Shown in pieces: positions 1 to 64,000 of a stretch of 64,000 nt of DNA (positions within the stretch are counted from its first letter, which is position 1; the number at the start of each line of letters is the position of its first letter). The notes beneath the pieces are model-generated. The model was given only the letters and a program-made list of their open reading frames with translations. It was not told the origin of the DNA and did no database searches. This stretch comes from Streptomyces cynarae (lineage in GTDB: Bacteria; Actinomycetota; Actinomycetes; Streptomycetales; Streptomycetaceae), in assembly GCF_025642135.1 (NCBI RefSeq), contig NZ_CP106793.1, positions 3,910,001 through 3,974,000 on the forward strand, given 5' to 3'. A program made the position numbers and the translations under genes.

Positions 1-807
1 ATCTGTTGTGAGTCGCTTGAGCGCGGCGTGGGCCTGGGGGGCCGGCCTTCTGGCCAGTGACCAGGCGGCCCAGTACCGGACCCAGCGATCAGCGTCGCTG
101 GCACGGGCCACCAGGATGTCGGTGATCTTCTCGTCACGTGACGAGTAGAGGGCTGCCACGGCTGCGCAGCGGACCTCGGGCGCAGCATCGCATGTGCCGG
201 CGATCAGGATGGCCCGGGCCCGTGGGGGATCCCCCGTGCCGAAGATGGTGCCGAGGGTGCACATCACGTCAGCGCGTACCTTCGGGTCCGGGTCGGAGGC
301 CGCATCAGCGACTAGCCCGAAGTACTTGGTCCCGCCGAAGTCAATGATGCTCAGGCCCCACAGGCCGACTCTCCGTGTCCCGGGGTCGTCGGAAGCGGCG
401 CAGTCCAAAGACAGCGAGAGCGCGGTCTCGGGCCACTCCTCGAAGAGTTCGAGGACGTCGAGTTGCAGTCTGTCCCCGTCGTCGTTGCGATCAGTCACCA
501 TCGCGCGTAGCAGGGCGGGCAGCGCCCCTCGGCCACAGGTTCCCGCCAGAGCGTGGGCTATTTGGTCCCGCGCGAAGGAGTCGTCGGCGGCGACGTGACG
601 GGCGAGTCGTTGCTCCAGCTCCGGTCGCAGGAACGCGGCTGCCGGTGTTCGCAGTTGCTCCACGAGAGGCTTGAACAGAAGGTGAGCTCCAGGCACACGT
701 TCGGCACCCGTGGCGAGCCGCTCGTCCAATTCGTTCAACGCACAGCGCAGCGCCGCGCGCTCGGCCTCGTCCTCTTCTCCACCAGTAGTCCCTGTCACGC
801 CGGTCAC
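1..807 (-). CDS. HEAT-repeat protein, C-terminus beyond window
   Basis: Reading the minus strand from a GTG at 807 gives 269 uninterrupted codons to the window edge, so the gene is incomplete at its 3' end. The protein is a run of helical repeats with conserved patterns such as DPDPKVRADVMCTLG, APEVRCAAVAALYSS and DADRWVRVLGRL, each with the alternating hydrophobic and D/R spacing of HEAT/PBS-lyase-like repeats. An acidic start (GGEEDEAERAAL) precedes them. No enzymatic motif is visible, so a protein-interaction scaffold role is inferred from the fold only. No clear ribosome-binding site precedes the GTG and the frame stays open further upstream, so the start is approximate. Confidence 0.75.
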   Translation of the reverse strand, partial: MTGVTGTTGGEEDEAERAALRCALNELDERLATGAERVPGAHLLFKPLVEQLRTPAAAFLRPELEQRLARHVAADDSFARDQIAHALAGTCGRGALPALLRAMVTDRNDDGDRLQLDVLELFEEWPETALSLSLDCAASDDPGTRRVGLWGLSIIDFGGTKYFGLVADAASDPDPKVRADVMCTLGTIFGTGDPPRARAILIAGTCDAAPEVRCAAVAALYSSRDEKITDILVARASDADRWVRYWAAWSLARRPAPQAHAALKRLTTD

Positions 808-964
808 CCTATGGGGGATGGTGTCGCCGTCGGCAGCCCAACTACGGTCCGTGGAGTCCGTATTCGGCGAGCCGGTCCAGCTGCTCCCTGCCTGCGTTTG
901 GAGGAGAACGCGGTTCCGGGATGATCAAGATGCTGAAGCCCGATCGAACCGCAACCGCGTCCGT

Positions 965-1149
965 ATGCCGTCATCGCTGATCTCCACGCTCGCCCGCCAA
1001 CGCGCCCGCATGCGGGCGGTCTGCTGGATGACACCGCCGCGCTGGTCTCCTTGGCCGAGGTCCTCGACGCGATCCCGGACCCGCGTCGGCGCCGGGGCTG
1101 CCTCCCGCTCCTGCTGGCGGGCCACGTGCGTACCGGCAGACGGTGGTGA
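965..1149 (+). pseudogene. ISAs1-family transposase remnant (N-terminus)
   Basis: The first frame starts MPSSLISTLARQ and the next frame continues LAEVLDAIPDPRRRRG. Both are typical of the N-terminal (H-repeat-associated) part of ISAs1-family transposases. The two pieces lie in different frames with the switch near 1015-1021, and the second ends at a stop at 1147-1149. Nothing of the DDE catalytic domain follows, so this is a frameshifted, truncated relic with no function. Confidence 0.6.
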
Positions 1150-1452
1150 GCCGACGCCGAAAGCGGCCGCCAGGTGTATAGGTGCGACCGCATCGCAATT
1201 AGGCAGGCACCAGCCGGCCTGCCGGCCGGCAGAGAGTCGATGTCACCGGGTGCCGCCCTGCATGTCTCAGGCTCGTAGCGGGACCGACAGGAAGCGAGGC
1301 GTCGAGCTGGGTGAATCGGTCCCCGATAAACGAAAAGGCACGTGAAGCTCCGGGCGGACAGGCTGCCTCTTGAGAGAACAACCTGTCCACCAGGGAGCTT
1401 CACGGCTCACTGACGCCTGAGACAGTGGGCCTGTCCCTGTCGGCGGCGGGTT
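1150..1452. other. Gene-free spacer with a stem-loop
   Basis: No convincing coding region lies between the transposase relic and the ABC permease stop. The only clear structure is the inverted repeat listed at 1342-1403. Confidence 0.5.
1342..1403. repeat. Imperfect inverted repeat, terminator or IS-end candidate
   Basis: GTGAAGCTCC (1342-1351) followed by a GGACAGG block is mirrored by CCTGTCC (1383-1389) and GGAGCTTCAC (1394-1403). The arms total about 20 bp and are separated by about 20 nt. It lies just past the 3' end of the permease gene, so it may terminate that operon. The outer 10-bp perfect arms next to an IS relic also fit insertion-sequence ends. Confidence 0.5.
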
Positions 1453-2469
1453 TCAGACCAGGCGGCGACGACCTCGGATGAAGACGAACGCGACGAGCGC
1501 AGCAGTAAGGGTGAGCAGGATGCCCGTGCCGAGCCACTGCATCGACGACATCTGCGAGATGGGCAGGTAGTCGACAGACCAGCCGACCACATCCGCCTTG
1601 CGCAGGCAGGCATCAGCCGCCTTCTGGCTCGGCTCGTGGACGCACGTGCTCCAGCCGAGGAGTCGGCCGGAGCCGGTGACGTAGGAACTGTCGAGCTGGT
1701 ATGCGCCGCTCGGCAGCCTGGGAGGGGAACCCGGCTGGCCCGCGGCGTGATGAGTGGCGAGGGTGACCGTGGTGCCCAGGTGCAGTCGGGTCAGCCCCCA
1801 GACGATCTTCAAGGCGACCCCGAAGCCGAAGGCCACCACCATCGCCGTCAGCACACGCCGCAGCAGCATGCCGATGACCACGCCCGCGGCGGTGAGGAAG
1901 AGGGCGAGCGCCACGGGCACGGGACCGGTCGTGTCGAACACGGCGCCGTCGGTCCAGCTCGTCGCGTTGCCCTGAGTGCGGATCGGTGACCACCACCAGT
2001 TGTACGCCACCGAGAGCAGCGCCGTGCCGGCCGCCAGGACGAGCCCGGTGATCACCAGCTTCGTGGCGATCCACCGCCCCCGGCTTGCGGACTGCGCGGC
2101 GACCAGCTTCACGGTGCCGTTCTCCAGGTCGGGGGCGAGCAACGTAGCGCCGACGAAGACGCCGAGCAGGACCGGGACGAAGCTGAGCGCCAGACCGACC
2201 TGGGACAGGCGCTGGGAGTAGCCGGTGAAGCCCTGGACCCAGTCGTCGGACTTCAGGTGGGGCCAGCCGTACCCGGCGAGGTAGTCCACCATGACGGACC
2301 GCTGCCAGGCGATCCCGGCCACGCCCACGGCGGTGAGGGCGATCAGCGTCCAGTACGAGGCCCGGTGCTGCCGCCAGACCAGCCAGGTCATGCCGCTCAG
2401 ATGCGGACGGCGGCGAGCCGTAGAAGTAGGGGCCGGCAGGGGGGCCATGGGATCCGTCAGGGTGCTCAT
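1453..2469 (-). CDS. ABC transporter permease (YtrC/D-like)
   Basis: A 338-residue integral membrane protein and the last gene of a three-gene operon. Its ATG (2467-2469) overlaps the stop of the ATPase gene as ATGA, which indicates translational coupling. After a short proline-rich N-terminus there are about six hydrophobic segments, including SYWTLIALTAVGVAGIAW near residue 35, a pair around LAGTALLSVAYNW and a final one near the C-terminus that ends in RGRRRLV. A large extracytoplasmic loop containing a conserved Cys pair (TCVHEP...ADACLRK) precedes the last segment. This layout matches ABC-2-type permeases paired with GntR-YtrA regulators, whose substrates are often peptide antibiotics or unknown. 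The substrate cannot be read from the sequence. Confidence 0.85.
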   Translation of the reverse strand: MSTLTDPMAPLPAPTSTARRRPHLSGMTWLVWRQHRASYWTLIALTAVGVAGIAWQRSVMVDYLAGYGWPHLKSDDWVQGFTGYSQRLSQVGLALSFVPVLLGVFVGATLLAPDLENGTVKLVAAQSASRGRWIATKLVITGLVLAAGTALLSVAYNWWWSPIRTQGNATSWTDGAVFDTTGPVPVALALFLTAAGVVIGMLLRRVLTAMVVAFGFGVALKIVWGLTRLHLGTTVTLATHHAAGQPGSPPRLPSGAYQLDSSYVTGSGRLLGWSTCVHEPSQKAADACLRKADVVGWSVDYLPISQMSSMQWLGTGILLTLTAALVAFVFIRGRRRLV

Positions 2470-3401
2470 GCCGTCACCGCCACCCGGGCCGTGGGGCTGA
2501 TCAGCGCGGGCGCGTCGGGGTTGCGCAGGTAGGCGAGCAGGAGTTCCTCCAGGTTGGGGGTGTCGGCCTGCCATGGGTAGCCGATCGGCCCATCAGGGCG
2601 TATCAGAGCCGTGAACTGCCGCCCGCTGACCCGGGTTTCCACGAAGGTGTGGTGCGCGAGGGCCGCGGGCGGGTGAAGGCGGCCATCGGCGACGCCAGTC
2701 AGCAGGACGTGGGTGGACAGCAGCTCGTCCACGTCTCCGGCAAGGCGCAGCCCGCCGCCCGCGATGACCATGAGGTAGTCGCAGACAGTCTCCAGCTCGG
2801 CCAGCATGTGGGAGGACAGCAGGACGGTGGTGCCGTGCTCGGCGGCCTCGGCCATCAGCATGGTCATCAACTCGTGGCGCACCAGCGGGTCGAGGTCGGC
2901 CAGCGGCTCGTCCAGCAGGAGCAGGTCGGGGCGCTTGCCGAAGGCGACGGCGAACGCCACTCGGGTGCGCTGCCCACCCGACAGGGTGCCGATCCGAGCG
3001 TTCATCGGCACATTGCCGGAGCGCACGATGTGCTCGGCCGCCTGCTGGTCCCAGCCAGGGTTGAGCTCGCGGCCCAGGCGCAGCGTCTCGGCCACGGTGA
3101 AGCGGCGGTACAGCGGCTTCTCCTGCGCGAGGAAGGCGACCCGCCGTCCCGCCTCCGCGGAATCCGGCCTCGCGCCGAACACCCGGAGCGTGCCGGTCGT
3201 GGGTGCCAGCAGATTGGCGGCGATGCTCATCAGCGTCGTCTTGCCCGCGCCGTTCGGCCCCACGAGACCACAGATCCGGCCGGCCGGCAGCCGGAAGGAG
3301 CAGTCGCGCAGCGCCCAGCCGCGCCGGTACTTCCTGCCGATGCCGTAGGCCTCGACGGCGGACTCCTCAGGCGGCCCCGGAAGATCCATGCCCTCACTCA
3401 T
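2466..3401 (-). CDS. ABC transporter ATP-binding protein
   Basis: A 311-residue cytoplasmic ATPase that would energise the adjacent permease. Visible motifs are Walker A GPNGAGKTT (residues 49-57), signature LSGGQRTRVAFA and Walker B LLLLDEPLADLDP, followed by the D-loop and switch His (SSHMLAELE). The C-terminal about 90 residues form an extra domain after the ATPase core, as in drug-export type ATPases. It overlaps both neighbours by ATGA junctions, so the three genes are one transcription unit under the GntR regulator. Confidence 0.92.
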   Translation of the reverse strand: MSEGMDLPGPPEESAVEAYGIGRKYRRGWALRDCSFRLPAGRICGLVGPNGAGKTTLMSIAANLLAPTTGTLRVFGARPDSAEAGRRVAFLAQEKPLYRRFTVAETLRLGRELNPGWDQQAAEHIVRSGNVPMNARIGTLSGGQRTRVAFAVAFGKRPDLLLLDEPLADLDPLVRHELMTMLMAEAAEHGTTVLLSSHMLAELETVCDYLMVIAGGGLRLAGDVDELLSTHVLLTGVADGRLHPPAALAHHTFVETRVSGRQFTALIRPDGPIGYPWQADTPNLEELLLAYLRNPDAPALISPTARVAVTA

Positions 3402-3828
3402 GCGTGCTTCCCGTTTCCCACGTTCCCGTGCCTTCCGCGGACGCCAGGGGATCGGCGTACCGCTCTTCCAGTACCGACGTGACCAGGGCGATCACGTCGT
3501 CCCGCTCCAGGCCCGCCGCGCGGGCCTGAAGCATCCACGCGTCCAGTTCGCCGCGCAGCGGGGAGTCGGGCCCGGCCTGAGGGCGGGCCAGCGACCTGCG
3601 CACGAAGGTCCCCAGTCCGGGCCGCGGCTCGACCAGCCCCTCCCGCTCCAGCTCGCGATAGGCCTTCAGCGTCGTGTTGGGATTGACCGCGCTACTTTCC
3701 GCGACCTCCTTGGCCGTCGGCAGCCGGTCCCCCGGTAGCAGCACACCCAGCCGCAGTGCCTGCTTGGTCTGCTGGACGATCTGCTGGTAGGCGGCCACCC
3801 CACTCCGCCGGTCGATGCGGAACTGCAT
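3394..3828 (-). CDS. GntR-family regulator, YtrA subfamily
   Basis: A 144-residue one-domain regulator, first gene of the ABC operon. The winged helix covers residues 1-80 (YQQIVQQTKQALRLGVLLPGDRLPTAKEVAE is its first half, and NPNTTLKAYRELEREG is the recognition region). Only a short helical tail follows, as expected of the YtrA subgroup, which lacks a large effector domain. YtrA-type proteins repress their own ABC transporter operon, and a palindrome right at the promoter (3848-3863) supports autoregulation here. Its 3' end overlaps the ATPase start. Confidence 0.9.
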   Translation of the reverse strand: MQFRIDRRSGVAAYQQIVQQTKQALRLGVLLPGDRLPTAKEVAESSAVNPNTTLKAYRELEREGLVEPRPGLGTFVRRSLARPQAGPDSPLRGELDAWMLQARAAGLERDDVIALVTSVLEERYADPLASAEGTGTWETGSTHE

Positions 3829-3847
3829 GTCCCCGCCACCACCATTC

Positions 3848-3863
3848 CACTACCTAATTAGTG
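3848..3863. promoter_or_regulatory. Probable YtrA operator
   Basis: CACTA-CCTAAT-TAGTG is an inverted repeat with 5-bp perfect arms, 20 bp upstream of the GntR ATG (3828). Its position between promoter and start, and the TAGTG/CACTA half-sites, fit an autorepressor site for the YtrA-type protein. No other palindrome occurs in this leader. Confidence 0.6.
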
Positions 3864-3879
3864 AAAGCATGATGCGGAG

Positions 3880-4208
3880 GCGGGAGTGCGGATGTCAAAT
3901 GGGGTAACTCCCTGTCTCACAAGGGGCTTCAGCGTCTACCGCAACGCTTGGCCACCAAGGGCACCCATGCTCAGGGCGTCCCTGTCCACAGCCGCCAAGC
4001 ACCTATGTGGGCTGCAGGGCTCGGACCGCGCTCGGCGCGGCCAAGTGCGGCGGCATCCGGCTGCGCGTCGCCCGCTGCGGACCGGGCACGGCTGCGTGAG
4101 CCTGGCGCAGGAACACATTAAGGAGCTGCCGCGCATGCTCGATCCCGACCAGCATCCGGTGATCCCGGGAGTGCTCACCCGACAGGCCGCGGGTCATCCA
4201 CGCCGCGC
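3880..4208. other. Spacer without recognisable gene
   Basis: About 330 bp between the GntR promoter and the 3' end of the XRE gene. Both strands have open frames, but their composition shows no family resemblance and no ribosome-binding site. I see no gene. Confidence 0.5.
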
Positions 4209-5126
4209 TTACTTGTCCTTGGATTCTCCCGAGGGAGGTACTGCTCCAGGTCGCCGGAAGGATCCTGCCGTCTCCGCCGGCCTTCCGGGGACCTCGTTGG
4301 CGGCCCATCCAGCCAGGAAGGTCAGAGCCTGCTCGCTCGGCGAGTGTGGCTCCGCCGTGTAAACAAGCAGACTCTGGTCCGTGGAGCCCCGCACATCAAG
4401 CACCTGGAAGTCCAGGCTCAGCTCTCCGGCGATCGCGTGGACGAACTTCTTTCGGCCATGTCGTTGGGACCGCACCCTGTGGTCGGACCACCATCGGCGG
4501 AAGTCGAGGTCCTTCAAGGAGAGTTCCCCGACGAGCCGAGCAAGTTCGGGATCGTCCGGGTAGCGGCCGGCATCCATGCGGAGATAGGCCACGCACTCTT
4601 GGGCGACTCTCTCCCAGTCCGCATACAGCCCGCGGACCTCGGGGTCGAGGAAGGTGAGCCATATGTGGTTGCGGCGCTTGGCCGGCAGCCTGGAGTAGTC
4701 GGTGAACAGCGCGGCACTCAAGCTGTTCCACGCCAGGATGTCCATGCGACGGCCGAGCACGATCGCCGGAACGTTGACCATGCTGTCGAGAAGAACCTGT
4801 GTTGCCTGCGAGACCTGCTGGTTCCTCGGAGCGGCCAACCTCGCTTCGCCGGAGATGCCGGCTTCCGCCGCACACCGCAGCAGGTACTCCTCTTCGTCGG
4901 GGCGGAGCTCGAGCGCCCTGGCGAGGGCCGTGAGGATGGCGGGCGAGGCCGACTTCACACGGCCTTGTTCGAGCCGCACGATGTAGTCCACGCTGACGCC
5001 CGCCAGTGACGCGAGTTCCTCACGCCGCAGCCCCGGCACTCGGCGGTGCCCAGTCGTGGGCAACCCCACCTGCTCCGCACTGACCCGGGCGCGGCATGCG
5101 CGCAGGTATTCACCGAGTTCCGTCAC
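4209..5126 (-). CDS. XRE regulator with MmyB-like ligand-binding domain
   Basis: A 305-residue DNA-binding protein. The GTG at 5126 is preceded by GAAGGAGG at proper spacing, so the long upstream extension of the frame is not used. Residues 1-80 form the Cro/C1 HTH (GLRREELASLAGVSVDYIVRLEQG). The rest is the MmyB ligand-binding (PAS-like) domain, marked by WNSLSAALFTDYS, RNHIWLTFLDPEVR, DPELARLVGELSLKDLDFRRWW and LVYTAEPHSPSEQAL. This family is widespread in actinomycetes and often sits beside a short-chain dehydrogenase it is thought to control. Here the SDR gene is immediately upstream on the same strand (43 bp away) with an inverted repeat between them. Confidence 0.92.
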   Translation of the reverse strand: MTELGEYLRACRARVSAEQVGLPTTGHRRVPGLRREELASLAGVSVDYIVRLEQGRVKSASPAILTALARALELRPDEEEYLLRCAAEAGISGEARLAAPRNQQVSQATQVLLDSMVNVPAIVLGRRMDILAWNSLSAALFTDYSRLPAKRRNHIWLTFLDPEVRGLYADWERVAQECVAYLRMDAGRYPDDPELARLVGELSLKDLDFRRWWSDHRVRSQRHGRKKFVHAIAGELSLDFQVLDVRGSTDQSLLVYTAEPHSPSEQALTFLAGWAANEVPGRPAETAGSFRRPGAVPPSGESKDK

Positions 5127-5142
5127 GGCAGCCTCCTTCTCA

Positions 5143-5162
5143 TATGACCCGGACGAGTCATA
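5143..5162. promoter_or_regulatory. Inverted repeat upstream of XRE gene
   Basis: TATGACCCGGACGAGTCATA has perfect 6-bp arms (TATGAC/GTCATA) and an 8-bp spacer. It lies in the 43-bp gap between the SDR stop and the XRE start and is a candidate autoregulatory operator for the XRE-MmyB protein. Confidence 0.45.
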
Positions 5163-5169
5163 CGGCGGG

Positions 5170-6018
5170 TCAGATGGTGACCTTCGCGTCGTCATGATCT
5201 GTAGACAAGGCCAGCTCACGCCAGGTGTCGGTCTCCTCGCGAAGCTGAGCGATCTTATGGTCCATGGCGGCCACGCAGTCGCTGCCGAGCTGGGCCCGCA
5301 ACGGCGGGTTGGCGGCATCCGCTAGGGCGAGGATGGCCGTGGCTCCCTTGACGGGGTCGCCGGGCTGGGCGTGATTGAGTCCGGGAACGGCCTGCCGCAC
5401 GGCGCCGGCGGTCTCGGCGTAGTCGGAGATGACCTGGCCTTCCGTGTGCAGGCTGGTGGCGTCCAGGAAGTCGGTGCGGAAATATCCCGGCTCGACAATC
5501 GTGACCTGGATCCCCAGCGGTGCCAGTTCCGCGCGCAGCGCCTCGGACAGGCCCTCGACGGCGAACTTGGTGGAGCAGTAGACACCGAAGCCCGCCACGC
5601 TCTCGAAGCCCCCGATGGAACTCAGGTTGAGAATGCGGCCCGACCTCTGTCGGCGCATGACCGGCAGAACGGCGCGCGTGACGTTGGCCAGTCCGAAGAC
5701 ATTGATGTCGTAAACCGAGCGGATCGCGACGTCGGAGGTCTCCTCAACGGCGCCCAGCACCCCCCGTCCCGCGTTGTTGACCAGGATGTCGATCGTGCCG
5801 AACCTTTCGAGAGCTGCCTCGACAGCGTCGCGGGTCTGGGCCTCGTCGGTCACGTCCAGGGCGACAGGGAGCAGGCTGTCCCCGTACGGGGAGAGCGCGT
5901 CCCGTACCTGCTCAGGTTTGCGGGCCGTCGCCACGACCTTGTCGCCCCGCTCCAGAGCCTGGCGCGCGATCTCCAGGCCGAAGCCGCGGGACGCACCGGT
6001 GATGAACCAAGTGGTCAT
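5170..6018 (-). CDS. Short-chain dehydrogenase/reductase
   Basis: A 282-residue NAD(P)-dependent oxidoreductase of the classical SDR family. It has the Rossmann glycine motif TGASRGFG (about residues 7-14), NNAG (NAGRG), catalytic Ser in LNLSSIGG and the YCSTKFAVEGLSE motif with the catalytic Tyr and Lys. ATG 6018 is chosen because GAGGTAGTGGC precedes it; an in-frame ATG 15 bp upstream lacks this. Substrate cannot be deduced. It lies just upstream of, and co-directional with, the XRE-MmyB regulator gene. Confidence 0.92.
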   Translation of the reverse strand: MTTWFITGASRGFGLEIARQALERGDKVVATARKPEQVRDALSPYGDSLLPVALDVTDEAQTRDAVEAALERFGTIDILVNNAGRGVLGAVEETSDVAIRSVYDINVFGLANVTRAVLPVMRRQRSGRILNLSSIGGFESVAGFGVYCSTKFAVEGLSEALRAELAPLGIQVTIVEPGYFRTDFLDATSLHTEGQVISDYAETAGAVRQAVPGLNHAQPGDPVKGATAILALADAANPPLRAQLGSDCVAAMDHKIAQLREETDTWRELALSTDHDDAKVTI

Positions 6019-6059
6019 GCCACTACCTCTCATTTGTTTGATGTTAGGAAAACCAGGTC

Positions 6060-6740
6060 AGAAGCCGCGAATTTTCATGTCCGCGGCGGTGGAACAGCGC
6101 TCACTGCGCTCTGTGGCTGGCAGCGCCCCTCCCTGGCCGGGACTCGGGCCGTGCCCATGGGTCAGTGATGGCGCCCGCCAGCACGCCGAGCAGGGGCCAC
6201 CATCAGCCCGCACCACCAGAAGGCAGCGGCGACACCGAACACCGACTCCGACTACCAGCAGCGCGCACCCCGTCACTGACGCTGCCCGGTCGCCGAGCCT
6301 CCGCAGCAGCATCGGAGCGACGACGCCACAGCCCTGCACTACACGGATGACCAGCGAGGACAGCGCCCTGTCACCGGTGTGCAGTAGGTCGGTTACCAGG
6401 TCGACACCCAGTGCCAGATGCAGGCCGACGACCGCCCAGCTAGCCGTCACGGCGGGAGCCACCCGGAGGAGGGTGCTGAGTGGCTCCGTACCCAGCCGTA
6501 GCGTCCGGGGGCGCCAATGATCGTCCGTTGAGGGTCAGGATCGCCGAGGGCGTAGCAGGCGTAGATGACCGTAGACAGTGGTCGCTCCGAAGTGCCATTG
6601 CTGCTGGTAGAGACCGTACAGCCGAGACGGTGCGCTGCTGGCGGCCATGACCGCGAAGACGACGCCGACCACGGTTTTGAAGTGCCAGGCGCGGTGTGGG
6701 GCGCCGGTGCCCCCGCACCTCGGGGAGCAGCCGGCTTGCC
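6060..6740 (-). pseudogene. Decayed MFS transporter
   Basis: One minus-strand frame contains the start of an MFS drug exporter (VFAVMAASSAPSRLYGLYQQ followed by WHFGATT). About 100 bp on, another frame has a later internal segment (LGVDLVTDLLHTGDRALSSL, then MLLRRLGDRAASVTGCALLV). The transmembrane helices normally between them are missing and the frame is broken, so the gene is a deletion and frameshift relic. The 3' end dissolves into unrelated codons near 6165. Confidence 0.6.
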
Positions 6741-7312
6741 GACGATCAGCAGTCTTGCCAACTTTCGAAGGGAATCCGGCTTCGGTACCAGAGGCGGCTT
6801 TCATGTACGAAGGGGCCTTGCGGAATCCATCGTCGTGGCGCAGCGCCGGGGCAGACAGAGAGGGCTTTTCCTGGGCCGCCGTCCCTAGGAAAGCCAGTAC
6901 CAGGCACGCTGAACAGGCTGCCTCAGGGCTACCCGCCGCGCATCCCCCGTTTCCGCAACTCCTGGCGCAGCACCGGAGTCAGCGCCTCGGCGCAGGACTC
7001 TGCGATGTGGCTCTCGTCGCGGGGGACGAACGTGTCACCCACGACCAGGGGGCACCTGTCCGTCCTGGGGCACAGCGAAGGGCTTCGGGTCTGCTCACTC
7101 GAACGAGGCGGGCGCCCTGCCGGTTGGCTGGGATGTACCGCCGCGGCCGGAAGGCCACGGTGCACAGTCATGTGACCGCTGCGCCCCTGACCGCACCCGG
7201 GTTCCCCTGTTGCCCCTCGCTCGCGCCGGCGCCCGGCCGCGCCTCCACGGCTGCGCGGGGCAGGCCTACTTGGTGTTGGGCTGCCGTGCACGACGCCGCC
7301 AAGGAGTACGTG
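6740..7312. other. Non-coding stretch
   Basis: No gene could be supported on either strand between the MFS relic and the hydrolase fragment. Open frames here are compositional. Confidence 0.45.
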
Positions 7313-7438
7313 ATGTCCGGCCGCTCCCCCACCCGTGCGGAACCGGTGCTCGAACCGGCGGCCCACGCGTTCGCGGAGGCCACCGCAGAGCCGCCGTACC
7401 TCATGGACCTGGGATCGACGGAGGGCGCAAACGCCTGA
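7313..7438 (+). pseudogene. Alpha/beta-hydrolase N-terminal fragment
   Basis: Forty-one codons starting MSGRSPTRAEPVLEPAAHAF and continuing AEATAEPPYLMDLGSTEG resemble the first residues of actinobacterial acetyl-esterase-type alpha/beta hydrolases. A stop follows before any catalytic motif (no HGGG or GxSxG). It is a truncated relic. Confidence 0.5.
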
Positions 7439-7677
7439 ACGGCTGCGATCGTACGGGCGGTCCAGGGCCCATCTCGCGTGACGGTCGCGACCTCTCAGTG
7501 ACACCCGGCAGGGTCGTCACAACGCTGGGCCATGAGGGCCCCGTGGCATCCGACTGCTGCGGACGACAATCGCCGTATTCCTCAACTGTGTTTAGTTTTA
7601 CGCGTCATTATGGTGCCCGAAGTGACACCTAGCGGTGCGCGAGCCGCGTTACGGCTGGTGCCAGGTGAGGAAGGCCG

Positions 7678-10194
7678 ATGAATGTGTCGTGGCCGCAGCG
7701 CCTGGGTCTGGGGGACCGGGTACGGCTCGGCGGTCGTGCCTGGGTTGTGTCCAGGGTGGCGCTCGGAGTCGTTGAGCTGACGGACCCGTTCGGCGATGTG
7801 CGCCAAACGGGCATCCCGGAGCTGGTGCGAAGCGCGGACTTCGACGTGCTGGAGCAGGGTCCTCGATCCTCACCGATTCGCGGCCCGTCGGCGACCGAGG
7901 CGTCGCTGGAGCGAGCCAGATGGTGGGAACGCCACATCGTGGAAGTCATCACCGGGCTGCCTTTCGGCGCCGATCCCGAGAACGTGCCCCGAGCCGAGTA
8001 CGACCCGGCGGTGCGTTCGCTGCGAGAGAGGGAAGAAGCCAAGGCGTCCGAGCTCAGGGCGGCGGGTGTGGCGAGTGCCTCGGCGCGTACCGTGCGACGC
8101 CGCCGTCAGCACTACCAGGTATGGGGCCTCGAAGGGCTGATCGACGGGCGAGCCGTCCGAGAGCCGACGCCTGGTTCTCGGCAAGATCCGCGTGTATTGA
8201 AGGTGCTCCTGTCCCTGGTCTCGGACGACGCCCGGCAGGGGCGGACGTATTCGGCGGAGCACTACCGCCAGGCCACGGCAAAAATGCTGAAGTCCCTGTA
8301 TGGGAGCGGAACCGTAGCGCTGCCATCCCGGTCGACGTTCCAGCGGCTTGTGAACGACCTCGTCTCCTGGCAGGGCCGGGCAGAAGGCATTCCGGTGGTC
8401 GGCGCCGCGGGCATCCGGCTGTCCCGGCCGGGAGAGCGGGTCCATGTCTCCACCGTCCCTCTCGCATTGCCCTCGCGACTGGCTCATCTCGCGAAGAGGC
8501 CACTGCTGATGACGGTGGCGATGGACGAACTGACCTGGAGCGTCTGTACGTTGATGGTTTACTCCTCCCGGCAGTCTCTCGACGCACCCTTGCTGCTGGC
8601 GCGCCTGTGCAATCCGCCCGTTCTGCGGGACGCCGAGACACACAGCAGGGGTCCGGAATTCCGGGCAGTACCACTGATCATTCCTGAGTCGCTGGTGCTC
8701 GACCGGCACCCGCTGCGTCGTCGGCGCATCTTCATGGACGCATGTCGGGAGCTGGGCATCCACGTCGGCGTACACCATCCCTCGATGAAGTTGGAGAGCG
8801 AGCGGATCACGACACGACTCGTCACACTCCTCAACGCCGAGCTGGCCAACTTTGGGGCTGACTTGCCTTCCGACGAGGCAGCGCTCACCAGCCGGCTTCA
8901 GGTGCGGGCCGAGCAGTGGGTGGAGTCGGTCTGGCAGCACCAGCCCCAGTGGGCGTTGCAAGAGGTGGCCGGCGGCTGGGAGCAGCCGACGCCCAGCTCA
9001 GCCTACGAGGCCAGCGTCGCCCGACTGGGCTGGGTGCACCTTCCCCCGGGCGAACGGTTGGCCTTGGGTCTGTTGCCGAGCGTGGAACGGCGGGTGGGCG
9101 CGCACGGAATCGAGGTAAGAGGACGGCGCTACGACAGCGCGGAACTCCGCCCGTCAGGGTCTGCCACCGAGAGCACACGCTCCGTCCCACCTCAGTTGGT
9201 GCAGACGCGGTTCGACCCGCACGACATTCGCCAGGTGTGGGTGGACACTGAAACCGGAACATGCCTGCGCATCCCGCTGGCCCGGAAGAACTCGATCAGC
9301 CGCCCTCCCCGGCATCGCGGCAGAGACGCAGTCGGTGTCGGTCTGAGCAATGGCCGTCCTTCGAGCAGTGGCGTTCCGGCTCCGTCTGCCTCGCTGGATC
9401 ACACGCAGGAACGCCTGGCCTATCACGCCCGGCTCCCGGTTCTGCAGACACCGTTCCTACGCGAGGTGCTGAAGCTGGGAGACCGGCTCACCGTGCTGAA
9501 CCGTACCGCGGTCGGTGGCCGGCACGGACTTCTGATCACCGGACCACCCCGCAGTGGGAAGACGACGGCGCTCCAGGAGCTGGAGCGGCGCTTCACAGGG
9601 CCGCTCAATGAGGGCCTTTGTCGCGGCCGGGTCGTCCGCCTCCGGCTGCATCCCGCCGACAACGCGCGCACGGTGCTCGAGAAGCTGGCTGACAGCTTGG
9701 ACCTTCCTTCTCTTCCACGGTCGGTGAGCGCGGCTTCAGACGCAGCGCGCGAGGCTCTGCTGGCGTCGGGTACCGCAGTGGTTCTGGTCGACGATGCCTT
9801 CTCCGCCGGCTTGCGAACCACCTTGAAAGACAGCCCAGTCGATGCGCTGTGTTTCGTCGCAGAGCAGGTGCCGACCACCTTCGTGTACACAGGGACGGAG
9901 GAGGAGGGACCCCTCACCGTGCCCGGGACGCTTGCGGGCCGCCTGGCCCACTTGGCGGCGACTCCCATGCCGTACGGGAAGGACTGGGTACGTCTCGTCG
10001 AAGATCTCGACGATGATCTCCGTCTACGTCAGCAGGAGCCTGGTGCTCTGGTCCGGTTGGCGTCGGTGCTGCACACCAGAACCGGCGGCTGGGCAGGCAC
10101 CCTGGCCCACCTCGTGCGTTCTGCCGCCATCGAGGCGATCCTCACCGGACGTGAGGAAATCACCGAGCAGGACTTCGACCTCATCATCGTGTGA
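7678..10194 (+). CDS. TnsB/Mu-type integrase fused to TniB/TnsC-like ATPase
   Basis: An 838-residue two-part protein; its ATG follows GAGGAAGG. The N-terminal part is a Mu/TniA/TnsB-like transposase: a helix-turn-helix stretch (RTVRRRRQHYQVWGLEGLID, about 137-156), an RNase-H-like core and a Mu-C beta-barrel region (about 455-535). Within the core, the first catalytic Asp of the family is replaced (HVSTVPL, Ser258), while the later acidic residues are kept (VLDRHP, Asp342; ESERIT, Glu375). The C-terminal part is an AAA+ ATPase with Walker A GPPRSGKTT (622-630) and Walker B VVLVDD (701-706), like TniB/TnsC. In known Tn7/Tn5053-type elements these are two separate proteins. With one catalytic residue missing, strand transfer is doubtful. 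It may be domesticated or act in regulation or target capture. No TniQ gene follows. Confidence 0.8.
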   Translation: MNVSWPQRLGLGDRVRLGGRAWVVSRVALGVVELTDPFGDVRQTGIPELVRSADFDVLEQGPRSSPIRGPSATEASLERARWWERHIVEVITGLPFGADPENVPRAEYDPAVRSLREREEAKASELRAAGVASASARTVRRRRQHYQVWGLEGLIDGRAVREPTPGSRQDPRVLKVLLSLVSDDARQGRTYSAEHYRQATAKMLKSLYGSGTVALPSRSTFQRLVNDLVSWQGRAEGIPVVGAAGIRLSRPGERVHVSTVPLALPSRLAHLAKRPLLMTVAMDELTWSVCTLMVYSSRQSLDAPLLLARLCNPPVLRDAETHSRGPEFRAVPLIIPESLVLDRHPLRRRRIFMDACRELGIHVGVHHPSMKLESERITTRLVTLLNAELANFGADLPSDEAALTSRLQVRAEQWVESVWQHQPQWALQEVAGGWEQPTPSSAYEASVARLGWVHLPPGERLALGLLPSVERRVGAHGIEVRGRRYDSAELRPSGSATESTRSVPPQLVQTRFDPHDIRQVWVDTETGTCLRIPLARKNSISRPPRHRGRDAVGVGLSNGRPSSSGVPAPSASLDHTQERLAYHARLPVLQTPFLREVLKLGDRLTVLNRTAVGGRHGLLITGPPRSGKTTALQELERRFTGPLNEGLCRGRVVRLRLHPADNARTVLEKLADSLDLPSLPRSVSAASDAAREALLASGTAVVLVDDAFSAGLRTTLKDSPVDALCFVAEQVPTTFVYTGTEEEGPLTVPGTLAGRLAHLAATPMPYGKDWVRLVEDLDDDLRLRQQEPGALVRLASVLHTRTGGWAGTLAHLVRSAAIEAILTGREEITEQDFDLIIV

Positions 10195-10488
10195 GCCGTC
10201 ATGTCCGGCAGCGGCGTCCGGCGGCTGGCGCAGTGCCGCAGCTCTGGAAACCAGGTTTTGTGAACAAGCGAGATTGCGGCCGTCTCTTAAGACCAACATC
10301 GGTGTATATCCCATGGCACAACCCAACAACGTGTTCTGCCCTTTCCCAAAGGAAGCCAGGACCGCAAAAGGCCGGGCCAGGCAAGATGCCGATCACGGCC
10401 GGTCCATCCCCTGCCCACGTCTGACCATGTCTGCCCTCCTCTCGGGATGGGCAGACGGCCTGCCTCATCCCCCCTTACTGTGGCGCCC
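10195..10488. other. Intergenic region with inverted repeat
   Basis: About 290 bp without a supported gene. It carries the perfect inverted repeat GTCTGCCC (10429-10436) / GGGCAGAC (10449-10456) about 35 bp before the next start, a possible operator for that gene. Confidence 0.5.
10429..10456. promoter_or_regulatory. Inverted repeat before coiled-coil gene
   Basis: Perfect 8-bp arms GTCTGCCC and GGGCAGAC with a 12-nt spacer, 33 bp upstream of the ATG at 10489. It may be an operator or a leader hairpin. Confidence 0.4.
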
Positions 10489-11100
10489 ATGAGTCAGCAC
10501 GAAGGCCACCCGCCCTCGGCAGACTGGGTGGCTCAGGAAATGGAGCAGATGCTCCGAGAGTGCAACGCGCTGATCGAGTCCCATGACGAGCAACTGGGCC
10601 GCCTGCGTGCGTCGATCGCCGCCATCGAGACTGAACGAGAGCGTGCATGCACCAACCGGGACAGTGCTCGGCAGGTACTGGAAACGCTGCGCGCGGCCGT
10701 CTTGGAAGGCCAGCAACTGCGCGCCACTCGGACCCAATCTGCCAACCCTCGCATGCGCGTGGTCCCGGACGTCGTAGCCTCCGCCTCTTCGGCCGCGGGC
10801 GACTCCGGGGACGATCCGACCGACGGGGTGCCCCCGTCCGGCAATCCGGTCGTCCTCATCGAAGGCCGGCGTTCCGTGGCGATCATGGAAGTGATCTCGA
10901 CCGACGGCAGACGCAACTGGAGCGTTCGGGACGTTACGGAGGCCCTCGGTGAACCCCTTAAAGCCATCCGCCGCAATCGCTCGGTCCTTGAAAGTCTTCA
11001 CGACCGAGGCGTCCTGCTGAAGGAGGAGGTTCCTGGCGGCAGAGGGACCACGAAGAAGAAGGTCTTCTATCGGCTCGCGGCCCCGTGGCAGGCAGCTTGA
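10489..11100 (+). CDS. Coiled-coil protein with C-terminal winged helix
   Basis: A 203-residue protein of no family I recognise. Residues about 12-75 are a charged heptad-rich helix (AQEMEQMLRECNALIESHDE, then LGRLRASIAAIETERERA), predicted coiled coil. A Ser/Gly/Pro-rich linker (about 85-120) follows. The end (VAIMEVISTDGRRNWSVRDV to FYRL) looks like a winged helix with a basic wing (RGTTKKKVFYRL). The layout suggests a dimeric DNA-binding or bridging protein. It follows the integrase-ATPase fusion on the same strand after a 294-bp gap, so functional linkage is inferred only. Confidence 0.65.
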   Translation: MSQHEGHPPSADWVAQEMEQMLRECNALIESHDEQLGRLRASIAAIETERERACTNRDSARQVLETLRAAVLEGQQLRATRTQSANPRMRVVPDVVASASSAAGDSGDDPTDGVPPSGNPVVLIEGRRSVAIMEVISTDGRRNWSVRDVTEALGEPLKAIRRNRSVLESLHDRGVLLKEEVPGGRGTTKKKVFYRLAAPWQAA

Positions 11101-11156
11101 CCTCGAAGGGTCACGGCCCATGAGGTCGTAGTCCGGCGCACAACTTCATACTCATC

Positions 11157-11218
11157 GACCGCCGCTGTGTCTTCGGCGCCATGGATTGGAGCCCCGGGCC
11201 TGGGACACGGCGGCGGTC
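11157..11218 (+). terminator. Stem-loop after coiled-coil gene
   Basis: GACCGCCGCTGTGTC (11157-11171) pairs with GACACGGCGGCGGTC (11204-11218), 14 of 15 positions, across a 32-nt loop. Its location 57 bp past the stop of the coiled-coil gene, in the convergent gap before the opposite-strand HTH gene, fits a terminator. Confidence 0.5.
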
Positions 11219-11324
11219 AGCGTCCACGAAGGTCGCCGCTTTTGACGCTACAGGCTTGCGCTAGCGCGCGTCGGGCGTTCGGCCAACTCACCCCCCGAAG
11301 GGTCGAACACGCATGCGCGCTTCC

Positions 11325-11729
11325 TTAGCGGGTTCGAGGGCTGCTTTCCTCGCGCTCCGCCGTTTCCACGTCTCGCTGCCGATTGATCCGCTCGGGCTGA
11401 GGCTGGGCCCGTTTCCCGGTCTCGTCCAGCGGCCACTCCAGATGATCGGGCCAAAGCCGTTCCCCGAGGGCCCCTTCCAGGCTGGCCACCGTCAGCAGGT
11501 CCGGCCATACGGTGCCGGCCAGGACGTTGGCGATGACCTGCCGGTTGACATCACTCACCTGGGCCAGTGCGTTGGCGCTGATGTTCTTCCGTTCCATGGC
11601 CTCCGCGAGTGCGCGGGCGACGGCCTGGGCCACCTGCGCCCCGAGGTGGTGATCCATCACGGCGTATGGCCAGTCGCCGTCGTCGATGTATTCGAACGGC
11701 TTCTTGGCACGTCGCGTTCCTCCGGGCAT
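11325..11729 (-). CDS. Small XRE/Cro-like HTH protein
   Basis: A 134-residue protein starting MPGGTRRAKK. The central part contains an HTH (ALAEAMERKNISANALAQVS, then NRQVIANVLAGTVWPDLLTV) like Cro/C1 regulators, preceded by an acidic YIDDGDWPYAVMDHH segment that recurs in plasmid- and phage-type actinobacterial regulators. The C-terminus is highly charged. It is the only gene on the minus strand in this block and lies divergent to the following winged-helix gene with about 150 bp between them. It may repress that gene or itself. Confidence 0.7.
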   Translation of the reverse strand: MPGGTRRAKKPFEYIDDGDWPYAVMDHHLGAQVAQAVARALAEAMERKNISANALAQVSDVNRQVIANVLAGTVWPDLLTVASLEGALGERLWPDHLEWPLDETGKRAQPQPERINRQRDVETAEREESSPRTR

Positions 11730-11881
11730 GTGAACAGTGTGACGGAGGGGCCGCCGAGGTGCGCCCACCCAGCCAGCATGCTACTTGAATGGCATGGGCT
11801 TGTGAGAGAGAACCAGCAAGCACACTCGCGGGGCCTTTCGCATGTCCTCACGAGACGAATCGACGATGGAGGAGTGCGGTC

Positions 11882-12709
11882 ATGAGCAGTCGCAGGAATG
11901 CTCCAGCGCCGCCGGGGCAGTCGCTGCCCACGGACCGCGTCCTGGCTCATGAACAATTGGTGATCATTTGGGTTGCGTGTGCCGCAAAGGACCCGTTCTC
12001 GCCGCGTGATCTGGAAGAACTCACGGGCATCCCGGCCCACCGCTGCGGTCTCGTGATGAGCTTCCTGCGTGCCTGCGGACTGGTCGAGCGAGCGGGCGGA
12101 CGCAGTGTCCACCGGCCGACGGCGGCAGCAGATCGTGTGGCGCGGGCACGCGAGGAGAGCGAGGAGAAGGGCCTGCAGACCCTGCGGGATACGTGGAGGG
12201 GATCTTGGTTCGCCCAGGGAACGCGCTCCCGTCTGGCGCAGGGTCCCGCGCTCCGGATCGGCCTTGTGAGCAAACTACTGACGCTCGCCCGCGCGGGTGA
12301 GACGCACCACCGTCATATGGAGGTCCTGGTCGACCTGATGGTGGCGGTCGGCATGCTGATTCCCGAGGACGACGGCTACCTGAGCTGGTACGAGCACCGG
12401 GCCGTGCCACGATCGCGCACGACGGCCCGTACGGCTCACGCTGATCGTTCACCCTCTCCTGACTTGGGCGTCCACGCTGACTGCCCGGACGAGGACAGCG
12501 CGCTCGAAGGCTTCCTCCCCGCTCCACGCTCCGAGTCCGGCCACTCGTTGGACCAGAACCCCCATCGGGACCTCATGGGGCTGCTGAGCCCGCCGATCTT
12601 GCTGGCCGACCTGGCACGCCTGTCCGCCGAGGACGTCGTCGCCCTGCACCGCCACATCTGCGGACTGGCCGCAATTCTCGCCAAGTTGAGGAGGGTGTCC
12701 ATGCCCTGA
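11882..12709 (+). CDS. Winged-helix protein, tandem DNA-binding-like domains
   Basis: A 275-residue protein of unrecognised family; ATG 11882 follows GGAGGAGTGCGGTC. Residues 20-80 form a winged-helix-like unit (LVIIWVACAAKDPFSPRDLE, then ELTGIPAHRCGLVMSFLRACGLVERA). A second comparable unit covers about 90-165 (ending HRHMEVLVDLMVAVGMLIPEDDGYLSWYEHR). A polar linker and a leucine-rich tail (LADLARLSAEDVVALHRHIC) follow. It is probably a DNA-binding accessory factor. It lies between the small HTH gene and the recombinase-like gene and ends at a strong stem-loop. Confidence 0.6.
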   Translation: MSSRRNAPAPPGQSLPTDRVLAHEQLVIIWVACAAKDPFSPRDLEELTGIPAHRCGLVMSFLRACGLVERAGGRSVHRPTAAADRVARAREESEEKGLQTLRDTWRGSWFAQGTRSRLAQGPALRIGLVSKLLTLARAGETHHRHMEVLVDLMVAVGMLIPEDDGYLSWYEHRAVPRSRTTARTAHADRSPSPDLGVHADCPDEDSALEGFLPAPRSESGHSLDQNPHRDLMGLLSPPILLADLARLSAEDVVALHRHICGLAAILAKLRRVSMP

Positions 12710-12723
12710 CCACCCAAATAGCA

Positions 12724-12768
12724 GGTCCGGCGGCGCCGCATCCCTTGGCCGGGTGGCACCGCCGGACC
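12724..12768 (+). terminator. Perfect 10-bp stem-loop
   Basis: GGTCCGGCGG (12724-12733) and CCGCCGGACC (12759-12768) form a perfect stem 15 bp after the winged-helix stop codon. It separates that gene from the recombinase/transposase pair. Confidence 0.65.
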
Positions 12769-12932
12769 CCAGCCTCCACCACCACTCCGCGCGGCAGAGC
12801 CGCGCCAACGAGGGGCTTCAGCATGCCCTCACACACGGCGAGGGGCACCGACCACGGTAGCGGGCCCACGCCGCTTACAGCACACTCGCGCCGCGTCGCC
12901 TTATGCGCGCGGCCACGTTCGGGAAGGCGCCC

Positions 12933-13859
12933 GTGGCCAGAACGAAGATCCGAAATGCTCTGCTGTCCGTGGCCCGCGTATGGCAGAGGCGTGCCACCGC
13001 AGGAGAGCTCAGCGTCGAGACCGTCACCCTCTACATCCAGGTCATCGAACGCCTCCTGCGCTTCGCCGAGGCGCAGGGCGTGACCTGTCTGGACGACATC
13101 ACAGCCGAGCTCGCCTCCTACTTCATCGAGGCCCCGGGGAATGATCGCCACCGGGGCGTCATCCTCACACCCGCCGGTGGCACCCGCCGTCAACGCCGCT
13201 CCGCGCTCGAAGCGCTCTTCACGGAGGCACGGGCGCTCGGCCTCACCAAGGCGGCCCCGCTCGTCGACCTTCCTCCGATCCCCCGCAGCCCGCGCAAACC
13301 AGGGAACGAACTGACCGACCCTGACATGCAGTTGCTCCGCTTCCACGCGGAGCGCGGCATGCCGGCCACCCGCCACGCCGCCCTTCTGGCCCTGCTCCTG
13401 GCTGGGCTGCACACCGCAGAGATCGCCGCCGCTACCACCGATGACCTCGACCTGACCGCAGCTGAGGTATGGACCAACGGTGCCACCCGCACGCGCAGCC
13501 GTTGCTGCCGACTCGATGAGTGGGGCGTTCGGGTGCTGCGGCTACGCCGCACCCACCTCCTGCACGCTACCGAGACCGGCCCTCCGCCACGCCTGGTCAC
13601 CGCGGCTTCCTCCGCCTACCGCTCCCAGGCGAGCGTCTGCAGCGGCTTTGGGGACATCGCCCGTCGCAGCGGGCTGTCCACGGGGCGGCGCAAGGTCGAG
13701 CCCAAGGACGTCACCCGCTATGTCGCCCGGAAGATCCTCCACGAGACCGGTCAGCTGTCCGAGGTCGCCCGCCGCCTGGGACTGTCCTCTCTGGACGCAG
13801 CCGCTGGCCTGGCCGGACACCGGTGGAACCCAGAAGGCGAAGGTGGCGAAGCGGCGTGA
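12933..13859 (+). CDS. Degenerate tyrosine-recombinase-like protein
   Basis: A 308-residue protein. GTG 12933 is preceded by GGGAAGG at 5 nt, better than the ATG at 12903. The N-terminal about 110 residues resemble a core-binding SAM-like domain (VTLYIQVIERLLRFAEAQGV). The C-terminal part has the outline of the phage-integrase catalytic fold (AALLALLLAGLHTAEIAAAT, then KDVTRYVARKILHETGQLSE and VARRLGLSSLDAAAGLAGHR). The usual catalytic Arg I is His160, only Arg262 of the H-x-x-R pair remains, the GH motif reads GL, and no nucleophilic Tyr is at its place. Cleavage activity is therefore unlikely. Its stop overlaps the GTG of the DDE transposase gene (GTGA), so the two are translationally coupled and probably act together. 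Confidence 0.65.
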   Translation: MARTKIRNALLSVARVWQRRATAGELSVETVTLYIQVIERLLRFAEAQGVTCLDDITAELASYFIEAPGNDRHRGVILTPAGGTRRQRRSALEALFTEARALGLTKAAPLVDLPPIPRSPRKPGNELTDPDMQLLRFHAERGMPATRHAALLALLLAGLHTAEIAAATTDDLDLTAAEVWTNGATRTRSRCCRLDEWGVRVLRLRRTHLLHATETGPPPRLVTAASSAYRSQASVCSGFGDIARRSGLSTGRRKVEPKDVTRYVARKILHETGQLSEVARRLGLSSLDAAAGLAGHRWNPEGEGGEAA

Positions 13860-15382
13860 GCACTCCCAAAAAGCGCCCCCGCTGCGCCGGTACAAAGAGT
13901 AAGGAACGCCCCTGGCTACTCGGTCCGATCCCCGACGATGCCTTCGGCTCTGCCTCCGACCTCCCGCCACCACCCGGCCCCGAAGCGCCACCAATCGCGA
14001 TCGACGAGCGGTTCGAGCACCTCCTGAGCAATCCCGACCTGTTCGAGGCCGTCCGGCAGGCTCTGCCGGCCCGCGAACAGAACAGCGTCGGACGCCCCCC
14101 GACCCACCCTCCCTACATCTACTTTCTCTTCCTCTGTGCGATTTCCGTCTTCGGCTCCGCACGAAGCACGGCACGTCACCTCCAGCGAGAAATGTGGTGG
14201 AACGCGGTACGCAAGGCTGTAGAGAAACACCTCGGCCCTGAAGAAGCCGAGTCCCTTAAAGCTGTCGGCCCCAACAGAAGTCAATGGAATTACTTTTTCA
14301 AGAACCAACTCAAGGAACACGTGAATGCCGTACGCGACGCAAGTCGGGATTTATGGATCCAGCAGGCACTGGACATGGGGCTAATGACGGAATCGAGACC
14401 CCGCGGAAGCTGGATCTATCCGGATCGCGACCAGGTAATCCACGGTGACGCGACGGTTGCAGCGCCGCCTTCAAGCCAGACTCACCACGAGACCGTAAAC
14501 AAGGAAACCGGCGAAAAACGCCGCCACCGCGTGGACGAGGACGCCAGCTACACAACCGAGGGTGGAGGCCGTAGAGTATATGGGAATAAATTCCTCTCCC
14601 TTGCTGTCCGTGCGGCAAACACCCCTCACAGCCGGGTGATCCTGGCTCTGGAATCAATCCGCCACAAATCGAGGAAACGTGACCCCGAACGCGATGACGA
14701 GGGGACAGCCGTGGTCCGCCTCGTTCGCCTTCTCCTTAGTAAAGCCCCTGGGATCCGCGGGTTCACATACGACACCGCCCTGCGCGGCGTCCACCGGGCG
14801 CCGCTGATCTCAGATGGAATCGTCGTTTTCACTCCGCAGCATGGCGGTATCCAGCCGCACCCGATCCAACGATATGAGCACGGAAAGTGCCGTCACGACA
14901 TCTACGCCGTCGAAGGCCGGGCCTGCGAACGCCATATCACCGTTGACGGCGAGACGTACTACGCCCCCCTCGCGGTTGAGGAACTGGAACGCCGAAAGCA
15001 GAAAGCGACCCGCTTCTATCATCGCCTCACCATCCCCTGCCCTAGTGGCCACCACGAACTCCGCATCCGCGTGGACGAAACTCAAGCGGACCGAGAAATC
15101 GATCCGTCCACCAGAAAGCAGCGGTTCAATAGGGCCGAGCACCTGAGGCAAGTCCCGCCTGACACACCTGCGGGCCGACGCCTCAAGGGGTTCCGACAGG
15201 ACAGCGAGTCAAACCACTCACGCTTCGACCAGCGCTATCCGCATAAACGGGTTCCCGCCTACGGCGCCAATGCCGCCCTGCTGATCTACATCGGCTACGC
15301 CTGGGTCAACAATTCCACTGCCCGAGCCGTGGCCCAGAGCACCAGGGGCCTGGACCAGCCGCCGGCCGACCTCGCAGCCTGA
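13856..15382 (+). CDS. DDE transposase-like protein
   Basis: A 508-residue protein starting at GTG 13856, overlapping the previous stop by 4 nt. An N-terminal helical region (about 50-170; FEHLLSNPDLFEAVRQALPA) precedes an RNase-H-like core with candidate catalytic residues Asp198 (IHGDATV), Asp306 (TYDTALRG) and Glu451 (QDSESNHSRF). It ends with ANAALLIYIGYAWVNNSTAR, a helix typical of the end of IS1182/IS4-like transposases. About 140 residues lie between the second Asp and the Glu, containing Cys and His residues (CRHDIY, RACERH). It belongs to no IS I can name. Inverted repeats bounding it could not be found by eye. The coupling with a degenerate recombinase is unusual. Confidence 0.65.
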   Translation: MSTPKKRPRCAGTKSKERPWLLGPIPDDAFGSASDLPPPPGPEAPPIAIDERFEHLLSNPDLFEAVRQALPAREQNSVGRPPTHPPYIYFLFLCAISVFGSARSTARHLQREMWWNAVRKAVEKHLGPEEAESLKAVGPNRSQWNYFFKNQLKEHVNAVRDASRDLWIQQALDMGLMTESRPRGSWIYPDRDQVIHGDATVAAPPSSQTHHETVNKETGEKRRHRVDEDASYTTEGGGRRVYGNKFLSLAVRAANTPHSRVILALESIRHKSRKRDPERDDEGTAVVRLVRLLLSKAPGIRGFTYDTALRGVHRAPLISDGIVVFTPQHGGIQPHPIQRYEHGKCRHDIYAVEGRACERHITVDGETYYAPLAVEELERRKQKATRFYHRLTIPCPSGHHELRIRVDETQADREIDPSTRKQRFNRAEHLRQVPPDTPAGRRLKGFRQDSESNHSRFDQRYPHKRVPAYGANAALLIYIGYAWVNNSTARAVAQSTRGLDQPPADLAA

Positions 15383-15623
15383 CGCCTACCCGCCTCCCAT
15401 CCCACCCACTCGCCCAGCCCAGCCCAGCGACACTCACTTCCGACCTGACCTGCCTCGCAGCAGCCAACCTGACCAACCTTCCGGCCGACGCGGCACCAGC
15501 CGCTACACTGTGGGCGGTGGCACGGCTGCAGGCCAGCTCTGCCATCGCAACACTGCCGGGAACGCGTCTGACAAGGTCGCCTAATTGGGCACCAATTTCA
15601 GACACGTTTTCCGACAGATCCCT
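15383..15623. other. tRNA upstream region, no gene seen
   Basis: About 240 bp between the transposase-like gene and the tRNA. No coding region is evident. The tRNA promoter is expected here but no strong -35/-10 pair stands out. Confidence 0.45.
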
Positions 15624-15696
15624 GCCTTCGTAGCTCAGGGGATAGAGCACCGCTCTCCTAAAGCGGGTGTCGCAGGTTCGAATCCTGCCGGGGGCA
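15624..15696 (+). tRNA. tRNA-Arg (CCT anticodon)
   Basis: A 73-nt cloverleaf: acceptor GCCTTCG pairs with CGGGGGC, with the D-arm TAGCTCAGGGGATAGAGCA, anticodon stem CCGCT/AGCGG, loop CTCCTAA (anticodon CCT, reading AGG) and T-arm GCAGGTTCGAATCCTGC. CCA is not encoded. The 3' half is duplicated at 18619 and 22116, marking it as an integration target. Confidence 0.97.
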
Positions 15697-15697
15697 C
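15655..15697 (+). repeat. Attachment-site repeat, copy 1 (in tRNA-Arg)
   Basis: The 43 bp from the anticodon loop to just past the tRNA 3' end are repeated at 18619-18661 with one mismatch and, over their last 37 bp, at 22116-22152 with two mismatches. This is the classic att core of elements that integrate into tRNA 3' ends. Confidence 0.88.
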
Positions 15698-15749
15698 AAC
15701 GCATTGCCGCTCTGGCCTGGGGTTTCTTTTCCCGGGGAGGGCTCCTGCT

Positions 15750-15776
15750 CGGCCTCGGACTCCTCGTCCGGGGCCG
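15750..15776 (+). terminator. Terminator downstream of tRNA-Arg
   Basis: CGGCCTCGGAC (15750-15760) and GTCCGGGGCCG (15766-15776) form an 11-bp stem with one G-T pair and a 5-nt loop, followed by TTTG. Confidence 0.65.
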
Positions 15777-15797
15777 TTTGCGTGAGCGGACGGGGAG

Positions 15798-16060
15798 TTG
15801 ATCTCCCGAACGTCTCCCCACCAGGCCGTGCCCGATCGCGCCGAGCAGGTCATCGACGACCCCGCCTTCGACGCACTCACCGCCACCCTCGCCGATGCCG
15901 AAGCAGCCGACCACGACCCGGAACGCCCGCTTATTCAGGCGGCCGATCAGCGTGCCTTGGACGACGCCCGCTGGCCTGCACGGGTCCTGACCTGGCGCAT
16001 CCAACGCCTCGGCGCACGGCCGGCACCCAGCCCGTGCGGCCCGAGCCCGCTCCTCAGCAG
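15798..16060 (+). pseudogene. Relaxase/mobilisation protein C-terminal remnant
   Basis: The plus strand reads PDRAEQVIDDPAFDALTATL, then QAADQRALDDARWPARVLTW and RIQRLGARPAP. This pattern is typical of the C-terminal tail of Streptomyces mobilisation/relaxase proteins. There is no N-terminal relaxase domain and the frame degrades after about 16050. It lies directly after the tRNA att site and so marks the first segment as the remains of a mobilisable integrated element. Confidence 0.5.
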
Positions 16061-16404
16061 TGGCGCATGCATTTGGGCCCGCCAGCGGGGCCGGGCCGAC
16101 ACCCCTGTCCTGGCCTCGGCCGTTACCAGACCCCAAGGCACGGCGGAGCCGGACAAGACAGGCCGGGTGGCTACCGGTGCCGAGTGGCCGCCCGGCGGTG
16201 CCCGCGACTTACGATGCGGGGTCGGCGCCGTTCGCCGCTCGGGGGGCCATGGGCCCCATTGATACTGGCACCATACGCGCGGAGACCTGCTCTGGTCGCG
16301 CTGAGCGGCCGAGGCGGGGTGCCGGGCTGTCATGCCCGGTGGCCCGTTGCACCACGGCCCGTCCAGTTTTCGTTATCGGCCTCGCCCCAGCCCGTCTCCG
16401 TAGC
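16061..16404. other. Gene-free leader of the alginate lyase
   Basis: Nothing recognisable between the relaxase relic and the lyase start; the lyase promoter presumably lies here. Confidence 0.4.
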
Positions 16405-17859
16405 ATGCATGTGACACGACCGATCAGCCGCCGCACCATGCTCAAGGCCGCGGGCGCCACAGCCGGAGCCGTCGGCCTCGCCACCGTCGCCACCCCCTCG
16501 GTGGCCGCGGGCGGGTCCTTCGCGCACCCCGGCCTCCTCCACACCGGCGCCGACCTCGCCCGTATGGCCGCCAAGGTCAAGGCCGGCGCCTCCCCCTACA
16601 CCGCCGGGTACGCGAAGCTGACCGCCAACCGGCATTCACAGAGCGACTGGACGCCCAATCCGCAGGCCATCGTGTACCGAGGCGTGGAACTGCGCCCCCG
16701 CAGCACGTGGCCGCAGAACTACGGGATCCTCTACAACGACATCCACGCCGCGTACCAGAACGCCCTGCGCTACCACGTCAGTGGCGACCGCGCCCACGCC
16801 GACACCGCCGTCGCGATCCTCAACGCCTGGTCGGCGAAGCTGACGAAAGTCGACGGCAGCGCCGACCGGTTCCTGGCCGCCGGGATATACGGGTACCAGG
16901 CCGCCAACGCAGCCGAACTCGTACGCGACCACAAGGACTTCCATCTCGATAGATTCCAGAAGATGCTGCTCGACGTCTTCTACTCGGTGAGTGAGGATTT
17001 TCTCGCCAGGCACAACGGCACCCCCGCCCCCCACTACTGGCCCAACTGGGACCTGTGCAACATGGCCTGCGCGCTGGCCACGGGCATCTTCTGCGACGAC
17101 CAGGCCAAGGTCGAACGGGCCGTCGAGTACTTCAAGCACGGCGACGGCATGGGCTCGATCAAGCACGCCATTCCGGTCGTGCACGACGACGGGCTCGCCC
17201 AGTGGATGGAGGCCGGGCGCGACCAGGGGCACTCGCTGATGGGCGTCGGCCTGATGGGCACCGTCTGCGAGATGGCCTGGAACCAGGGCATCGACCTGTA
17301 CGGCTACGACGACAACCGCTTCCTCAAGGGCGCTCAGTACGTGGCCAAGTGGAGCCTGGGCGGGAATGTGCCGTACACGCCCTACGCCAGCCTGGACCGT
17401 CGGCCGGGGATCCAGCACCCCACCAACGTCGCCCCCGCCAGCCCGGCGCAGATGCGGCCGGTCTGGGCCATGGTCGCCAACCACTACACCAAGCGGCGCG
17501 GGCTGTCCGCCACATACCTCACGCAGATCGCCGCCAAGGCCGCGCCCGAGGGCGGCGGCGGGGACTACGGGCCCAACAGCGGCGGGTTCGACCAGCTCGG
17601 CTTCGGGACACTGGCGTTCACGCGGGACAAGGCGACGGACACCAAGGCCACACCGAAGCCCGCCGCTTCAGCCTCGGGCGCCGCCTCCGACTCGCGGCCC
17701 CAGACGGCGGCCTCCGCTTCCGCGTCCCCCACCGGGGGCGGCCTCGCCGCGACCGGCTCCGGCGAGATCGTCGGGTGGACGGCCGCCGCGGGCGTCACCG
17801 CCGTCGCCGGCGGCCTGCTCTTCCTGCGCCGCCGCGACCGGGGTCGCCACGGGGCATAG
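16405..17859 (+). CDS. Secreted, sortase-anchored alginate lyase family protein
   Basis: A 484-residue surface enzyme. A twin-arginine signal (ISRRTMLKAAG plus a hydrophobic, Ala-rich h-region ending in PSVAAGG) starts it. The catalytic region (about 40-400) is an alpha/alpha-toroid of the alginate-lyase superfamily, with NDIHAAYQNALRYHVSGD, YWPNWDLCNMAC and a GRDQGHSLMGVG motif bearing the His expected in beta-eliminating polysaccharide lyases. The C-terminus has a Ser/Ala/Pro linker, LAATG (447-451), a transmembrane helix and RRRDRGRHG, a class-E sortase signal. It would cleave uronic-acid polysaccharide at the cell surface; the exact substrate is not certain. It lies between att copies 1 and 2. 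Confidence 0.85.
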   Translation: MHVTRPISRRTMLKAAGATAGAVGLATVATPSVAAGGSFAHPGLLHTGADLARMAAKVKAGASPYTAGYAKLTANRHSQSDWTPNPQAIVYRGVELRPRSTWPQNYGILYNDIHAAYQNALRYHVSGDRAHADTAVAILNAWSAKLTKVDGSADRFLAAGIYGYQAANAAELVRDHKDFHLDRFQKMLLDVFYSVSEDFLARHNGTPAPHYWPNWDLCNMACALATGIFCDDQAKVERAVEYFKHGDGMGSIKHAIPVVHDDGLAQWMEAGRDQGHSLMGVGLMGTVCEMAWNQGIDLYGYDDNRFLKGAQYVAKWSLGGNVPYTPYASLDRRPGIQHPTNVAPASPAQMRPVWAMVANHYTKRRGLSATYLTQIAAKAAPEGGGGDYGPNSGGFDQLGFGTLAFTRDKATDTKATPKPAASASGAASDSRPQTAASASASPTGGGLAATGSGEIVGWTAAAGVTAVAGGLLFLRRRDRGRHGA

Positions 17860-17907
17860 TAGGAAGATGTAGCACATTCCCGAAATCTGTTACATCCCGG
17901 ATGTGTG

Positions 17908-18165
17908 TCACACCCCCAGGGGCTCCCCCAGGGTCTGGTCCGCGGAAACGTGGCGGATCCGGCCCTGGCCCCCGGACCCCGACAGGACCTGCCGCTGGAG
18001 ACGGTCGATCTCGTCGAAGGGCGGGTGGGGCTCGATCTCCCACAGAGCGAGCCCTCGCATCTCCTCCTGGCTCCTGCCCAATGCCTGGATCATCAACTCC
18101 TTGGCCGCCACAAATCGCGCTTCGCGGTCGTAGATCGCCACGGGCTGCGGGAGCTGCGCAAGCGA
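17908..18165 (-). pseudogene. PAS-domain fragment
   Basis: The minus strand encodes LAQLPQPVAIYDREARFVAA, then KELMIQALGRSQEEMRGLAL and WEIEPHPPFDEIDRLQRQVL. This is one PAS fold of the type found in Streptomyces SpoIIE-like phosphatases and regulators. No start and no effector domain are present. It is a fragment within the island. Confidence 0.5.
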
Positions 18166-18233
18166 GGCGGGCCGCCGGGTGCACGACGGCGGCTCCGCGC
18201 TCCCGGGTCCCTGCCCGGCGATCGTGCTCGCGG

Positions 18234-18458
18234 GCACTGTACTTCTGCCGCCTCCACGACGACGAGGAAGCCACCGAGGCCCTGCGGTCCGGCAACATCG
18301 ACCACACTCCAGATGCCCTCATCGCCGTGACAGCCGAGGTCGAGGGCTGCACCCCAGTCACGAACGAGAGGCGCCTGACCAACCGCGCCAGTGATCGCGG
18401 AGTTGAAGTCCTGACCACCCGACAGCTCCTCGCAGAACTGGGCTTTCATCCCGGCTGA
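18234..18458 (+). pseudogene. PIN-domain toxin C-terminal fragment
   Basis: Reads HTPDALIAVTAEVEGCTPVT, then NERRLTNRASDRGVEVLTTR and QLLAELGF. This resembles the last third of VapC-like PIN ribonucleases, with the conserved DALI and TN-[ED]-RRL elements. The first two thirds, with the leading catalytic Asp, are missing, and no antitoxin gene is next to it. Confidence 0.5.
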
Positions 18459-18618
18459 CGCAGCGGCAGCGGACCCTCCCCGTGCGTGCGCGATGCGTGA
18501 GCGGACTGTCCGGAACGGTGCGTCATGAGCCGGATGAAAGGCTAAACAGCGTGGCGCTGATCAGGCGAAACAGCACCACGATGCAGCGCCGAGCACCACC
18601 CGGCAAGATTCGATCCCA

Positions 18619-18661
18619 CTCCCAAAGCGGGTGTCGCAGGTTCGAATCCTGCCGGGGGCAC
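18619..18661 (+). repeat. Attachment-site repeat, copy 2
   Basis: Matches 15655-15697 in 42 of 43 positions (anticodon loop T to C). It is not part of a tRNA, since the 5' half is absent. It separates the lyase segment from the FG-GAP segment. Confidence 0.88.
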
Positions 18662-18669
18662 AGCAGGCA

Positions 18670-18706
18670 GGGCCGGCTCAGGAGGGGTTTCCTCCCGAGT
18701 CGGCCC
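18670..18706 (+). terminator. tRNA-type terminator behind att copy 2
   Basis: GGGCCGGCTC/GAGTCGGCCC with an inner GGAGG/CCTCC stem and a GGTTT loop, starting 9 bp after att copy 2. A similar GGGCCGGC stem follows att copy 3 at the same distance. Confidence 0.7.
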
Positions 18707-18891
18707 CCTCAGTCCGAGGCCTCTCCCTGTCCTCGCGGAGGGCGGCTCCCAGTCGACCAGCGATCGCACGGTCGAAGTCGCCGTCATGTACTGACGGATC
18801 TGTGCTGTGATCTGCTGCGACTCAACACGGATGCCTTGTTGCGTGACTATCCAGGAGCGCGCTCCGGAGCCTTGGAGCCTGTCCCGAATAG
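18707..18891. other. Spacer, no gene
   Basis: No supported coding region between the terminator and the end of the next minus-strand gene. Confidence 0.4.
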
Positions 18892-19266
18892 TCACCTGGC
18901 GGTTACCGGGTCGGTGACTGTAAGGGGGAGCGGTCCGCCGGGCATCGGCTGGCTGTCGCTGCCGGGCAGGCCGTAGCCCACGGTCTTGTAGGCCTGGTCC
19001 TCGAGCCTGAAACCGATGGTGTAGGTGCCTGGTGCGGTGCCCTGCGGCAGGGTGAAGTACCGGTCCAGCGGGCCGGAGAAGGTCGTGGGCACACCGCCGT
19101 ACCCGATCGAGTAGGCGTGCCCCGAGGCGTCGACCAGGTACAGATCGAGGCCGTTCACCCCGGCGGTGGAGGCGGACACGTCGATCGTCAGCTTGATCCA
19201 TGTCTGGGTGTCATTGGCCGCGACAGTACCGGGGGTGACCGTGACCGCGTCCACCGTGGGCAACAC
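18892..19266 (-). CDS. Hypothetical Ig-like secreted-protein fragment
   Basis: A 124-residue reading with beta-rich, Thr/Val-repeated sequence (VDAVTVTPGTVAANDTQTWI, then LPQGTAPGTYTIGFRLEDQ) like an extracellular Ig-type domain. There is no signal peptide at the proposed start, and the frame stays open upstream into sequence with a T-run. The original N-terminus was therefore probably lost. Function unknown. Confidence 0.45.
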   Translation of the reverse strand: MLPTVDAVTVTPGTVAANDTQTWIKLTIDVSASTAGVNGLDLYLVDASGHAYSIGYGGVPTTFSGPLDRYFTLPQGTAPGTYTIGFRLEDQAYKTVGYGLPGSDSQPMPGGPLPLTVTDPVTAR

Positions 19267-19368
19267 GGTGTCAGGGATGTTGGTCAGTGCCGCACCGAAG
19301 TGAAAAGGGCATCCGCTGGGGCGGGTGCCCCCTCGCAGCCGAAGCCTGAACTCGAGGGGGCCGTCGCG

Positions 19369-19992
19369 TCACCTTCGCCAGAGCAGGTGGTGCATCACGC
19401 CGCTCGCGCTGGGCACGACCTCCAGGTGGAACCGGTCGAGCAGCTCCTCAGGGGACTTCCAAAGGCGTAGTCCGGACCCGAGCTTTACCGGCGAGACCGC
19501 CACATGCATGGTGTCGACGAGGTCGGCATCAAGGAACTGCCGGATAGTGGTGACACCGCCGCCGAGTCGGACGTCCTTGCCCTGCGCCGCTTCCCGCGCC
19601 CGTTCGAGGACCGTGGCCGGGTCGTCGCCGACGAAGTGGAACGTGGTGTCGGAGAGCGTGAACGACGGACGCTCGTGATGAGTCATGACGAACACCGGCG
19701 TGCGGAACGGGGGCTCCTGGCCCCACCAGCCGCGCCACTCATGGTCCTGCCAGGGCCCGCGCTGGGGCCCGAATTTGTTGCGGCCCATGATCTCGGCACC
19801 GATGTTGCGTGCGAAATCTCGCGTGAAGTAGTCGTCCAGGCCCCGGCTCCCCCCGGGAGCCGTGCGCATGGGCCAACTCGCCGTGGCTCCGGCCCAGACG
19901 AACAGCCTCTCGGGATGGTCGAGGCCGAACGGCCTATCGAGACTCTGGTGCTCACCGGCACCGATTCCGTCACTCGAGACGTTGAAGTTCAT
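19369..19992 (-). CDS. RibD/DHFR-like reductase
   Basis: A 207-residue protein of the dihydrofolate-reductase-like RibD C-terminal superfamily: MNFNVSSDGIGAGEHQ (substrate/NADPH strand), IMGRNKFGP, VFVMTHHERP, and the cofactor motif DVRLGGGVTTIRQFLDADLV, ending with DTMHVAVSPVKLGSGLRLW. The family reduces pterin- or pyrimidine-like substrates with NADPH; the physiological substrate of these stand-alone copies is mostly unknown. Alternative in-frame starts are GTG 19995 and ATG 20043. It lies inside the second att-flanked segment. Confidence 0.85.
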   Translation of the reverse strand: MNFNVSSDGIGAGEHQSLDRPFGLDHPERLFVWAGATASWPMRTAPGGSRGLDDYFTRDFARNIGAEIMGRNKFGPQRGPWQDHEWRGWWGQEPPFRTPVFVMTHHERPSFTLSDTTFHFVGDDPATVLERAREAAQGKDVRLGGGVTTIRQFLDADLVDTMHVAVSPVKLGSGLRLWKSPEELLDRFHLEVVPSASGVMHHLLWRR

Positions 19993-20257
19993 CACTCTCA
20001 GCAGTTGATCCACGTCTGTCCTCGTCAGGTCCTGCCGCGTCATCGTGTGGCGAGGCGCCGCACACCATGACGTCGAACAGGACGTGGCCGGATCGACAGC
20101 GGCCCGGCACTTTCCCCAGGACGCGTCAGGGAGCAGCCACGTTGTCGGTGTCGCCGTGGCGGACACGAACGGCATCGAGGTGGCGGGGCGGCCGCCGCAA
20201 CGCCCACCTGCGTCGTAACGGACGTCAGCGCACACCCAATCGCCACGACCGCCGTGC

Positions 20258-20340
20258 TGGTCTGATCACGGCGTCGGAGCCCTCCCGGATAGTCCCGGTC
20301 GCTGGGCTGAGCCCACGTCAGTTCAGCAGGCTGACGACGC
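20258..20340 (+). pseudogene. IS5-type transposase N-terminal remnant (copy A)
   Basis: The plus strand reads LITASEPSRIVPVAGLSPRQ followed by FSRL, the conserved start of a Streptomyces IS5-group (DDE_Tnp_4) transposase. The sequence diverges directly after it. The same start recurs at 29110. Confidence 0.5.
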
Positions 20341-20467
20341 CCTTCGCGCGCGATCGCCTTTACGGAACATTGGATCGATCATCACTATGTGATCGCACTA
20401 TCCTCCCCTCGATCACATGGATCACCGGTCTGGCGCATCGTCAGCGCACCGGTTCCAGGGAGGCATC

Positions 20468-22054
20468 TTGTTCCCCATACGCACGCGTCGGGCCGTGGAA
20501 CGGCTCGTCGCCCTGGCCACGGGCACCGTCCTTGGCCTGAGCGCCCTCACTGTCACTGTCTCGACCGCCGGCAACGCAGCAGCGGCGACCGCCTGGGCCG
20601 AACCCAGCGGCGTGACCGCGCAGACGTACAGCAAGTCGGTGGGCGCTGTGACCGGCCAGCTCTTCTCGGAGCTCGTTCCCATGGGCGGGGCCGAGTACCG
20701 GCAACTGCTGGATATCGGCCACATCAGCGGCGGCAGCGGCGACGACTTGCTCGCTGTCACCGCTTCCGGGCAGTTGCGGCTTCACCCCAGCAGCTACACC
20801 CGGCCCAGCGCAAAGTACATCTCGCTCGGCGGCGGGTGGCAGACCTACAACCAGGTCATCGTCGTCGGCGACCCGAGCGGTGACGGCCGGGCCGATTTGA
20901 TGGCCCGGGACACGCACGGCCGGCTCTGGTACTACCCCAGCCGGAACAGTCTCAGCGACCCCTTCCAGCCGCGGATACAGGTCGGCACCGACTGGAATAT
21001 CTACGACCAGCTCATCGGCGCGGCACGCTTCGACGGCACGGCCCGCGGTTCGCTGCTGGCGCGCGACCTGTCCGGCCGGCTGTGGCTGTACGACGCCGCC
21101 TCGAACGGCTCGCTCTCCGGCCGACGGCAGATCGGCACCGGCTGGAACGTGTACAACCAGCTCATCGGCCTGGACTGGAACGGCGACGGCCACGGCGACA
21201 TCATCGGTCGCACCGAGGCAGGAACGCTGTACGCCTACTACGCGAACGGAGCCGGAGGCTACGCCGGTCGGGTCCAGGTCGCGACCGGCTTGGCGAGCTA
21301 CAACGCCATCGCAAACGAAGGCCACCAGCCGGACTTCGGCAAGGGGCAGATCATCGGCCGGGATGCCAAGGGCAAGGTGTACGCCTATACAGGGTCGGAG
21401 AACGGCACCCTCAGCGGCCGCCAGACGATCGGGTACGGATACACGCCCGCCGACTTCCCGCTGATGACGTCCACCGTCGCCCCGGACGACAACGGCCAGA
21501 GTGGACTCGTTGTCACCACCAGCGGCGACTTGCTGCTCAACCTCGAGGCGACCGGCACGTCCAGCTTCCCTGCGGAGCACTACACGGCGGTGGCCGGCCC
21601 CGGTGACCTCAACGGCGACGGCCACGCGGACCTGATCACCCGTGACAGGGGCGGCGACCTGTGGTTCATCGCAGGGGTCAAGGGCGGCGCGGTCACCGGC
21701 AAGCCCGTCTTCATCGGCGGCGGATGGAACACCTACAACCGGATCGTCGGCGCCGGAGACCTCACCGGCGACGGCATCGCCGACATCGTCGCCACCACGC
21801 CCGGCGGATCCCTGTACCTGTACCCGGGCCTGGGGAACGGCAAGTTCGGCAGCCGAAGGTACATCGGCTACGGCTGGCAGGGCTACACCAAGCTGGCCGC
21901 ACCGGGCGACCTCACCGGGGACGGCAAGGGAGACCTGGCCGCCGTCGACTCCGCCGGCCGCCTGTGGCTCTACCCGGGTCTGGGCAACGGCCACTTCGGC
22001 ACCCGCACTGAAATCGGGACCGGCGGCTGGAACGGCTACCACGACATCTCCTGA
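20468..22054 (+). CDS. Secreted FG-GAP/VCBS repeat protein
   Basis: A 528-residue extracellular protein. TTG 20468 is preferred because GGGAGG lies 4 nt upstream and the sequence then reads as a signal peptide (RTRRAVERL, the hydrophobic LVALATGTVLGLSALTVTV, cleavage after NAAAA). The mature part is a seven-bladed beta-propeller-like run of about 45-residue repeats with the pattern GDL-x-GDG-x-x-D, LWLYPG, FG and IGxGWxxY. The acidic loops (DLNGDGHADLITRD, DLTGDGKGDL) are likely calcium sites. No catalytic domain is attached. Such proteins are abundant in Streptomyces and their roles are largely undefined. It ends 61 bp before att copy 3. Confidence 0.85.
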   Translation: MFPIRTRRAVERLVALATGTVLGLSALTVTVSTAGNAAAATAWAEPSGVTAQTYSKSVGAVTGQLFSELVPMGGAEYRQLLDIGHISGGSGDDLLAVTASGQLRLHPSSYTRPSAKYISLGGGWQTYNQVIVVGDPSGDGRADLMARDTHGRLWYYPSRNSLSDPFQPRIQVGTDWNIYDQLIGAARFDGTARGSLLARDLSGRLWLYDAASNGSLSGRRQIGTGWNVYNQLIGLDWNGDGHGDIIGRTEAGTLYAYYANGAGGYAGRVQVATGLASYNAIANEGHQPDFGKGQIIGRDAKGKVYAYTGSENGTLSGRQTIGYGYTPADFPLMTSTVAPDDNGQSGLVVTTSGDLLLNLEATGTSSFPAEHYTAVAGPGDLNGDGHADLITRDRGGDLWFIAGVKGGAVTGKPVFIGGGWNTYNRIVGAGDLTGDGIADIVATTPGGSLYLYPGLGNGKFGSRRYIGYGWQGYTKLAAPGDLTGDGKGDLAAVDSAGRLWLYPGLGNGHFGTRTEIGTGGWNGYHDIS

Positions 22055-22115
22055 ACCATCGTCGCGGACGCTCCGGTGCACGAACGGCACGCGTGCCGGA
22101 GCAGGGGCGACCCTG

Positions 22116-22152
22116 AAGCGGGTGTCGCAGGTCCGAATCCTGCCGGGGGCGC
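22116..22152 (+). repeat. Attachment-site repeat, copy 3
   Basis: Thirty-seven bp match the end of tRNA-Arg (15661-15697) with two substitutions, in the T-loop and just past the acceptor. It marks the right border of the second tandem segment. Confidence 0.82.
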
Positions 22153-22160
22153 AGACAGAA

Positions 22161-22193
22161 GGGCCGGCCCAGGGGGCCCTCCCAAGCCGGCCC
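22161..22193 (+). terminator. Terminator behind att copy 3
   Basis: GGGCCGGC (22161-22168) and GCCGGCCC (22186-22193) form a perfect 8-bp stem with an inner GGGGG/CCC helix. It is the same kind and distance as behind att copy 2. Confidence 0.65.
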
Positions 22194-22235
22194 TCAGCCG
22201 TTTCAGGTGCCGTGCCGGGGCCGACGGGGCCGCGG

Positions 22236-22499
22236 TCAGAACAGCCACACCCCGAAGGCCGCGACCGCCAGGCCGACGGCAAGGAAGACGCCCGCAGTGA
22301 CGGTGAGCGGAACCAGGTGCTTGCGCCGACGCTGCGGATCGAGGCTGCGCCATGTGCTGCGCACCGCGTACATCCCGACCAGCGCGATCACAAAGCCGAA
22401 CATCACGGCCAGCAGCCCGAAGGACTTGGCCCAGGTGTAGGGGTGGTCCGGGTTCGGGGTCCGCACCGCGGCGAGGTCGGTGGCGCTCGGTGCTCTCAC
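22236..22499 (-). CDS. Two-helix membrane protein paired with ESX-type protein (copy 1)
   Basis: An 87-residue protein with two transmembrane segments (SFGLLAVMFGFVIALVGMY and the C-terminal VTAGVFLAVGLAVAAFGVWL). Its GTG overlaps the stop of the upstream decayed ESX-type gene as GTGA. It resembles the protein at 24738-24989 in length, topology and ending (VALGVWLW/AAFGVWLF), so the two are paralogues in equivalent positions. It could be an immunity or membrane-partner protein; this is inferred from gene order only. Here it survives although its partner has decayed. Confidence 0.7.
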   Translation of the reverse strand: MRAPSATDLAAVRTPNPDHPYTWAKSFGLLAVMFGFVIALVGMYAVRSTWRSLDPQRRRKHLVPLTVTAGVFLAVGLAVAAFGVWLF

Positions 22500-22800
22500 T
22501 CGTCCTTCTCATCCTTCATCAGGTCCTGGAGGTCGGACTCGATACCGGAGCCGGCGGCGTAGACGCCCGTGTTGCATGTGGTGCTCACGGTGTTCTTGTG
22601 GGCGCCGTTCGTGAGCTTCGCACGGTCGGTCTCCGAGGGTCTCTCCGTGGGGGCTGCCGTGCTGCTCCGGGGCATTGGTCGACGCCGTGGTTCTGGGCGT
22701 CGACCTAGGCACCCGTGGCGGCGTTGGTGAGCGTGTCCTGGCCGATCGTCGACGGGTCCCGGCCGGCGATGACGTCGAGGTCAGCCATTGTGAGCCAAGG
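22496..22800 (-). pseudogene. Decayed C-terminus of ESX-type secreted protein (copy 1)
   Basis: The minus strand ends NTGVYAAGSGIESDLQDLMK plus DEKDE, next to the ending NTAVYAAGSGIESDAQNLVK of the intact protein at 24993. A few codons upstream a different frame has STIGQDTLTNAATGA and then a stop, matching ATIGWDAATNALTGATG of the intact copy. The N-terminal WXG part is gone. It is a remnant of a duplicated cassette. Confidence 0.7.
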
Positions 22801-22928
22801 AGACGGCGGTTGAGTTTTCGCCTCGTCGTGTCTCGAAACCGCAGGTCAGCGGTGTGACGCGGTTGTTCCCTTCTGGATCTGTGCCGACGGCCACAGCAAA
22901 CGGGATACGCGTAGGCTCATACTGAGCC

Positions 22929-23150
22929 ATGACAAAGCCTGCTGCACCGAAGCGTCATCTGCCTACCAGCCCCTTCAAGGCCCCGGTCACACCGGCTCCC
23001 AAGCACTTCGCCATGGGCGATCAGGTCACACACGACGTCTACGGCCTCGGCCGGGTGATCGGCATCGAGGACGGAATCGCGACGCTGGTGGATTTCGGCT
23101 CGGCACAAGTGCGGATCTTGAGCCCGTACGCGAAGATGACCAAGCTGTAG
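22929..23150 (+). CDS. Small conserved Tudor-like protein
   Basis: A 73-residue basic protein found widely in Streptomyces. After a Pro/Lys-rich leader, residues 27-73 (MGDQVTHDVYGLGRVIGIED, then VDFGSAQVRIL) match the small SH3/Tudor-like fold seen at the end of UvrD/PcrA helicases and in CarD-like proteins, where it binds RNA polymerase or nucleic acid. Function is not established; binding to the transcription machinery is a guess from the fold. Confidence 0.75.
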   Translation: MTKPAAPKRHLPTSPFKAPVTPAPKHFAMGDQVTHDVYGLGRVIGIEDGIATLVDFGSAQVRILSPYAKMTKL

Positions 23151-23225
23151 GACCGCTGTGCCCGGTCACGGCACACCAGGCCCCTTCAGGGACCTGTCAC
23201 GAAAGAGAGACCTCTCATCGATCTG

Positions 23226-23372
23226 ATGCCGCTGTTCTCCGCCCTGGACGGGCAACCCCGCTGCTCCACCGCAGCATCGCCGCCTCCGACGACGAAGCCC
23301 TTCCGGGCCCCTGACTTCGGGCAGGACGAGACCTGGCCGATCGAGGACGCGGAGGAGCCCACCTCGGGCTGA
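23226..23372 (+). CDS. Small hypothetical protein
   Basis: A possible 48-residue protein (MPLFSALDGQPRCSTAASPP, ending ETWPIEDAEEPTSG). It has proline-rich and acidic parts but no domain, and only a weak ribosome-binding site. It may be a spurious frame. Confidence 0.3.
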   Translation: MPLFSALDGQPRCSTAASPPPTTKPFRAPDFGQDETWPIEDAEEPTSG

Positions 23373-23666
23373 GGCAACTGGCCCGCGCCGTGTCCGCTGC
23401 TGCGGTGAGGAGTGCCTGCCTCGCCGGTTCGGCTTAGCCCGCGTACCGATACGCGTCGGGACGACTCGCCGGAACTTGAATGGACCCCGGCGGGCGTGCC
23501 GGGGTCCTCGGTGTCGTGCTGGGGCAGACGTCGATCGCGGCGAACTGGTGGCGAGTCCGGGAGGCGTTGTGTGTAGGTCGCGTCGGCGTGCTGCGTGCAG
23601 TCGCAGGCCCGGCCCGGCCGGCGGCCTCCTTCGCTGACGGTGGGCGTTCAGCCGGCGCCTTCGTGA

Positions 23667-24011
23667 TCAGGTCGTGGTCTTGGGCCGTGGCTCGCCGCCT
23701 TGGGCGCGCAGTTCCTCGTTGATGCGCTGGGCTTCTTCGAGCTGGTCTTCGAGGATGACGATGCGGCAGGCGGCCTCGATCGGGGTGCCCTGGTCGACGA
23801 GTTCGCGGGCGCGGGCGGCGATGCGCAGCTGGTAGCGGGAGTAGCGGCGGTGGCCGCCTTCGGAGCGCAGGGGGCTGATCAGGCGGTGTTCGCCGAGGGC
23901 GCGGAGGAAGGCGGGGGTGGTGCCGAGCATCTCGGCGGCGCGGCCCATGGTGTAGGCGGGGTAGTCGTCGTCATCGAGAGGGGTGACGGGGCGGGTACTG
24001 CGAGGGGGCAT
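23667..24011 (-). CDS. MerR-family regulator
   Basis: A 114-residue regulator; its ATG follows GAAGAGG. The winged-helix HTH (YTMGRAAEMLGTTPAFLRAL, then SEGGHRRYSRYQLRI) is that of MerR proteins, with a short coiled-coil tail (LEEAQRINEELRAQGGE) for dimerisation and no effector domain. It resembles the stand-alone MerR proteins commonly linked to cold-shock genes in Streptomyces. No partner gene lies next to it. Confidence 0.85.
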   Translation of the reverse strand: MPPRSTRPVTPLDDDDYPAYTMGRAAEMLGTTPAFLRALGEHRLISPLRSEGGHRRYSRYQLRIAARARELVDQGTPIEAACRIVILEDQLEEAQRINEELRAQGGEPRPKTTT

Positions 24012-24737
24012 AGACCTCTTCTTCCAAGGGACGCGTCGGGGGGCCCGAGTGCCGTGTCGGCACCCGGGCCCCGAGCTTGCAACACCATCTACCGGCAGAC
24101 TGCGCCGGCCCTCTTTGTCCGCAGGTTCCGCCTGGGAGGGCGGGGCTGCGGGGATCGCGAATGCGTGACCGGGGACCACCTTCCAATCCGGGGCCTGCGG
24201 TACCCGGGCGGACTTCTTCCTCGCCCGGGCGATCCTGATGGCGTTCTGCTCCTTACCTTCGGTTACTGCGTCGTACTGCTGGTACCGCGGGCACTGCTCG
24301 CGGCCCCATGGGCCGCTTCGTGCCGGCCTGCTTGCACGGCCGTTTCGTGTCTGCCGTGCCCTCTTCGACTTCCTGGTACGACAAGAACAGTAACCTCGTC
24401 ACGAGGCAATGTCTACTGTCACCGCGATAGATTTTCTTCAAGGGTGATCCGCGGTCTCCTCTCGCACAGACATGCGGAAGAATGCTGTCCCGGGTTGAGT
24501 CCCGACTGGGGCCTCTCGTTTGGATCATGCCGGGCGCCACAAGTGATCGCCGGAGGCCGCTCCCCCACCACCCCGGATCATGGCGCCCGAGCCGGTCGGC
24601 GACGGCCGAGCTCGGCCGTGACACCCGCAGCCTTCCAGGTCGGGTGTTCGGGTCAACGCCTGCCGGCCGTAGAGCCTCCTCGGGTGCTGTCGTAGCACGG
24701 GAATGGTCCGGGGCCCGGGTCCTCCGACGTCACGTGG
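24012..24737. other. Long intergenic region
   Basis: About 730 bp without a supported gene. Around 24370-24480 it is less GC-rich than its surroundings (TCTACTGTCACCGCGATAGA) and may hold the divergent promoter of the MerR gene. No RNA gene or repeat was recognised. Confidence 0.45.
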
Positions 24738-24989
24738 TCACCACAGCCACACTCCAAGGGCGACGACAGCAATGCCGATCGTGATGATCATCGGCCCGAT
24801 CGTGTAACCGGCCCACTTCCTTCGGCCTACGAGGTCCCGCACACCGATGGACATGGCTCCACCGACAAGGACGATCAAGCACCCCGCGAGCACGACGAGC
24901 GCCGCAAAGAAGGGAACCCAGCCGGGGTCGTAGTTCGGGTTGTTGTGCGCGACCCCGGCAAGGATCATGCCCCCTGGCTCACCGTGCAC
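24738..24989 (-). CDS. Two-helix membrane protein paired with ESX-type protein (copy 2)
   Basis: An 83-residue membrane protein with helices FFAALVVLAGCLIVLVGGAM and GPMIITIGIAVVALGVWLW and a basic loop (RDLVGRRKW). GTG 24989 lies 4 nt from the stop of the ESX-type gene; ATG 24968 with GGGGG upstream is the alternative. It is paralogous in layout to the protein at 22236. Gene order (small secreted protein, large WXG protein, small membrane protein) suggests an accessory or immunity role. Confidence 0.75.
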   Translation of the reverse strand: MHGEPGGMILAGVAHNNPNYDPGWVPFFAALVVLAGCLIVLVGGAMSIGVRDLVGRRKWAGYTIGPMIITIGIAVVALGVWLW

Positions 24990-24992
24990 GAA

Positions 24993-26129
24993 TCACTCGC
25001 TCGCTTTCTTGGTGTCCTTGACGAGGTTCTGGGCATCCGACTCGATGCCGGAGCCCGCCGCGTAGACCGCCGTGTTGAGGCCGGTGCCGGCAGAGTTCTT
25101 GTATGCGGCGTCGGCGAGCCTGCCCCTGTCGCTGAGGTTCTCGCCGCCGAGGCTGCCGTGCTCCTCCATGTGATGGAAGTGGGCGTCGTTGGCGGCGTTT
25201 CCGGTCGCTCCGGTCAGCGCGTTCGTCGCCGCGTCCCACCCGATGGTCGCGCCGTCCTGGTGGTTCCATACGTCAGCCGTGAAGCCGCCGCTGATGTTGC
25301 CCAGCGCGCCGTTGACGGCGCTGCCGACCCGGCCCTCGCCGCCGAGGACCTTGCCGGCCGCGCCCGTCAGATGGGCGCCCTCGGCCAGCGCCCCGCCGCC
25401 TGCGGTGAATGCGGCCGTGCCCAGGGCCTCCTTGCCGCCGGTGGAGAAATCCTGGCCCACCGTGATCGGCTGCCCATTCAGCGCCTGGTTGAGCATCATG
25501 CTGCCCGAGTCCGCCACGAAATTGGTGACGAAGCTCTCCGCACCCTTCTTGAGGAACTTGGCGGCGAACTCGGCCAGCTTCGCCAGCCTCGCCGCCCCTG
25601 CCTCGTTGAGCGCACCGAAGCGCTCCAGCAGGGCCGCCACCTTCTCGGCGGCCGAGGTGAAGAGCTTCACCAGGTCGACGATTCTGGCGACCCGCGTGGC
25701 CACGGCCGTGTTCGCGACGAGGTCGGAGAGGAAGCCGGTGAAGAAGGACAGCGCCGCGCCGGCCACCTCCATCTCGGCGATCTCGACGCAGATGTCGATG
25801 ATCTCCTCGTTGATCTGGTCGATCTCGTCGGCGTACGCCCGCAGCCCGTCGGCCACCTGGTGGAAGTTGTGCGCGACGTCGTTGATGAGGTGCTTCTGCT
25901 CACCCCAGTGCTTCTCGAAGGCATCGCGCGCCTCACCGTGCCAGCCCTGCTTGTCGACGCCCTGGATCTGCACGTCGATGGCGTGCACGACCTCTGTCAG
26001 CTCGGTGCCCATGGTGTCCCAGGCACGGGCGATCGAACGGAGCGTGGCGCCGTCACCACCAGGAAGCTCCACCCCGCACGCCTGGAGGATCTCCAGGACC
26101 TTGCCGTCGATCCAGCTGTTGATGCTCAC
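24993..26129 (-). CDS. Large WXG100/ESX-type secreted protein
   Basis: A 378-residue protein. The first about 100 residues are a WXG100-like helical hairpin (GWHGEARDAFEKHWGEQKHL contains W-H-G). A hydrophobic helical stretch follows (VAGAALSFFTGFLSDLVANT), then an Ala/Gly-rich region and a polymorphic C-terminal region ending GSGIESDAQNLVKDTKKASE. The architecture is like LXG/WXG polymorphic effectors exported by ESX/type VII systems. The extreme C-terminus lacks a toxin domain I know. It is translationally coupled to the upstream small partner (ATGA overlap at 26126-26129). Confidence 0.75.
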   Translation of the reverse strand: MSINSWIDGKVLEILQACGVELPGGDGATLRSIARAWDTMGTELTEVVHAIDVQIQGVDKQGWHGEARDAFEKHWGEQKHLINDVAHNFHQVADGLRAYADEIDQINEEIIDICVEIAEMEVAGAALSFFTGFLSDLVANTAVATRVARIVDLVKLFTSAAEKVAALLERFGALNEAGAARLAKLAEFAAKFLKKGAESFVTNFVADSGSMMLNQALNGQPITVGQDFSTGGKEALGTAAFTAGGGALAEGAHLTGAAGKVLGGEGRVGSAVNGALGNISGGFTADVWNHQDGATIGWDAATNALTGATGNAANDAHFHHMEEHGSLGGENLSDRGRLADAAYKNSAGTGLNTAVYAAGSGIESDAQNLVKDTKKASE

Positions 26130-26458
26130 GCCGGGCCTCCTGCCGGTTGGGTCGCGGCACGGAGGTGGTCCATGGCGGTCCGGTCCGAGTCCTTGTAGTT
26201 GGCGGCGTTGAGACGCAGCCGGACTCCGTCACTGGTGAGCACCCCGGGCAGGTGCCCGAGTGCCTTGACGGTGCTGTCCAGTAGCGTCTGGTACTTCTCC
26301 GCCGCACCGTCGCAGGCGCCGAGCAGGCCGAAGGCTTCTCCGACCTCGGACGCGGTCGCCGCGAAGTCGTCGACCGGGTTCGCGAGGCCCTTCGCTTCCC
26401 TGTCGAACTTCCCAGCAAGGTCGGTCAGGGTGTCGGGGTCGACACCGAACTGGCTCAT
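26126..26458 (-). CDS. WXG100-like small partner protein
   Basis: A 110-residue helical protein (VDPDTLTDLAGKFDREAKGL, then VGEAFGLLGACDGAAEKYQT). It has the size and helical-hairpin appearance of ESX substrates, as the first gene of the module. The WXG motif itself is replaced. It probably forms a heterodimer with the downstream large protein before secretion; this is inferred from family behaviour. Confidence 0.7.
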   Translation of the reverse strand: MSQFGVDPDTLTDLAGKFDREAKGLANPVDDFAATASEVGEAFGLLGACDGAAEKYQTLLDSTVKALGHLPGVLTSDGVRLRLNAANYKDSDRTAMDHLRAATQPAGGPA

Positions 26459-26752
26459 CCTGCTTCCCCCGTCGTCGAGTACATGAACAGACCAGCAGTA
26501 CTGGAGGCAGCGATCCGCCGGGAAGGGTGGTTTGCGGGTTCAAGACACGATGATGTCGAGCCCTTTGGCCAGAACATCCACCGTCTTGAAGGCGCCGGTG
26601 TCATGCGCCGGAAATCATGAGAATCGGTTGGCGACTTCTTTGCGTGCTGCACCGGGGCCCTGCCGCCGCTGTGGAGATCGTCCTCTCCGGGACGAGCGAA
26701 CAAGACCTGCCCAGCCTCGGGTTGCCCGCTTGGTGTCCGTCATCATGAGGCG

Positions 26753-27373
26753 GTGACGCAGACTGAAGAAGCTCCCGGCTGGGACGCCATAGACGCAGCC
26801 CTCGCACCCTTCTATCCGGGGATCACGCCCTTCCACGTCGGCTACTTCCCACCCAAGGGCTTCGAGGGCGGTGCGCTCCAGGGGTGCTCGGCGTACCCGG
26901 CTGAGGGGCACTGGCACTACGTGACCTACGGGCTGAGCGAGCTCTACACCCCCGGCGAGAACGACGATCCCGAGTGGTCGGGGTGGGGCTTCGAGCTCAC
27001 GCTCCGCGTGCGGCGCGGCAATGAGGAGCGGCCACCCGGGTGGCCGTACGGCATGCTGCAGGAAGTCGCGAAATACGTGAACGGCAACCAGGTCCTGCTG
27101 GAGGACGGGCACCGTATCGACTTCCGCCAGCCGGTCACAGGGCACCCCCACCTGGAGGACGCGCCGCCCACCGGACTGACGGTGTTCGCCTTCACTGCCG
27201 ACCCGCAGTTGGGCACCATCGGCACCCCCAACGGCAAGGTCACCTTCCTGCAGGCCGTCGGCGTCACCGCGGAGGAGAAGGGTGCCATGACGGAGAGCAG
27301 CACCGCGCAGGTGCTGCAGACGCTCGCGGCCGGCAATCCACTGCTGGTGACCGATCCGGCGCGAGCCGTATGA
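26753..27373 (+). CDS. Suppressor-of-fused (SUFU) domain protein
   Basis: A 206-residue protein, GTG start. The sequence from WHYVTYGLSELYTP through SGWGFELTLRV and PPGWPYGMLQEVAKYVN to VTFLQAVGVTAEEKGAM matches bacterial SUFU-domain proteins, which are frequent as immunity proteins of polymorphic toxin systems. It is divergent from the ESX-type module about 300 bp away, so an immunity role against an effector of that type is possible but unproven. Confidence 0.88.
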   Translation: MTQTEEAPGWDAIDAALAPFYPGITPFHVGYFPPKGFEGGALQGCSAYPAEGHWHYVTYGLSELYTPGENDDPEWSGWGFELTLRVRRGNEERPPGWPYGMLQEVAKYVNGNQVLLEDGHRIDFRQPVTGHPHLEDAPPTGLTVFAFTADPQLGTIGTPNGKVTFLQAVGVTAEEKGAMTESSTAQVLQTLAAGNPLLVTDPARAV

Positions 27374-27401
27374 GCCGATCGTCACTGTTGTGGGAGCCGG
27401 C

Positions 27402-27626
27402 ATGGTGACGGCGACCGTCCGTGAGTGGCACGACGAGGAAGGGTGGGGGGTGCTCGACTCCCCGGAGACACCCGGCGGTTGCTGGGCCCACTACTCCCAC
27501 ATCGAGATGGAGGGGTTCCGCAGGCTGTCGCCGGGACAGCGGGTGGACCTCCAGTGGGAAGCCCCCGGCTTCAAACAGGACGGCTACGACTACCGGGCAG
27601 TGAGCATCGTGCCTCGGTCGGCCTGA
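27402..27626 (+). CDS. Cold-shock-domain-like protein
   Basis: A 74-residue protein (start ATG 27402 after GGGAG). The pattern TATVREWHDEEGWGVLDSPE, then CWAHYSHIEMEGFRRLSPGQ and VDLQWEAPGFKQDGYDYRAV fits a divergent cold-shock OB-fold. The usual RNP1 aromatic residues are partly replaced by W and H. It begins 29 bp after the SUFU gene and may be co-transcribed. Confidence 0.78.
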   Translation: MVTATVREWHDEEGWGVLDSPETPGGCWAHYSHIEMEGFRRLSPGQRVDLQWEAPGFKQDGYDYRAVSIVPRSA

Positions 27627-27877
27627 CATCCACACCTGACAGCCGGGGCGCCGCAGGATCCTTCTCCGGGATCACCCTTCAGGTCTGCTCCCCCTGTGGG
27701 CCCTGCGGCACTTGCGCCGCGGGGCCCGCAGACTGGCCCGCCGCGCCGGAGGTTCACGGGCGTGATCACCGGCGCCGAAGCAGCTCCCGGCCGCAGTCGC
27801 TCCGTCGACCTCGGTACGCGGTGCCCGCCGTGGTCATTCATCGGCGCCGGGGCGGGACGGTCGGTACCGGGCGCCCC

Positions 27878-28045
27878 GGCACCAAACACTTCCATCACCC
27901 CCGAGTCGGCGACCTCACCCTCGGCTACCAGTCCATGCAGCTCGAAGGCACCCCCGGTCACCGCCTTGTCGCCTACTACGCCGACCCGGCGAGTCCCGAC
28001 CACGACGCCATGGTCCTTCTCGACATGCTCGGCACCCGGCACGCC
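27878..28045 (+). pseudogene. XRE-MmyB regulator C-terminal remnant
   Basis: Reads HFHHPRVGDLTLGYQSMQLE, then GTPGHRLVAYYADPASPDHD and AMVLLDML, the C-terminus of an MmyB-type ligand-binding domain. The HTH and most of the domain are missing. A frame continues to 28234 with no similarity. Confidence 0.6.
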
Positions 28046-28096
28046 CCCGAAATCTGCAGCCCAAAGCAACGGCACAGAGCAGCGAAGCCAGGCGAA

Positions 28097-28338
28097 CTAG
28101 GCGTTGGGAGCGCAGAGTTCGCCGGTGCTGCGGTTGCGGCAGACGAGCAGACAGAGGTGGCCGGGTCCCTCGTCGGCGATGTCGGCCGGTACTCGGTCGT
28201 CGTAGCGGCGCCCCTTGGCTCCGGCCTCGGCTGAAAGCCTCTGCCGGGACCGTTCCGGGAGCCTCCTGATCAGTGCGTCGGCACGGACGTTGGCCGCGCG
28301 GGTGGTGATCTGGTGGTCGCGGGCGGCCGCGAGGACCT
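28097..28338 (-). pseudogene. IS701-family transposase C-terminal remnant
   Basis: The minus strand reads VLAAARDHQITTRAANVRAD, then GAKGRRYDDRVPADIADEGP and LLVCRNRSTGEL, a recognisable section of IS701-type transposases. It ends at a TAG (28097-28099), is truncated on both sides and carries several substitutions. Confidence 0.6.
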
Positions 28339-28422
28339 AGCCGAGCTGCCGTTGCTCCGGTACGGGCCGCAAGTGTGGGCCATGATCGATGGGTGACCAG
28401 TGAACCCACGCGGCCGGGCCGC

Positions 28423-29061
28423 ATGAAGTACGTCCTGTTCGACGTCGACGGCACGTTGATCGACGCGGTGAGCAACCAGCGCAAGGTCTGGGGAACCTGG
28501 GCGGAGCGCTACGGGCTGGATGTGGACGAGGTCTACCAGGTGGCTCTGCGGACGCGGCCGATGGAGACGTTCGCCCAGGTCGCTGCGGACCGGGATCCGC
28601 ACGAGTGCCTGGCCACGCTGCACGAACTGGAGGACGAAGACGTCCGATCCGGCGTCTACGCGGCCTTCGACGGCGCGTCGGAGCTGCTGCACGGCCTGCC
28701 ACCGGAGTCCTGGGCGCTGGTGACCTCGAACTACGAGCACCGGGTGCGCGGCCGATTCCTGCGGACGGGTTTGCCGGTGCCGAGCGTGATCGTGGACGCG
28801 GCGGCTGTCGAGGAGGGCAAGCCCTCCCCCGTCCCCTATCTGCTGGCGGCTGAGCAGCTCGGAGCCGAGCCGGGAGACTGCCTGGTCATCGAGGACGCCC
28901 CGTCCGGAGTGCGGTCCGGGCTGCGCGCAGGGATGGCGGTGTGGGGGGTGAACACCGCCGCCGCGGTTGAGGGCGTGCATCGCCATTTCGTCAGTCTGCG
29001 CGAGGCAGTTCCTCACATCCTGGCCTTCGCGTCCGCCCCTTACGGGAATGCCGCGGCCTGA
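28423..29061 (+). CDS. HAD-superfamily phosphatase
   Basis: A 212-residue haloacid-dehalogenase-type hydrolase: motif I FDVDGTLID (nucleophile Asp), motif II LVTSN, motif III Lys in EEGKPSP and motif IV VIEDAPSGV. The layout is that of the subfamily IA phosphoglycolate/beta-phosphoglucomutase-like phosphatases, acting on a small phosphorylated metabolite. ATG 28423 is chosen as the domain start; GTG 28393 is an alternative, and neither has a clear ribosome-binding site. Confidence 0.88.
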   Translation: MKYVLFDVDGTLIDAVSNQRKVWGTWAERYGLDVDEVYQVALRTRPMETFAQVAADRDPHECLATLHELEDEDVRSGVYAAFDGASELLHGLPPESWALVTSNYEHRVRGRFLRTGLPVPSVIVDAAAVEEGKPSPVPYLLAAEQLGAEPGDCLVIEDAPSGVRSGLRAGMAVWGVNTAAAVEGVHRHFVSLREAVPHILAFASAPYGNAAA

Positions 29062-29260
29062 GCCTCCGCCGGCCCCGGGTACAACTGGGATGATCTCTGT
29101 GCGGCTGGGGTGATCACGGCGTCCGAGCCGTCTTGGACAGCCCCCTTCACCGGGTTGAGCCCTCGCTGCTTCGGCAAACCTCGCCCTCGATCAGGCGAGT
29201 CCCGCCTCCGGCCGCAGCGGCTTCGACCCGGTCTCCTGCTCCACAGGTATTCAGGGGTGC
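29062..29260 (+). pseudogene. IS5-type transposase N-terminal remnant (copy B)
   Basis: From GTG 29110 the sequence reads VITASEPSWTAPFTGLSPRC followed by FGK, the same transposase start as at 20258, and then breaks down. About 75 bp is recognisable. Confidence 0.5.
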
Positions 29261-29614
29261 CTACTGACGCCGCTGGCCAAGGACACAGAACTCGTTACCT
29301 TCGGGGTCTGCCAACACGACCCACGATTGCTCACCCTGGCCGATGTCGACACGCTGTGCGCCATGAGCCACAAGACGAGCCACCTCGGCGTCCTGGTCAT
29401 CAGGCCTGAAGTCGAGATGGAGTCGGCTCTTGGCCTTCTTGCTCTCGTCGAGCCGGACGAATTCCAACCCGGGCAGGCGGTCCGGCTCCGGGCGGATCTC
29501 GAACTCGTCATCAGAGGAGTAGACCACGACCCACCCAAGGGCCTCGGCCCACCACTGCCCCAAGGCCACCGGATCTACCGAGTGAACGATTACCTGCTCC
29601 CATTCCAAGGTCAT
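29261..29614 (-). CDS. VOC (glyoxalase-like) family protein
   Basis: A 117-residue protein of the vicinal-oxygen-chelate superfamily. A single beta-alpha-beta-beta-beta repeat pair is visible: VIVHSVDPVALGQWWAEALG, then LHLDFRPDDQDAEVARLVAH and WVVLADPEGNEFCVL. The candidate metal ligand pattern is H11, H71 and E112 region. These small actinobacterial members usually have unknown substrates. Confidence 0.85.
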   Translation of the reverse strand: MTLEWEQVIVHSVDPVALGQWWAEALGWVVVYSSDDEFEIRPEPDRLPGLEFVRLDESKKAKSRLHLDFRPDDQDAEVARLVAHGAQRVDIGQGEQSWVVLADPEGNEFCVLGQRRQ

Positions 29615-29783
29615 CCGCGGAGCCTAGCCGCTGCCAGGGCTTCAAATCAGGCAATACAAAAGGTCGCCGTACCGGATGCAGGCGTCAGCAGCGGTCGACA
29701 AGCGTGTGCCGCGGGTGCAGGTCATCGGTCCGGTATCCCCGCCTCTCCTGGAGAGGGGGCGGAGACCGGTGGGTTGTCTGTTG
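29615..29783. other. Spacer, no gene
   Basis: No gene seen on either strand; the VOC gene promoter presumably lies here. Confidence 0.35.
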
Positions 29784-30200
29784 TCAGTCCCCGCTCATCC
29801 ATGCATCTGGGCTGGGCGTCAGCTTCGCGGAGACGACCGCGCCGGACGAGGCCGCGGCATCAGCCATGAATCGCAGGCGTCCGACGCCGAGCCGTCGCAG
29901 CGCCGGACCGTGGTCGACGGCGACGACGAGGGAGACGGCGAGCAGGAGACGTCGCCACAGGAACATCACCGGACGGCGCAGCCCGCAGGGCAGCTCCGCC
30001 AGGGAGGCGTGCAGCCGCTCGCAGTGGAGCGGGACGTGGCGCTGCTCGTCAGCGAGAATCCGCCCTGCCACATCCGAAGTCAGCGAGTCGTCGGTGCCAT
30101 CGCGCAGGGCCCGGTAATAACGCAGTGCCACCACTTCGCCGGTCATGGTCGCCGGCCCGCCGAAAGCCTCACCGCCCTCACTCGAGAGGACAGGGCGCCT
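29784..30200 (-). pseudogene. Truncated ferritin-like domain protein
   Basis: Reads SSEGGEAFGGPATMTGEVVA, then LRYYRALRDGTDDSLTSDVA and RILADEQRHVPLHCERLH, with a membrane-like segment and AVDHGPALRRLGVGRLRF after it. This matches the C-terminal about 60% of ferritin-like diiron proteins (E-x-x-H pattern DEQRH). A stop lies just upstream in frame and the first iron-binding helix is missing. An ATG at 30146 could still drive a 120-residue product, so it may be translated but is unlikely to be functional. Confidence 0.6.
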
Positions 30201-30214
30201 GGCTCACTGCATCG

Positions 30215-30480
30215 TCACGGCCAGACGTTCGCCTGTTCTCGGAAAGAGTCGGGGTCGCTCTCCACAGGTGGTACGCACACCAAATGACCGCCAGGCACTC
30301 GTAGTACACGGCACTCCTGCCACTGCGACACCTGCTCAGCACCCAGGGCGATCAAGCGCGCGGTTTCCGCTTCGATGTCGTGGTGCTGTGCGTAGTCGTC
30401 GAGGGTGGGGTGCGCACCGGCGGTGTGCCTGCGGCGGATGGTGCAGCGGGCCGACCAGGGGCCGGTGAACTGGCGGGATG
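30215..30480 (-). pseudogene. VOC-family C-terminal remnant
   Basis: Reads DIEAETARLIALGAEQVSQW, then QECRVLRVPGGHLVCVPPVE and SDPDSF to a TGA at 30215. This is the C-terminal half of a glyoxalase-like protein. No start or N-terminal half is visible before it meets the LacI 3' end. Confidence 0.55.
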
Positions 30481-30583
30481 CGTATTGCGGCCGGGGAGCC
30501 TCCAGCCCGCGACGAGGCCTCCGCGGCGCAATCCTGCGAGCATCGCGCCTGCCCCCGACCGCTGCTGAGCAGGTCCGCGATGG

Positions 30584-31630
30584 TCAGCTGTCTACGGCCG
30601 CGCCAAGTTCGCCGGAGCCGCGGGCGAGGTAGCGGGTTGCCAGTACGCGGTGACGGGCGGGTCCGCGCTCGCCGTCGAGGCGGTCGAACAACAGGGCCGC
30701 GGCCTCCCGGCCGATGGCGACGGGATCCTGGGCGATCACCGAGACGCCGGGTTCGAGCAGGTCGGCAAGGGGCAGATCGTCGAAGCCGACCAGCGCCACG
30801 TGGTACTGCAGCCGAAGTTCCTGCAGGGTCCGGCGGATGCCGACGGTCAGGAGGTTCTGGCCGGAGACGAGTGCGGTGGGCGGCTCGGGGAGGGCGAGGA
30901 GTTCGCGGGCGGCCTCCTGTGCTGCTTCCGCGCCGTGCAGGCCGCGTCGTACGAGGGAGGGGTGCAGGATGCACCCCTCCTCGGCCAGTCCCTCCACGAA
31001 CCCGGCGTAGCGCTCTTCGGCGGTCCAGATCGCGGGGAGGTCACCGAGGAAGGCGATGCGGAGGTGACCTCCCGCCTGCAGTGCCTTCACCGCCGCGCGC
31101 ACGCCCGCGCGGTTGTCCACCGTCACGGTGTCCACGTGCGGCACGGTCGTGGGTCGGTCCACGCAGACAACGGGTGTGCCACCGCGGCAAGCCGCGTCGA
31201 TCTCGGTGTCGGTCTGTCCGGTGGGCACCACGATGAGGCCGTCGACCCGGCGCGCGGTGAAGGTCTTCAACAGACCCCGTTCCCGGACCGGGTCCTCGTC
31301 GGTGGACGCGGCCAGGACCAGCACGCCGCGGTCGGCGGCGGCATCCTCCACCGCGCGGTGCAGCGCGGCGGAGAAGGGGTTGGCCGCGTCCTCCAGGACC
31401 AGGCCGAGGGTGTGGGTACGGCGGTCGGCCCGGCGCAGGCTGCTGGCCGTCAGATCATGGCGGTAGCCGAGTAGTTCCGCGGCACGCGTCACCCGTTCCG
31501 CCAGGTCCGGTGTGACGCCGGGCTTGCCGTTGACGACCCGTGAGACAGTGGCGAGCCCCACCCCGGCCACAGTGGCGACGTCGCGCATGGTCGCCGACCG
31601 CCGGCCTGTGTCGTTCTGCGGGCTGGGCAA
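30584..31630 (-). CDS. LacI-family repressor, divergent from GH32 gene
   Basis: A 348-residue regulator. HTH: TMRDVATVAGVGLATVSRVV with hinge HDLTASSLRRADRRT. The sugar-binding domain follows (GLVLEDAANPFSAALHRAVE, DGLIVVPTG, VCVDRP, FDDLPLADLLEPGVSVIAQD). TTG 31630 is preferred because GAGGGAG lies 6 nt upstream; GTG 31651 extends it by 7 residues. It is divergent from the GH32 gene, with a perfect operator-like palindrome at 31731-31747 in between. It therefore probably represses the GH32 gene until a fructose-type inducer binds. Confidence 0.92.
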   Translation of the reverse strand: MPSPQNDTGRRSATMRDVATVAGVGLATVSRVVNGKPGVTPDLAERVTRAAELLGYRHDLTASSLRRADRRTHTLGLVLEDAANPFSAALHRAVEDAAADRGVLVLAASTDEDPVRERGLLKTFTARRVDGLIVVPTGQTDTEIDAACRGGTPVVCVDRPTTVPHVDTVTVDNRAGVRAAVKALQAGGHLRIAFLGDLPAIWTAEERYAGFVEGLAEEGCILHPSLVRRGLHGAEAAQEAARELLALPEPPTALVSGQNLLTVGIRRTLQELRLQYHVALVGFDDLPLADLLEPGVSVIAQDPVAIGREAAALLFDRLDGERGPARHRVLATRYLARGSGELGAAVDS

Positions 31631-31730
31631 CGTTTTCTCCCTCTGATCCACGCCATCGTGCAGCCGTTCTCATCCTGGCATCCCGTCCATTTCCCGTACA
31701 GAGTCTGGACATTGACGACACGGTGCCCGT

Positions 31731-31747
31731 ACGTTTCGGCGAAACGT
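31731..31747. promoter_or_regulatory. LacI operator upstream of GH32
   Basis: ACGTTTCGGCGAAACGT is a perfect palindrome (7-bp arms, 3-bp centre) with the GTTTCG/CGAAAC half-sites common for LacI repressors in Streptomyces. It lies between the two divergent genes and is followed by a further GTTTCC half-site. Confidence 0.75.
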
Positions 31748-31906
31748 TTCCACACCCGCTGGAACCGCTCGGCGCCGCGCCTTCTCGACGGGCAGATGCG
31801 CCGGTGGACTTGGACGAGACCGCGGCAGACCCGCCCGCACCCGCACTCGACGCGGGTCAGTCCGCCCTACCGCTACGCCGAAGCTCGCACGCCTCCAAGG
31901 AGCGCC

Positions 31907-34432
31907 ATGTCCAGAACCACTCGTCCGCGCCGCATACTCCTCGCCGCACTTGCCGTCCTGTCCGGGCTCGGCCTGGTCGCCGCCTCCCCGGCCATGGCCG
32001 ACACCCTCTACCACGAGCAGTACCGGCCCCAGTTCCACTTCACCCCGGCCCAGAACTGGATGAACGACCCCAACGGCCTGATCTGGTACAAGGGCCAGTA
32101 CCACCTGTTCTTCCAGTACAACCCGTCCGGCAACACCTGGGGCAACATGTCCTGGGGCCACGCCGTCAGCACCGACCTGGTCCACTGGAAGCAGCTCCCG
32201 GTGGCCGTCCCTCAGGACGAGAACGAGATGGTCTTCTCCGGCAGCGTGGTGCTCGACAAGAACAACACCAGCGGCCTCGGCACCAGTGAGAACCCGCCGC
32301 TGGTCGCCGTCTACACCAGCCTGGTGAAGTCCACCGGCGTCCAGAGGCAGTCCCTGGCGTACAGCACCGACGGCGGCACCACTTGGAAGAAGTACTCGGG
32401 CAACCCGGTTCTCGACCTCGACTCGGTCAACTTCCGCGACCCCAAGGTGTTCTGGTACGCCCCCACCCACAGCTGGCTGATGACCGTCGCCCTGTCCGAC
32501 CAGCACAAGGTCTCGTTCTACTCTTCACCCGACCTGAAGCACTGGACCCGTCTGAGCGACTTCGGCCCGGCCGGCGCGACCGGCGGGGTGTGGGAGTGCC
32601 CGGACCTTTTCCCGCTGCCCGTGGACGGCGACCAGAAGAAGACCAAGTGGGTGCTGGTGGTCAACCTGAACCCCGGTGCCATCGCAGGTGGTTCCGGCGC
32701 CCAGTACTTCGTCGGCGACTTCGACGGCAAGAGATTCACCGCCGACGACTCCGGCCCCTACACCCCGCCCAGCGGCGCCGTGCTGCAGGATTTCGAGTCC
32801 GGCTCCTACGGCGACTGGTCCGCAACCGGCACCGCCTTCGGCACCGCGCCCGCCACCGGCACCCTGCCCGACCAGCAGGCCGTCTCCGGCTACCAGGGCA
32901 CCGGCCTGGTCAACAGCTTCAACGGCGGCGACGGCTCCACCGGCACTCTCACCTCACCGGACTTCACCGTCAGCAAGCCCTACCTGAACTTCCTGGTCGG
33001 CGGCGGCGACCACCCCCACGTCGACGGCGCCGGCGCCGGATCGGCACCCCCCGGACAGGTCTTCGCCGACTTCTCCGGGGACACCTACGGCGACGGCTGG
33101 ACCGCCACCGGCTCGTTCGCGAACTCCGGACCCACCACCGAGAGCCTCCCCGGCCAACTCGGACCCAAGACCCTCGACACCTACAGCCCCGATGGCGACC
33201 CCGGCACCGGCACCATCACCTCCCCCGCCTTCACCGTCACCAGCAAGTACATCGACCTCCAGACCGCCATGGGGTACCACCCCGACGACCTGCCGAACCC
33301 CACCGCCGTCAACCTCATCGTCGACGGCAAGGTGGTCGCCTCCGCGACCGGCTCCAACAGCCCCGACCTCAACTGGAACTCGTGGGACACCAGCGCCTAC
33401 CTCGGCAAGAAGGCGCAGATCCAGGTCGTCGACCAGAACACCGGCTCCAGCGGCTGGGGCCACATCGCCGTCGGCGACATCGTCTTCTCCGACCAGCCCG
33501 CAGCCCCCCGCGACACCCAGACCGCCGTCAACCTCATCGTCGACGGCAAGGTCGTCCGTACCGCCACCGGCTCCAACAGCGAAACCCTCGACTGGGCCTC
33601 CTGGAACCTGAAGGACCTCGTCGGCAAGCAGGCCCGGATACAGATCGTCGACCACAACAGCGAAGGCTGGGGCCACATCCTCGCTGACGACTTCACTCCT
33701 GCCGACACGCCCGCGCTCAGCACCCTGCAGCGCGCCCACTGGCTCGACTACGGCGAGGACTTCTATGCGGCCAACACCTACAACGACGCCCCCGGCGGAC
33801 GGCGCGTCATGGTCGCCTGGATGAACAACTGGAACTACGGGCAGGCCATCCCCACCAGCCCCTGGCGCAGCGCCGACACCTTCCCCCGTCAGCTCGCCCT
33901 GCGGACCGTGAACGGCAAGGCCCAGCTGGTCCAGCAGCCGATCAGCGAACTGAGCACCCTGCGCGGTACCGGCACGGCGGTCCCGGCCACCACAGTCACG
34001 AACGCCACCACCCCGCTCGGCGTCCACGGCAGCAGCCTCGAGCTCCAGGCCGAACTCACCCCGGGCAGCGCCGGCCGCTCCGGCCTCGACGTCCGCACCG
34101 GCGCCGGACAGCGGACCCGGATCGGCTACGACACCGGCACCGGCGAGGTCTACCTGGACCGCACCGCCTCCGGCGCGGTCGACTTCGACCCCACCTTCGC
34201 CGGCGTCCAACGGGCCCCGCTCGCGCTCGACGGCGGCCCCCTGCGCCTGCACGTCCTTGTCGACGCTTCGTCGGTCGAGGTCTACGCCGAGAACGCGCGG
34301 GGCGAACAGGTCGTCCTCACCGACCAGGTGTTCCCCGATCCGTCCAGCACCGGCGTCGACGTCTTCGCCGAGAACGGAACCGCCACTTTCACCCGCATGC
34401 GGGCCTGGCAACTGGCATCCATCTGGAAGTGA
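31907..34432 (+). CDS. Secreted GH32 levanase/fructosidase
   Basis: An 841-residue secreted enzyme; its ATG follows AAGGAGCGCC. A signal peptide (about 1-31, ending SPAMA) precedes the five-bladed GH32 propeller: nucleophile Asp54 in WMNDPNG, transition-state Asp178 in FRDPK and acid/base Glu230 in WECPD. The blades are split by an insertion of about 320 residues (about 285-605) with two near-identical beta-sandwich modules (AVNLIVDGKVV, ATGSNS, SGWGHIAVGD / EGWGHILADD). The propeller then resumes (DFYAANTYNDAPGGRRVMVA) and the C-terminal sandwich follows. It releases fructose or fructo-oligosaccharides from levan, inulin or sucrose outside the cell. Confidence 0.93.
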   Translation: MSRTTRPRRILLAALAVLSGLGLVAASPAMADTLYHEQYRPQFHFTPAQNWMNDPNGLIWYKGQYHLFFQYNPSGNTWGNMSWGHAVSTDLVHWKQLPVAVPQDENEMVFSGSVVLDKNNTSGLGTSENPPLVAVYTSLVKSTGVQRQSLAYSTDGGTTWKKYSGNPVLDLDSVNFRDPKVFWYAPTHSWLMTVALSDQHKVSFYSSPDLKHWTRLSDFGPAGATGGVWECPDLFPLPVDGDQKKTKWVLVVNLNPGAIAGGSGAQYFVGDFDGKRFTADDSGPYTPPSGAVLQDFESGSYGDWSATGTAFGTAPATGTLPDQQAVSGYQGTGLVNSFNGGDGSTGTLTSPDFTVSKPYLNFLVGGGDHPHVDGAGAGSAPPGQVFADFSGDTYGDGWTATGSFANSGPTTESLPGQLGPKTLDTYSPDGDPGTGTITSPAFTVTSKYIDLQTAMGYHPDDLPNPTAVNLIVDGKVVASATGSNSPDLNWNSWDTSAYLGKKAQIQVVDQNTGSSGWGHIAVGDIVFSDQPAAPRDTQTAVNLIVDGKVVRTATGSNSETLDWASWNLKDLVGKQARIQIVDHNSEGWGHILADDFTPADTPALSTLQRAHWLDYGEDFYAANTYNDAPGGRRVMVAWMNNWNYGQAIPTSPWRSADTFPRQLALRTVNGKAQLVQQPISELSTLRGTGTAVPATTVTNATTPLGVHGSSLELQAELTPGSAGRSGLDVRTGAGQRTRIGYDTGTGEVYLDRTASGAVDFDPTFAGVQRAPLALDGGPLRLHVLVDASSVEVYAENARGEQVVLTDQVFPDPSSTGVDVFAENGTATFTRMRAWQLASIWK

Positions 34433-35089
34433 CAGCCCCGGTGTGTTGCCCGGCGCATCGGGCCCGGGCAACACACCCCGGTTCGACACTGATGCGCTCG
34501 GTACTGCGGTACTGCCCGAGTACGTCCCGACATCTGCGCCAATCATTGAATGTCAGGAAATGCACGGGTTCTCATGTCGCAGGGGATGCGCGTTGCCGCT
34601 CTCCGGCCGAGGCGCCGTGGTCACCTCCAAGCGCGTCACAACCGCCCAGCACGCTCGACGGCGCCGGGCCGGGCGTAGTGCCCGGCTCGGCTCTGGGCGG
34701 TTTCGCCCCGCGTCCACTGCCAGTCGGCGGTGGCCGTCCGGGGAGAAGCCGTAACGTGCCCGGCCACGCGCGTCCATGGAGACGGCGGCCGACGTGGTCG
34801 GTTCGGCGGCGTGGGCGGAGACCGTCGGCTCGGCTCCCGTTGGCGGCGGCGTGGGGCGCGGCATCAGGCCGAAGGTGTTGTCGGACGGCCGCGCCATGAG
34901 TGCTGCGCGGTGCCCCAGCCACGTCATGAGCGCCTTGCGGTGTCCCAGCCGGGCGGGACCGACGGCGGCGTTGCAGGGGCTGCGGCCGGGCCGGGCGCGC
35001 TGGTCGCCGGGCGCCTCGAGCCGGACCACGTCGATGAGGGCCTCGCCGATCACGGTCTGAGGGAAGCCTGCCCCGTTGCCTGCGTCGGT
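34433..35089. other. Convergent/intergenic region, no gene
   Basis: About 650 bp between GH32 and the 3' end of the second LacI gene. GCCCGGGCAACACAC (34465-34479) with the earlier GTGTGTTGCCCGG (34440-34452) forms a terminator stem for the GH32 gene. The remainder has no recognisable gene on either strand. Confidence 0.5.
34440..34479 (+). terminator. GH32 terminator stem-loop
   Basis: GTGTGTTGCCCGG (34440-34452) pairs with CCGGGCAACACAC (34467-34479), a 13-bp perfect stem 8 bp after the GH32 stop codon. Confidence 0.75.
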
Positions 35090-36148
35090 TCAGTCACGGC
35101 GGTGGCCTTTGGCGGGGATCTCGCCGGAGCCCCGCTCGATCAGCCGGGTCGGCACGGTGACGGTACGGGTGGGTGACTGGTCGCCGTCCAGCCTGGCGAA
35201 GAGGATCTCGGCCGCGATGCTGCCCACCTGCTCGATGTCCTGGGCGACGACGGAGATCCCCGGGCTGAGGATGTCGGCGAGGGGGAAGTCGTCGAAGCCG
35301 ACGTGGGCGACGGTGTCCTGCAGGCCGAGGGCGCGCAGCGCGCGGACGGCCCCTATGGTGACCAGGTTCTGACTGGTGAACAGGGCCGTGGGCGGCTCCG
35401 GCAGCGACAGGACCTGCTCGGTCGCGGCGACAGCGGCCTCCTCGCTGGCGCCGACGTGGCGGACGATCTCGTCGTCGTAGTCGATGTGTGCGAGTTCCAG
35501 GGCATGCCGGTAGCCGTCGAATCGCTGGGCGGCGGTGGAGATCGACGCCCGGTCGCCGAGGTAGGCGATCCGGCGGTGGCCGGCCTTCAACAGGTGGTCG
35601 ACGGCGGAGATGGCGCCCTTCCGGTTGTCGGAGACGACGGCGTCCGCGTCGAGCAGGCTGGGCTCGCGGTCGACGAAGACCATGCAGGTGCCTGAGCGCT
35701 GCTCGCTGATCAGGTAGCTGTGGTCGCGTCCCGCGGGGACGATCACCAGCCCGTCGACCCGCCGGTCGATGAGCGCCTGGGCGAGCTCGCGTTCCCGCTC
35801 GGCGTTCTCGTCCAGACTGCCGACCAGCACCAGGACTCCACGTTCCCGGGCCACGTTCTCGACGGTGCGGGTCAGGGCGGCCGAGAAGGGGTTCGCGGCG
35901 TCCTCGACGAGCATGCCGATCATCGAGGTCCTGCCGTCCCCGCGGCGCAGGCTGCTGGCGGTCAGGTTGGGTCGGTAGCCCAGTTTGTCGGCCGCCTCGC
36001 GGACCCTGGCGACGATCAGCGGATCGACGGTGGGGACTCCGTTGACCACGCGCGAAACCGTCTTGATGGCCACGCCGGCCAGCGCTGCCACCTCACGCAT
36101 GGTGGGCCGGCTGCGGGGGGACCGTGGCGGCGGCTCGCCTTGAGTCAT
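35090..36148 (-). CDS. LacI-family repressor of the sugar ABC operon
   Basis: A 352-residue LacI protein: HTH TMREVAALAGVAIKTVSRVV, hinge PNLTASSLRRGDGRT, then the periplasmic-binding-like domain (MLVEDAANPFSAALTRTVEN, MVFVDREPS, VGFDDFPLADILSPGISVVA). ATG 36148 has GGAG upstream. It is clearly a paralogue of the repressor at 30584, with long identical stretches such as EDAANPFSAAL and FDDLPLAD/FDDFPLAD. It is divergent from the sugar-binding lipoprotein gene 148 bp away and probably controls that operon. Confidence 0.92.
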   Translation of the reverse strand: MTQGEPPPRSPRSRPTMREVAALAGVAIKTVSRVVNGVPTVDPLIVARVREAADKLGYRPNLTASSLRRGDGRTSMIGMLVEDAANPFSAALTRTVENVARERGVLVLVGSLDENAERERELAQALIDRRVDGLVIVPAGRDHSYLISEQRSGTCMVFVDREPSLLDADAVVSDNRKGAISAVDHLLKAGHRRIAYLGDRASISTAAQRFDGYRHALELAHIDYDDEIVRHVGASEEAAVAATEQVLSLPEPPTALFTSQNLVTIGAVRALRALGLQDTVAHVGFDDFPLADILSPGISVVAQDIEQVGSIAAEILFARLDGDQSPTRTVTVPTRLIERGSGEIPAKGHRRD

Positions 36149-36164
36149 CGTTGTCTCCAACCGG

Positions 36165-36237
36165 TTGCGCGTTACCGACTCGTTGCGCGGCCATGTCTAT
36201 CAGCGTCTTGACGCGCTCGTCCATACGGGCCCAGTAT
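36165..36237 (+). promoter_or_regulatory. Promoter/operator region of sugar ABC operon
   Basis: A direct repeat TTGCGCG occurs at 36165-36171 and 36183-36189 (18-bp period). Downstream lie TTGACG (36208-36213) and CAGTAT (36232-36237) with an 18-bp spacer, a plausible -35/-10 pair 60 bp before the ATG. The direct repeats are possible LacI half-sites. Confidence 0.4.
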
Positions 36238-36296
36238 CCCGGTCAGTCAACGTTGTCTCAGCGTCGGCCAAGGACGGCTCCGAAAGGGATCGAGCT

Positions 36297-37424
36297 ATGA
36301 ACACCTCCACCAGCCAGGCGTCGAGCCGCCGCAGTCGGCGCACCCGGGCGGCAGCGATCGGCATCACCGTGTGCCTCGGCGCCACGCTCGCGGCCTGCGG
36401 CTCCTCCAACGGAAGCGCCTCTTCGTCCGCGTCGGGCGGCAGCGGGAAGGTGGGCGTCTCACTGATCCTGAAGACCCTCAGCAACCCGTACTTCGTGAGC
36501 ATGGAGAAGGACGCCAAGACCCAGGCCGGCAAGGACAACGTGAGCCTCACGGTGGCGGCGGGCAACTCCGACGGCGACACCCAGACCCAGATAACCGCCA
36601 TCGACAACGCCATCTCGCGCGGCGACAAGGGCATCCTGATCACCACCAACGGTGACGCGGTGAACGCCGCGCTGAACCGCGCCAAGCAGGCCGGCCTGTT
36701 CGTGATCGCCCTGGACACCGCGCCCAACCCGCCCAGCACCGCGGACATCACCTACGCCACCGACAACGAGCAGGCGGGCAAGCTCATCGGTCAGTACGCC
36801 GCCGCCGCCCTGAACGGCAAGCCCGCGGTCATCGCCATGCTCGACCTGTTCAACAACCAGGTCGTCTCCGTCGACATCAACCGCGACCACGGCTTCCTGG
36901 AGGGCATGGGAATCGACCCGGGCAGCAAGACCGAGAACGGCAAGGAAGCCAAGAGCGGCAAGTACACCGGCGGCAAGGGCGGCACGTACACGATCGCCTG
37001 CCACCAGCCCACCCAGGGCGCCATCGACGGCGGACGCACCGCGATGGAGAACTGCCTGTCGGCCAACCCGAACATCAACGTCGTCTACGCGATCAACGAG
37101 CCCGCCGGCGAGGGCGCGTACAACGCGCTGAAGGCCGCCGGCAAGGAGAAGAACGTCGCGGTCTACGCGATCGACGGCAGCTGCTCCGGCCTGAAGAACG
37201 TCACCAGCGGCGAGTTCGCCGCCGACGCCGTGCAGTACCCGGGCAAGATGGCCGCGCTCGGCGTCAGCTCGATCGCCAAGCTGGCCCGCGGCGGCAGCAA
37301 GCCCAGCGTGACCAACGGCAAGTCGTTCTACGACACCGGCACCGCGCTCGTCGCCGCCAAGTCCCTCGACGGCCTCACCGTCCAGTCCCCGTCGCAGGCC
37401 GCTTCCGCCTGCTGGGGCAGCTGA
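36297..37424 (+). CDS. Sugar ABC transporter substrate-binding lipoprotein
   Basis: A 375-residue lipoprotein. Signal peptide and lipobox (LGATLAACGSS; acylated Cys about residue 35), a Ser-rich linker, then a type-I periplasmic-binding fold of the ribose/fructose class (VSLILKTLSNPYFVSMEKDA, GDTQTQITAIDNAISRGDKG, VIALDTAPNPP, YAINEPAGEGAYNALKAAG, GSCSGLKNV). The pattern resembles FrcB-type fructose binders. It is the first gene of the operon with permease, ATPase and epimerase and presumably captures fructose released by the GH32 enzyme. Confidence 0.92.
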   Translation: MNTSTSQASSRRSRRTRAAAIGITVCLGATLAACGSSNGSASSSASGGSGKVGVSLILKTLSNPYFVSMEKDAKTQAGKDNVSLTVAAGNSDGDTQTQITAIDNAISRGDKGILITTNGDAVNAALNRAKQAGLFVIALDTAPNPPSTADITYATDNEQAGKLIGQYAAAALNGKPAVIAMLDLFNNQVVSVDINRDHGFLEGMGIDPGSKTENGKEAKSGKYTGGKGGTYTIACHQPTQGAIDGGRTAMENCLSANPNINVVYAINEPAGEGAYNALKAAGKEKNVAVYAIDGSCSGLKNVTSGEFAADAVQYPGKMAALGVSSIAKLARGGSKPSVTNGKSFYDTGTALVAAKSLDGLTVQSPSQAASACWGS

Positions 37425-37528
37425 CCCGGTCCGAGCCGGGTGCGCCGCCGGTGGGTCCACACCGGCGGCGCACCCACACCGCACGAGCCCATGAGCCTTT
37501 ACGAGGGAATGAACCGGAAGGACACCCC

Positions 37529-38563
37529 GTGACCACTCACGTGGACAGTGAAGCCACACCGGCGCCGTTGGAGGAGTTCCTCAACCGGCCCGCCACCCTG
37601 ACCCAGCGCATCCACTCGGTACTGCACCGCCAGCCCGCACTGAGCCCGGCGATCGTCCTGGTGCTCGCCGCCGTGGTGTTCTCCCTGGTCAACGAACGCT
37701 TCTACGCGTTGCAGAACCTGTCGCTGATCGCCCAGCAGGTCGCTGTCATCGGCTCCCTCGCCGTCGGCCAGACGGTCATCATCCTCACCGCGGGCATCGA
37801 CCTGTCCATCGGCGCGGTCATGGTGCTCGCCTCGCTGCTGATGTCCAAGCTGGTCGCCGACAACCACCTGCCGGGCGCGGTCGCGCTGCTGGCGGGGGCG
37901 GCCGTCGCCATCGCGGCTCAGGCCGTCAACGGGTTGCTGGTCACCAAGATCAAGCTGCCGCCCTTCATCGTCACCCTCGGCACCCTCAGTGTCTTCACCG
38001 CCATCACCCTCATCTACGCCAAGGGCCAGACCGTCGCCCTGCAGCCGGGCAACATCCTCATGTGGACCGCCAACACGGTCTCCGTCGGCCAGCTGAACCT
38101 GACCAACGGCGTCCTGCTCATGATCGCCCTGTACGCGGTGGTGGGCTACGCACTGCGCTACACCGCCTGGGGCAGGCACCTGTACGCGGTGGGCGACGAC
38201 ATCGAGGCCGCCCGCCTGGCCGGCATCTCCGTCAACCGGGTGCTGCTGAGCGCCTACATGGTCGGCGGTTTCGCCATCGCCGTGGGCGCCTGGATCCTGG
38301 TCGGCCGGGTCGGCGGCGGCGACCCCAACAGCGGCCTCAACGCCAACCTGCAGTCCATCACCGCCGTCGTCATCGGCGGCACCAGCCTGTTCGGCGGACG
38401 CGGTGTGGTGGTCGGCTCGCTGATCGGCGCGCTCATCGTCCAGGTCTTCGTCAACGGCCTCGCCCTGGCCGGTATCGACCCCAACTACCAAGTACTCGCG
38501 GTCGGCATCCTGGTGATCGCGGCTGTCTCCGTCGACCAGTGGATCCGGAAGGTGAAGTCGTGA
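37529..38563 (+). CDS. Sugar ABC transporter permease (RbsC/FrcC-like)
   Basis: A 344-residue membrane protein with about ten hydrophobic segments. The family signature runs from IGSLAVGQTVIILTAGIDLS to IGAVMVLASLL, and the EAA-like loop region RYTAWGRHLYAVGDDIEAAR, then LAGISVNRVLL, is present. GTG 37529 follows GGAAGGACACCCC. It forms the translocation pore for the sugar bound by the upstream lipoprotein. Its stop overlaps the ATPase GTG (GTGA). Confidence 0.92.
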   Translation: MTTHVDSEATPAPLEEFLNRPATLTQRIHSVLHRQPALSPAIVLVLAAVVFSLVNERFYALQNLSLIAQQVAVIGSLAVGQTVIILTAGIDLSIGAVMVLASLLMSKLVADNHLPGAVALLAGAAVAIAAQAVNGLLVTKIKLPPFIVTLGTLSVFTAITLIYAKGQTVALQPGNILMWTANTVSVGQLNLTNGVLLMIALYAVVGYALRYTAWGRHLYAVGDDIEAARLAGISVNRVLLSAYMVGGFAIAVGAWILVGRVGGGDPNSGLNANLQSITAVVIGGTSLFGGRGVVVGSLIGALIVQVFVNGLALAGIDPNYQVLAVGILVIAAVSVDQWIRKVKS

Positions 38564-39339
38564 CCCAGAGCGCACCCGTCCTCGAGGCCAGGGGCCTGGT
38601 CAAGCTCTTCGGCAAGGTCGTCGGCCTGAACAACGTCGACCTCACCCTCTACACCGGCGAGGTCCTCGCCGTCATCGGCGACAACGGCGCCGGCAAGTCC
38701 ACGCTGATCAAGACGCTCTCCGGGGCGCTGGTCCCGGACCAGGGCAGCATTCTCGTGGACGGCAAGGAGGTCCACTTCAAGCGGCCGCAGGACGCCAGGG
38801 AGGCCGGCATCGAGACGGTCTACCAGACCCTGGCCGTCGCCCCGGCGCTGGACATCGCCAGCAACCTGTTCCTCGCCCGGGAGATACGCCGCAAGGGCCC
38901 GCTCGGCTCGGTGTTCCGGATGCTCGACACCGGCGAGATGAAGCGTCAGGCGTCCGAGCACATCAAGCGGCTGGGCATCAGCACACTGCAGAACATCAAC
39001 CAGGCCGTGGAGACGCTCTCCGGCGGCCAGCGCCAGTCGGTGGCCGTGGCCCGGGCGGGCGCCTTCGGCGGCCGCGTCGTCATCCTCGACGAACCGACCG
39101 CCGCCCTCGGCGTCCGCGAGACCGGTCAGGTGCTGCGCCTGGTGCGCGACCTGCGGGACCAGGGCCTGGGCGTCATCCTGATCAGTCACAACATGCCCAA
39201 CGTCTTCGAGGTCGCCGACCGCATCCACATTCAGCGTCTCGGCGCCTGCGCCGGGGTCATCACCCCGCAGTCGCACTCCATGGAGGACGCGGTCGCCATC
39301 ATGACGGGGGCGAAGAAGCTCGCCCCGGAAGCCGGTTGA
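38560..39339 (+). CDS. Sugar ABC transporter ATPase (FrcA-like)
   Basis: A 259-residue ATPase with one nucleotide-binding domain: Walker A GDNGAGKST, signature LSGGQRQSVAVAR, Walker B VVILDEPTAALGV and switch His in LISHNMPNVF. Ribose-type ATPases usually have two fused domains; the single domain matches the fructose (FrcA) branch, which works as a homodimer. It is coupled to the permease gene by a GTGA overlap. Confidence 0.92.
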   Translation: MTQSAPVLEARGLVKLFGKVVGLNNVDLTLYTGEVLAVIGDNGAGKSTLIKTLSGALVPDQGSILVDGKEVHFKRPQDAREAGIETVYQTLAVAPALDIASNLFLAREIRRKGPLGSVFRMLDTGEMKRQASEHIKRLGISTLQNINQAVETLSGGQRQSVAVARAGAFGGRVVILDEPTAALGVRETGQVLRLVRDLRDQGLGVILISHNMPNVFEVADRIHIQRLGACAGVITPQSHSMEDAVAIMTGAKKLAPEAG

Positions 39340-39353
39340 GGGGAAGGGGCGGG

Positions 39354-40367
39354 ATGGCCGCCGAGTACCGGATCGCCGAAGGCAGCCTCGGCGGCGAACC
39401 CACCGTGACCGTCTCCGCACCGGACGGCTCCGTGTTCGCCGTCCTCGCCCTGCGCGGGGCGACGCTTCTGAGCTGGCAGGTCAGGAGCGGAGCGGCCGGG
39501 CAGCCGAAGGAGCTGACGGACGGCTACCGCGACGAGGCCGAACTGCTGTCGCAGGACGGCGTACGGGCGGGCCTGCTCGCCCCGTTCCCCAACCGCGTGG
39601 CCGACGGCCGCTACCGCTGGAGCGGCCGCGACCACGACCTGCTGCCCGGCCGGCTCGGGGACCGCACGATCTACCACGGTTTCGCCCGGGAGACGCCGTT
39701 CGAACTCGCCGGTGCCACCGCGACGTCCGACTCCGCGCACCTGCTGCTGCGCACCGGGCGCATCGGACCGGACCGGTACCCCGGCTACCCGTTCGCCCTG
39801 GACCTCGAGGTGGAGTACACAGTCACCGGCCACGAGCTCGGCATCGGCATCCGGGCCACGAACGTGGGCGACACCACCGCCCCGTACGCGGCGGGCTGGC
39901 ACCCCTACTTCACCCTCTCCCGGCCCATCGACGACCTGGTCCTGCACATCCCCGCGCACACCTTGATCCGCACGGACGCCTCCCTCATCCCCCTGCGCGG
40001 CGGGGACGCCCTGCTGCCCCTGGACCGCTGCCCCGACATGGACTTCCGTACGCCGAGACGGCTGGGCGACGCCGTCATCGACGCCTGCTACGCGGACCTG
40101 TGCCCCGGTCCCGGCGGCCGGGGCCAGACAGTACTGAGCGATCCGGCGACCGGTGAGGAACTGAGAGTGTGGCAGTACGGCGGGTACATGCACGTGTTCA
40201 CCGGAGACACCCTGGCACGTGACCGGCGTGCCTCCATCGCGCTGGAACCGGTCGAGACGATGACCAACGCCTTCAACCGCCCGGAACACACCACCCTGCT
40301 GTCCCTGGAACCCGGCCGGCAACGGGAATTCCGCTTCGGCGTCACCTACGTGTCCCCCGAGCACTGA
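39354..40367 (+). CDS. Aldose 1-epimerase family protein
   Basis: A 337-residue galactose-mutarotase-like enzyme. The core motifs are LLAPFPNRVADGRYRW (substrate Arg), IYHGFARETPF (His), AAGWHPYFTL (catalytic His) and the late catalytic Glu in ALEPVETMTNAFNRPE. It interconverts sugar anomers and sits 15 bp after the ATPase gene as the last operon gene (ATG 39354 after GGGAAGGGGCGGG). Here it probably prepares the imported sugar for phosphorylation. Confidence 0.9.
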   Translation: MAAEYRIAEGSLGGEPTVTVSAPDGSVFAVLALRGATLLSWQVRSGAAGQPKELTDGYRDEAELLSQDGVRAGLLAPFPNRVADGRYRWSGRDHDLLPGRLGDRTIYHGFARETPFELAGATATSDSAHLLLRTGRIGPDRYPGYPFALDLEVEYTVTGHELGIGIRATNVGDTTAPYAAGWHPYFTLSRPIDDLVLHIPAHTLIRTDASLIPLRGGDALLPLDRCPDMDFRTPRRLGDAVIDACYADLCPGPGGRGQTVLSDPATGEELRVWQYGGYMHVFTGDTLARDRRASIALEPVETMTNAFNRPEHTTLLSLEPGRQREFRFGVTYVSPEH

Positions 40368-40420
40368 GCTCCCCGTTTCACCCGTCCGCGAGCGGGTGTG
40401 GGGCGGTTTCCCGCCGCGGA

Positions 40421-40549
40421 CCGCAGCTGATGCTCTGGGAGTTGCCTGCCGTGCCGGAGCACACCCCTCGGGAGTTCATCATCATCCCCACCCGGCTGAT
40501 CGTCCGGGGCTCGGGCGAGTGCCCCGCCCCTGCGCTGCGGGAGGCATGA
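40421..40549 (+). pseudogene. LacI-family C-terminal remnant
   Basis: The reading LMLWELPAVPEHTPREFIII, then PTRLIVRGSGECPAP to a TGA at 40547-40549 is the C-terminus of a LacI-type repressor (the PTRLIVRGS ending is characteristic). The rest of the gene is absent. It follows the epimerase gene. Confidence 0.6.
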
Positions 40550-40671
40550 CCCTACCGGCGGGGGCGGAGGAGGCTCATGGGCGCGCCCTCGGCCCGGACT
40601 GTGCCGGAGCCGTGCCCGAGAGGCGTGCTGTGGAGCCGTGCCCGAGAAGCGTGCCCGAGCCGGGCCCGAAC
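40550..40671. repeat. Spacer with a 26-bp tandem duplication
   Basis: GGAGCCGTGCCCGAGAGGCG (from 40606) and GGAGCCGTGCCCGAGAAGCG (from 40632) are tandem copies with one mismatch over 23 bp, just before the 3' end of the anti-sigma-like gene. No gene is seen here. Confidence 0.6.
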
Positions 40672-41961
40672 TCAGCCGGTGAAGAACCGCTTGTCGAGCG
40701 CGATGGCCAGCAGCCGGTCCATGCTCAGCGCCGGCTGCGGTCGCGTCACCGGAGCGCTCTCCGCGTACGAGTTGACCTCCCGCACCGCCACCCGGCGACC
40801 GTCCTGCCGCAGCGTGTCGACCAGCCACACCGCGGCCGAACCGCCCTTCTCCGACTGGCCCTTGACCTTCTTCACCTTGGTGCCGTCGGCCAGGGTGGTG
40901 GCCTCGCACTCACCGGAGACATCGGCGCACCCCATGTGCCCGGCCAGGGCTGCGGCCTGGTCGTACTGCACGTCGACCTCCACCATGTTCTTCCCGTGGC
41001 CGTCGTCGTAGACCAGCTGGACCAGCGCCTCATCGGCGTTCACGTCGGACACGGTCCCGCCCCGGGGCAGGTGTGACTTCAGCACCTCGGTCAAGCGCGC
41101 GCCCGGCACCCGCTTGTCGCCGGCGGAGGGAGTCGCGGAGGGGGCCTCCTCCGGGGCCGGCAGCGCGGCGATCGCCTTGTCCCAGGCCGGGCTGCGCACG
41201 ATGGAGGTCAGCTGGGCGATCGACAGCAGGGGGTCGGCTCCGGAGGCCGAGCCCTTCTCACCGCCACCGCCGAACTCCTGCACCGTCAGCTGCGCCCCGT
41301 CGCGGGTGGTGAGCACCACGTACCAGCGCTTCTGCCCGGTGTCGCTGTTGGGGTAGGTGAACGACTCCGTGGTGTTGAGCACCGCGCCGCCCGGGAGCTT
41401 CCGGGTGGTGCACTTGTCGTACGGGCGCACCTCCACCGGAAGGCAGCCGCCCTCGCCCTGCCGGCCGTCGGCTGCGCCGGCATCCAGCCGCGCGACGGCG
41501 ATGTCGATGCCGGAGGACCCGTTCGCGGTGGAGTAGGTGAGCTTGGCGGCCGGCCAGACGACGGGGCCGCCCCCGTCGGAACCCCTGCCTGAGGCTGCGG
41601 AGACGGTGCCGCCGGGCGGCAGCAGGCTCTTCAGCGTGCGAACCATCTCCTCCGCGCTGATGGACGACGGTGTTCGGGAGGGCGACTGCTCGGTGGAGTG
41701 CACGGGCCCGCCGGGCCTCAACTGCTCGGGCGCGCCACCGCCCCCGCTGCCGAAGGCGTCCGTGACCATCAGGGTGCCGCCCGCGGCGACCACCGCGAAG
41801 GCGGCCGCGGCGGCGGCGACCTGGGTGGCGCGGATCAGCCGCATCCGCCGGCCCCGGGCGATGGAACGCCGCACCAGGTCGGCGGAGTGGGGCGGGAACT
41901 CACTGGTGGCGCGGCTCATGGCGCGGGTCAGCCGCTCCTCGAAGTCCTCGTTGGGTGACAT
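40672..41961 (-). CDS. Membrane-anchored partner of SigE-family sigma factor
   Basis: A 429-residue protein: a cytoplasmic N-terminus of about 50 residues (DFEERLTRAMSRATSEFPPH), one transmembrane helix (AAAAAAFAVVAAGGTLMV), a Ser/Pro linker and two related extracytoplasmic halves (SLLPPGGTVSAASG / HLPRGGTVSDVNADE, each followed by a VxVxYD-type strand and an AVREVNSYAES-like end). Its ATG is 81 bp after the sigma gene. This layout fits an anti-sigma or signal-receiving partner, though no zinc motif (HxxxCxxC) is present. Confidence 0.75.
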   Translation of the reverse strand: MSPNEDFEERLTRAMSRATSEFPPHSADLVRRSIARGRRMRLIRATQVAAAAAAFAVVAAGGTLMVTDAFGSGGGGAPEQLRPGGPVHSTEQSPSRTPSSISAEEMVRTLKSLLPPGGTVSAASGRGSDGGGPVVWPAAKLTYSTANGSSGIDIAVARLDAGAADGRQGEGGCLPVEVRPYDKCTTRKLPGGAVLNTTESFTYPNSDTGQKRWYVVLTTRDGAQLTVQEFGGGGEKGSASGADPLLSIAQLTSIVRSPAWDKAIAALPAPEEAPSATPSAGDKRVPGARLTEVLKSHLPRGGTVSDVNADEALVQLVYDDGHGKNMVEVDVQYDQAAALAGHMGCADVSGECEATTLADGTKVKKVKGQSEKGGSAAVWLVDTLRQDGRRVAVREVNSYAESAPVTRPQPALSMDRLLAIALDKRFFTG

Positions 41962-42041
41962 GGGAGTCTCCGTTCGTCTGGGGCGTCGGTCGGACCCGGG
42001 GCGGGACGGGGAGTGCGCGCCGCGCCGCCAGTCCGTGCTGG

Positions 42042-42539
42042 TCATGCGGCCAGGTCGGCCAACTGGTCGCCGAGCAGGGCGCGCAGCCGCTGCAGGGCGC
42101 GCATGCTCTGGGCACGCACGGCTCCCGACGACAGTTGGAGCACCTGTGCGGTCTCCTCCACCGAGCGGTCCTCCCAGTAGCGGAGCACCAGCACGGCACG
42201 GTCCTTGGCGGTCATCCGGGCCAAGCCGTCCAGGAGGGCCATGCGCAGCTCCGCGTCCTGTGCCGGGCCGGCCGCGTCGGGCAGCCGGTCGCTGGGGCGC
42301 TCGGTGGAGCTGCGGCGGCGGCGCTGGGAGAGGAAGGTCCGCACGAGCACGGTGTCGGCGTAGGCCACCGGGGAGTCCACCCGGCTGATCCGCCGCCAGG
42401 AGCGGTACATCTTGGCGAGGGTCTCCTGAACCAGGTCCTCGGCGAGGTGCCAGTCGCCCGTGAGCAGGCAGGCGGTCCGGAACAGAGGCCCGCTGCGAGC
42501 GGCTGCGAACTCCAGGTAGTCCGCGGGTGCTTCCCTCAC
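42042..42539 (-). CDS. SigE-family RNA polymerase sigma factor
   Basis: A 165-residue ECF-type sigma factor of the actinobacterial SigE (ECF41-adjacent, SigE-like) group. Region 2 is FRTACLLTGDWHLAEDLVQE followed by TLAKMYRSWRRI, and region 4 is TAKDRAVLVLRYWEDRSVEE followed by TAQVLQLSSGAVRAQSMRAL. GTG 42539 has AAGGACAC upstream. The following gene encodes a membrane partner probably controlling it. Confidence 0.92.
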   Translation of the reverse strand: MREAPADYLEFAAARSGPLFRTACLLTGDWHLAEDLVQETLAKMYRSWRRISRVDSPVAYADTVLVRTFLSQRRRRSSTERPSDRLPDAAGPAQDAELRMALLDGLARMTAKDRAVLVLRYWEDRSVEETAQVLQLSSGAVRAQSMRALQRLRALLGDQLADLAA

Positions 42540-42832
42540 CGTGTGTCCTTTCGTGGTCGGACGTCACCTCTTACACGCGGTGGGGGTGGTGGTGCGTTAC
42601 GGACCTGGACGTTATTCGAGGGCGCGGTTGCGCGAGGGCCGTGCCAGGTCGCGTGGGACCGGAGGGGGACCTTGCGGAGACTCAGGGTGCGCGGGGGGGG
42701 CGCACCCCCGCCGCCGGGATCGCGACGGAGGTGGGCGGCCCCCAGCGCTCGGCCGTGACGGCCGGTCTCACTGCTCAAGCGGGTGTCTTCAAGGTGACGT
42801 GCTGGTGGGCCGGCTGAGACGCACGGTCCTCG
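42540..42832. other. Convergent-side spacer with G-rich hairpin
   Basis: About 290 bp with no gene. GGGTGCGCGGGGGGGGCGCA (42687-42706) forms a G-rich structure followed by CCCCC; it may terminate transcription. The sigma-factor promoter also lies here. Confidence 0.4.
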
Positions 42833-43393
42833 TCACTGGCCCACCCTTCCGTCGACGCACTCGCGCAGCAGATCGGCGTGCCCGCAGTGCCGGGCGTACT
42901 CCTCGATCCTGTGCACCATCAGCTCCCGGACCGCGATCCTGTCCTTGCCCAGACGCTCGCCCAGGTCCGGGTGCTCGGCCAGCGCGGCGTCGGTCGCGGC
43001 CTGCTCACGCTCCAGATCGGCGTAGGAAGCGTCGACCACGGCCTGCTCGGCGACAGCTCCGTCGAAGTCCGCGTCACGCTCGCCGTACAGCTTCGGCAGC
43101 GGGTCACCGTCGCTGATCCAGTTGCGCCAGTCCCGTTCCACCTCGGCGAGGTGCCGAACCAGGCCGAGCAGCGACATCGTCGACGGCGGAACCGAGCGGC
43201 GGGCCAGTTGCTCCGCATCCAGGCCCTCGCACTTCATCCGCAGGGTCATGCGGTAATTCGCCAGGAAGTCCTGCAGCGTCGCAAGCTCGCCGTCCGGACT
43301 GGGGCCTTCGCTGTTGCGGGGGTCGTCGTCCGGATCGATCCACATGTCGGGGTAGACGGTTGCCTGGGTCCATCGCGCGGGTTGGTCAGTCAT
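42833..43393 (-). CDS. DinB/DUF664 family protein (first of two)
   Basis: A 186-residue four-helix protein: SLLGLVRHLAEVERDWRNWI and HRIEEYARHCGHADLLRECV contain the three His of the DinB-like metal site. ATG 43393. The family includes metal-dependent thiol transferases and uncharacterised enzymes using mycothiol or bacillithiol; no specific activity can be assigned. It is the downstream partner of a similar gene at 43489. Confidence 0.85.
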   Translation of the reverse strand: MTDQPARWTQATVYPDMWIDPDDDPRNSEGPSPDGELATLQDFLANYRMTLRMKCEGLDAEQLARRSVPPSTMSLLGLVRHLAEVERDWRNWISDGDPLPKLYGERDADFDGAVAEQAVVDASYADLEREQAATDAALAEHPDLGERLGKDRIAVRELMVHRIEEYARHCGHADLLRECVDGRVGQ

Positions 43394-43488
43394 GCGTCGC
43401 ATGCTCGTCGGTGACGGCCCGGGTTCGCTACCGAGTTCTCGCTCGAGGTGACGTCACGATGACGTCAGGACGAGACGCCGGTCACGCA

Positions 43489-44046
43489 TCAGCCCATGGA
43501 CTTGGCGCCGTCCAGGCACTCCCGGATGATGTCGGCGTGGCCGGAGTGCTGGGCGGTCTCCGAGATGATGTGCAGCAGCACCCGGCGGGCCGACCACCGC
43601 TCGTCGGGCCGGGGCCACGGCGTTTCGGGCAGCGGCTGGGTGGCGTCGAGATCGGGCAGGCCGGCGACCAGCTCGTCGGTCCGGCGTGCCGCCTCCTCGT
43701 AGTCGGCCAGCACACCCGCTAGCGTCTCACCGGGCAGCATCCGGAACTCGTCGGCCCGGCGCGCCCAGTCGGCCTCGGTCATGGCGGTGAAGTCACCTAC
43801 GGCACAGGGGCCGTCCAGGATGAAGGCGGTCCAGGTCCGCTCGACCGATGTGACGTGCTTGACCAGGCCGCCCAGGCACAGCTCGCTGACGGTGGTGCGC
43901 CGCCCGGCCTGCTCGTCGGTGAGGTCGCGTGTGGTGAGGCGCAGCAGGTCCCGGTGCTTGGTGAGGACCGCCAACAGGTCGGCGCGCTCGCCGGTGACTT
44001 GCGGCGCGTGGGCCTGGTCGGGGGTGGTCGGCTCGTCAAAAGCCAT
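43489..44046 (-). CDS. DinB/DUF664 family protein (second of two)
   Basis: A 185-residue paralogue-like protein with the same fold: LCLGGLVKHVTSVERTWTAF and LLHIISETAQHSGHADIIRE supply the His triad. Ends ECLDGAKSMG. It is 95 bp upstream of the other DinB-like gene in the same direction, suggesting a pair from duplication. Function unassigned. Confidence 0.85.
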   Translation of the reverse strand: MAFDEPTTPDQAHAPQVTGERADLLAVLTKHRDLLRLTTRDLTDEQAGRRTTVSELCLGGLVKHVTSVERTWTAFILDGPCAVGDFTAMTEADWARRADEFRMLPGETLAGVLADYEEAARRTDELVAGLPDLDATQPLPETPWPRPDERWSARRVLLHIISETAQHSGHADIIRECLDGAKSMG

Positions 44047-44327
44047 GGTGTCCGCCTTCCTGGGAGTCCAGTGAGCATGGAGCTTGGCGCTGCGTGCGCC
44101 GGGGCGACGGTAGGCGCGATAGAGGTCTGATCCTGACCTGAACGCCTGTCCTGAATGCCGGAGAGCCGCCGAGGACCACGCGGCTTCTGGCGCCGCCGAG
44201 CGAGTCGCACACCCGACGCGGGCGGCGAGTCCGGACACGCCCACGCCTTCGAGCCGACGCGCTCCCGGCTGGGACGACGGCCATAATCGGGGGCGTGCCC
44301 ACCCCCGACTGCCCCTGTTGAGACCGC

Positions 44328-44999
44328 GTGAAGCTCGCTGAACCGCATCGACGGCTGCTGGCCGACGTTCTCGCCGTCGGTGCGCCTTACGCCCTGGCGC
44401 TCGCCGGTGGGGACGCAGTGCGGGCACATGGGTTGGTGGACCGGCCCAGCCGCGACGTGGACGTCGCCACGGAGAGCGCCGCTCCGATGGAGGAGATCAC
44501 CTCCGCCGTCAGGGCCGGTCTGGAGGAGCGGGGCTGGGCCGTGCGCCCGCTGGGGACGGACCCCCTTGCCGCGCGGCTCGGCGTCACCGAGCCGGCCACC
44601 GGTGAGGAGTGCGAGCTGCAGGTGCTGAAGGAAGCGCTCTGGCATCCGCCGGTCGTCACCGAGCTCGGCCTGACCGTCTCCCTCGAAGACGTCGTCGGCA
44701 TGAAGGTGCGGGCACTTGCCGACCGCGGTTTCGCCCGCGACCTCATCGACGTTCACGCCGCCTCCGACCGCTTCAGTCACCCCGAACTCGAGGAACTGGC
44801 CCGCCGCCATGCCGGTGGCACCTTCGACCTCACCGATCTGCAGGCCCGCCTGACCGGCGCGGAGTGGCTCGACGACTCGCAGTTCGCCGCCTACGGCCTC
44901 GACGAGACCGCGATCAACGAACTCCACCGCTGGGCCCAGCAATGGGCGGACGACATCGCGGAGCGGCTGGTGGAGGGGGAGCCGCCCGAGGAGGAGTGA
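44328..44999 (+). CDS. Nucleotidyltransferase (AbiEii/AbiGii-like)
   Basis: A 223-residue protein: PYALALAGGDAVRAHGLVDR and PSRDVDVAT carry the polymerase-beta-type GG-(x)n-D-x-D signature of the AbiEii/MNT nucleotidyltransferase class. A helical C-terminus with LEDVVGMKVRALADRGFARD follows. AbiEii proteins are toxins of type IV-like toxin-antitoxin or abortive-infection pairs; no AbiEi antitoxin gene lies beside it, so it is an orphan or a related housekeeping enzyme. Start GTG 44328. Confidence 0.8.
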   Translation: MKLAEPHRRLLADVLAVGAPYALALAGGDAVRAHGLVDRPSRDVDVATESAAPMEEITSAVRAGLEERGWAVRPLGTDPLAARLGVTEPATGEECELQVLKEALWHPPVVTELGLTVSLEDVVGMKVRALADRGFARDLIDVHAASDRFSHPELEELARRHAGGTFDLTDLQARLTGAEWLDDSQFAAYGLDETAINELHRWAQQWADDIAERLVEGEPPEEE

Positions 45000-45012
45000 C
45001 GCGGCCCCGACC

Positions 45013-45495
45013 TCATTCAGGGCGGGTGATGGTGAACATGTAGCAGCCCCAGGCGACATTGCGGCTGTGGATCTGCACGACGTCCGGCTCGGCGAGCAGT
45101 TCAGCGATCACCTTTTCGGGGTGCCGGCCGTCGTGCACGATGGTCGCGTCGTGGATCCATCCGCGCTCGTCGTACGCCCGCAGCACCTGCGGGCGTCCGC
45201 GCCAATCCGGCGGGTAGCCGGTGACGTCGGCCGGGCCCGCGCAGGGTTCGGCATGGGCGAGTACGGCCCCGATCTCGCGGTAGGGACTGGCCGGAAGCGG
45301 CGGCTGGTGCCCGAAGAGCAGCAGCTTCTCACCGGGCCTTGCGTCGCGCAGACAGCATCGGAGCGGCTCGCCGCCCTCAGCGGTGATGCGCTCGACGGGA
45401 TGACCCGAGGCGTCGACGCCGCCGGCGCGGACGTTGTCCAATGCCTCAGCGGGAATCGGATGGATGCGGAATGCCGCGGACGATGTCACAGTCAC
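45013..45495 (-). CDS. DUF1203 family protein
   Basis: A 160-residue protein beginning FRIHPIPAEALDNVRAGGVD with PLRCCLRDARPGEKLLLFGH, PYREIGAVLAHAEPC and ATIVHDGRHPEKVIAELLAE. These are the conserved blocks of DUF1203, a bacterial family of unknown function. Ends GCYMFTITRPE. GTG start. Confidence 0.85.
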   Translation of the reverse strand: MTVTSSAAFRIHPIPAEALDNVRAGGVDASGHPVERITAEGGEPLRCCLRDARPGEKLLLFGHQPPLPASPYREIGAVLAHAEPCAGPADVTGYPPDWRGRPQVLRAYDERGWIHDATIVHDGRHPEKVIAELLAEPDVVQIHSRNVAWGCYMFTITRPE

Positions 45496-45559
45496 CCGTC
45501 CAGACTCTCGGTTCCGTGCGCTTCACGCTGGCTGGTATCCGACATGGCGTTCGCCGGCA

Positions 45560-45697
45560 CCGAGCAAGGCGGGAACCGACTGGGCGGCGTCCCCACCCCC
45601 CTACGCCATCCACGTCCGCGACTCCAAGCGCACCGCAGGCCTCACCGTCCCCCGGGACTCCTGGGCCGGCTTCCTCGCACTCGCGCGTCGGGGCTGA
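45560..45697 (+). pseudogene. DUF397-family remnant
   Basis: Reads SKAGTDWAASPPPYAIHVRD followed by SKRTAGLTVPRDSWAGFLAL, the C-terminal half of a DUF397 protein (RDSK motif, W-x-x-F end). The N-terminal half is gone and the end overlaps the 3' end of the convergent MFS gene. Confidence 0.55.
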
Positions 45698-46873
45698 CCT
45701 CGGGCTCCGGCACGGGCGTGGGCCGGCGGCGGGTCGTCGCCAGGGTCAGCGTGACCGTCAGGGAGGCCGCCGCCATCACCGTCATCGCCGGGCCCGGTGA
45801 CGTCAGTTGAGCCACCGTACCGGCCAGCGTCGCGCTCACCCCCTGCATCGTGAGCATGCCCGCCGAGTGCAGTCCGAGGGCGTGGCCGCTCAAATCCGGT
45901 GGGGTCAGGGTCATCAGGCGCTCCTGCTGGATCAGGCTCGCGGCGAAGCCGACCGACGCCAGGGCCGCGCAGGCCGCCGCCACCGGCGCCGAGGGGTGCA
46001 GGGCGAACAGCAGGTACGGGGTCGCGAGGAGCAGCAGGAACGGGATGCCGAGGCGGCGGCGCAGTGCGGGCGGGAGCAGGCGTCCCGTCGTCACGTCACC
46101 GACGAACATGCCGAACGCCGCGCACGCGAACAGAGCGCCCGCGTGCTCCGGTGCGTAGGAGACGTAGAGCGATTCGCAGCCCACGACCAGGCCGTTCGGG
46201 ATCCACAGCAGGAGGTAGGTCGTACGCCGCTCCGGTGACGACCACAGCAGCGCGTTCGTGCGCCAGGTCTGCGCGACGGAGGGGCGGCCGGAGCTGCGCG
46301 GCGCGCGGCGGGTCAGGCCGAAGCGGGCCGTCGCAGCCGCCGCCAGGTACAGCGCGGACGCCGTCAGCAGCGTCGTCCGCGGGGACAGCACCGCCAGCAG
46401 GAGGCCGCCCGTCGCGTAACCGGTGATCTGCATCAGGCCGTTCACCACGTTGAAGGCCGAACGGCCCAGTAGGTAGCCGTCCTTGGACAGGATCTCGTTG
46501 AGCAGGCCCCAGCGGACGCCGCCGCCGAGCGACTGGATCAGGCCGAGGAGGAGGACCAGCGCGAAGATCGCCCCCATCGGCAGGCCGGGCGCCGCCATCG
46601 CCGCCGTGCCGACCGCGAAGGCGCTCGCGATGCCCGCGGTCGTCGCGCGCGGGGCAGCCGGTCGGCCGCCGACAGCAGGGTCGTCGCGCCCACGACCTGG
46701 GCGAGTTGCGGGCCGAACATGCTCACCGCGGACAGCAGGGGCGAGTCGGTGGCCCGGTAGACCAGCGTGCCGAGCGCCAGGCCGCCGAGCGTCGAGGCGG
46801 CCGTCTGGAAGGCGGAGGACAGGAACAGCGGGGTGAACTCCCGTGTGCGGAAGAGGTCGGCGTAGCTGCGCAT
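45642..46873 (-). pseudogene. MFS transporter with a frameshift
   Basis: The start (MRSYADLFRTREFTPLFLSS from ATG 46873) and the rest (from MAAPGLPMGAIFALVLLLGL onward) are in different frames. They would join near 46645-46660, inside an alternating CGCGCGCG run, by a change of one nucleotide. Together they give an ordinary 12-helix MFS efflux protein of about 410 residues. Either the gene is inactive or this is a sequencing error in a GC run. It is divergent from an ArsR-type regulator that would control it. Confidence 0.8.
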
Positions 46874-46913
46874 GCGGGGAGTGTGGGCAGGAGGTCGCGG
46901 GTGGTCGTTATTG

Positions 46914-46931
46914 TTTCGCGTACGTGCGAAA
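46914..46931. promoter_or_regulatory. Operator between MFS and ArsR-type genes
   Basis: TTTCGCGTACGTGCGAAA has perfect 6-bp arms (TTTCGC/GCGAAA) in the divergent promoter region, 31 bp before the ATG of the regulator. Likely binding site for that regulator. Confidence 0.65.
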
Positions 46932-46961
46932 CGTCCGTCGACCCCGAGTGCGAAGGCGCCC

Positions 46962-47930
46962 ATGGGCCTCTGGTACGTCAGCGCCGACACCCTCGCCGGC
47001 AGCCGGTTCCTGCTCTCGCCGCTCGCCGAGGTGTTCGCCGCTCTGAAGCTGCTGCACGCCGGTACCGCCTCCCACCCCGGGGAACGCGCCTGGCTGGACG
47101 CCCACCTCCCCGCGTACCGGGCGCGGCTGGCCGCCGACCCCGTCACCGGGCTGCTCGTCCGCAGCGGGCTAGGCGCGGAGTGGATCGCCGACTTCCTCAC
47201 GCCCACGCCCAGGGACGGGGAGACCTTCGAGGAGGGCGTGGGCCGCGTCCGCTCCGCCTCCCCCGCCGACGCCCGGGCCCACCTGACCGTGTCCCTGCGC
47301 GGACCGCTCCCCGCCGCCCTCGATCGCGACGACCTGCCCGAACGCGCGGCCGACCTGCTCACCTACGTGTGGACGCAGACCGTACGGCCGTACTGGGACC
47401 GGCGGCGGCGCGTCCTGGAGGCGGATGTCGTCGCCCGGACCGCGCAGCTGAGCCGGGGCGGCTGGGCGGCCGCGCTGGACACCCTGCTGCCGGGCCGGAC
47501 CCGCTGGCTCGGCGGGAACCGGCTCCAGGTCAACCTCCACGAGTACCCGCCGCGCGAGATCTCCGGGGCCCAGCTCCTCTTCGTCCCCGTCACCCCGCAG
47601 CGGGCCGGCTGGGTGTCCTGGGAGGAACCCGACCGGTACGCCCTCGTCTATCCGTGCGCCGGCGTGCTGGCCGACGGGACGCGCACGGTGGTCCCGGACA
47701 GTCTCGGCGCGCTGCTCGGGCCCGCCCGTGCCCGGGTGCTCGTGCTGCTGGACTCCCCGATGAGCACCAGCCAGTTGGTCGCCGTGACCGGGCAGGGGCT
47801 CGGCTCGGTCGGGCGCCACCTCAAAGTGCTGCTGGACGGGCGGCTGGTGGAGCGGCGGCGTGCAGGACGGTCGGTGCTGTATTCGCGTACGGCCGCCGGT
47901 GAGGTGCTCGTCACAGCGCAGCGGGCGTGA
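46962..47930 (+). CDS. ArsR/DUF5937-type winged-helix regulator
   Basis: A 322-residue regulator. The N-terminal three quarters form a DUF5937-like domain (LWYVSADTLAGSRFLLSPLA, then LAEVFAALKLLHAGTASHPG). The C-terminus is an ArsR-like HTH (SPMSTSQLVAVTGQGLGSVG, then RHLKVLLDGRLVERRRAGR). Such proteins repress divergent MFS transporter genes, exactly the layout seen here, with a palindrome between. Confidence 0.85.
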   Translation: MGLWYVSADTLAGSRFLLSPLAEVFAALKLLHAGTASHPGERAWLDAHLPAYRARLAADPVTGLLVRSGLGAEWIADFLTPTPRDGETFEEGVGRVRSASPADARAHLTVSLRGPLPAALDRDDLPERAADLLTYVWTQTVRPYWDRRRRVLEADVVARTAQLSRGGWAAALDTLLPGRTRWLGGNRLQVNLHEYPPREISGAQLLFVPVTPQRAGWVSWEEPDRYALVYPCAGVLADGTRTVVPDSLGALLGPARARVLVLLDSPMSTSQLVAVTGQGLGSVGRHLKVLLDGRLVERRRAGRSVLYSRTAAGEVLVTAQRA

Positions 47931-47951
47931 CGGGTGCGTTACCCGGCCGGG

Positions 47952-49691
47952 TCAGAAGCCGCCCACGCTCCACTTCTGGACGTCCGCCGTGGGGTTGCTC
48001 TGTGTCCACAGCGTCAGCCAGGTGCCGTCGGCCAGGGAGTTGCCCTTCGGGGTGATGGCCAGGCCCGCGCTGCTGACGGTGGCGCCGTTGAGGGATGAGA
48101 AGAGCTGGGAGGAGGCTGAGGTGTTGCAGGTCCACAGGGTCAGCAGGGTGCCGTTGGTGCCCGCGGCGTCGCCCTGCGGTGTGAGGCACTTGCCGCTCGC
48201 CTGGTTCACGATACGGCCGCCCGAATAGGCCCAGCGCTGGGATGCGGCCCCGGTGCAGTGATAGACGGTGACCGGGGTTCCATTGGCCGTGCCGTCGCCT
48301 TGCGGGGTGGCGCAGGTGAAGCCCGGTTTGGTGAAGTTGGACAGCCAGCCGTAGCCGTCGACTGCCTGGCCGGCGTGCGGGTCGATGGAGAACACGACGC
48401 GGCGCGGGCCGACGGTCTGGTCCTCGAGCGCCTCGTTCAGGCCCCACAGGCGCCCGGCGTTGTGGTCGTAGGAAAGGCTCTCGGTCAGGTACGGCGACTG
48501 GGTCAGGACGTGCGGGGCCTGACCGGGGGTGGCCTCGTGGATGCAGGAGTAGCCGGAGGGCCAGGCACTCGCACCGCTCGAGTCAGTCGGGCAGTCGCCG
48601 CTCATGTAGTAGGCGCCGCCGTCCGTGACCGTGCCCTGGACGTTGAACACGGGCGTGGTGTAGCCCGTCGTCTCCGAACTGACCTGGGTGGGCAGGCCGG
48701 AGTCGAACTGCGACAGGGGCCAGCGGACGATCCGGCCGCCCGCCGCCTTGATGTTCTCGACGGAGACCAGCACCGGGCTGCCGCCGGAGCGGTCGATGCT
48801 CAGGCTGCTGAGGCAGAGCTCGCCGGTGGTGTCGGCCGGTTGGCAGGCGCGCGGGTCGTTGTTGCGGAAGGGGGCGGCGTCGGTGTCGGGCGTGGCACCC
48901 GCCTTGGTGGTGTAGCGGGCCACCAGGGGCAGCGCCCACTGGTGGTAGCGGGCCGAGCTCTGGCCTGCGACCAGGCCGGTGCCGGCGCCGCTCGGGTCGG
49001 TCATCCTCCACAGGTGCGACAGGTCGTAGACCTGGAGCTCGGCGCCGTTGGCCACGAACAGGCGGTCGCCGTACCAGGCGATGCCGTCCTCGTGCGAGGT
49101 GTACCTCAGGTTCGTGAAGTTGCCGTCGGTCGGTTCCACGAGCGCGACGTGCCCGTACGTCATCGAGCCGCCGGTCGACTGGATGATCGAAACGCGGGCG
49201 TACTGCTCGTTGGGGAGATTGTTCGCGTACTTGCCGAAGTACCAGGAGGCGACGTAGAGATGGCGGCCGTCGTAGAGGCCGTCGTCGGTGGCGTCGTGCG
49301 AGCCGGAGAAGCCCTGGGGCATCCAGCCGCCGACGAGCGTGCCGCTGCTGTCCGTGTCCGTGTATCCGGTCCTGTCGTCGGCGTCGTCCCAGCAGAAGCC
49401 GTCGTACTTCAGGGCGCCGTTCAGGCCGGTGCCGTGGCACAGGGACGGGCTGCCCGTGTGCTGGCCTATGACGTCGGTGACGGACGCCTTCGTGACCCCG
49501 GCGTTCTCCACGGAGTTGATGAGGCCGGACTTGTCCCCGTCCACCCGCGTGAGCGTGAAGTTCGCGTTGAAGGGGTCCAGCGAGGAACCGGCGGCCTGTG
49601 CGGACTGCGCGGGTATCAGCAGCGTCGCCGCGAGGGCCACTGGGCACGAGAGTCCCACCAGGCGTCTTGCGTGCTCGATCATGCGTCTCAT
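47952..49691 (-). CDS. Secreted protein with C-terminal ricin B-type lectin
   Basis: A 579-residue exported protein: signal peptide (RRLVGLSCPVALAATLLIPA, cleaved after AQA), then about 400 residues with a beta-propeller-like composition (DGIAWYGDRLFVANGAELQV). The C-terminal about 130 residues form a ricin-type trefoil (GDGTANGTPVTVYHCTGAAS, CLTPQGDAAGTNGTLLTLWT, QKWSVGGF). It should bind carbohydrate outside the cell; no catalytic domain was recognised. ATG 49691, with ATG 49682 as alternative. Confidence 0.85.
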   Translation of the reverse strand: MRRMIEHARRLVGLSCPVALAATLLIPAQSAQAAGSSLDPFNANFTLTRVDGDKSGLINSVENAGVTKASVTDVIGQHTGSPSLCHGTGLNGALKYDGFCWDDADDRTGYTDTDSSGTLVGGWMPQGFSGSHDATDDGLYDGRHLYVASWYFGKYANNLPNEQYARVSIIQSTGGSMTYGHVALVEPTDGNFTNLRYTSHEDGIAWYGDRLFVANGAELQVYDLSHLWRMTDPSGAGTGLVAGQSSARYHQWALPLVARYTTKAGATPDTDAAPFRNNDPRACQPADTTGELCLSSLSIDRSGGSPVLVSVENIKAAGGRIVRWPLSQFDSGLPTQVSSETTGYTTPVFNVQGTVTDGGAYYMSGDCPTDSSGASAWPSGYSCIHEATPGQAPHVLTQSPYLTESLSYDHNAGRLWGLNEALEDQTVGPRRVVFSIDPHAGQAVDGYGWLSNFTKPGFTCATPQGDGTANGTPVTVYHCTGAASQRWAYSGGRIVNQASGKCLTPQGDAAGTNGTLLTLWTCNTSASSQLFSSLNGATVSSAGLAITPKGNSLADGTWLTLWTQSNPTADVQKWSVGGF

Positions 49692-49851
49692 GCGTGGCAG
49701 GTTAGACGTGTGGATCAGGCCACGTTCATGCCGCCGGGCGACTTGACGCTGTGCGACACGTGGGGCGGAGTGAGGGGCGGATTTGTGGCCGCGGGCGTAG
49801 TGGCGGACGGGCCGCGCACGGCGGCGACGACGGCGCAGTTAGGCTCCGCCC

Positions 49852-50364
49852 ATGACGACTACTGACAACAGTGCGGGTGCCTCTGTCCTCGATGTCCAGA
49901 TCGGTGCGCTCCAGGGTGGTTCCGCGGACCTGTCCCAGTACGCGGGCAAGGCCGTCCTCGTGGTGAACGTGGCCTCCAAGTGCGGGCTGACGCCGCAGTA
50001 CGCGGGTCTGGAGCGGCTGCACGAGCGGTACGCGCCGCTGGGCTTCACCGTGCTCGGCGTGCCCTGCAACCAGTTCCTCGGGCAGGAGCCCGGCAGTGCC
50101 GGGGAAATCGCGGAGTTCTGCTCGGCGACGTACGGCGTGACCTTCCCGATGACGGAGAAGGTCGAGGTGAACGGGGAGGGACGGCACCCTCTGTACGAGC
50201 GCCTGGTCGGCCACGCGGACGCCGAGGGGCACAGCGGGGACATCCGATGGAACTTCGAGAAGTTCCTGATCGGGAAGGACGGCAAGGTCGTCGCCCGCTT
50301 CTCGCCGCAGACGGAGCCGGAGGCGGCCGAGGTCGTGGCGGCCATCGAGGGCCAGCTCGCGTAG
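49852..50364 (+). CDS. Glutathione peroxidase family protein
   Basis: A 170-residue thioredoxin-fold peroxidase. Conserved motifs: VNVASKCGLTPQYAGLERLH (peroxidatic Cys43), LGVPCNQFLGQEPGSAGEIA (Gln/Cys) and IRWNFEKFLIGKDGKVV (Trp-Asn-Phe). Actinobacterial members reduce peroxides with thioredoxin rather than glutathione, since these bacteria use mycothiol. Convergent with the next gene and followed by two strong hairpins. Confidence 0.95.
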   Translation: MTTTDNSAGASVLDVQIGALQGGSADLSQYAGKAVLVVNVASKCGLTPQYAGLERLHERYAPLGFTVLGVPCNQFLGQEPGSAGEIAEFCSATYGVTFPMTEKVEVNGEGRHPLYERLVGHADAEGHSGDIRWNFEKFLIGKDGKVVARFSPQTEPEAAEVVAAIEGQLA

Positions 50365-50385
50365 CCGGGGCCCGGAGTACGGGTC

Positions 50386-50410
50386 CGTCCCTGCCCCTGG
50401 GGCAGGGACG
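50386..50410. terminator. Hairpin terminator 1 (bidirectional)
   Basis: CGTCCCTGCCCC/TGGGGCAGGGACG is a nearly loop-free palindrome 22 bp after the peroxidase stop. Confidence 0.75.
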
Positions 50411-50415
50411 AGCGT

Positions 50416-50452
50416 CCTGCGTCACCGGGCGGACGGCGCCCGGTGACGCAGG
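50416..50452. terminator. Hairpin terminator 2 (bidirectional)
   Basis: CCTGCGTCACCGGGC (50416-50430) and GCCCGGTGACGCAGG (50438-50452) form a perfect 15-bp stem with a 7-nt loop, separating the convergent peroxidase and membrane-protein genes. Confidence 0.8.
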
Positions 50453-50479
50453 CACGCGCATCGGTCGGCGGGCTCGCCC

Positions 50480-52480
50480 TCAGCCGCCGGACGGCCGGGC
50501 CTCGTCCTTCAGCTCCTCCGGGCACGCGGTCCCCCGCGGTAGCTGATACGGCGCCGCCAGGCGGTAGGTGCCCGGGCGGGGGGCCAGGAGTTCAGTCCAC
50601 TTGTCGCCCCAGATGTCCTCGGGGGCTTCCATCAGGCAGCCGTTGACGTTGTCGTACGTCTTCGGGGTGCCCTTGGCGCGGTGCTTGGAGGCATCCGTCT
50701 CCTGCGGGGGCTTCACGCCCTTGCCTTGGGTGTCGACCAGGCCCAGCCACGGCGAGTAGGGGACGCGGATGAGGACGCGGCCCGCATTCTTCACCTGGAT
50801 CGTCAACTCGCCCTGCTCCGCCCGGTCGACCACCGCCGGCGGATCCGCCAGGGGGGTCGGGTCCGTCACCGCGAACAGTTGCCAGTTGGCGTCGCCCCAG
50901 ACCTGCTTCAGGTACGGCATGCCGCGCTGCACGAGCTCACGCTCGCGTTCGCCGCCGTCGCCGTCCGGCTCGCCCTTCGGCAGCACCACGTAGTGCACGG
51001 CCCAGCGCTGCAACCACGCGTGGTAGTTCGCGGAGTTCAGCGTGTCGTCGTAGAAGAGCGGGTTGCGTTCCATGTCGGCCTGGCGGTTCCAGCCGCGGGC
51101 CAGGTTGACGTACGGCGCCAGCGCGGAGGCCTCGCGGTGCGAGCGCGCCGGGACCACCTCCACGCGGCCCTTCTCCGCGCCGTCCACCTGGAGCTGGTGG
51201 ACCAGCGGCGCCAGCTCGTGCGCCCAGGACGCCGCCGGAGTGGTGTGGATGATGTCGTCCACCGTCTTGACACCGATCCAGACGACGAAGCCGGTGAGCG
51301 CCACCACGGTGGCGTACCACTTCCGGCTGCGCGGCACCGTGAACGGCAGTGCGGCGACCAGCGCCACCCCCGCGAACAGCATCGCCAGGCGCGTGATGTT
51401 GGAGCCGATCTGGGAGCTGATCAGCCAGACGAGCAGGACGGACAGCGCGTACACCGCCGCCGTGATCCGTACCGTCTTCCACTCCTCGGGCACCACAACC
51501 CATACCAGGACCGCGAAGAGGAAGGGCAGGATCGTCGACGCCCACGTCATCGGTTGCGTGCCGGAGAACGGGAACAGCCACGCGGACAGGGCCACCACCG
51601 CCGTGGGGGCCAGGCCCAGCGCCCACGCACCGGGGCGGCGCTTCTGCAGGAACAGCGCCACCGCCACCAGTCCCACGAACAGGCCCGCCACCGGGGACGA
51701 CATGGTGGCCAGCGCGGCCAGCGACGCCGCGGACAGCGCCTTCGCCCAGCGTTTGTGACGCCAGTGGTACGGCCAGCAGAACACGGCCGCGGTCGCGCCC
51801 AGCGCGAACACCATGCCGAGGCCGAATGTGACGCGGCCCGAGATGGCGTTGCAGAGGAGTCCGAACACCCCGGCGAGGGCCGGCCACCGCGGCTCGCGGA
51901 CGGCACGGCTGCGGATGAGGATCAGCGTCAGCAGGCCGGCCGAGGCCGTCCCGGCGATCATCATCGTCGTACGGACGCCGAGGACCGACATCAGATACGG
52001 CGACACGACGCTGTACGACACCGGGTGCATGCCCCCGTACCAGGCGAGGTTGTACGCCGAGTCGGGGTGCCGGCCGACGAACTCCGCCCACGCGTCCTGC
52101 GCAGCGAGGTCACCGCCGCTGTTCGCGAAGGTGAAGAACCAGATGAGGTGCAGCACTCCGGCGAGGGCCGTGGCGGCGAGGGCGGGATGGCGACGGGCCA
52201 GATCGGCCGCGCTGGAGGAGCCCGGACGGGCGGCCAGGGCACGGAGACGTCCCGGGGCCTTCTGAGCGTCCAGGGCGGGAGGCTCGGCGCCGGTGGCCGG
52301 GGCTGCGGGAACCGGGGGCGCCGGGGTCGGGACCGGGGCCTGGTGGACCGGGGCCTGAGGGGCCGGTCGGGCCAGTGGGTCAGGGGTGGGTGCGCCCAGC
52401 GGTATTCGCGGTCCCGGTGATCCGTCCGGGTGATGTTCCCGGTCGGCGTCGTCGGCGTGTGTCGGCTCCGCTGTGGCCAC
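50480..52480 (-). CDS. Polytopic membrane protein, glycosyltransferase-like
   Basis: A 666-residue membrane protein. A Pro-rich cytoplasmic N-terminus (about 1-80) is followed by about twelve hydrophobic helices (AALAGVLHLIWFFTF through PFTVPRSRKWYATVVALTGF) and a soluble C-terminal domain (about 450-666) containing GWNRQADMERNPLFYDDTLN and WAVHYVVLPKGE. The arrangement and a W/D-rich loop after the first helix (QDAWAEFVGRHPDSAYNLAW) recall polyprenyl-sugar glycosyltransferases of cell-envelope assembly, but no signature motif is decisive. GTG 52480 is the proposed start; an upstream ATG at 52543 is possible. Confidence 0.7.
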   Translation of the reverse strand: MATAEPTHADDADREHHPDGSPGPRIPLGAPTPDPLARPAPQAPVHQAPVPTPAPPVPAAPATGAEPPALDAQKAPGRLRALAARPGSSSAADLARRHPALAATALAGVLHLIWFFTFANSGGDLAAQDAWAEFVGRHPDSAYNLAWYGGMHPVSYSVVSPYLMSVLGVRTTMMIAGTASAGLLTLILIRSRAVREPRWPALAGVFGLLCNAISGRVTFGLGMVFALGATAAVFCWPYHWRHKRWAKALSAASLAALATMSSPVAGLFVGLVAVALFLQKRRPGAWALGLAPTAVVALSAWLFPFSGTQPMTWASTILPFLFAVLVWVVVPEEWKTVRITAAVYALSVLLVWLISSQIGSNITRLAMLFAGVALVAALPFTVPRSRKWYATVVALTGFVVWIGVKTVDDIIHTTPAASWAHELAPLVHQLQVDGAEKGRVEVVPARSHREASALAPYVNLARGWNRQADMERNPLFYDDTLNSANYHAWLQRWAVHYVVLPKGEPDGDGGERERELVQRGMPYLKQVWGDANWQLFAVTDPTPLADPPAVVDRAEQGELTIQVKNAGRVLIRVPYSPWLGLVDTQGKGVKPPQETDASKHRAKGTPKTYDNVNGCLMEAPEDIWGDKWTELLAPRPGTYRLAAPYQLPRGTACPEELKDEARPSGG

Positions 52481-52668
52481 CTGAAGGCACTCCCCGTGTC
52501 CTGTCTTCCGTTCTCGGCCGCGTCCCGTTCGCTCCCGCTTCACGGCCGCGTCTCCGCGACCGGCGACCTGTCCCGATTCGTGACGCTAGCACGCACCCCG
52601 CCGCGGGGCCCCGGGGTGGGGCCGCGACGGGGTGCGGCGGGGCGCCACTGTGTGCGGGTGCGCCCGGT

Positions 52669-55215
52669 TCAGCCCAGACGGGTCAGCTTGTCCGTGAAGC
52701 CCGGCTCGGCGAGGTCCTTCTGGAGAGCCACGGGGACCTTCACCGCGTGGCTGGAGCCGTCGCCGACCGTGAGCTCGCCGACGACCTTGCCGGCCTTGGC
52801 CTCGTGCGGAGGCGCCGTGCCGTCGTCGCCGATCGACAGCCTCGTCTTCAGTCCCGGCCAGCCGACCGCCGTCAGGGTCTGGGTGGCGACCACCGGCGCC
52901 CTCCCGCCGAGCTGGTCGTCCAGGTATCCGACGACGTCGCCCTTCTTCACCACGGTGGCGGTGGTCAGGCTCTGCTGGATGGTGTTGATGAGCTTCTGGC
53001 TGTTGGTGAGCGCGAGTTGCAGACTGTCCCAGACACGGCCGGTGTGGGCGTCCTGGTTGAGGACGGCGCCGTAGATCGTCCGCGTCCTGCCGTCGACCAC
53101 CTTCGTCGCCGCCCACACCAGGTTGCCGCCGGCCGGGGTGGAGGAGCCGGTCTTCAGGCCGATCACGCCGACCTGCTTCACCAGCAGGTCGTTGTTGTTG
53201 TATATCGGCTTGTCCAGGCCGGGGATGTCCGCCTTGGCCATCCCGACGATGCTGCGGAACACCTCGTTCTGCATGACGGCCTCGGCCAGCTTCAGCTGGT
53301 CGACGGCCGTGCTCACGGTCGTCTTGTCCAGGCCGCTCGGGTCCGTGTACGTGGTGTGGGTCATGCCGAGCTTCTTCGCGGCGGCGTTCATCTTGCCGAC
53401 GAAGGTGTCGTTGTCGGAGTCCCAGCGGGCCAGCAGCCGCGCGACGTTGTTCCCCGACGGGATCATCAGCATCTGCAGCATCTGCCGCTCGGAGAACTTC
53501 TGGCCCTTCTTCATGGCCGCCGTCGACTCGTCCTCCTTCTTCGAGTCGTCCTCCGCCTGCTGGTCGACGGTGATGGTCGGGCCGCCCTGGTTGCCCTTGA
53601 GCGGGTGCGCCTGGAGCGTGACGTACGCCGTCATGATCTTGGCGACGCTCGCTATCGGCTTCGGGCTCTGCTGCCCTTCGGTGCCGATCATGCCGACGCC
53701 TTCGACCTCTATGGCCGACTGGCCCTGGCCCGGCCAGGGCAGGTCGAGCTTCCCGCCCTTGAAGGTGTACGTCGCGTCGGCCGTCAGTGCGAGGGTCGGG
53801 GTCGGCAACGGGCGGACCGCCTGCACGATCGCAAAGATGACCACCAGCAGGACGACCAGCGGCGACCAGATCTTGATGCGCCGCAGAACGGTGCGGACCG
53901 GGGTCTCCGGGGGCGGCGGGGTGTTCGTCAGCTCAGCGAGCAGATCCAGCGGAGGCTTGGGCGGGATCGGCTGCTGGGCGGTGCGCTCGGGGCCGACCTG
54001 AGGCATGGCGGTGGTCGCGTCGGCGGGACCCGCGGCCGGCTTCGACTCCGTGGACGCCGGCCGGGTGGGCTTCGCCTGCGGGGGCTTGGCCTGCGGGCCC
54101 TCCGCCGGGGTGGGCCGGGGCTCGTCCAGCGACTTCAACGGGACGAACCTGCTGGTGCGTTCCGCTTCCGACTCGGGCTTGTCCGACTTGTCCGCCCAGG
54201 AGGGGCCGGACTTGGCAGAGGGCTTGGCGTCGCCCACCTTGAGCATGGTGGTGGGCTGGTCGACGGCGGGCGGCCGTACGGCCTTGAAGACGGCGGTGGG
54301 CTGGTCTACGGGAGGTTCGGGGTCCTTCTTGTCGTCGGAGTCGGAGTCACGCTCCCCTTCCGACTCTTCCTCTTCTCCCTCTTTGCCCTTTTCTTCCGCC
54401 TTTTCGTCGCCTTGCTGATTTTCCTGCCGTGCCTGTTCTGCCTGCTTTTCCTCGGACTTGGGGGAGTCTTCGGACTCGCTCTCGGCTTCGGAGATCGCAG
54501 ACTCGGCGTCGGCGGCGTCGGCGTCGGCGTCGGCGCCCACTTCGGCATCGGCATCGGCGTCGTCGCCCGCTTCGGCATCGGCATCGGCGTCGTCGCCCGC
54601 TTCGGAGGCGTCCTCGGCCTCCGGCTCCGCTTCGGAGGCGTCGGCGCCGGAAGACCCGTCCTCCGGCTCCCCGGGCGACTCCTCCTCGGACTCCGCCTCG
54701 GCCTTCTCCTCGGACTCGGCCTCCGGCTCCGCCGGCGACTCCTCCCCGGACTCGCCCTCCGGCCCTTCCTCGGGCTCCGCCTCAGCCCTCTCCTCGGCCT
54801 CGTCCTCCTCGGCGCTCCGTACCCAGGAAGCCAGCGCCGCACGCTCCCGCACCTCGCTGTCGGCCGCATCGGCACCGGAGTCCGCCGTGTCCGCGGGACC
54901 CGTGCCCTCCTCGGTCTGGTCGACCTCCTCGACAGCCGTAGCGGCGGAGCCGCGCAGCGACTTGGTCGAGAGCACCGTCGTGGCCTGGTCGACCCGCACC
55001 TTCTCGCCGGTCAGCGCGAGCCTCGGGTCGCGTCCGGCCTTGGCCGGCCCCGGAACCGGAGCCCCGCTCCCCGACGTCGTTTCCGCCGACGACCCCTGCT
55101 GCTTCGACCTGTCGGGGGACTCGCCCGCCACCGATGCCTCCTCCGTGCGCCGCGCACCCACGTGCGCGCCTTGCCCAACCGTGAACCGCCGCCCGGACAC
55201 CGCTGCCCGAACCAT
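52669..55215 (-). CDS. D-Ala-D-Ala carboxypeptidase with long acidic N-terminus
   Basis: An 848-residue class-C (DacA/PBP5-like) penicillin-binding protein: SxxK in ASVAKIMT (Ser near 523), SxN in SGNNVARL (near 588) and KTG in LKTGSSTPAG (near 688). It trims peptidoglycan stem peptides outside the membrane, reached through one transmembrane helix (about 450-465; PLVVLLVVIFAIVQAV). The cytoplasmic part of about 445 residues is extraordinary: runs of Glu/Asp/Ala/Ser (EAEPEEGPEGESGEESPAEP; AGDDADADAEAGDDADADAE) and repeats of DQPTAVFK/DQPTTMLK motifs. The DQAT(T)/DQPT(A/T) motif also appears near the start. Start may be ATG 55215 or a later GTG. Confidence 0.9.
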   Translation of the reverse strand: MVRAAVSGRRFTVGQGAHVGARRTEEASVAGESPDRSKQQGSSAETTSGSGAPVPGPAKAGRDPRLALTGEKVRVDQATTVLSTKSLRGSAATAVEEVDQTEEGTGPADTADSGADAADSEVRERAALASWVRSAEEDEAEERAEAEPEEGPEGESGEESPAEPEAESEEKAEAESEEESPGEPEDGSSGADASEAEPEAEDASEAGDDADADAEAGDDADADAEVGADADADAADAESAISEAESESEDSPKSEEKQAEQARQENQQGDEKAEEKGKEGEEEESEGERDSDSDDKKDPEPPVDQPTAVFKAVRPPAVDQPTTMLKVGDAKPSAKSGPSWADKSDKPESEAERTSRFVPLKSLDEPRPTPAEGPQAKPPQAKPTRPASTESKPAAGPADATTAMPQVGPERTAQQPIPPKPPLDLLAELTNTPPPPETPVRTVLRRIKIWSPLVVLLVVIFAIVQAVRPLPTPTLALTADATYTFKGGKLDLPWPGQGQSAIEVEGVGMIGTEGQQSPKPIASVAKIMTAYVTLQAHPLKGNQGGPTITVDQQAEDDSKKEDESTAAMKKGQKFSERQMLQMLMIPSGNNVARLLARWDSDNDTFVGKMNAAAKKLGMTHTTYTDPSGLDKTTVSTAVDQLKLAEAVMQNEVFRSIVGMAKADIPGLDKPIYNNNDLLVKQVGVIGLKTGSSTPAGGNLVWAATKVVDGRTRTIYGAVLNQDAHTGRVWDSLQLALTNSQKLINTIQQSLTTATVVKKGDVVGYLDDQLGGRAPVVATQTLTAVGWPGLKTRLSIGDDGTAPPHEAKAGKVVGELTVGDGSSHAVKVPVALQKDLAEPGFTDKLTRLG

Positions 55216-55359
55216 GTACCAGTGTCCTGTGTGAGGGATTGACCCCTGCGCTAGACGAGAACGACATACCTACCGGTTCCACTACATTCCGGTCACGCAC
55301 CCTCGACAGACCAATGTGAGAGGGGTCACCCTGTCTCTCATCCACGCGGGGAGGCATGG

Positions 55360-56094
55360 ATGGGCAGGAGCCGCAGAACACTTCCGGAGGAGCTTCTGCT
55401 GCTGGCACTGGACCCGGCCACGGGTACCACTGCACAGCCGCAGTCGCTCGACCTTGGTCTGGCCGGAGCACAGCTAGTGGAGCTGGCGCTGGCCGGACGG
55501 ATAGCCCCAGACGGGGATCGTATCGCCGTGGTGGTGCCACGGCCGACTGGAGATCCGACTTTGGACACCGCTTTGGAGTTGCTGCGCAGGCGCGGCGCTC
55601 CCGTGCGGGCCGTCCACTGGATCGGCGGGCCCCGTCTCGGGCTCCGCCAGATCTACCTCTCGCATCTGGAGCGGTGCGGCATGGTCCATGCCGTGCCGGG
55701 CCAGATGTGCGGGGTTCTGCCGACGACTCGCTACCAGGCGACGGACACGGCCATCAGTCGGGAGATCAGGTCCCGGCTGGATTCCGCGATCCGCACCGGC
55801 GTTCCGCCGGACCCGCGGACCGCGGCGCTCGCCGCCCTGGCCCACGCGGTCGGTCTCGGCAAGCACCTGTATCCGGGCAACGAGGGCCGCTCGTCCCGTT
55901 CCCGGCTGCGGGATCTGATCAGGCACGACCCCATGGGCGGCCTCGTGGCGCACGCCGTGATGGACGTCCAGAACGGCGTGGGCGCACAGCCACGCCGCAA
56001 CCCGGCCGCCGGCGCCAGGTCTGCGGCGGAACCCGCCCGCGGTGTCCCGATGCAGCCGCGCCACGGATCCATGGCGCGCGTCGTGGCCCACTGA
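55360..56094 (+). CDS. GPP34 (GOLPH3-like) family protein
   Basis: A 244-residue protein: PEELLLLALDPATG (GPP34 start), LAGAQLVELALAGRI, TLDTALELLRRRGAPVRAVH, RSRLDSAIRTGVPPDPRTAA and LAALAHAVGLGKHLYPGNEG. In eukaryotes this fold binds phosphatidylinositol-4-phosphate; actinobacteria carry many copies of unknown role. ATG 55360 follows GGGGAGG. The C-terminal about 45 residues are disordered and basic. Confidence 0.93.
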   Translation: MGRSRRTLPEELLLLALDPATGTTAQPQSLDLGLAGAQLVELALAGRIAPDGDRIAVVVPRPTGDPTLDTALELLRRRGAPVRAVHWIGGPRLGLRQIYLSHLERCGMVHAVPGQMCGVLPTTRYQATDTAISREIRSRLDSAIRTGVPPDPRTAALAALAHAVGLGKHLYPGNEGRSSRSRLRDLIRHDPMGGLVAHAVMDVQNGVGAQPRRNPAAGARSAAEPARGVPMQPRHGSMARVVAH

Positions 56095-56522
56095 GCCGAA
56101 GCGCCACAGCCCGGCAGCACCACGGCACGTCCCCTGCCGAACCAGCGGAATCGGTACGGCAGAACAGCGGGACCGCGGTATGCGGCGCCCGCAAGCAATC
56201 CCGAGACCCGTTCGGGAGCCGCCCGGCCGCGCGGGGTGGTGAGACCGTACGTCCTTCGCGACGACACGGACTCACCACCCCGCGCGGCCGCATGCGTAGG
56301 TCACTCACGCGGTAAGGGGCTCGGTGCGTACGGGATTCCGTGCGAGGGGCGCCGAACTGTTCGATATCCGTGACGCCGTGGGCCCCCTTCGGGGCAAGGG
56401 CCGCCCAAGAGGCCCATGGTCGCCGCATATCCGCGGTTTCCCAGCGGTAGGAAGCACCTTGGTGGCAATCTGCTCAGCAGCAGATACGCAAAGTAGAGGC
56501 ACGCAGCCGGAGGTGCACGTCC
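56095..56522. other. Intergenic region with strong terminator
   Basis: About 430 bp without a supported gene. It contains a perfect 20-bp inverted repeat (see 56224-56290) and the promoter of the XRE gene. Confidence 0.5.
56224..56290. terminator. Perfect 20-bp inverted repeat
   Basis: CGGCCGCGCGGGGTGGTGAG (56224-56243) is exactly mirrored at 56271-56290, with a 27-nt loop that itself holds CCGT/ACGG. It is too long for a typical operator and looks like a strong bidirectional hairpin. Confidence 0.75.
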
Positions 56523-57380
56523 GTGGCGTCGAATGTCAATCCCACCGTCCGACGGCGCCGGCTGGGTCAGGAACTGCGCCGGCTCCGCGAACTCAAGGGC
56601 ATGACCGCCGAAGAGGTGGCCGAGCGACTGCTGGTGTCACAGTCGAAGATCAGTCGTCTGGAGAACGGCCGCCGCAGCATCAGCCCACGTGACGTCCGGG
56701 ACCTGTGCGGAGTCTACGAGGTCGAGGACCAACGCGTCGTCGAATCGCTGATGGAGATGGCCCGTGACTCCCGCCAGCAGGGCTGGTGGCACGCGTTCGG
56801 GGACATCCCCTACAGCGTCTACATCGGCCTGGAGACCGACGCGGAGTCGCTGCGCGTCTACGAGCCGCAGATCATCACCGGCCTGCTGCAGACCCGTGCG
56901 TACGCCGAGGCGCTCATCCAGGGCGCGCTGCCCGAGACGTCGCCGGCCGACATCGAGAAGCGCGTCCAGGTGCGGATGCGCCGCCAGGAACGTATCTCCG
57001 CCGAGAACAACCCGCTGCGCCTGTGGGTGGTGCTGGACGAGGCGGCGCTGCGCCGACGTGTGGGCGACAACCTCGTCATGCGGGAGCAGTTGGAGCACCT
57101 GGCGGAGATGTCCCGGCTGCCGCACGTCACCGTGCAGGTGCTGCCGTTCGAGGTGGGGGCGCACCCCGGTCTCAACGGCCAGTACGCGATCCTGGAGTTC
57201 GCCGACGCGGCCGACTCGAGCGTGGTGTACCTCGAGGGCGTCACCAGCGACCTGTACCTGGAGAAGGCGCAGGACGTGCAGAAGTACGCGGTGATGTACG
57301 AGCATCTGCGGGCGCAGGCCCTCAATGTGGAGCAGTCCCGCAAGTTCATCGAGGACGCGGCCAAGAGATACGCATCCTGA
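56523..57380 (+). CDS. XRE regulator with DUF5753 domain
   Basis: A 285-residue regulator, GTG start with GGAGG upstream. N-terminal Cro/C1 HTH (MTAEEVAERLLVSQSKISRL), then the DUF5753 ligand/partner domain: YEPQIITGLLQTRAYAEALI, RLWVVLDEAALRRRVGDNLV, LPHVTVQVLPFEVGAHPGLN, VVYLEGVTSDLYLE. This family is abundant in Streptomyces (BldB/WhiJ-type pairs) and functions with a neighbouring DUF397 protein, which follows here. Confidence 0.95.
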   Translation: MASNVNPTVRRRRLGQELRRLRELKGMTAEEVAERLLVSQSKISRLENGRRSISPRDVRDLCGVYEVEDQRVVESLMEMARDSRQQGWWHAFGDIPYSVYIGLETDAESLRVYEPQIITGLLQTRAYAEALIQGALPETSPADIEKRVQVRMRRQERISAENNPLRLWVVLDEAALRRRVGDNLVMREQLEHLAEMSRLPHVTVQVLPFEVGAHPGLNGQYAILEFADAADSSVVYLEGVTSDLYLEKAQDVQKYAVMYEHLRAQALNVEQSRKFIEDAAKRYAS

Positions 57381-57605
57381 GCCAACGGGTCAGCGAGCGG
57401 CGGATCTTACACCCGTGGATAATCCGGGCGTAAGACTCCACTGGAATATGCCACCCGGTCGAGTGAACGGCTCCTCCGGACAGGGATGTTGCCGAGTAGC
57501 GTCGATCACGCCACCAGTCAACAAGTTGGCGCGATTCGCATCGCGGAATCCGTGAGGGACCCGCGGCGCGGTCACAGCAACTCAGCAACTCGTACCGGAG
57601 TGAAC

Positions 57606-57794
57606 ATGGCTGTTCTTCAGGGGGCCACGGCAACGTGGACCAAGTCGTCGTACTCGGCCGGAAACGGCGCCTGCGTCGAAGTCAAGTCGCCCCTTCCTTC
57701 GGCGCTGTTCGTGCGGGACTCGAAGGTCACCGAGGGGCCCGTCCTGGCCTTCCCCGCCGACGCCTGGAACACGTTCGTGACGTCGATCAAGTAG
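57606..57794 (+). CDS. DUF397 protein (WhiJ-type partner)
   Basis: A 62-residue protein: WTKSSYSAGNGACVEVKSPL, FVRDSKVTEGPVLAFPADAW, ending NTFVTSIK. The W-x-KSSYS, RDSK and W-x-x-F features define DUF397. Together with the XRE-DUF5753 protein 225 bp upstream it forms the actinobacterial pair that controls development or stress responses. ATG 57606 follows CCGGAG. Confidence 0.92.
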   Translation: MAVLQGATATWTKSSYSAGNGACVEVKSPLPSALFVRDSKVTEGPVLAFPADAWNTFVTSIK

Positions 57795-57878
57795 TGCCGA
57801 CCGGCCCCACCACGCCCACGAAAGAGCCCTCTCGACTGGCCCGCCGTCCCGGCCGAGGGGGCTGTATCCTTCCGGCCC

Positions 57879-58736
57879 TCAGCGGAGCCGATCCACGTAC
57901 CTGTCCGTACCCGGCACCGTGGGAACGAACGGGGCCACCAACTCCACCCTGCCCAGCCCGCTTTCCGCGACCGCCCCGTCCAGTCCCGTGAAGTGTTCCT
58001 CCCAGCACTCCCGGGGATCCTCCTCCAGGAACCACAGCAGGGTCAGGCGCGTGTCCACGCCCTCCACCTGCTTCACGTAGGTCATCCGGTCGCCCGGCAG
58101 CGGCGTCGGGCGGAAGACGGTCACCATGGCCGCCGGGGAGCCCGCCAGGCGCCTCGGCAGATGCCGGGCGCGCAGCCACTCAAGCAGGGTGGCGCGCTGC
58201 CGGGGGCCGTCCGCGTCGACCACCTGCAGGACCAGGCCCGCGTACGGGTGGTCCAGCGCGTGAACGTCGCGCGGTCCGGTCGCGCCGTCCCGGTACACCG
58301 TCGCCTCGTGGTCCTGGAACGCCGTGAAGACGTGGGTACGGTCCTGAAAGACGCGTCCGTCACGGTTGAGACGCTTGTTGATGGCGACCGTCCAGCGCAT
58401 GTGGTCGTCGTAGCGGCCGTCCGTGATCCAGTACGTCGACAGGTAGCAGCCCGCCGTCACCGGCTGCGCGACGGCCGACTTCTCGGGATGGCGCAGGAGT
58501 TGAAGATCGCGGGTGGCGACCCAGCGGCGGCCGGCGTACATCCACGGCATGGCCATGGCACCGGCGTAGTAGTGGTCGTCCTCGTACCAGCGGTTGTACG
58601 CGTACTCGTGCCCCGGGTGCGGTTCCACCATGGTGATCAGCGCATGGCCCGGGCGGACTCCGTAGGGCCCCACGGCGGCCAGCTCCGCGTACACCTCGCT
58701 GCGCGTGTCCTCGCCGCCCTCGCTGCCTTCCCTCAT
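57879..58736 (-). CDS. Conserved protein, EthD/dimeric-barrel-like
   Basis: A 285-residue protein; its ATG follows GGGAAAAGGGGAAGCGGC. Two related halves, LITMVEPHPGHEYAYNRWYE (about 35-55) and VTVFRPTPLPGDRMTYVKQV (about 205-225), each look like a strand-helix-strand unit of dimeric alpha/beta-barrel (EthD-like) proteins. No catalytic residue is known. Its promoter is shared with the divergent SDR gene, with a palindrome between them, so the two are probably co-regulated. Confidence 0.7.
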   Translation of the reverse strand: MREGSEGGEDTRSEVYAELAAVGPYGVRPGHALITMVEPHPGHEYAYNRWYEDDHYYAGAMAMPWMYAGRRWVATRDLQLLRHPEKSAVAQPVTAGCYLSTYWITDGRYDDHMRWTVAINKRLNRDGRVFQDRTHVFTAFQDHEATVYRDGATGPRDVHALDHPYAGLVLQVVDADGPRQRATLLEWLRARHLPRRLAGSPAAMVTVFRPTPLPGDRMTYVKQVEGVDTRLTLLWFLEEDPRECWEEHFTGLDGAVAESGLGRVELVAPFVPTVPGTDRYVDRLR

Positions 58737-58780
58737 GCCGCTTCCCCTTTTCCCTTCCGTCCTCGGCCGGTCGCCCATAC

Positions 58781-58797
58781 TCTGACGCTCCGTCAGA
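58781..58797. promoter_or_regulatory. Palindromic operator between divergent genes
   Basis: TCTGACGCTCCGTCAGA is a perfect palindrome (7-bp arms, 3-bp centre), located 26 bp before the SDR ATG (58823) and 45 bp before the EthD-like gene. TGACG/CGTCA half-sites of this type are bound by TetR-family repressors of lipid or steroid catabolism. No TetR gene is in the window, so the regulator is encoded elsewhere. Confidence 0.75.
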
Positions 58798-58822
58798 TAA
58801 ACCGCCATAGCCGGGAGGCCCC

Positions 58823-59608
58823 ATGTCGCTGCTCCAGGGCAGGACCGTCGTCGTGTCGGGGGTCGGCGCCGGGCTCGGCCACCAGGTCGCCGCGGCCGTC
58901 GTGCGCGACGGCGGCAACGCCGCGCTCGGAGCGCGTACGGAGGCGAACCTCGCCAAGAGCGCCACCACGCTCGACCCCGACGGCGCGCACACGGCCTACC
59001 GGGCGACCGACATCACCGACGAGACGCAGTGCGAGGCGCTCGCGGCGCTGGCGGTGGAGCGGTTCGGGAGGATCGACGCGGTGGTCCACGTCGCGGCCTG
59101 GGACAGCTGCTTCGGCGGCCTTCAGGACGCGGATTTCGCCACCTGGCAGTCGGTCATCGACGTGAACCTGCTCGGGACGCTGCGTATGACGCGGGCGTGC
59201 CTGCCGAGCCTCAGGACGTGCGGCGGCTCGGTCGTCTTCATCGGCACCCAGTCGTCGGTGGCCGCGCCCTCCCAGGTGCGGCAGGCGGCGTACGCGGCGT
59301 CCAAGGGGGCGCTGACCAGCGCGATGTACTCGCTGGCACGGGAGCTCGGCCCGTACCGGATCCGGGTCAACACGGTCCTGCCCGGCTGGATGTGGGGTCC
59401 GCCCGTCGAGGCGTACGTGCGCTTCACCGCCCACACCGAGGGCGTACCGGAGGCGGAGGTGAGAAAGCGGCTCACCGACCGTATGGCGCTGCCGGACCTG
59501 GCCACGGACGGCGACGTGGCGGACGCCGCGGTGTTCCTGGCCTCCGACCGGGCGCGCGCGATCACGGGCCAGTCCCTGCTGGTGAACGCGGGTGAGCTGA
59601 TGCGATGA
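58823..59608 (+). CDS. SDR-family oxidoreductase
   Basis: A 261-residue enzyme: Rossmann VSGVGAGLGHQVAAAVVRDG, NAA-type motif in VVHVAAWDS, catalytic Ser in FIGTQSSVAA and YAASKGALTSAMYSLAREL, and PGWMWGPPVEAYVRF near the substrate pocket. It uses NAD(P)H; the substrate is unknown, though the operator suggests lipid or polyketide metabolism. ATG after GGGAGG. Confidence 0.92.
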   Translation: MSLLQGRTVVVSGVGAGLGHQVAAAVVRDGGNAALGARTEANLAKSATTLDPDGAHTAYRATDITDETQCEALAALAVERFGRIDAVVHVAAWDSCFGGLQDADFATWQSVIDVNLLGTLRMTRACLPSLRTCGGSVVFIGTQSSVAAPSQVRQAAYAASKGALTSAMYSLARELGPYRIRVNTVLPGWMWGPPVEAYVRFTAHTEGVPEAEVRKRLTDRMALPDLATDGDVADAAVFLASDRARAITGQSLLVNAGELMR

Positions 59609-59798
59609 CCCGCGGCTTCGAGCAGCCGCCTGAACGGACATGTACCCACCCGGCTGGAAATAGCCCCCAAGAGCCACGTACATGAACGGCTCTCAGCCAA
59701 CAGAACGATTTTACCTTCCCTTGACCAGTACGCCGGTTGTCGTGCTCATGCGCCGGAACCCACCATGAGCGGGCAGTTCGGCAGGGAGGGAGGGGCAC
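59609..59798. other. Upstream region of symporter
   Basis: About 190 bp with no gene. It includes the AT-rich CAGAACGATTTTACCTTCCC (59699-59718), probably the symporter promoter, and a GGGAGGGAGGGG ribosome-binding site. Confidence 0.4.
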
Positions 59799-61349
59799 AT
59801 GAACGGGTTCGACTGGGCCGTCCTGGTCGCGTACTTCGGCGTGATGACCGCGATCGGCGTCTGGTCCCACAAACGCGTGGACGACGTCAGCGACTTCTTC
59901 ACCGCGGGCGGCAGGATGCCGTGGTGGCTGTCCGGCATCTCGCACCACATGTCCGGCTACAGCGCGGTGATGTTCACGGGATACGCCGGCATCGCCTACA
60001 CCTACGGCATCACCTCCTACGTCACCTGGGCCCTGCCCATCGCCATCGGCGTGCTGATCGGCGCCAAGCTGTTCGCACCCCGCCTGAACCGGCTGCGCTC
60101 ACGACTGCGCGTGGCCTCGCCGCTGGAGTACCTGAAGGACCGCTACAACGTGCCCACGCAGCAGGCGCTGGCCTGGTCCGGCATCCTGCTGAAGATCGTG
60201 GACGTGGGCGCGAAGTGGGCGGCGATCGCCACGCTGCTGAGCGTCTTCACCGGGGTCACGATCACCCAGGGCATCATCATCACCGGTGGCATCACGGCGG
60301 TGTACTGCACGATCGGCGGTCTGTGGGCGGACGCGCTGACCGAACTGGGCCAGTTCGTCATCCAGTTGCTGGCCGGTCTGGCCATGCTCGTCATCGCGCT
60401 GCACAAGATCTCCGAGCACGGCGGTCTGTCCAAGGCGCTGGACTCGCCGAAGCTGGACGGTCACGGGCACGGGTTCGCGGGCCCGTACATGACGGTCTTC
60501 TTCATCTCCTACCTGTTCATCAAGCTGTTCGAGTACAACGGCGGCATGTGGAACCAGGCCCAGCGCTACATGGCGACGGGCAGCGCCAAGGAGGCGACCC
60601 GGTCCGCTCTGCTGTCGGCGGGCCTGTGGTTCGTCTGGCCCGTCATCCTCTTCATCCCGATGTGGCTCTCCCCGCTCCTGGTCACCGCGAAGAAGCCGGA
60701 CGGCTCGGACGCGTACGGCCTGATGACCGAACAGCTGCTGCCGCACGGGCTGCTGGGCCTGGTCGTCGTGGGCTTCTTCTCGCACACGATGGCCATGTGC
60801 TCCTCCGACGCGAACGCGATCGCGGCCGTGTTCACACGGGACGTGGTGCCGGTGCTGTCGAAGGCGGCCCGCTCGTGGAACACGCGGACCGGCCTGGTCG
60901 CGGGCCGCGTGACGACGGTTGCGTTCCTCGGCCTGTCGATGGCGGTGGCGACGCAGGTCAACTCGCCCACCTTCAAGGACATCATCACGGTCGTGATCAA
61001 GTGGGTGGCCGGCCTGATGGGCCCGATCGCGATCCCGTTCATCCTCGGCCTGCTGCGTCCGTTCCGTAAGTCGGGCCCGACGGCGGCGCTCGTCAGCTGG
61101 GGCGCGGGACTGCTGGCGTTCTTCTTGGTCAACTACAACCTGGACTTCTCCCAGCGTACGAACGTGAAGCTGGAGTACCAGGTGGCCCTGCCGATGGTGG
61201 TCTCGCTGGTCCTGTACGTCCTGATCGGCCTGGTGAAGCCGGAGGACACGCCCGAGCGGGACGCGATCATCGAGAAGGTCAACACCGACGACGACGGGGC
61301 GACGGTGACGGTGCCGACTCCGGGTACTGCCAGCCCGTCCGGGGTCTGA
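59799..61349 (+). CDS. Sodium:solute symporter (SSS family)
   Basis: A 516-residue transporter with about 12-13 transmembrane helices. Family motifs: FFTAGGRMPWWLSGISHHMS (substrate/Na+ region), GGITAVYCTIGGLWADALTE and LQ-type helix LFEYNGGMWNQAQRYMAT. The C-terminus ends in an acidic tail (DTPERDAIIEKVNTDDDG). It imports a small solute with Na+; similarity to the sugar/monocarboxylate branch is plausible but the substrate is unassigned. Confidence 0.92.
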   Translation: MNGFDWAVLVAYFGVMTAIGVWSHKRVDDVSDFFTAGGRMPWWLSGISHHMSGYSAVMFTGYAGIAYTYGITSYVTWALPIAIGVLIGAKLFAPRLNRLRSRLRVASPLEYLKDRYNVPTQQALAWSGILLKIVDVGAKWAAIATLLSVFTGVTITQGIIITGGITAVYCTIGGLWADALTELGQFVIQLLAGLAMLVIALHKISEHGGLSKALDSPKLDGHGHGFAGPYMTVFFISYLFIKLFEYNGGMWNQAQRYMATGSAKEATRSALLSAGLWFVWPVILFIPMWLSPLLVTAKKPDGSDAYGLMTEQLLPHGLLGLVVVGFFSHTMAMCSSDANAIAAVFTRDVVPVLSKAARSWNTRTGLVAGRVTTVAFLGLSMAVATQVNSPTFKDIITVVIKWVAGLMGPIAIPFILGLLRPFRKSGPTAALVSWGAGLLAFFLVNYNLDFSQRTNVKLEYQVALPMVVSLVLYVLIGLVKPEDTPERDAIIEKVNTDDDGATVTVPTPGTASPSGV

Positions 61350-61420
61350 GCGCGAGGGCGCCGCGGCCGACGGGTTTCCGGAGGCGGAGCCCCAGGGCGG
61401 TGGCCGGGGCAACAGCGGCC

Positions 61421-62536
61421 CTACGCCCGGGGGTACCGCTCCAGCCACCCCGGCGCGGACCCCGTGGGGCCGTGCAGCGCGGCGCCCTGCGTCATCTCCA
61501 TCGCGAAGTCGTCCGCCAGGACCAGCATCGTGGGACGGCCCTCCAGCTCGGCCAGCCAGGCCGGCGGGAGGGCCGTCTCGCCGTGCAGCGCCCCCAGCAG
61601 GCCACCGGTCAGAGCCCCCGCCGCCCCCGACGGGCCCCCCTGGTTCACGGCGAGGCACAGCGCGTGCCGGACGTCCTCCCCCACCACCGTGCAGTACACG
61701 GCGACCGCCAGCGCCCCGGCCGCCGTACCGTCCCCGGCCAGTTCCTCGATCCGGTCGGGCGTCGGCATGCCCTGCCGTACCGCCCCCAGGGCGTGCTGCA
61801 GGGCGTCCGCGACCTGCTGCTGCCCCGGCCGCGGGGCGAGCAGCGCCAGGGCCCGCTGCACGCCCGCGTCGGGGCTCTCCCCGCGCGCCAGCGCGTGCAG
61901 GATCACGGCGTACGCGCCCGCCGCCAGGTACGCCGTGGGGTGCCCGTGCGTCTGCGCCGCGCACTCGGCCGCCAGTTGCAGCACGAGTTGCGGCTCCCAC
62001 CCGACGAGCAGGCCGAACGGTGCGGAGCGCACGGCGGCCTCGGGCCCCTGATCGCCCGGATTCTTCGGCGCGTCCAGCGTGCCCATCGTGTCGTCGCCGA
62101 GGCCGAGCAGACAGGCCCGGGCCGGCGAGCGCCGGGCGTACAGCCACTCCTCGCGGGCCAGCCAGCCGTCCTCCTTGCGCCGCTCGTCGGGACCCCAGTC
62201 CCGCTGGGTGGCCGCCCAGCGCAGATACGCCCGGTGCAGATCGGTCGGCGGATGCCAGGCGCCCGTGTCACGGCGGACCTGGGCGCGAATGAGCCCGTCC
62301 ACGGAGAACAGGGTGAGCTGCGTGTGGTGCGTGATCGCGCCACGCCGGCCGTGCCCGAACGCCAGGTCCGTCAGCCCCTGTGGCCCGTGGGCCTGCCGGA
62401 TCTCCTCCAGGGTGAGCCCGTCGACCGGCGCGCCCAGGGCGTCGGCGACGGCCACGCCGAGCAGCGTGCCGCGCACCCGGCTGCGGAAGTCCTGCTGCTC
62501 GGCGCGCCCCCAGACGGCACCGGCTGTCGCACTCAC
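61421..62536 (-). CDS. ADP-ribosylglycohydrolase family protein
   Basis: A 371-residue enzyme. FRSRVRGTLLGVAVADALGA is the family's start (GCLLGxAxGDALG form), THHTQLTLFSVDGLIRAQVR corresponds to the usual TDDTQMT helix with two acidic residues changed (THHTQLT), and the late motif near AVNQGGPSGAAGALTGGLLG aligns with the D-TD-x-G metal site. GTG 62536 has GGAGG 6 nt upstream. The family removes ADP-ribose from proteins or dinitrogenase reductase. The altered metal-binding residues could mean changed or lost activity. Confidence 0.85.
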   Translation of the reverse strand: MSATAGAVWGRAEQQDFRSRVRGTLLGVAVADALGAPVDGLTLEEIRQAHGPQGLTDLAFGHGRRGAITHHTQLTLFSVDGLIRAQVRRDTGAWHPPTDLHRAYLRWAATQRDWGPDERRKEDGWLAREEWLYARRSPARACLLGLGDDTMGTLDAPKNPGDQGPEAAVRSAPFGLLVGWEPQLVLQLAAECAAQTHGHPTAYLAAGAYAVILHALARGESPDAGVQRALALLAPRPGQQQVADALQHALGAVRQGMPTPDRIEELAGDGTAAGALAVAVYCTVVGEDVRHALCLAVNQGGPSGAAGALTGGLLGALHGETALPPAWLAELEGRPTMLVLADDFAMEMTQGAALHGPTGSAPGWLERYPRA

Positions 62537-62695
62537 CCCAGGCCTCCTCACGGCACCGCACGCACCTCAGACGCGCAGCACTGTAATCGAGCGGGGGCGT
62601 CCGGCTCAGAGCTGCGGAACGTCATGCACACCACACTTCCGTGACCGCCCGAAAATCCTCTGTGAGCGGCCGAAAGCCGTCTCCATAGTTGGATC

Positions 62696-63208
62696 ATGGC
62701 CGAAACAACGAGAAGCCCCCACGCCCGGACCGCGCTGCCCCTCGCCGCGACCCTCCTCACCGGTACGGTCGCCCTCCACATCGCGCTCGTCGCGTTCGGG
62801 AACATCACCGACTTCGGCACCAACCAGCAGTTCGTCCGGCACGTCCTCGCGATGGACACCACCTTCAAGGACGACGACCTGATGTGGCGCGCCATCACCT
62901 CGCACACCTGGGAGGACGCCGCGTATGTGGCGATCATCGTCTGGGAGACGGCCGCCGCACTGATCCTGATCGCCGCGACCTACCTGTGGGCCCGCCACCA
63001 CCCGCGCGCCAGGTGGTTCTCGGACACCGGCCTGCTGATGCTCCTGCTGCTCTTCGGCGCCGGGTTCGTCGCGATAGGCGGCGAGTGGTTCGCGATGTGG
63101 CAGTCCAAGACCTGGAACGGCCTGGACGCGGCGATCCGGGTCATCGTCCTGACCGGGGTGGTGCTGCTGGTGACGCACCTGCCGGGGGCGACTCGGGACG
63201 AGCGCTGA
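62696..63208 (+). CDS. DUF2165 membrane protein
   Basis: A 170-residue integral membrane protein with four helices (AATLLTGTVALHIALVAFGN; AAYVAIIVWETAAALILIAA; GLLMLLLLFGAGFVAIGGEW; IRVIVLTGVVLLVTHLPG). The loop FGNITDFGTNQQFVRHVLAM, then DTTFK matches DUF2165. Function unknown. Convergent with the FbiC gene. Confidence 0.9.
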   Translation: MAETTRSPHARTALPLAATLLTGTVALHIALVAFGNITDFGTNQQFVRHVLAMDTTFKDDDLMWRAITSHTWEDAAYVAIIVWETAAALILIAATYLWARHHPRARWFSDTGLLMLLLLFGAGFVAIGGEWFAMWQSKTWNGLDAAIRVIVLTGVVLLVTHLPGATRDER

Positions 63209-63250
63209 GGGTCGTCGGCGAAGCCCCCGGCAGGTGACGTGCCGGGGCGC

Positions 63251-64000
63251 TCAGTTCTCCAGCACCGGCAGCAACTCCGGCAGGTGCCCGTCCGATGCCG
63301 CCGCCGCCCGCTGTCGCTCCTCCGGGACCTCGCCGTAGACCGTCGTGCGCGGCCTGGCCGGGCGGCCCGCCGCCTCCGCGACCGCGATCAGTTCCCTGAT
63401 CGACTTGTACGAGCCGTAGGACGAGCCCGCCATGCGGGAGATCGTCTCCTCCATCAGGGTGCCGCCCAGGTCGTTCGCGCCCGAGCGGAGCATCTCGGCC
63501 GCACCTTCCGTACCCAATTTCACCCAGCTTGTCTGGATATTGGGGATGTGCGGGTGCAGCAGGAGGCGCGCCATCGCCGTGACCGCGCGGTTGTCCCGCA
63601 TCGTCGGGCCGGGGCGAGAGATGCCCGCCAGGTACACCGGGGCGTTGGTGTGGATGAAGGGCAGGGTGACGAACTCCGTGAAGCCGCCCGTCCGCTGCTG
63701 GATGCCGGCGAGGGTGCGCAGATGGCCCAGCCAGTGGCGGGGCTGGTCGACGTGGCCGTACATCATCGTCGACGAGGAGCGGATGCCCAGTTCGTGCGCC
63801 GTCGTGACGACCTCGATCCAGGTCGCCGTGGGCAGCTTGCCCTTCGTCAGGACCCACCGGACCTCGTCGTCCAGGATCTCCGCCGCCGTGCCGGGGATCG
63901 TGTCCAGGCCGGCTTCCTTCGCCGCCGTCAGCCACTCGCGGATCGACATGCCGGTGCGGGTCGCCCCGTTGACCACCTCCATCGGGGAGAAGGCGTGCAC
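63251..64000 (-). CDS. fbiC: FO synthase FbiC, C-terminal (CofH) part
   Basis: 249 codons to the window edge; the gene is cut at its N-terminus. The reading frame is the CofH half of the bifunctional radical-SAM enzyme that makes 7,8-didemethyl-8-hydroxy-5-deazariboflavin, the flavin-like core of coenzyme F420: [106 protein letters not shown]. The CxxxCxxC cluster motif lies outside the window. Actinobacteria fuse CofG and CofH, so FbiC is the likely full form. Confidence 0.92.

Follow-up and report, generated by a model that had tools for sequence, protein, structure and literature searches.

Tn7-like and Tn5053-like transposons encode the integrase (TnsB or TniA) and the ATPase (TnsC or TniB) as two chains, and carry TniQ. 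Enzymes of the Tn7, Mu and Tn5053 kind make 5-bp target duplications, and IS4-type transposases carry a signature motif and make 9-bp duplications. CRISPR-associated and other Tn7-like elements are reported to home to tRNA genes via TniQ/TnsD or a guide RNA (PMC11406308, PMC10293859). TnsF of Tn6022 and Tsy is described as an inactivated tyrosine recombinase in a targeted transposon, and is reported to select the comM site for Tn6022 (Faure et al. 2023, PMC10293859).

We analyzed a stretch of 64,000 nucleotides of the Streptomyces cynarae genome, hereafter the window, which encodes a fusion of the two Tn7-type functions (Table 1). Both halves of the fusion are like TnsB/TniA and TnsC/TniB by fold and sequence, and their order, integrase and then ATPase, is the same. 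In contrast to the known systems, the two functions share one chain, the catalytic triad is decayed, the Walker B motif is mostly D-D and the duplication is 8 bp; moreover, no TniQ/TnsD gene was found among the six window ORFs scanned with Pfam. As in the CRISPR-associated and other Tn7-like elements, tRNA genes are fixed insertion sites here; however, no guide RNA was seen in the cassette either, and insertion falls within the initial bases of the tRNA. A TnsB–TnsC or TniA–TniB fusion, or a transposon of this type, appeared in no title or abstract listed from the open-access journal literature searched.

Table 1. Features of the locus, in window coordinates
Feature	Position	Strand	Basis or remark
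TnsB/TniA-like integrase and TnsC/TniB-like ATPase, one chain, 838 aa	7678..10194	+	Sequence and fold
Ser258 codon TCC, first catalytic (Asp) position	8449..8451	+	Alignment, AlphaFold model
Asp342 codon, second catalytic position	8701..8703	+	Alignment
Glu375 codon, third catalytic position	8800..8802	+	Alignment
Cassette small protein "cc", weak coiled-coil model matches only	10447..11100	+	Likely start in-frame ATG 10489, by eye
Cassette HTH protein	11325..11768	-	HTH_3, 25.7 bits
Cassette protein, possible winged helix	11789..12709	+	TrmB 12.9 bits, under cut-off
"tyr", tyrosine-recombinase-like, without catalytic residues	12903..13859	+	Weak profile matches
"dde", Tn5-fold DDE transposase, 508 aa from GTG 13856	13856..15382	+	Asp198/Asp306/Glu451
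TACACT, -10-like box	15504..15509	+	Resembles box upstream of native tRNA-Arg genes
Right transposon end, inward AGGGATCTGTCGGAAAAC	15606..15623	-	Left end outside window, contig 1, 3875710
GCCTTCGT, right copy of 8-bp target duplication (tRNA nt 1-8)	15624..15631	+	Left copy outside window, contig 1, 3875702-3875709
tRNA-Arg(CCT), target gene	15624..15697	+	Abuts the right transposon end

The earlier note, made from the DNA letters, had proposed a single chain of a TnsB/Mu-type integrase and a TniB-like ATPase. This was confirmed (integrase half, about residues 1–534; ATPase half, about residues 575–838), and, judged from sequence, the chain is a member of a real, mainly Streptomyces protein family. 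No plasmid record reached 60% identity to the fusion among 149 records. The integrase half has a TnsB-like fold with a C-terminal Mu-type domain. Alignment and an AlphaFold model placed Ser258, Asp342 and Glu375 at the D, D and E positions, as the note had read them, so that an intact D-D-E triad is absent from the window protein; His344 occupies the position of the D-x-G glycine of active relatives. The ATPase half has the AAA+ fold, the Walker A motif and the arginine positions of TnsC/TniB ATPases. The view that both Walker motifs are intact held for Walker A, whose P-loop is under constraint, but not for Walker B, in which the catalytic Glu is replaced by Asp706. At this position 34 fused proteins have D (27) or E (7), versus E (50), D (6) or K (1) in 57 separate TniB proteins. 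Since Walker B is D-D or otherwise altered in 27 of the 34 fused rows, ATP hydrolysis by the fusion may be weak.

Conservation of Ser258 among single-chain homologues, which the note had named as a check, was not found: the first catalytic column of the 35 lettered fused rows holds D in 29, Y in 2, and S, A, G and Q in one each, and the closest relative, P0002 (87% identical), has Ala. In the second catalytic column 30 of 36 fused rows have D, and in the third 34 of 35 have E. The complete D-D-E is present in 24/34 rows and missing in 10/34; a triad shared by all homologues, which would have spoken against the note, was thus not observed. In the tree, read by eye, the first Asp is lost at four places (P0001+P0002, P0021, P0026 and P0029+P0030); the automated count of first-Asp losses ignores 26 ungrouped rows. 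In 67 unique separate TniA proteins, drawn from 87 loci as controls, D, D and E are present in 67/67. On this alignment, the triad of the fused family is decaying piecemeal, and Ser258 is lineage-specific, one decay route of several; the earlier interpretation is therefore partly supported.

Some fused members may still be enzymes, because 24 rows keep D-D-E. The fusion could even be a working transposase in most relatives, with a broken copy only in some lineages such as this one, and the TnsB-like fold is consistent with that. However, the Gly two residues past the second Asp is present in 5/36 fused rows versus 67/67 separate TniA proteins. The constraint on the catalytic domain is also reversed throughout the family. 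In fused proteins its conservation falls below that of the DNA-binding domain (ratio 0.68; 30 proteins and 374 pairs, six fragmentary rows, P0020, P0021, P0023, P0028, P0035 and P0036, being left out), whereas in separate TniA the catalytic domain is the more conserved of the two (ratio 1.35; 67 proteins and 1552 pairs). Together with the duplications of elements that have no fusion (see below), these findings make a working transposase unlikely.

The fusion gene itself appears to be maintained. Its dN/dS was 0.31–0.40 in eight pairs, and this value together with the reversed domain conservation indicates that the gene is kept and that its own catalytic site is not needed. A gene that is decaying without function would account for the piecemeal loss of both active sites, for the copy of genome G202, which is split across two frames, and for genome G234, which has lost the whole cassette. 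The dN/dS, the full-length open frames in most relatives and a DNA-binding part more conserved than in the controls speak against this explanation, and we regard it as very unlikely. A role without DDE chemistry of its own, as the earlier note had suggested, is favored, with the DNA-binding part and the P-loop under constraint. In protein P0023, the N-terminal part and Walker A region of the fusion are joined to the C-terminal end of dde, as if the intervening genes had been deleted.

The reading frames downstream of the fusion include tyr and dde, which overlap by 4 nt. The assignment of tyr to the recombinase fold comes from weak profile matches only (XerA, E 0.0021; XerC models), and the protein does not have the catalytic set of Arg, HxxR and Tyr: the box I Arg is replaced by H, N, G or F in 26/26 rows, and no conserved Tyr was found near the C-terminus in the 26-row alignment. 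TnsF offers an analogy, as it too is reported to be an inactivated tyrosine recombinase within a targeted transposon; in contrast to TnsF, tyr has a Tn5-fold DDE transposase as its encoded partner, and the target is the 5' end of a tRNA. The dde protein has an RNase H fold and a Tn5-like architecture with D, D and E present; its E451 is found in at least 90% of a wider 41-row alignment and is not invariant. The nearest solved structure is Tn5 transposase, but, unlike Tn5/IS4-type elements, those described here are 21–102 kb long (13 pairs on one contig) and have a fixed tRNA target, extra genes and an 8-bp duplication. No plasmid record reached 60% identity to dde among 6 records. Mycobacterium plasmid records H2–H6 hold distant dde relatives (26.7–28.0% identity), annotated as hypothetical protein.

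The fusion gene lies inside a transposon of about 49.9 kb (contig 1, 3875710–3925623). Homology between cassette loci stops at tRNA-Arg(CCT), which is present in the fetched stretch at 11 of 15 loci around dde relatives and absent from 4. Genome G104 contains two stacked elements, the junctions of which show matching inverted ends (GGGGCTTGTGCGAAA) bordered on either side by tRNA bases 1–8, and a stacked pair in G083 exposes a left end of the window type. Search patterns for left ends were built from the G104 and G083 ends and cover the duplication together with a portion of the terminal sequence; their match to the left end of the window element falls at contig 1, 3875702. Of 24 dde-carrying genomes, 16 yielded a left end and 8 did not; one match in G069 was discarded, as it was far from the tRNA, and reversed-pattern controls gave one match each in G141 and G257.

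Fourteen end pairs were assembled, 13 of them on one contig, and the element lengths given above were taken from their coordinates. The duplication was 8 bp, and not the 5 bp of Tn7-like transposons, and was identical on both sides in 14/14 pairs, whose left ends were found with duplication-containing patterns; most pairs were thus preselected for the duplication, and only the left ends of G104 #2 and G083 #2 were observed before any such pattern was used. In G150 the duplication is GCCTCCGT, and its tRNA begins likewise. The inverted ends agree at 12–16 of 18 positions at the best of three offsets, an agreement partly built into the patterns; the match of the window element is imperfect (13/18). 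A Tn7-type end at TGTCGG, seven bases before the tRNA, had been considered; it has no partner in the window and was superseded by the ends flanked by 8 bp. The cargo near the left end includes adjacent genes for an AAA ATPase and a subtilase (S8) (L235:6789-10422, contig 1 about 3877788–3881421).

Because the TACACT box resembles that upstream of tRNA-Arg in element-free genomes, the element may supply a new tRNA promoter, and TACACT in the right end is a possible replacement promoter for tRNA-Arg. For a clean empty site, eight candidate tRNA-Arg loci were compared and none matched the G000 flank; G172 (L232) was the only candidate with long left-flank matches, to the G190 and G104 flanks. Genome G234, labelled as the same species, was rejected as an empty site. 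Its left chromosomal flank is the same (96.7% up to 3875508) and parts of the cargo and of the right end are still present, so it is a deletion derivative. Genome G013 (L229), chosen as element-free, has an end-like sequence (CACAAGCCCC) just before tRNA-Arg, so some elements are probably overlooked when the dde gene is used to count them.

Six of the assembled pairs carry the fusion, and 8/14 elements have no fusion match among the matches listed. Since these eight fusion-less elements carry the same 8-bp duplication, insertion does not need the fusion, a result that also argues against a working fused transposase; G005, G075 and G083 #2 are fusion-less yet have ends of the window type. The dispensability of the fusion and the position of dde beside the right end make dde the simplest catalyst. 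Thus dde, not the fusion, probably does the cutting and joining in this element.

At least nine fused genes are present in the 295-genome sample, among the matches listed; six of the nine are in tRNA-Arg elements, and three (G209, G099 and G202) are near tRNA-Leu(CAG). The tRNA-Leu members have a pair of genes for 329–369 aa and 574–590 aa, in a position comparable to that of tyr and dde. In G209 a candidate left end, flanked by a candidate 5-bp repeat (CAAGT), lies at a distance of 22 kb; a repeat of this length would be in keeping with TnsB chemistry and is a point in favor of a fusion that still works as a transposase. In G099 a long inverted copy is present on another contig, with no matching duplication.

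The existence of fusion-less elements also speaks for a captured passenger: a Tn5053-like TniA–TniB pair that fused and now acts in regulation, immunity or interference against other elements, with no part in the transposition of its host element. In the same direction, stacked elements and repeats of the tRNA 3' end crowd the site, the fusion evolves faster than its neighbor genes, and the genome has an intact separate set on contig 2, a 308-kb replicon, where a TniA-like gene (721 aa; D-D-E read by eye) lies in a row with a TniB-like and a TniQ-like gene (L005:5985-9975). However, the fusion has kept its position next to the transposition genes in six tRNA-Arg members and close to a comparable pair in three tRNA-Leu members, and we consider a passenger quite unlikely. 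Domestication as a host factor, suggested in the earlier note, was likewise not demonstrated, as the gene lies with a conserved set (cc, the HTH protein, the possible winged-helix protein, tyr and dde) near one terminus of a large transposon that homes to a tRNA gene; a non-transposing role is favored, but as part of a mobile element.

Our preferred reading, to which we assign a probability of roughly 0.6, is that the fusion would serve a tRNA-homing transposon as an accessory ATPase, binding DNA without catalysis, in target capture or control. The dead tyrosine recombinase would recognize the start of the tRNA in the manner reported for TnsF, an analogy; the fusion would bind DNA through its TnsB-like N-terminal half; its TnsC-like ATPase may serve to capture the target, to link the selector with the transposase or to regulate transposition; and dde would cut and join the element ends. 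With such an accessory role, the RNase H site of the fusion would therefore be free to decay, to Ser in the lineage of this strain.

More tentatively, the locus might represent a novel type of targeted transposon: two dead recombinases would direct a Tn5-fold DDE transposase to the start of a tRNA gene, tyr by reading the site and the single-chain TnsB–TnsC, without catalysis, by acting as a DNA-bound target-capture ATPase; a reserve promoter in the right end may sustain transcription of the essential tRNA and let elements stack. If so, a transposase and its ATPase would have become a targeting component that does not cut, within a mobile element powered by an unrelated transposase, and proteins alone would place 21–102 kb of DNA at a single precise position while preserving an essential tRNA. 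Having TnsB and TnsC in a single chain would also offer a fixed-ratio system for studying how the ATPase passes on target information.

Direct copies of the tRNA-Arg 3' end lie at 15661–15697, 18625–18661 and 22116–22152 of the window (0/100 shuffles). They bound two stretches of about 3 kb on the downstream side of the tRNA, and no obvious integrase appears in the ORF list for these stretches. We rejected these repeats as a cassette array or part of the system, as they are genus-wide: at least one copy is present in 282/295 Streptomyces genomes, many of which have several copies and no cassette. The repeats therefore probably reflect ordinary stacked integration at the tRNA 3' end. G104 has 8 such matches over about 53 kb, and two recurring sequence types of about 150 bp lie upstream of its 3'-end copies (L196–L198), as if two island families share the site.
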